Shown in pieces: positions 1 to 11,242 of a stretch of 11,242 nucleotides of DNA. Source of the DNA: an uncultured Spongiibacteraceae bacterium (GTDB lineage: Bacteria; Pseudomonadota; Gammaproteobacteria; Pseudomonadales; Dasaniaceae); NCBI GenBank assembly GCA_937969395.1, contig CALBVI010000130.1, forward strand, positions 1 to 11,242. Direction: 5' to 3'. The notes beneath the pieces are model-generated. The model did no database searches, had not been told where the DNA came from, and saw only the letters and a program-made list of their open reading frames with translations. The stretch's first letter is position 1. Every line of letters starts with the position of its first letter. The translations under genes and the position numbers were made by a program.

Positions 1-8
1 AAGGCGTT
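1..8 (+). other. Left remnant of an attC R' box interrupted by the IS
   Basis: AAGGCGTT abuts the left end of the IS and joins to the right flank (GTT)ATGAG to give AAGGCGTTATGAG. The intact attC downstream ends in the closely similar GAGGCGTTAATGA. The rest of this attC would lie to the left of the window, so the identification rests on the R' end only. Confidence 0.55.
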
Positions 9-23
9 GAGGCTGTAGAAAAA
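9..23 (+). repeat. Left terminal inverted repeat of the IS
   Basis: GAGGCTGTAGAAAAA matches the reverse complement of 1764-1778 at 14 of 15 positions. The bases immediately outside show no further match, so the repeat marks the left end of the element. Confidence 0.75.
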
Positions 24-76
24 CTAATAAAAACAGGTATTTTTTGATAAAATATCCTCATTCGGAGGAGACAATA

Positions 77-1633
77 ATGCCAAACTTTAAAAAATACGAT
101 TACAGCCAAGATGCCATGCTGGTGATCAATTTTGAGCAGCAATTACAACCTCATACTTTTGAATACACGCTGCATCATCTGATTGAAAATCACATCGATC
201 TTTCTCCTTTTTATAAACACTATAAAAATAGTTCCGGTGGTCGATCAGCTTATGACCCTGCTATTCTGCTCAAAATTATTCTGTTTGCTTATTCAAAAGG
301 TATTACTTCGAGCCGCGAGATTGAATGGCAATGCCAACAGAATATTATTTTCAAAGCGCTCTCTTGCGACTCCGGGCCGCACTTTACCAGTATTGCTAGT
401 TTCGTCAGTGGATTTCCTGAAGCGATTGAATCTGTCTTTGAGCAGGTCTTGTTAGTGTGTGATCAACAAGGGTTATTGGGGCATGAATTATTAGCCATTG
501 ATGGCTGCAAAATGTCATCGAATGCAGCGAAAGAACATTCGGGGACACTGAATGAGCTTGAACAAAAGCGCGATAAAATAAGCCGTAAGATACGCGCTTG
601 TATCAAAGAACATCGTAAACTTGATGCACGTAAACCCAGCGAGCGAGAACGAAAAAAACAGCTTGAGAAAGCGGCTAATACGTTGAAAACGCATTTTGAA
701 AAAGTTGATCAGTTCCTAAAGACGGCAGCCCCAAGGATGGGGCAGGGCAAACGGATAAAAGAAGTAAAAAGTAATATTACCGATAATGAATCGGGGAAAA
801 TGACGACCAGCAAAGGCACGATTCAAGGTTATAACGGCATTGCGGCCGTTGATAAAAAACATCAAATCATTGTTGACGCGCAAACCTTTGGTCAGAGCCA
901 AGAGCACCACACATTAAAGCCTATGCTGGAAGGGGTTGATAAACATTATCGACGAATGGGTATCCATAATGCAGTGTTGGATAGTGATATTGTGATAACC
1001 GCTGACACCGGTTTTTCTAATGATGCTAACAATGCTTATTTACGAAATGCCGGTATCAATGCCTATATACCTGATAACCAGTTTCGGTCACGGGATAAAC
1101 TTTTTTTAAAACAAAAAGAGAAATATGGAAAGCGCCACCAGGAGTTAGTTAAAGGTATTAAGACCGTTATTCCTTCAACCGAATTTAATTTTAATACGCG
1201 CAACAAAACATGTCAGTGTCCTGAGGGTAAGGACATGTGGTTGAAGAATGAAACCGTTGACGCTGGTGGCAAACGAAAGTTATTTTTTGAAGGCAAGCTA
1301 ACAGATTGTCGCCAGTGCGCTAGTAAAGATCGGTGTATGCGCAATCCCGAATCAGCGAATACACGCGAGGGCCATGGCCGCCAAGTGTCGATCACTTATA
1401 CCAACGGTCGCACAGCAACTGATTGGATGAAGCGTCGCGTGGATAGTCGACAAGGGAAAGCCATTTATGGTCATCGTATGTCTACGGTAGAACCGGTGTT
1501 TGGCAATATCGGAACCAACAAGCGGCTTAATCGTTTTTCATTACGCAGTAAAAAGAAAGTGCAATCACAGTGGCAAATGTTTTGTTTGATACACAACATT
1601 GAGAAGATAATGAATTACGGAGCAATGTTGTAA
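77..1633 (+). CDS. IS1182-family transposase
   Basis: DDE-type transposase of 518 residues, the usual size for IS1182 elements, catalysing cut-and-paste or copy movement of the surrounding element. The N-terminal third holds the DUF772-like region (SAYDPAILLKIILFAYSKGI, about residues 57-76). The catalytic acids are likely D142 in LLAIDGCKMSSNA, D310 in ADTGFSND and E472 in STVEPVFGNI. A charged, coiled-coil-like insert occupies about residues 158-210. A cysteine cluster (C379, C381, C411, C414, C420) before the final acid is typical of the family and may bind zinc. The ATG at 77 is preferred over the upstream TTG at 44 because GGAGGAG lies at 64-70, six bases ahead of it. The reading frame is intact, so the enzyme may be active. 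Confidence 0.93.
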   Translation: MPNFKKYDYSQDAMLVINFEQQLQPHTFEYTLHHLIENHIDLSPFYKHYKNSSGGRSAYDPAILLKIILFAYSKGITSSREIEWQCQQNIIFKALSCDSGPHFTSIASFVSGFPEAIESVFEQVLLVCDQQGLLGHELLAIDGCKMSSNAAKEHSGTLNELEQKRDKISRKIRACIKEHRKLDARKPSERERKKQLEKAANTLKTHFEKVDQFLKTAAPRMGQGKRIKEVKSNITDNESGKMTTSKGTIQGYNGIAAVDKKHQIIVDAQTFGQSQEHHTLKPMLEGVDKHYRRMGIHNAVLDSDIVITADTGFSNDANNAYLRNAGINAYIPDNQFRSRDKLFLKQKEKYGKRHQELVKGIKTVIPSTEFNFNTRNKTCQCPEGKDMWLKNETVDAGGKRKLFFEGKLTDCRQCASKDRCMRNPESANTREGHGRQVSITYTNGRTATDWMKRRVDSRQGKAIYGHRMSTVEPVFGNIGTNKRLNRFSLRSKKKVQSQWQMFCLIHNIEKIMNYGAML

Positions 1634-1642
1634 TACACAGCC

Positions 1643-1651
1643 TTATCCACA
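1643..1651 (+). promoter_or_regulatory. Perfect DnaA-box-like sequence inside the IS
   Basis: TTATCCACA matches the DnaA box consensus TTATNCACA exactly, nine bases after the transposase stop codon. A one-mismatch copy, TAATACACA, lies at 1631-1639 in the same orientation. IS50 is known to carry a DnaA box near one end, so a role in host control of transposition is conceivable. One match in 11 kb can also arise by chance. Confidence 0.35.
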
Positions 1652-1692
1652 GGATCAGTGAGCAATAGCGCATAAGAAATGATTATGTAAAA

Positions 1693-1722
1693 TGGATTGA
1701 GTGGTTTATGCTCAGTTATAAT
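1693..1722 (+). promoter_or_regulatory. Possible outward-reading promoter in the IS right end
   Basis: TATAAT at 1717-1722 is a perfect -10 hexamer pointing out of the element toward ORF 1795-2118. The -35 side is poor: TGGATT lies 18 bases upstream (1693-1698), and TTGAGT (1697-1702) is at only 14 bases. If active it would give a transcript starting near 1729. Confidence 0.3.
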
Positions 1723-1763
1723 TGATAGGGAAAAGGCGGCAGTAATGGCATTCGAAAAGCTTA

Positions 1764-1778
1764 TTTTTCTACAGTCTC
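1764..1778 (-). repeat. Right terminal inverted repeat of the IS
   Basis: TTTTTCTACAGTCTC is the inverted partner of 9-23 with one mismatch. It lies 131 bases after the transposase stop codon, leaving a non-coding tail inside the element that holds a DnaA-box-like site and a possible outward promoter. Confidence 0.75.
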
Positions 1779-1786
1779 GTTATGAG
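1778..1786 (+). other. Right remnant of the interrupted attC R' box with target duplication
   Basis: CGTTATGAG directly follows the IS. The CGTT (or GTT) repeats the bases at the left junction, and GTTATG fits the 3' core of VCR-type attC sites. The cassette carrying ORF 1795-2118 would begin here. Confidence 0.55.
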
Positions 1787-2221
1787 TATTAGAAATGTCA
1801 TACGTAGATAAGCTAGTCGAAGAAAAATTAGAAGGTGACGAGAGTAGAATTGCTGAGCTATTCCATGACGATACAATCTTTAGTGAACTAATCGCCAGAG
1901 GAAAAGATAGTGACTGGTATCACTTTGAGCCAAAAACATATGATGGCGAATATTTTGTAAAAGTAGGTAGCGGGTATGCATGCTATGAACAAGAGCGTGG
2001 CTCAAAATCACATTCGATGTCATTCGGTAATATCCATGAGGCAGCGATTCATTATTTTACAAGGGCGGGTTACATTAAGCCGCCGCAAGATAAAAAGTGG
2101 TGGCAGTTTTGGGCGTAAACACTCATAACAAGTCAAATCACGCGGACTTGTAAATGCTGTCACCTTTTTTGAAAAAATACTCAAAAAAACCGCCAACATT
2201 CACAATCCGGTGTTTGAGGCG
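1779..2221 (+). other. Integron gene cassette
   Basis: The unit from the interrupted R' box (cleavage expected within GTT near 1779-1780) to the same point in the next R' box (2221) holds one ORF and its attC. This is the normal organisation and length (about 440 bp) of a chromosomal-integron cassette. The left boundary depends on accepting the interrupted attC, and no integrase gene lies in the window. Confidence 0.65.
1795..2118 (+). CDS. Integron cassette protein of unknown function
   Basis: A 107-residue acidic, soluble protein with no signal peptide or membrane segment. I do not recognise the family. Visible features are an N-terminal helix rich in Glu/Lys (VDKLVEEKLEGDESRIAELF), a middle part rich in Tyr, Phe and Trp (residues 40-65), a stretch FGNIHEAAIHYFTRAGYIKPP near residues 77-97, and the tail KKWWQFWA. 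That layout (Tyr/Phe-rich beta region, then a helix ending in AGYI) recalls small immunity-type or other cassette proteins, but this is only resemblance. The gene is the sole gene of a cassette that starts at the attC remnant (about 1780) and ends in the attC at 2123-2227. There is no good ribosome binding site, and the IS lies only 16 bases upstream of the ATG, so its original upstream sequence has been displaced. Confidence 0.8.
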   Translation: MSYVDKLVEEKLEGDESRIAELFHDDTIFSELIARGKDSDWYHFEPKTYDGEYFVKVGSGYACYEQERGSKSHSMSFGNIHEAAIHYFTRAGYIKPPQDKKWWQFWA

Positions 2222-2227
2222 TTAATG
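2123..2227 (+). other. attC recombination site of VCR-like length
   Basis: The left arm starts TCATAAC (R'', 2123-2129) and the right arm ends GCGTTAATG (R' GTTAATG, 2221-2227), giving the invariant AAC and GTT. The reverse complement of the right arm aligns with the left arm: CAT-AAC, a three-base unpaired spacer (AAG against GCC), then TCAAA, CAC, CGGA, TTGT, AATG and TG. About 29 positions match, with single extra bases near 2138, 2142 and 2147. Extrahelical bases, a central spacer and a long AT-rich terminal loop (about 2165-2188) are the features that define folded attC sites. It directly follows ORF 1795-2118, as expected. Confidence 0.85.
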
Positions 2228-2506
2228 ACAAAAGCTTGGTGGTCGTATTGCTGGCGGTTCATTCTCTTAAGTATCTTGGTAATGTCTATTTTCGGTTGGA
2301 TTTTACCAATGTCGCTTAATTTTTTTGACATCAGTATTGGGCGAACACCATTATTTTTGTTGGCGCATAAAATCGTGGAGTATCTGATGTTCATACCTAT
2401 CAGTTACTTTGTTTTTAAGGCCGTAGTTCCAAAGTATTACGCAGAAAAAAGTCTTAGCGTTACAAGTGTGTTAGTCATTACTAGGGAGGCAAGGATATGC
2501 CAGTAG
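2225..2506 (+). CDS. Small membrane protein, unknown function
   Basis: A 93-residue protein with two hydrophobic segments, at about residues 8-30 (YCWRFILLSILVMSIFGWIL) and 43-66 (LFLLAHKIVEYLMFIPISYFVFKA), followed by a short charged tail. I do not recognise the family. The ATG at 2225 is chosen over the in-frame GTG at 2210 because GAGG at 2216-2219 lies five bases before it. The GTG lies inside the attC. The start codon falls within the R' box GTTAATG, so the gene begins right at the cassette junction. Its stop overlaps the start of the next gene by ten bases (2497-2506), suggesting translational coupling. The last 15 or so residues look atypical, so a frameshifted or recently altered C-terminus is possible. 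Confidence 0.65.
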   Translation: MTKAWWSYCWRFILLSILVMSIFGWILPMSLNFFDISIGRTPLFLLAHKIVEYLMFIPISYFVFKAVVPKYYAEKSLSVTSVLVITREARICQ

Positions 2507-2721
2507 AAGAAGTTGTCGCAGGAGGATTGATTAGAATCATTGTTTGGCTTGTAGCAGATGTTATTGTTGGTACTGTTTTCTGGGGTATTGGGTGGTGTGT
2601 TCTAAAAGTATTAACACTTGGTTCTTATCCAACAGCTGATACTAAAAAATCTCATGTTATTGCAGTAGGTCTTGCTGCAATAATGATTTTATCAATAGCG
2701 ATTATTATTTACGTATCGTAG
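2497..2721 (+). CDS. Small two-helix membrane protein
   Basis: A 74-residue protein with hydrophobic segments at about residues 8-38 and 53-73. Between them lies the motif GWCVLKVLTLGSYP, a pattern I associate with a family of small uncharacterised gammaproteobacterial membrane proteins. The function is unknown. A strong ribosome binding site (AGGGAGGCAAGG, 2483-2494) lies just ahead of the ATG, within the end of the previous gene, so it can be translated independently of or coupled to gene 2225-2506. Confidence 0.75.
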   Translation: MPVEEVVAGGLIRIIVWLVADVIVGTVFWGIGWCVLKVLTLGSYPTADTKKSHVIAVGLAAIMILSIAIIIYVS

Positions 2722-2781
2722 CGCTAGCAAGGAAAAGTTGTTGTGCTTTTTACCACGGGGTTCGGCTTGCTGGGGATAGCG
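2722..2781 (+). other. Compound inverted repeat after the small membrane-protein genes
   Basis: CGCTAGCAAG (2722-2731) can pair with CTTGC (2766-2770) and, across a six-base bulge, with TAGCG (2777-2781). Inside it AAAAG (2733-2737) can pair with CTTTT (2746-2750). It could be a terminator or a structured leader. It lacks the AAC and GTT cores of an attC site. The remaining bases up to 2811 show only the ribosome binding site of the next gene. Confidence 0.3.
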
Positions 2782-2811
2782 ATGACGGCTATTTATTAAA
2801 GGTATCTATAT

Positions 2812-3141
2812 ATGCCAATTGCTAATTGTATAGTTACATCCGAATGCAAGGCCGGATCTGGCGATCTTATTGAAATGTGGGCAGGCGAGTCTGGGCAGTC
2901 ATGCGAACATATGACAATCAATATCGTCACCAGCAAACAACAATTGGGTAAGAAATATAACGTTATGGCAACGTTGTATTTGCCATCTTTATGGCCGGAC
3001 TCAAGCATTTCTTCTCTTCAGATTGGTTTAGCTAAAGCCTTGTCGCAATATTTCAGCCTGCCATTAAGTGAAATATTTATTATTACAAACATTGTCGAGT
3101 CGGGTAAAGTTGTAGCTGCAGGGCAAGAAGAGCGGTGGTAG
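2812..3141 (+). CDS. Probable tautomerase-superfamily protein
   Basis: A 109-residue soluble protein beginning Met-Pro. After removal of Met the Pro would be N-terminal, the catalytic base of the 4-oxalocrotonate tautomerase/MIF superfamily. The predicted order of secondary structure fits the two-repeat (MIF or CHMI-like) version: strand (IANCIVTSE), helix (GDLIEMWAGESG), strand (MTINIVTS), strand (YNVMATLYLPSLW), helix (SSLQIGLAKALSQYFSLP) and strand (IFIITNIVESGKVVAAGQ). AAAGG at 2798-2802 lies nine bases before the ATG. The assignment is from pattern recognition only. The substrate is unknown, and a non-catalytic homologue is possible. Confidence 0.6.
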   Translation: MPIANCIVTSECKAGSGDLIEMWAGESGQSCEHMTINIVTSKQQLGKKYNVMATLYLPSLWPDSSISSLQIGLAKALSQYFSLPLSEIFIITNIVESGKVVAAGQEERW

Positions 3142-3164
3142 CCAAACAAACGTACAATAAACAT

Positions 3165-3173
3165 TGGTATAAA
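3165..3173 (+). promoter_or_regulatory. Possible extended -10 promoter of the stress-protein gene
   Basis: TGGTATAAA matches the extended -10 pattern TGnTATAAT in all but its last base. There is no recognisable -35 box, which extended -10 promoters tolerate. The implied start near 3180 leaves a leader of about 12 bases containing the AGGTGA ribosome binding site (3183-3188). Confidence 0.35.
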
Positions 3174-3191
3174 CAAAAAAATAGGTGATAT

Positions 3192-3587
3192 ATGTATAAA
3201 ACGATACTTTGTGCAATAGAAGCAACTAAAGAGGGAAAGGCGGTTCTTTCAAAAGCTTCAGAATTATCAAAACTATGTAATGGAAAACTTATTGTTATTC
3301 ATGTCATACCTTACACCCTGTTGCCTAAGGATTATCAAAAAACATTAAAGGAAAATGTTTCACCAAAAATAGAAAAAATTTCAGCTGAATTTGATATCCC
3401 CAAAAAAAATCAAATCATCAAAGTTGGCAAGCCCTATGAAAATATCTGCACTCTGGCGGAAAAAAGGAAAGCTGACGTCATTATTATCGGAACACATTCT
3501 AAGAAAGGATTGAATGCGCTGCTTGGTTCAACTGCAAATGGCGTGGTTAATAATGCAAAGTGTGATGTGTCTTTAGTGAAATTATGA
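3192..3587 (+). CDS. Universal stress protein, UspA family
   Basis: A single-domain cytoplasmic Usp protein of 131 residues. It starts with the typical strand MYKTILCAIEATKEGKAVLSKA, followed by LIVIHVIP (residues 33-40) and VGKPYENICTLAEKRKADVIIIGTHSKKG (78-106). The nucleotide-binding loop is GTHS...LLGSTANGVV (G100, G112, S113, T114). Compared with the ATP-binding type (G-2x-G-9x-G-S/T) the second glycine is replaced by Ser103, so ATP binding is uncertain. Usp proteins support survival under starvation, oxygen or membrane stress. A Crp/Fnr-type regulator gene follows on the same strand after 113 bases, a pairing often seen for redox-responsive usp genes. Co-regulation is inference. Confidence 0.9.
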   Translation: MYKTILCAIEATKEGKAVLSKASELSKLCNGKLIVIHVIPYTLLPKDYQKTLKENVSPKIEKISAEFDIPKKNQIIKVGKPYENICTLAEKRKADVIIIGTHSKKGLNALLGSTANGVVNNAKCDVSLVKL

Positions 3588-3599
3588 AGTCGGATATTG

Positions 3600-3623
3600 C
3601 CCTATAATAAGCGTGTTATAGGG
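3600..3623. terminator. Perfect 8-bp hairpin between the stress-protein and regulator genes
   Basis: CCCTATAA (3600-3607) and TTATAGGG (3616-3623) form a perfect inverted repeat with an eight-base loop, 13 bases after the stress-protein stop codon. There is no T-tract after it, so it is a weak terminator at best. It could equally be an operator for the regulator gene downstream. Confidence 0.4.
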
Positions 3624-3700
3624 TTAAGCACCGTGTATTCCTACAGTTATGGAGGTGTTAGCGACAAAACATAAATTACTTTAATGTTTCTGGTGAAATA

Positions 3701-4375
3701 GTGGAAGAAAATACACTAAAACAAATTTTTCCCTTTGTCGATAGCCTATCATCAGAGTCAGTTATCACCCTAAACCAAGAGGTAAAAAAGCTCAATTTTA
3801 AAAAAGATGATGTTATTATTCGAAAAGGCCAGAAAGTCGGGGGCGTGTATTTAGTTTGCTCAGGAAGACTACGGATTTTTTCAATGGACTCAAAGGGCGT
3901 TGAAAAGCCAATTTATAGTCTTGATGCTGGTGAGATATGTATATTTTCGATTAACTGCATTTTAAAAAAAATTCTATATCCCGCTTGGGTCACTGTCGAT
4001 TCTGCTAAGGCAGAAGTGATATCTATTCCTACGATAATTTTTCGCAACCTTTATGACAATGAACCATCGGTTCGTGACTATGTTACGGATGCCTTGTCGT
4101 TACGTATATTCGACCTTATGTCACGAATTGAGGACGTTACAGTATTTGATTTGGGCGCTCGCATTAATAGCTTTTTAGTTAGGTCTTGTAACGAGGGTGG
4201 CATTATTCAGATGAGTCATCAGGAGATTGCAAATAGGCTAGGAACTGCAAGAGAAGTTGTTTCGAGACATCTTAAACACTTAGAAAAATGTGGATATATA
4301 ACATTATCCAGAATGAGGGTCGAAGTCTTATTACCTCAAGAACTCGCAAAGATTTCATCGCACGAGGCTGTGTGA
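3701..4375 (+). CDS. Crp/Fnr-family transcriptional regulator
   Basis: A DNA-binding regulator of 224 residues. The cyclic-nucleotide-binding fold covers about residues 20-115 (KKDDVIIRKGQKVGGVYLVCSGRLRIF, DAGEICIFSINCIL) and a Crp-type winged helix covers about 150-212. The recognition helix TAREVVSRHLKHLEKCGYI contains E185, S188 and R189, the E-xx-SR pattern of FNR-type readers. FNR's N-terminal cysteine cluster is absent, so no oxygen-sensing Fe-S cluster is expected. C80 and C86 in the GEICIFSINC segment resemble a subfamily with conserved cysteines and might sense redox. The only start consistent with the frame is GTG at 3701: an in-frame stop lies at 3659 and no ATG lies between. The ribosome binding site is weak (GGTG, 3692-3695). 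The stop codon lies inside the Crp-type site that precedes the next gene. Confidence 0.9.
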   Translation: MEENTLKQIFPFVDSLSSESVITLNQEVKKLNFKKDDVIIRKGQKVGGVYLVCSGRLRIFSMDSKGVEKPIYSLDAGEICIFSINCILKKILYPAWVTVDSAKAEVISIPTIIFRNLYDNEPSVRDYVTDALSLRIFDLMSRIEDVTVFDLGARINSFLVRSCNEGGIIQMSHQEIANRLGTAREVVSRHLKHLEKCGYITLSRMRVEVLLPQELAKISSHEAV

Positions 4376-4386
4376 CTTAAGTTACA
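4371..4386 (+). promoter_or_regulatory. CRP/FNR-family operator site
   Basis: TGTGACTTAAGTTACA matches the CRP consensus TGTGA-N6-TCACA at nine of ten defined bases and is palindromic except for one base pair. Its first bases overlap the TGA stop of the regulator gene. The centre (4378.5) lies exactly 41.5 bases before the start expected from the -10 box at 4408-4413, the position of class II CRP and FNR activator sites. The ligand could be CRP-cAMP or the regulator encoded just upstream. Confidence 0.65.
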
Positions 4387-4407
4387 TACAGATATTTAAT
4401 TCGCTCT

Positions 4408-4413
4408 TATAGT
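4408..4413 (+). promoter_or_regulatory. -10 box of the isochorismatase-family gene
   Basis: TATAGT matches TATAAT at five of six positions and predicts a start near 4420, giving a leader of 27 bases before the ATG at 4447. No good -35 box is present, as is usual for promoters that rely on an activator at -41.5. Confidence 0.55.
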
Positions 4414-4446
4414 TTTTTCTCTTCAACAAACCAAGAGGATTAAATT

Positions 4447-5166
4447 ATGAAGAGCAGAATTATTGTAGTAAGCCTATTTGTGGCTACCTTTTTCACCAGT
4501 ATTAACACTGTTTATGCAGAGACTTCGCTTTCTGTTGACAAAACGTCAACCGCTTTGCTGATTACTGATCCCCAAAATGATTTCCTGGCTGAGTCTGGCG
4601 TGGCATATGGCCTAGTTAAAGACAGCTTGAAGGAGGTCGGTACCATTGCTCATATTGATTCGCTTTTTAATGCAGCGAAAGAATCCAACATGGCGGTATT
4701 TGTAAGTCCCCATATATATTTTCCACATGATAATAAGTGGGAGCATAGAGGAGCGCTGCAAAAGACTATTCATGAAATCAATATGTTTCATGTAGATCAA
4801 GCTAATACTCAAATTAAGCTTGAGGGAACTGGGGCTGATTTTTTACAACAATATAAAAAGTATATTTATGATGGTGAAACAACTATTACCAGTCCGCATA
4901 AAATTTATGGCCCTGAATCAAATGATTTAGTCTTGCAGCTTCGCAAACAAGGCATTCAAACGGTAATAGTCGGCGGTATGGCGGCAAATTTATGTACGGA
5001 TTCACATATGCGCGAATTAGTAGAACAAGGTTTTGAGGTTATCATGGTTAATGATGCAGTTGGTGCACCGGGTAAAGCTGCTTATAATGCAGCTTTGACG
5101 AATTATGACCTTATTGCTCACGCTGTGATTACAACTGAAGATGCGGTACAGTTAATTAGAAAATAA
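4447..5166 (+). CDS. Exported isochorismatase-family cysteine hydrolase
   Basis: A 239-residue protein of the isochorismatase/nicotinamidase-like fold. Residues 1-24 form a Sec signal peptide (charged start, hydrophobic core, VYA followed by ETS), so the mature enzyme should be periplasmic. The likely catalytic triad is D41 in LLITDPQNDF, K152 in SPHKIYGPES and C183 in GGMAANLCTDSHMRE, followed by the usual EVIMVNDAVGAPG strand and helix region. The residues after the triad lysine and around the cysteine do not let me name a substrate. Amide or ester bonds of small molecules are the normal targets. AGAGG at 4434-4438 is the ribosome binding site. The gene appears to have its own Crp-dependent promoter and is followed by a strong hairpin (5185-5215), so it is probably transcribed alone. 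Confidence 0.88.
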   Translation: MKSRIIVVSLFVATFFTSINTVYAETSLSVDKTSTALLITDPQNDFLAESGVAYGLVKDSLKEVGTIAHIDSLFNAAKESNMAVFVSPHIYFPHDNKWEHRGALQKTIHEINMFHVDQANTQIKLEGTGADFLQQYKKYIYDGETTITSPHKIYGPESNDLVLQLRKQGIQTVIVGGMAANLCTDSHMRELVEQGFEVIMVNDAVGAPGKAAYNAALTNYDLIAHAVITTEDAVQLIRK

Positions 5167-5184
5167 CGATTGTGTAACAGCGAG

Positions 5185-5215
5185 AAGCAGCTGGTACATA
5201 ACAGTACAGCTGCTT
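5185..5215 (+). terminator. Transcription terminator hairpin after the hydrolase gene
   Basis: AAGCAGCTG (5185-5193) and CAGCTGCTT (5207-5215) pair perfectly. With G5194 bulged out, TAC and GTA add three more pairs, leaving a six-base loop ATAACA. Only a short T-rich stretch (TTTAGTT) follows, so termination may be moderate. It begins 19 bases after the stop codon. Confidence 0.6.
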
Positions 5216-5345
5216 TAGTTGCTTAAGATAGGTTTATTTCGGTACAGGAATTTAGTTAGCGCACCACATTAACTTAAATTACGCTGGATGCGTGTATAGC
5301 GTGCTTGCTTTCAGAGGCGTTATATTTCATGGAGGATTTAAGGCA

Positions 5346-5408
5346 ATGAAGTGGTTGTTGGAAAAATCAATTTCACGAGCTAAAAAGTTTTGGGTTAATA
5401 TAATCTGA
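5346..5408 (+). CDS. Possible 20-residue peptide ORF
   Basis: ATG at 5346 opens a short reading frame encoding MKWLLEKSISRAKKFWVNII, a basic, amphipathic peptide, ending at TGA 5406-5408. GGAGG at 5331-5335 lies ten bases upstream. Such a short ORF can arise by chance. It could also be a remnant of a longer gene or a leader peptide. Confidence 0.25.
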   Translation: MKWLLEKSISRAKKFWVNII

Positions 5409-5487
5409 GTATTGTGAAATATAAATAAAGCTCTCGCCGTGTACTTTATAAGTGGGGGATTTCTACCTTTTTGTTAAGGCAATCATA

Positions 5488-6075
5488 ATGGATTTGAGTT
5501 TAAAACTAGCATTCAGTGTTGTGGCAATAGCTCTTACGTTTGTTGCCTTTGTGCCCTATATTCGATCAATACTAGCGGGTGCTACAAAGCCTCATGTTTT
5601 TTCGTGGGTTATTTGGGGTACGACTACGGTAATTGTTTTCTTTGCTCAGCTTGAAGCAAAGGGCGGTATTGGAGCATGGCCAATTGGTATTTCTGGGGTG
5701 ATTACCACTTTTATAGCATGGCTGGCGTTTATAAAGCGCTCGGATATTTCCATTACTAGAACCGATTGGTTGTTTTTCTTTTCAGCGTTGCTCTCTTTAC
5801 CATTCTGGTATTTTACATCTGATCCACTTTGGGCTGTCGTAGTCTTGACGATTGTAGATCTGCTTGGTTTTGGACCTACGATCCGGAAAGCCTATGACTT
5901 TCCTCACGAAGAAAATATTCCCTTTTTTGTACTCTTCATGGCAAGAAATACGTTTGCATTACTAGCGTTAGAACATTACTCCGTGGCAACAGTTCTGTTT
6001 CCGTTGTCTGTTAGTAGTGCATGTTTATTTTTGCTGGTTATGGTTAGCTATAGGCGCAAGGTTGTATGTACTTAA
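5488..6075 (+). CDS. Seven-helix membrane protein with SWEET-like internal repeat
   Basis: A 195-residue inner-membrane protein with seven predicted helices at about residues 5-25, 37-55, 61-82, 93-110, 113-131, 143-162 and 165-187. The ends of helices 1 and 5 carry matching motifs: P23-Y-I-R in FVAFVPYIRSILAGATKPHVFSW, and P130-T-I-R in LLGFGPTIRKAYDFPHEENIPFF. Each is followed by a short loop and a further helix. A 3+1+3 layout with a proline motif in the first helix of each half is the plan of SWEET and PQ-loop transporters, so a small-solute carrier is a reasonable guess but not established. The ATG at 5488 is chosen over an upstream GTG (5452) because AAGG at 5476-5479 is well placed and the longer version adds an unlikely leader. 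It probably has its own promoter. Confidence 0.8.
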   Translation: MDLSLKLAFSVVAIALTFVAFVPYIRSILAGATKPHVFSWVIWGTTTVIVFFAQLEAKGGIGAWPIGISGVITTFIAWLAFIKRSDISITRTDWLFFFSALLSLPFWYFTSDPLWAVVVLTIVDLLGFGPTIRKAYDFPHEENIPFFVLFMARNTFALLALEHYSVATVLFPLSVSSACLFLLVMVSYRRKVVCT

Positions 6076-6204
6076 TAAGACCAGCTGTAATCATTGTGAT
6101 TGGTAAATAGGTCGTGAGAAAAAATTCAGTAAGTGCTTCAATACAATTTGAATAAAAAGTAGCATAGATTAAGTAATATACCTCTTTTATTATTAGGCGC
6201 GATA

Positions 6205-6681
6205 ATGCTTATTCGTGAATACAATAACGAAACAGATTACAAAGGTCTTCGACGGTGTGTGATTGCTATACAAGATTATGAGCGGAGTATCGATCCGAGA
6301 ATGCCGCAGGGCAAAGATATCGTTGACGCATACGTTCCTGATTTGTTCAGGCGTTGTGAGGTACATAAGGGAAAAATATTAGTAGCGGATATAGACGGTA
6401 GCGTTGTTGGATATGTTCTGATTTTATGTAAAGTGATAAGCGAAGATATAGATGATGGTGGTTTGGAGTTTGCTTGTATCGGAGACTTGGCTGTATTGAA
6501 AGAATTTCAGAAAAAAGGCTATGGGAAAAAATTGCTGTCTGCTGCGGAGGATGAAGCAAAGGCAAGTGATGTAAAGTGGCTGAGAATTAATGTGCTCAGC
6601 TCAAATCATATTGCTAATAAGCTCTATCTTTCCGAAGGATTTCGCCCTTATTCAACGAGTCTTGAGAAAACGTTAAATTAA
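6205..6681 (+). CDS. GNAT-family N-acetyltransferase
   Basis: A 158-residue cytoplasmic acetyltransferase of the GNAT fold, transferring an acetyl group from acetyl-CoA to an amine of unknown identity. The order of elements is typical: the opening strand MLIREYNNETDYKGL, the strand GKILVADIDGSVVGYVLI (residues 56-73), ACIGDLAVLKEFQKKGYGKKLL (90-111) with the acetyl-CoA pyrophosphate loop Q102-KKGYG, the strand WLRINVLSSNHIANKLYLSEGF (125-146) with N134 and Y141 in the usual positions, and a short C-terminal strand. The central strand ends with IGDLAVLKEFQKKG, which suits acetylation of small molecules or protein N-termini, but the substrate cannot be read from sequence. The ribosome binding site is weak. 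No linked partner gene is obvious. Confidence 0.9.
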   Translation: MLIREYNNETDYKGLRRCVIAIQDYERSIDPRMPQGKDIVDAYVPDLFRRCEVHKGKILVADIDGSVVGYVLILCKVISEDIDDGGLEFACIGDLAVLKEFQKKGYGKKLLSAAEDEAKASDVKWLRINVLSSNHIANKLYLSEGFRPYSTSLEKTLN

Positions 6682-6783
6682 ATTAGTAATAACACTTAAA
6701 GTTTCAAGTCGTCGCTGCCGCTGATTACAAAGTAAAATACGCAGTATATTTAAGCTATAGACTTAAGGAAGAGTACGCATTAT

Positions 6784-7026
6784 ATGAACGGTCTTGCTGC
6801 GCAGCTTGCTGTTAAAAGAAAACCAAAGGGGCCGTGTCCAAGTTGTGGCCTAAAAGTCGATGATGAAAAGGATAAATGCTCACACTGTGGTTATACGTTA
6901 ACGTCAGCCGATAAAGATATGTTACGTTTATATCTAGAGTTTCAGCGTCAAAAAGGCCAAAAGCTAGCGGTGATTATTCTGCCAACTTTTATAATTGTTA
7001 TGTGGTTATTTTTTTCGTTAAAGTAA
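6784..7026 (+). CDS. Small zinc-ribbon membrane protein
   Basis: An 80-residue protein with a four-cysteine zinc ribbon, CPSC (C18, C21) and CSHC (C32, C35), a helical linker (residues 41-60, KDMLRLYLEFQRQKGQK), and one C-terminal membrane helix (61-78). The ribbon would face the cytoplasm if the basic residues around 52-60 are inside. The function is unknown. Similar small zinc-ribbon and single-helix proteins are widespread and uncharacterised. AAGGAAG at 6765-6771 lies 12 bases before the ATG. Confidence 0.8.
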   Translation: MNGLAAQLAVKRKPKGPCPSCGLKVDDEKDKCSHCGYTLTSADKDMLRLYLEFQRQKGQKLAVIILPTFIIVMWLFFSLK

Positions 7027-7171
7027 GCCGTTGATTGGTGTTTGGCTTTGACAGGAATGTCGTCTTAACACTATCGGATCATCACTTCTCTAATACCGAT
7101 TAATTATCGATAAAAGCATTTTAGATATAAGGTAAGTATTTAAGGGTCAATGCATTATTTTTATGAAATTA

Positions 7172-7183
7172 AGCCTTAAGGCT
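7172..7183. repeat. Perfect 12-base palindrome
   Basis: AGCCTTAAGGCT reads the same on both strands. It is about 50 bases upstream of the possible promoter at 7235 and could bind a dimeric protein. It has no loop, so it is not a terminator. Confidence 0.3.
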
Positions 7184-7234
7184 GCTATGGTATGTGGAAG
7201 AACCGCTGTCTAGATAAAAATAATTTACATATTA

Positions 7235-7263
7235 TTGTGCATTAATTGAATCATTAGTATAAC
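7235..7263 (+). promoter_or_regulatory. Possible promoter of the transglutaminase-like gene
   Basis: TTGTGC (7235-7240) and TATAAC (7258-7263) are separated by 17 bases. The -10 box matches five of six consensus bases and the -35 three of six. The implied start near 7270 gives a leader of about 29 bases ahead of the ATG at 7299. Confidence 0.4.
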
Positions 7264-7298
7264 CGAGAAAGTCGCCCCTTAATCATTGAAGGATTATC

Positions 7299-8096
7299 AT
7301 GTGGTTACATGCCTCTTGTTTTCTTGAGTTTAATATTCCCGCGCCAACGCCATTCTTGCTTATGTTGCGCCCTCGAAGTGGGTCGCAGCAATGGGTTGCG
7401 CGTGAGGAATACGTTTTGTCACCTGGGGTGTCAGCGGTTGAGTTTACTGATTCGTTTGGCAACTTGTGTCAGCGTCTAGTTGCGCCCGCAGGACATTTTT
7501 TTATTCATACTTCAGTTGATATTGAAACGGCTGAAGCATCAGATAGAGCACTTGGCGCTCCGTTTGTTGAGGTGCAAATGCTGCCCGATGAAGTTTTGCC
7601 GTTTCTTTACCCCAGTCGATATTGTGAGTCTGATCGCTTCCATGATATGGCAACGTCGCTGGTGGTGAATAGAATGGCGGGCTACGATCAATGCGCTGCA
7701 ATTGTAGATTATATTCGCAGCGCGATACGGTATACCCCTGGTGATGGCCAGCAGATTATTAGTGCCGCTGAGCTAAATGAATTGGGAAGTGGTGTCTGTC
7801 GAGATATGGCGCATTTAGGTATTGCTTGTTGTCGAGCCTTGTCGATTCCGGCGCGAATGGTTGTTGGTTATCTTGAGGGGCTTGAGCCTATGGATCTCCA
7901 CGCTTGGTTTGAGGCCTATGTCGGAAATCGTTGGTATACATTTGATCCAACACAAACGGGTTTACAAGGGGGGCGTGTGGCGATTGCTTTTGGTCGCGAC
8001 GCTGCCGATGTTGCGATCTATACACAATTTGGTGATCCAGTAGCGCTGTTAAGCATGAAGGTTAATGTTGAACAAATGGCGCAAGCACCTTTTTAA
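7299..8096 (+). CDS. Transglutaminase-like cysteine protease-fold protein
   Basis: A 265-residue soluble protein with two parts. The first 80 or so residues form the beta-rich N-terminal domain common in bacterial transglutaminase-like proteins ([25 protein letters not shown]). Residues 120-220 are the transglutaminase core. The triad is visible as C167 in [20 protein letters not shown]201 in [15 protein letters not shown] and D216 in TFDPTQ. No signal peptide is evident. Proteins of this type are often thought to act as proteases, amidases or cross-linking enzymes, and the substrate is unknown. AAGGA at 7289-7293 is a good ribosome binding site. The ATG at 7299 gives a start typical of the family. 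It sits 107 bases before the DUF3187 gene, with a strong inverted repeat in between. Confidence 0.9.
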
Positions 8097-8112
8097 TATG
8101 CGTTTTATATTA

Positions 8113-8158
8113 TTATGTTTAGCACAAGATGCTATATACAATCCTGTGCTAAACATAA
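8113..8158. repeat. Perfect 14-bp inverted repeat between the transglutaminase-like and DUF3187 genes
   Basis: TTATGTTTAGCACA (8113-8126) and TGTGCTAAACATAA (8145-8158) are exact complements with 18 bases between. After one mismatched pair, GAT and ATC add three more pairs. No T-tract follows on either strand, so a plain intrinsic terminator is doubtful. An RNA hairpin that limits read-through, or a binding site for a dimeric regulator, is as likely. Confidence 0.6.
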
Positions 8159-8203
8159 AATTCTCTGAGCTAAATTTTTAAAATCGTTACAGGTACCCAT
8201 CCA

Positions 8204-9199
8204 ATGGCAGTAAGAAAAAATCTATGCGTGCTACTTTTTCCATTTGTTAGTGTAGCGGTTCTTGCTGATGATCTTAACTCTCCCTATAAAACCAGTAATC
8301 GAAACCCCTTTGTGCAAATTTACGGCCTGCCTGTAGCGCAGGATGCTGTATTGACATCGAAGGGCGCTATCGCTTTTTCTTATCAGTATGAAGTGGCGAG
8401 TAGTTTTACAACAGATGGTCTTTTGACTGATCCTCCGAGTGAAGAAATCGTTGTGCTTGATGGTGAAACACACCGTCATAATATGGCTTGGAGTTATGGT
8501 TATTCTGATCGCCTAGCGCTGTCGATCAGCGTTCCCTATATGAATCATAAGGGCGGCGGACTTGATAGCTTTATTAATGACTGGCATGACTTTTTTAACT
8601 TGCCGGATGGTGGCCGTGAAAGTGTAGCTAATGATCAAATTAGATATTCCTACCAAAATAATGGTACAGATTTTACGCTTGATAGCGCTCAGCGTGGTTT
8701 CGGTGATGTTAGTTTAAGTACTGAATATTTATGGTCGAGTAATGCTACTCGCCAATACAGTATTCATGCGGGCATAAAATTACCGACGGCTGATGCGGAT
8801 GAATTATTAGGTTCTGGCTCAACGGATATCTATACAACATTTAATGTAAGCAGTATTAATCGAGATCGCTGGCATTGGCATAGTAGTGCGGGGTTGTTAT
8901 GGATGAGTGGCGGCGATGTACTTGATGATATGCGGGAAGATTTAGTTGCCTTTGGTTCAGCGACATTAAGCTGGTCTTATAATAGCCGTGTCAGTTTGAA
9001 AACGCAGTTAGATATGCATACCGCTTTTTATGATAATAATACCACCGAACTAGGTAACCCATCAGTGCAGTGGATTTTTGGTGGATCGATTGCTTTGTCT
9101 GATGATTGGTTAATAGATTTATCTATTAGTGAAGATATTGCCGTCGATACATCTCCGGATGTTGTGTTTCAAGTGGGTATAAATCGAGTCACGTTTTAG
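8204..9199 (+). CDS. DUF3187 family predicted outer-membrane protein
   Basis: A 331-residue exported protein matching the DUF3187 family, conserved in gammaproteobacteria. It has a signal peptide (residues 1-21, basic start, hydrophobic core, VLA then DD), the family-typical opening NRNPFVQIYGLPVAQDAVLTSKG (33-55), and alternating strands rich in aromatic residues. It ends in VGINRVTF, with Phe at the C-terminus as in outer-membrane beta-barrel proteins. The role is unknown, and a barrel that forms a porin or channel is an inference. The start at 8204 is supported by the signal peptide, although the ribosome binding site (ACAGG) is weak. It converges with cyaA, the two stop codons being 29 bases apart, with no clear bidirectional terminator. 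Confidence 0.85.
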   Translation: MAVRKNLCVLLFPFVSVAVLADDLNSPYKTSNRNPFVQIYGLPVAQDAVLTSKGAIAFSYQYEVASSFTTDGLLTDPPSEEIVVLDGETHRHNMAWSYGYSDRLALSISVPYMNHKGGGLDSFINDWHDFFNLPDGGRESVANDQIRYSYQNNGTDFTLDSAQRGFGDVSLSTEYLWSSNATRQYSIHAGIKLPTADADELLGSGSTDIYTTFNVSSINRDRWHWHSSAGLLWMSGGDVLDDMREDLVAFGSATLSWSYNSRVSLKTQLDMHTAFYDNNTTELGNPSVQWIFGGSIALSDDWLIDLSISEDIAVDTSPDVVFQVGINRVTF

Positions 9200-9228
9200 T
9201 GCTAGAGAAACTCGTCTAATAAACGCAG

Positions 9229-11242
9229 TTAAAGGCGTTCTAATGCTCGATTGATTTGAAGTTCTAATTGGTGCTTGTGACGTAAGTATTGAATCGTTTG
9301 TATCGATTGATCGACCGTATCATCAATACATCTACTTAGGTCCAGGTCAGTAATATAGCAGGGATAACGCTCGCTCGAATTTCGTTTACTCAAAATATAT
9401 TTTGCAACGTCAGTAAACAATTCATTACCCACTTCATTAACAAAAAATTCTTTTTGGTCACAGAAAATATCAAAGACTATTTCGCCAGTTATATTGCGAT
9501 GACCAATGGCTTGAACATTGAAAAAGTGATTGCTTTCAAATTCGGCAATAATAGGATGTTGGCTGACTTGTTTTGAACCTTTTTTATCGGATATTTCAAA
9601 GTACTCAATATCTCTATTCAGAAAGTCAAAATCATTAACGGCAGTCTCAGGTTGATTGACGGTTTCGCTGCTTTGCCGAAATAGGATAGATTGAATAAAT
9701 TGATCTAAGGGCGTGAGCAAGGTTTTAATGGTGTAGATCGGTGTGCTAAAAGAAAACAGCGAATTGCGTTCATCAAGCACATAGATGTCAGCTTTTTTCG
9801 CTGGCATGCTGTTGCGCTGCTGATAAAAAACTTGGATTTTGTCGGCCTGTGCGAAAGGTACGATAGCTTGCAGTGTTGTTTTTTGCATGCAGTAACGATC
9901 GAGTACAATTTTGCTGTATTTTTCTTGTGGGCTACCTAATAACTTTAGTAAGTCTATTTGTTGGTCGGCATGTTCAAAGTGCGGCTGTTGATCATTGAAT
10001 TGCAGTACATAAAATTGGCGCTGTATTTCTATGATGTAACGATTGTTGAGCGCGTTTTTCCCGCTGTAATAACATTTTCTTATGTCGTTAAACAGCTCGT
10101 TTAACCGTGATGCAATAGCACTCGCACGGGTGGGGCAAAAACATTGAATTTCTAATGTAGGTAACGGATTTTTGTTAGCGGGTAATATCATTTTCAGATA
10201 ATCACATAGGCAATGTAATAGAGCATTGGCGCCATCGTAGCGTTTGCTACTTAATTCTCCCCAGCTATTAACAACAATCTGTTCAAGATTTAACACTAAA
10301 TTTTCACGTAGCCCGCTATAACCTAAGCTATCGGTTTGAGCGCTAAGTCGTTCAATCCCTTTGCTTCGAATATGCGCTAATGGATCTACACCAACATTTA
10401 CCAATAATAAAATGTGTGTGGGGTGCATGGCTTGATTAAACTGCTCGTGTTTTTCTTCGCCTTCTTCGCTGTATTGTTTGGCTATCGGTAAATATTGTTG
10501 CAGTGAGCGAGCAGTTTTACTTAATTCTATGTCGGTAACATTATGTTCGCCTTCAATAATGGCAAGACGTGTACTGGTGTCGAGTAAGTTATTGAAGTGA
10601 CACCATGCGAGTAGCGTTGATAATTCATCAGCGCGTTTAAGAATGGCATTGCTAGTAGGTTCACGGTTGTTTGCTGCTTCGTTGCTGACTACCCATTGTG
10701 GCTCACCGTTTTGCGGATTATTGAGTTGAAAAAAAGTGAGATGTTCTTCGACCAGGTTAGGTGCAATGCCGGGGTTAATCCATTCGATTTTGCCTGCTTT
10801 ACGCTCAAATGCTGCATAGAGTTTGCGGCCAAGAATGGTCATTTCTTGTGAATTGATCAAGGCGGTGGCACGGGTTTTACGTGCAAAGTCTAAAACAAAG
10901 CGATAGCTATTGGTTAGCTCGCGTACCAATTCTTTTTGTTCGCTGATAACGCGGCCGACTTTCCATTGATTGCGCGCATCGAGACTGTAGAGATGCTGTC
11001 GTTGCCAACCCCATTCATTGGTGAGTTTTTCTAGTAATTGCCGCTGCCAAGATTTGCCGCTGGCACGGCTGGAGCGTGTGAGTGCTTTACCCACTTTGAA
11101 ATAGAAACAGCGCCTCACCAATTCTAGCCGTTCAAGTTCATTGCGGCTCAATAAATAATTTTCTAGTTTGCGATAAACCACTACGTAGGGGTCAAGCTCG
11201 TTAATATCGAGTTTTTTATCATAAATGGCGCGTTTAAATGTT
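9229..11242 (-). CDS. cyaA: Class I adenylate cyclase, C-terminal 670 residues (5' end outside window)
   Basis: The product makes cAMP from ATP, the signal used by CRP. The visible 670 residues match enterobacterial CyaA from about residue 285 onward. In E. coli CyaA the corresponding stretches are GLDPYCMMLERVTEYL and [20 protein letters not shown], and here they read ELDPYVVVYRKLENYL and ERLELVRRCFYFKVGKALTR. NEWGWQRQHLYSLDARNQWKVG, KLYAAFERKAGKIEWINPGI, LTFFQL, YVLDERNSLF and IEYFEI follow in register. The reading frame stays open to the right edge, so the GTG at 11179-11181 is not a start and the gene continues upstream. The catalytic N-terminal domain is therefore not in view. The C-terminal half is the regulatory domain. 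The divergence from E. coli is that expected for a distant gammaproteobacterium. Confidence 0.93.
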   Translation of the reverse strand, partial: TFKRAIYDKKLDINELDPYVVVYRKLENYLLSRNELERLELVRRCFYFKVGKALTRSSRASGKSWQRQLLEKLTNEWGWQRQHLYSLDARNQWKVGRVISEQKELVRELTNSYRFVLDFARKTRATALINSQEMTILGRKLYAAFERKAGKIEWINPGIAPNLVEEHLTFFQLNNPQNGEPQWVVSNEAANNREPTSNAILKRADELSTLLAWCHFNNLLDTSTRLAIIEGEHNVTDIELSKTARSLQQYLPIAKQYSEEGEEKHEQFNQAMHPTHILLLVNVGVDPLAHIRSKGIERLSAQTDSLGYSGLRENLVLNLEQIVVNSWGELSSKRYDGANALLHCLCDYLKMILPANKNPLPTLEIQCFCPTRASAIASRLNELFNDIRKCYYSGKNALNNRYIIEIQRQFYVLQFNDQQPHFEHADQQIDLLKLLGSPQEKYSKIVLDRYCMQKTTLQAIVPFAQADKIQVFYQQRNSMPAKKADIYVLDERNSLFSFSTPIYTIKTLLTPLDQFIQSILFRQSSETVNQPETAVNDFDFLNRDIEYFEISDKKGSKQVSQHPIIAEFESNHFFNVQAIGHRNITGEIVFDIFCDQKEFFVNEVGNELFTDVAKYILSKRNSSERYPCYITDLDLSRCIDDTVDQSIQTIQYLRHKHQLELQINRALERL

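Follow-up and report, generated by a model that had tools for sequence, protein, structure and literature searches.

Insertion sequences (ISs) that target the attC recombination sites of integrons are known from the IS1111-attC group of the IS110/IS1111 family, represented by ISKpn4, ISPst6 and ISPa21, which insert at one end of attC (PMC11187229, PMC11616780, PMC11089894). These elements encode a DEDD transposase, employ a seekRNA as guide and carry sub-terminal repeats (PMC11187229), and it is the IS1111 group that the accessible text of the papers on attC-targeting ISs names. Group IIC introns such as S.ma.I2 are likewise mobile elements found at attC, but represent retroelements and not insertion sequences (PMC7923331). 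Homing of an element with a single DDE transposase to a recombination site has been described for the ISAjo2 group of the IS1202 family, which is found 5 bp beside pdif/dif sites of the XerC/D system, in one orientation and with short duplications (PMC10132070). Within the IS1182 family, IS1272 replaces inverted repeats and, in the accessible part of the report, does so without duplication of the target (PMC5678879).

Bacteria use integron arrays to keep genes in store and to rearrange them. In the window, by which we denote the whole stretch of 11,242 nucleotides analysed here from an uncultured Spongiibacteraceae bacterium, an IS1182-type element is located within the R′ core of an attC site. 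Based on the insertion points of its relatives, we consider it probable that this clade of IS1182-type elements inserts at the attC R′ core (CGTT) in one orientation, and that the transposase chooses the insertion point by itself. Like the IS1111-attC group, the clade inserts in attC (78 of 102 left flanks). In contrast to that group, its transposase is of the DDE type and belongs to another superfamily, its repeats are located at the very ends of the element, and (C)GTT is repeated on both sides. To our knowledge, no guide RNA is known for the present clade. With the ISAjo2 group it shares the single DDE transposase, the one orientation and the short duplication, whereas it belongs to another IS family and inserts in the core of its site (PMC10132070). 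Unlike IS1272, it uses attC sites (PMC5678879), and the loss of target described for IS1272 was not encountered, since the attC arm and the start of the cassette are both kept and (C)GTT is repeated.

The initial annotation knew of no earlier description of attC targeting by IS1182-type elements. In line with this, no such report was among the matches listed in our literature search, while subscription papers and ISfinder pages may hold an earlier notice.

Results and Discussion

The element in the window

The features of the window that are relevant to the insertion, all on the plus strand, are as follows.

1 to 8, plus strand: 3′ terminus of the attC that the IS splits, AAGGCGTT; its last bases, 5/6 to 8, are the first (C)GTT target core (junction sequence and matches on contig C223)
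9 to 1778, plus strand: IS1182-type insertion sequence of 1770 bp (terminal repeats, transposase and relatives with the same ends)
9 to 23, plus strand: left terminal inverted repeat, GAGGCTGTAGAAAAA, pairing with 1764 to 1778
77 to 1633, plus strand: DDE transposase of 518 aa, the sole long open reading frame of the IS (Pfam and NCBIfam matches)
1764 to 1778, plus strand: right terminal inverted repeat, TTTTTCTACAGTCTC, pairing with 9 to 23
1779 to 1781, plus strand: second copy of the target core, GTT (junction sequence)
1779 to 1786, plus strand: 5′ end of the cassette, GTTATGAG (complement of the R″ of the same cassette)
1780 to 2221, plus strand: gene cassette 3′ of the IS, from G^TT to G^TT (boundaries placed by the general crossover rule)
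1795 to 2118, plus strand: open reading frame of the cassette, 107 aa, without a Pfam or NCBIfam match
2122 to 2229, plus strand: intact attC of the downstream cassette, with R″ CTCATAAC at 2122 to 2129 and the R′ core GGCGTT at 2218 to 2223

The architecture of the element, with terminal inverted repeats of 15 bp each that are 93% complementary and a single open reading frame, corresponds to that of the IS1182 family, as do its size and its terminal repeats of the GAGGCTGT/CAGGCTGT kind. The match of its transposase to the NCBIfam IS1182 model NF033551 covers 497 residues (E 9e-78) but, at 262.3 bits, falls slightly short of the model cut-off of 270; close relatives such as P0030, P0031 and P0038 are annotated at source as 'IS1182 family transposase'. 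Pfam assigns DUF772 and DDE_Tnp_1_6 to the protein, without a match of the DEDD type. The residues D142, D310 and E472 are invariant in 25 of 25 aligned relatives and would constitute the DDE catalytic triad. The predicted structure (mean pLDDT 71.5) matches best, though weakly, the Tn5 transposase (E 3.1e-3, TM 0.33); a PDB sequence search with the transposase returned no relative. Scanning the window at Rfam gathering scores yielded no match. Downstream of the transposase stop codon, at positions 1645 to 1653, the window contains TTATCCACA, which resembles a DnaA box. That the 3′ part of the element holds a conserved box of this kind was rejected, since only 5 of 54 copies display the pattern used.

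The split attC site

Integron cassettes are exchanged by a crossover at G^TT. At the right junction of the IS, the sequence GTTATGAG (1779 to 1786) is the exact 8-base reverse complement of CTCATAAC (2122 to 2129), the R″ of the attC that belongs to the same cassette. Since a cassette start complements its own R″, the IS is bordered on its right by a cassette boundary, and the site that it splits is an attC R′ core. The arrangement thus reads AAGGCGTT, IS (9 to 1778), GTTATGAG, which bears out the initial annotation of an IS1182-type element within an attC R′ core. (C)GTT is found on both sides of the IS; duplications of 3 bp and of 4 bp look alike here, since a C is present in each target that was read.

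The first base of the window is also the first base of its contig (C130), and the 5′ arm of the split attC would lie to its left, off the contig. The source genome is 64% complete and comprises 495 contigs, among which the IS was assembled once, and a pattern search of this assembly revealed no contig ending in the missing arm of the split attC. However, the genome encodes two integron integrases above the curated cut-off and comprises contigs with several attC-like pattern matches; on contig C223, four of seven plus-strand matches end in AAGGCGTTA, the same ending as that of the split site at positions 1 to 8.

Insertion points of relatives

A scan of genome contigs yielded 64 loci with relatives of the element, which together with the window represent a first set of 65 loci, from which 8 without a readable left end and 11 without a readable right end were dropped. 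Relatives were detected in 24 of 369 genomes of a class sample (E 1e-30), in 27 of 244 genomes of the source order and 7 of 40 genomes of a second order (both E 1e-60), and in one of two genomes of a third order; scanning of viral contigs yielded none.

Merging of duplicates reduced 131 left ends to 114 and 109 right ends to 93 unique ones. CGTT directly precedes the IS at 113 of 113 unique left ends, the 114th having only three flanking bases, and the sequence reads GCGTT in 87, ACGTT in 21, TCGTT in 3 and CCGTT in 2 cases. Correspondingly, GTT directly follows the IS at 91 of 93 unique right ends, with ATT (L023) and AAC (L098) as exceptions; one round of end location favoured ends preceded by GTT, but a flank-blind round on the first 65 loci gave the same succession of CGTT, IS and GTT. 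In the enlarged set, 13 loci were located by GTT-initial motifs after reading by eye. Copies with the CGTT target encode transposases whose identity to that of the window ranges from 78%, in a relative from Gilvimarinus, down to about 35–45%.

The copies share one direction relative to the R′ core. One degenerate copy (L098) is opposite: it has no recognisable left end and borders on its right on an attC 3′ arm in reverse complement, which may reflect insertion in the inverted direction or a remnant left by rearrangement. The target preference that the initial annotation had suspected is hence strong and oriented.

attC context of the copies

To identify attC sites at the insertion points, position models of the 5′ and 3′ arms were built from 51 intact attC sites downstream of copies, two of which (L004 and L015) are themselves occupied and at least one 5′ arm of which (L017) was entered twice. 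Arms were counted in left flanks of at least 100 nt, shorter ones being excluded, with a threshold score of at least 8 for the 5′ arm (shuffles reach 7.1 at the 95th and 10.6 at the 99th percentile), while p-values for the 3′ arm in the enlarged set were computed against 2662 other CGTT[AG] sites. A strict pairing finder for attC arms, which recovered 31 of 49 left flanks versus 316 of 4900 shuffles, failed to recover some evident attC sites, and these models were used in its place.

Among the first 48 left flanks, the 5′ arm exceeded the 99th percentile of shuffles in 38 and the 3′ arm reached p<0.01 in 40; both arms were found in 35 and either arm in 43. In the enlarged set, the 5′ arm was present in 78 of 102 left flanks, 77 of which also contain the 3′ arm (p<0.05). 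Copies at unrelated sequences, the outcome that would have spoken against the initial annotation, were thus not the result, although about 14 of the other 24 flanks are not recognisable as attC. The targeted core is always R′ (CGTT) and never R″ (TTGTT). On the other side of the IS, 29 of 52 right flanks contain the complement of the first seven cassette bases, as the R″ of that cassette, at a distance of up to 1.5 kb, with 3.3 expected from other GTT[AG] sites. In 46 of 52, the longest open reading frame of the initial 900 nt is co-directional.

Complete or near-complete genomes with several copies were inspected one by one. In Microbulbifer sp. YPW16, attC holds each of the six copies found, and in genome G476 it holds four of five. 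In genome G610, four of six copies exceed the 5′ arm threshold and the remaining two have strong 3′ arms. In the complete genome G242, two of four copies are in attC and the other two at stray sites; attI as the site of these stray copies was rejected, because L105 and L108 are far from the integrases found. An integron integrase above the cut-off was present in five of the six complete or near-complete host genomes checked.

Cassette arrays tolerate insertions and are long in these hosts, so that the pattern could in principle reflect near-random insertion, with only those copies persisting that landed in neutral arrays. We regard this account as scarcely credible: neutrality fixes neither one base position nor an orientation, cassettes hold much other non-coding sequence, the copies in ordinary genes described below share the core together with a CCnnT motif, and CGTT at 113 of 113 left ends contradicts it.

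Tandem copies and further occupied attC sites also occur. At L107 (genome G242, around position 3386) and in the right flank of L047, a second copy or remnant is separated from the first by GTT only. At L004 (2900 to 3010) and L015 (3100 to 3240), a further attC downstream is occupied by diverged relatives, CGTT being followed by GAGTCTGTGGAAAAAC and GAGGTTGTAGAAAAAC, respectively.

Insertions outside attC

In 24 of the 102 left flanks, the 5′ arm scored below 8. About ten of these were judged by eye to be attC (L161, L132, L140, L017, L143, L148, L081, L079, L094 and L073). Four are located in ordinary genes and display the same IS ends and the repeated (C)GTT. L027 interrupts a UPF0060/YnfA gene and L040 a lipocalin gene, with halves on both sides that are contiguous in the respective Pfam profiles (1–48 and 50–106; 48–105 and 110–145); L136 interrupts an EAL gene, again with halves on both sides (profile positions 12–36 and 67–162); and L089 lies in a citrate-type transporter gene seen on the left side only. 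The best two 3′ arm scores of these gene sites correspond to p=0.003 and 0.004, the other two to 0.04 and 0.11. Among the remaining flanks, L056 adjoins an open frame at its beginning, the end of a gene that by eye resembles an IS3-type transposase is located upstream of L032, the flank of L022 is short, and the second end of L072 is a tandem copy.

The gene insertions bear on the question of whether the integron integrase places the IS, the element being effectively a cassette joined at G^TT. The junction does coincide with the crossover point, and integrases above the cut-off are encoded in five of six host genomes checked as well as in that of the window. However, the element does not terminate in an own attC, the copies in ordinary genes are identical in their ends and in the repeated (C)GTT, ends of this kind are also found in relatives that use other targets, and C precedes GTT at 113 of 113 left ends versus 48 of 56 intact attC sites. 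Placement by the integrase is therefore very improbable.

Finally, six stray sites (L030, L071, L090, L091, L092 and L105) are not attC, lack a C at −17 and display little beyond ACGTT. As they are neither attC nor carry this C, CGTT alone can suffice for insertion. These sites, together with the purine that precedes CGTT in 99 of 104 targets, would agree with a short core such as RCGTTR being all that is required, attC being targeted because it holds this core. Yet an estimate from base composition predicts such a core thousands of times per genome, far above the number of attC sites, whereas most copies are in attC, and the targets are enriched for bases on the L′ side even when compared with untargeted attC. 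We thus consider a short core as the sole determinant improbable.

Distant relatives with other targets

A tree of 56 transposases separates the 46 sequences of the group from 10 outgroup sequences by a branch with support of 100/99; the position of its root is uncertain because the outgroup branches are long. Two of the 11 outgroup loci (L112 and L119) gave no interpretable ends, and none of the nine with readable ends, as read by eye, displays CGTT/GTT. Instead, they show the duplications TTAAT, TCACT, CATG, CAAG, GGTC, GACC and CTAG, in one case ACGATCGT on both sides, and in one case no clear duplication. Palindromes or flanking inverted repeats were encountered at L111, L113, L115, L117 and L120, in two cases terminator-like. 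On Pseudomonas plasmids, the distant IS1182 copies L111 and L113 lie in the loop of terminator-like hairpins, the loop bases being duplicated.

Together with IS1272, these palindrome-using outgroups point to a probable origin of attC homing within a family that prefers hairpins or palindromes.

Linear and folded attC as possible targets

The following bases recur before CGTT in the 104 targets for which 40 nt or more are available: GCC (−18 to −16), T (−13) and purines (−6 and −5). When compared with 51 intact, untargeted attC sites in the same loci, the targets more often contain T at −13 (93 of 104 versus 33 of 51; Fisher p 0.0004) and T at −12 (35 of 104 versus 3 of 51; p 0.0001), p-values that, like all others given here, are too small because the attC sites and the IS copies are related. 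All four gene sites carry CC at −17/−16 and T at −13 (CCnnT...CGTT), which we found at 47 of 2975 (1.6%) control CGTT[AG] sites, the motif having been read from the same copy set and the gene sites numbering only four.

The gene sites are without an attC 5′ arm, and their base pattern resembles an L′-R′ half of attC that happens to occur within a gene. Since they mimic only this linear half, the transposase likely reads linear double-stranded DNA at L′-R′ rather than a folded hairpin. The six stray sites, all without C at −17, speak against this reading. Conversely, the transposase might recognise the folded attC hairpin and thereby extend the taste for stem-loops of other members of the IS1182 family. 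IS1272 replaces inverted repeats (PMC5678879), five of nine readable outgroup copies are located in palindromes or between inverted repeats, and attC folds. However, the insertions in genes mimic the attC 3′ half without a 5′ arm, and only R′ is used, never R″, though both pair in the hairpin. Hairpin recognition hence appears unlikely to us. A test for a stem that ends at the insertion point was set aside, because it did not separate attC from shuffles (0 of 51 attC sites reached p<0.05).

For recognition of the linear half-site, we propose the following course of events. The transposase would recognise the L′-R′ half of the double-stranded attC over about 18 bp, GCCnnT-n6-RRCGTT, and would cut and join at CGTT with a target staggered by 3 or 4 bp. 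The hairpin route would not be used, the folded single-stranded attC serving as substrate of the integron integrase instead. The IS and the following cassette would still be excisable, and the element could thus spread as an integron passenger in addition to its own transposition. As a tentative overall account, which we hold to be possible but do not favour beyond that, a DDE transposase may have evolved, separately from IS1111, to read a linear half-attC; the ends of the IS may rebuild the R′ box, and each insertion may make the next cassette a carrier with which the integrase mobilises the IS, the element being both transposon and integron passenger across the Gammaproteobacteria.

If this is true, a second and mechanistically different IS family homes to attC, and attC homing arose more than once. 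Outward or inward sequences of the IS would be placed at cassette starts, and the clade would provide a natural system in which to study the acquisition of target specificity by a one-protein DDE transposase. For annotation, an IS between an attC and a cassette would be expected here and not due to chance, and could be used to find attC sites.

Fate of the downstream cassette

The consensus sequence of the R′ box is GTTRRRY. At the left junction, the upstream attC is kept through the G^TT crossover point, and the end of the IS adds GAGG, so that the resulting box, GTTGAGG, agrees with the consensus at 6 of 7 positions; this IS end is GAGG in 42 of 57 copies of the first set. The initial annotation had expected the insertion to block excision of the downstream cassette. 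The retention of attC up to G^TT and the closeness of GTTGAGG to an R′ box do not support this view. Given the kept GTT and the IS end GAGG, the IS and the next cassette would remain excisable as one unit, and judging from these bases they could be excised together. An all-against-all comparison of right flanks, in which an IS and a cassette that move as a unit would recur, revealed two short matches of 76–90 bases only.

Other features of the window

Beyond the cassette, the window contains a second stretch (5171 to 5325), ending in AGAGGCGTTATAT, that resembles the 3′ end of an attC. A perfectly abutting 23-bp inverted repeat (87%) at 8113 to 8158 is possibly a terminator. A gene for a class I adenylate cyclase on the minus strand (9229 to 11241) is cut by the end of the contig, and the same window harbours a gene for a Crp-family regulator at 3701 to 4375.
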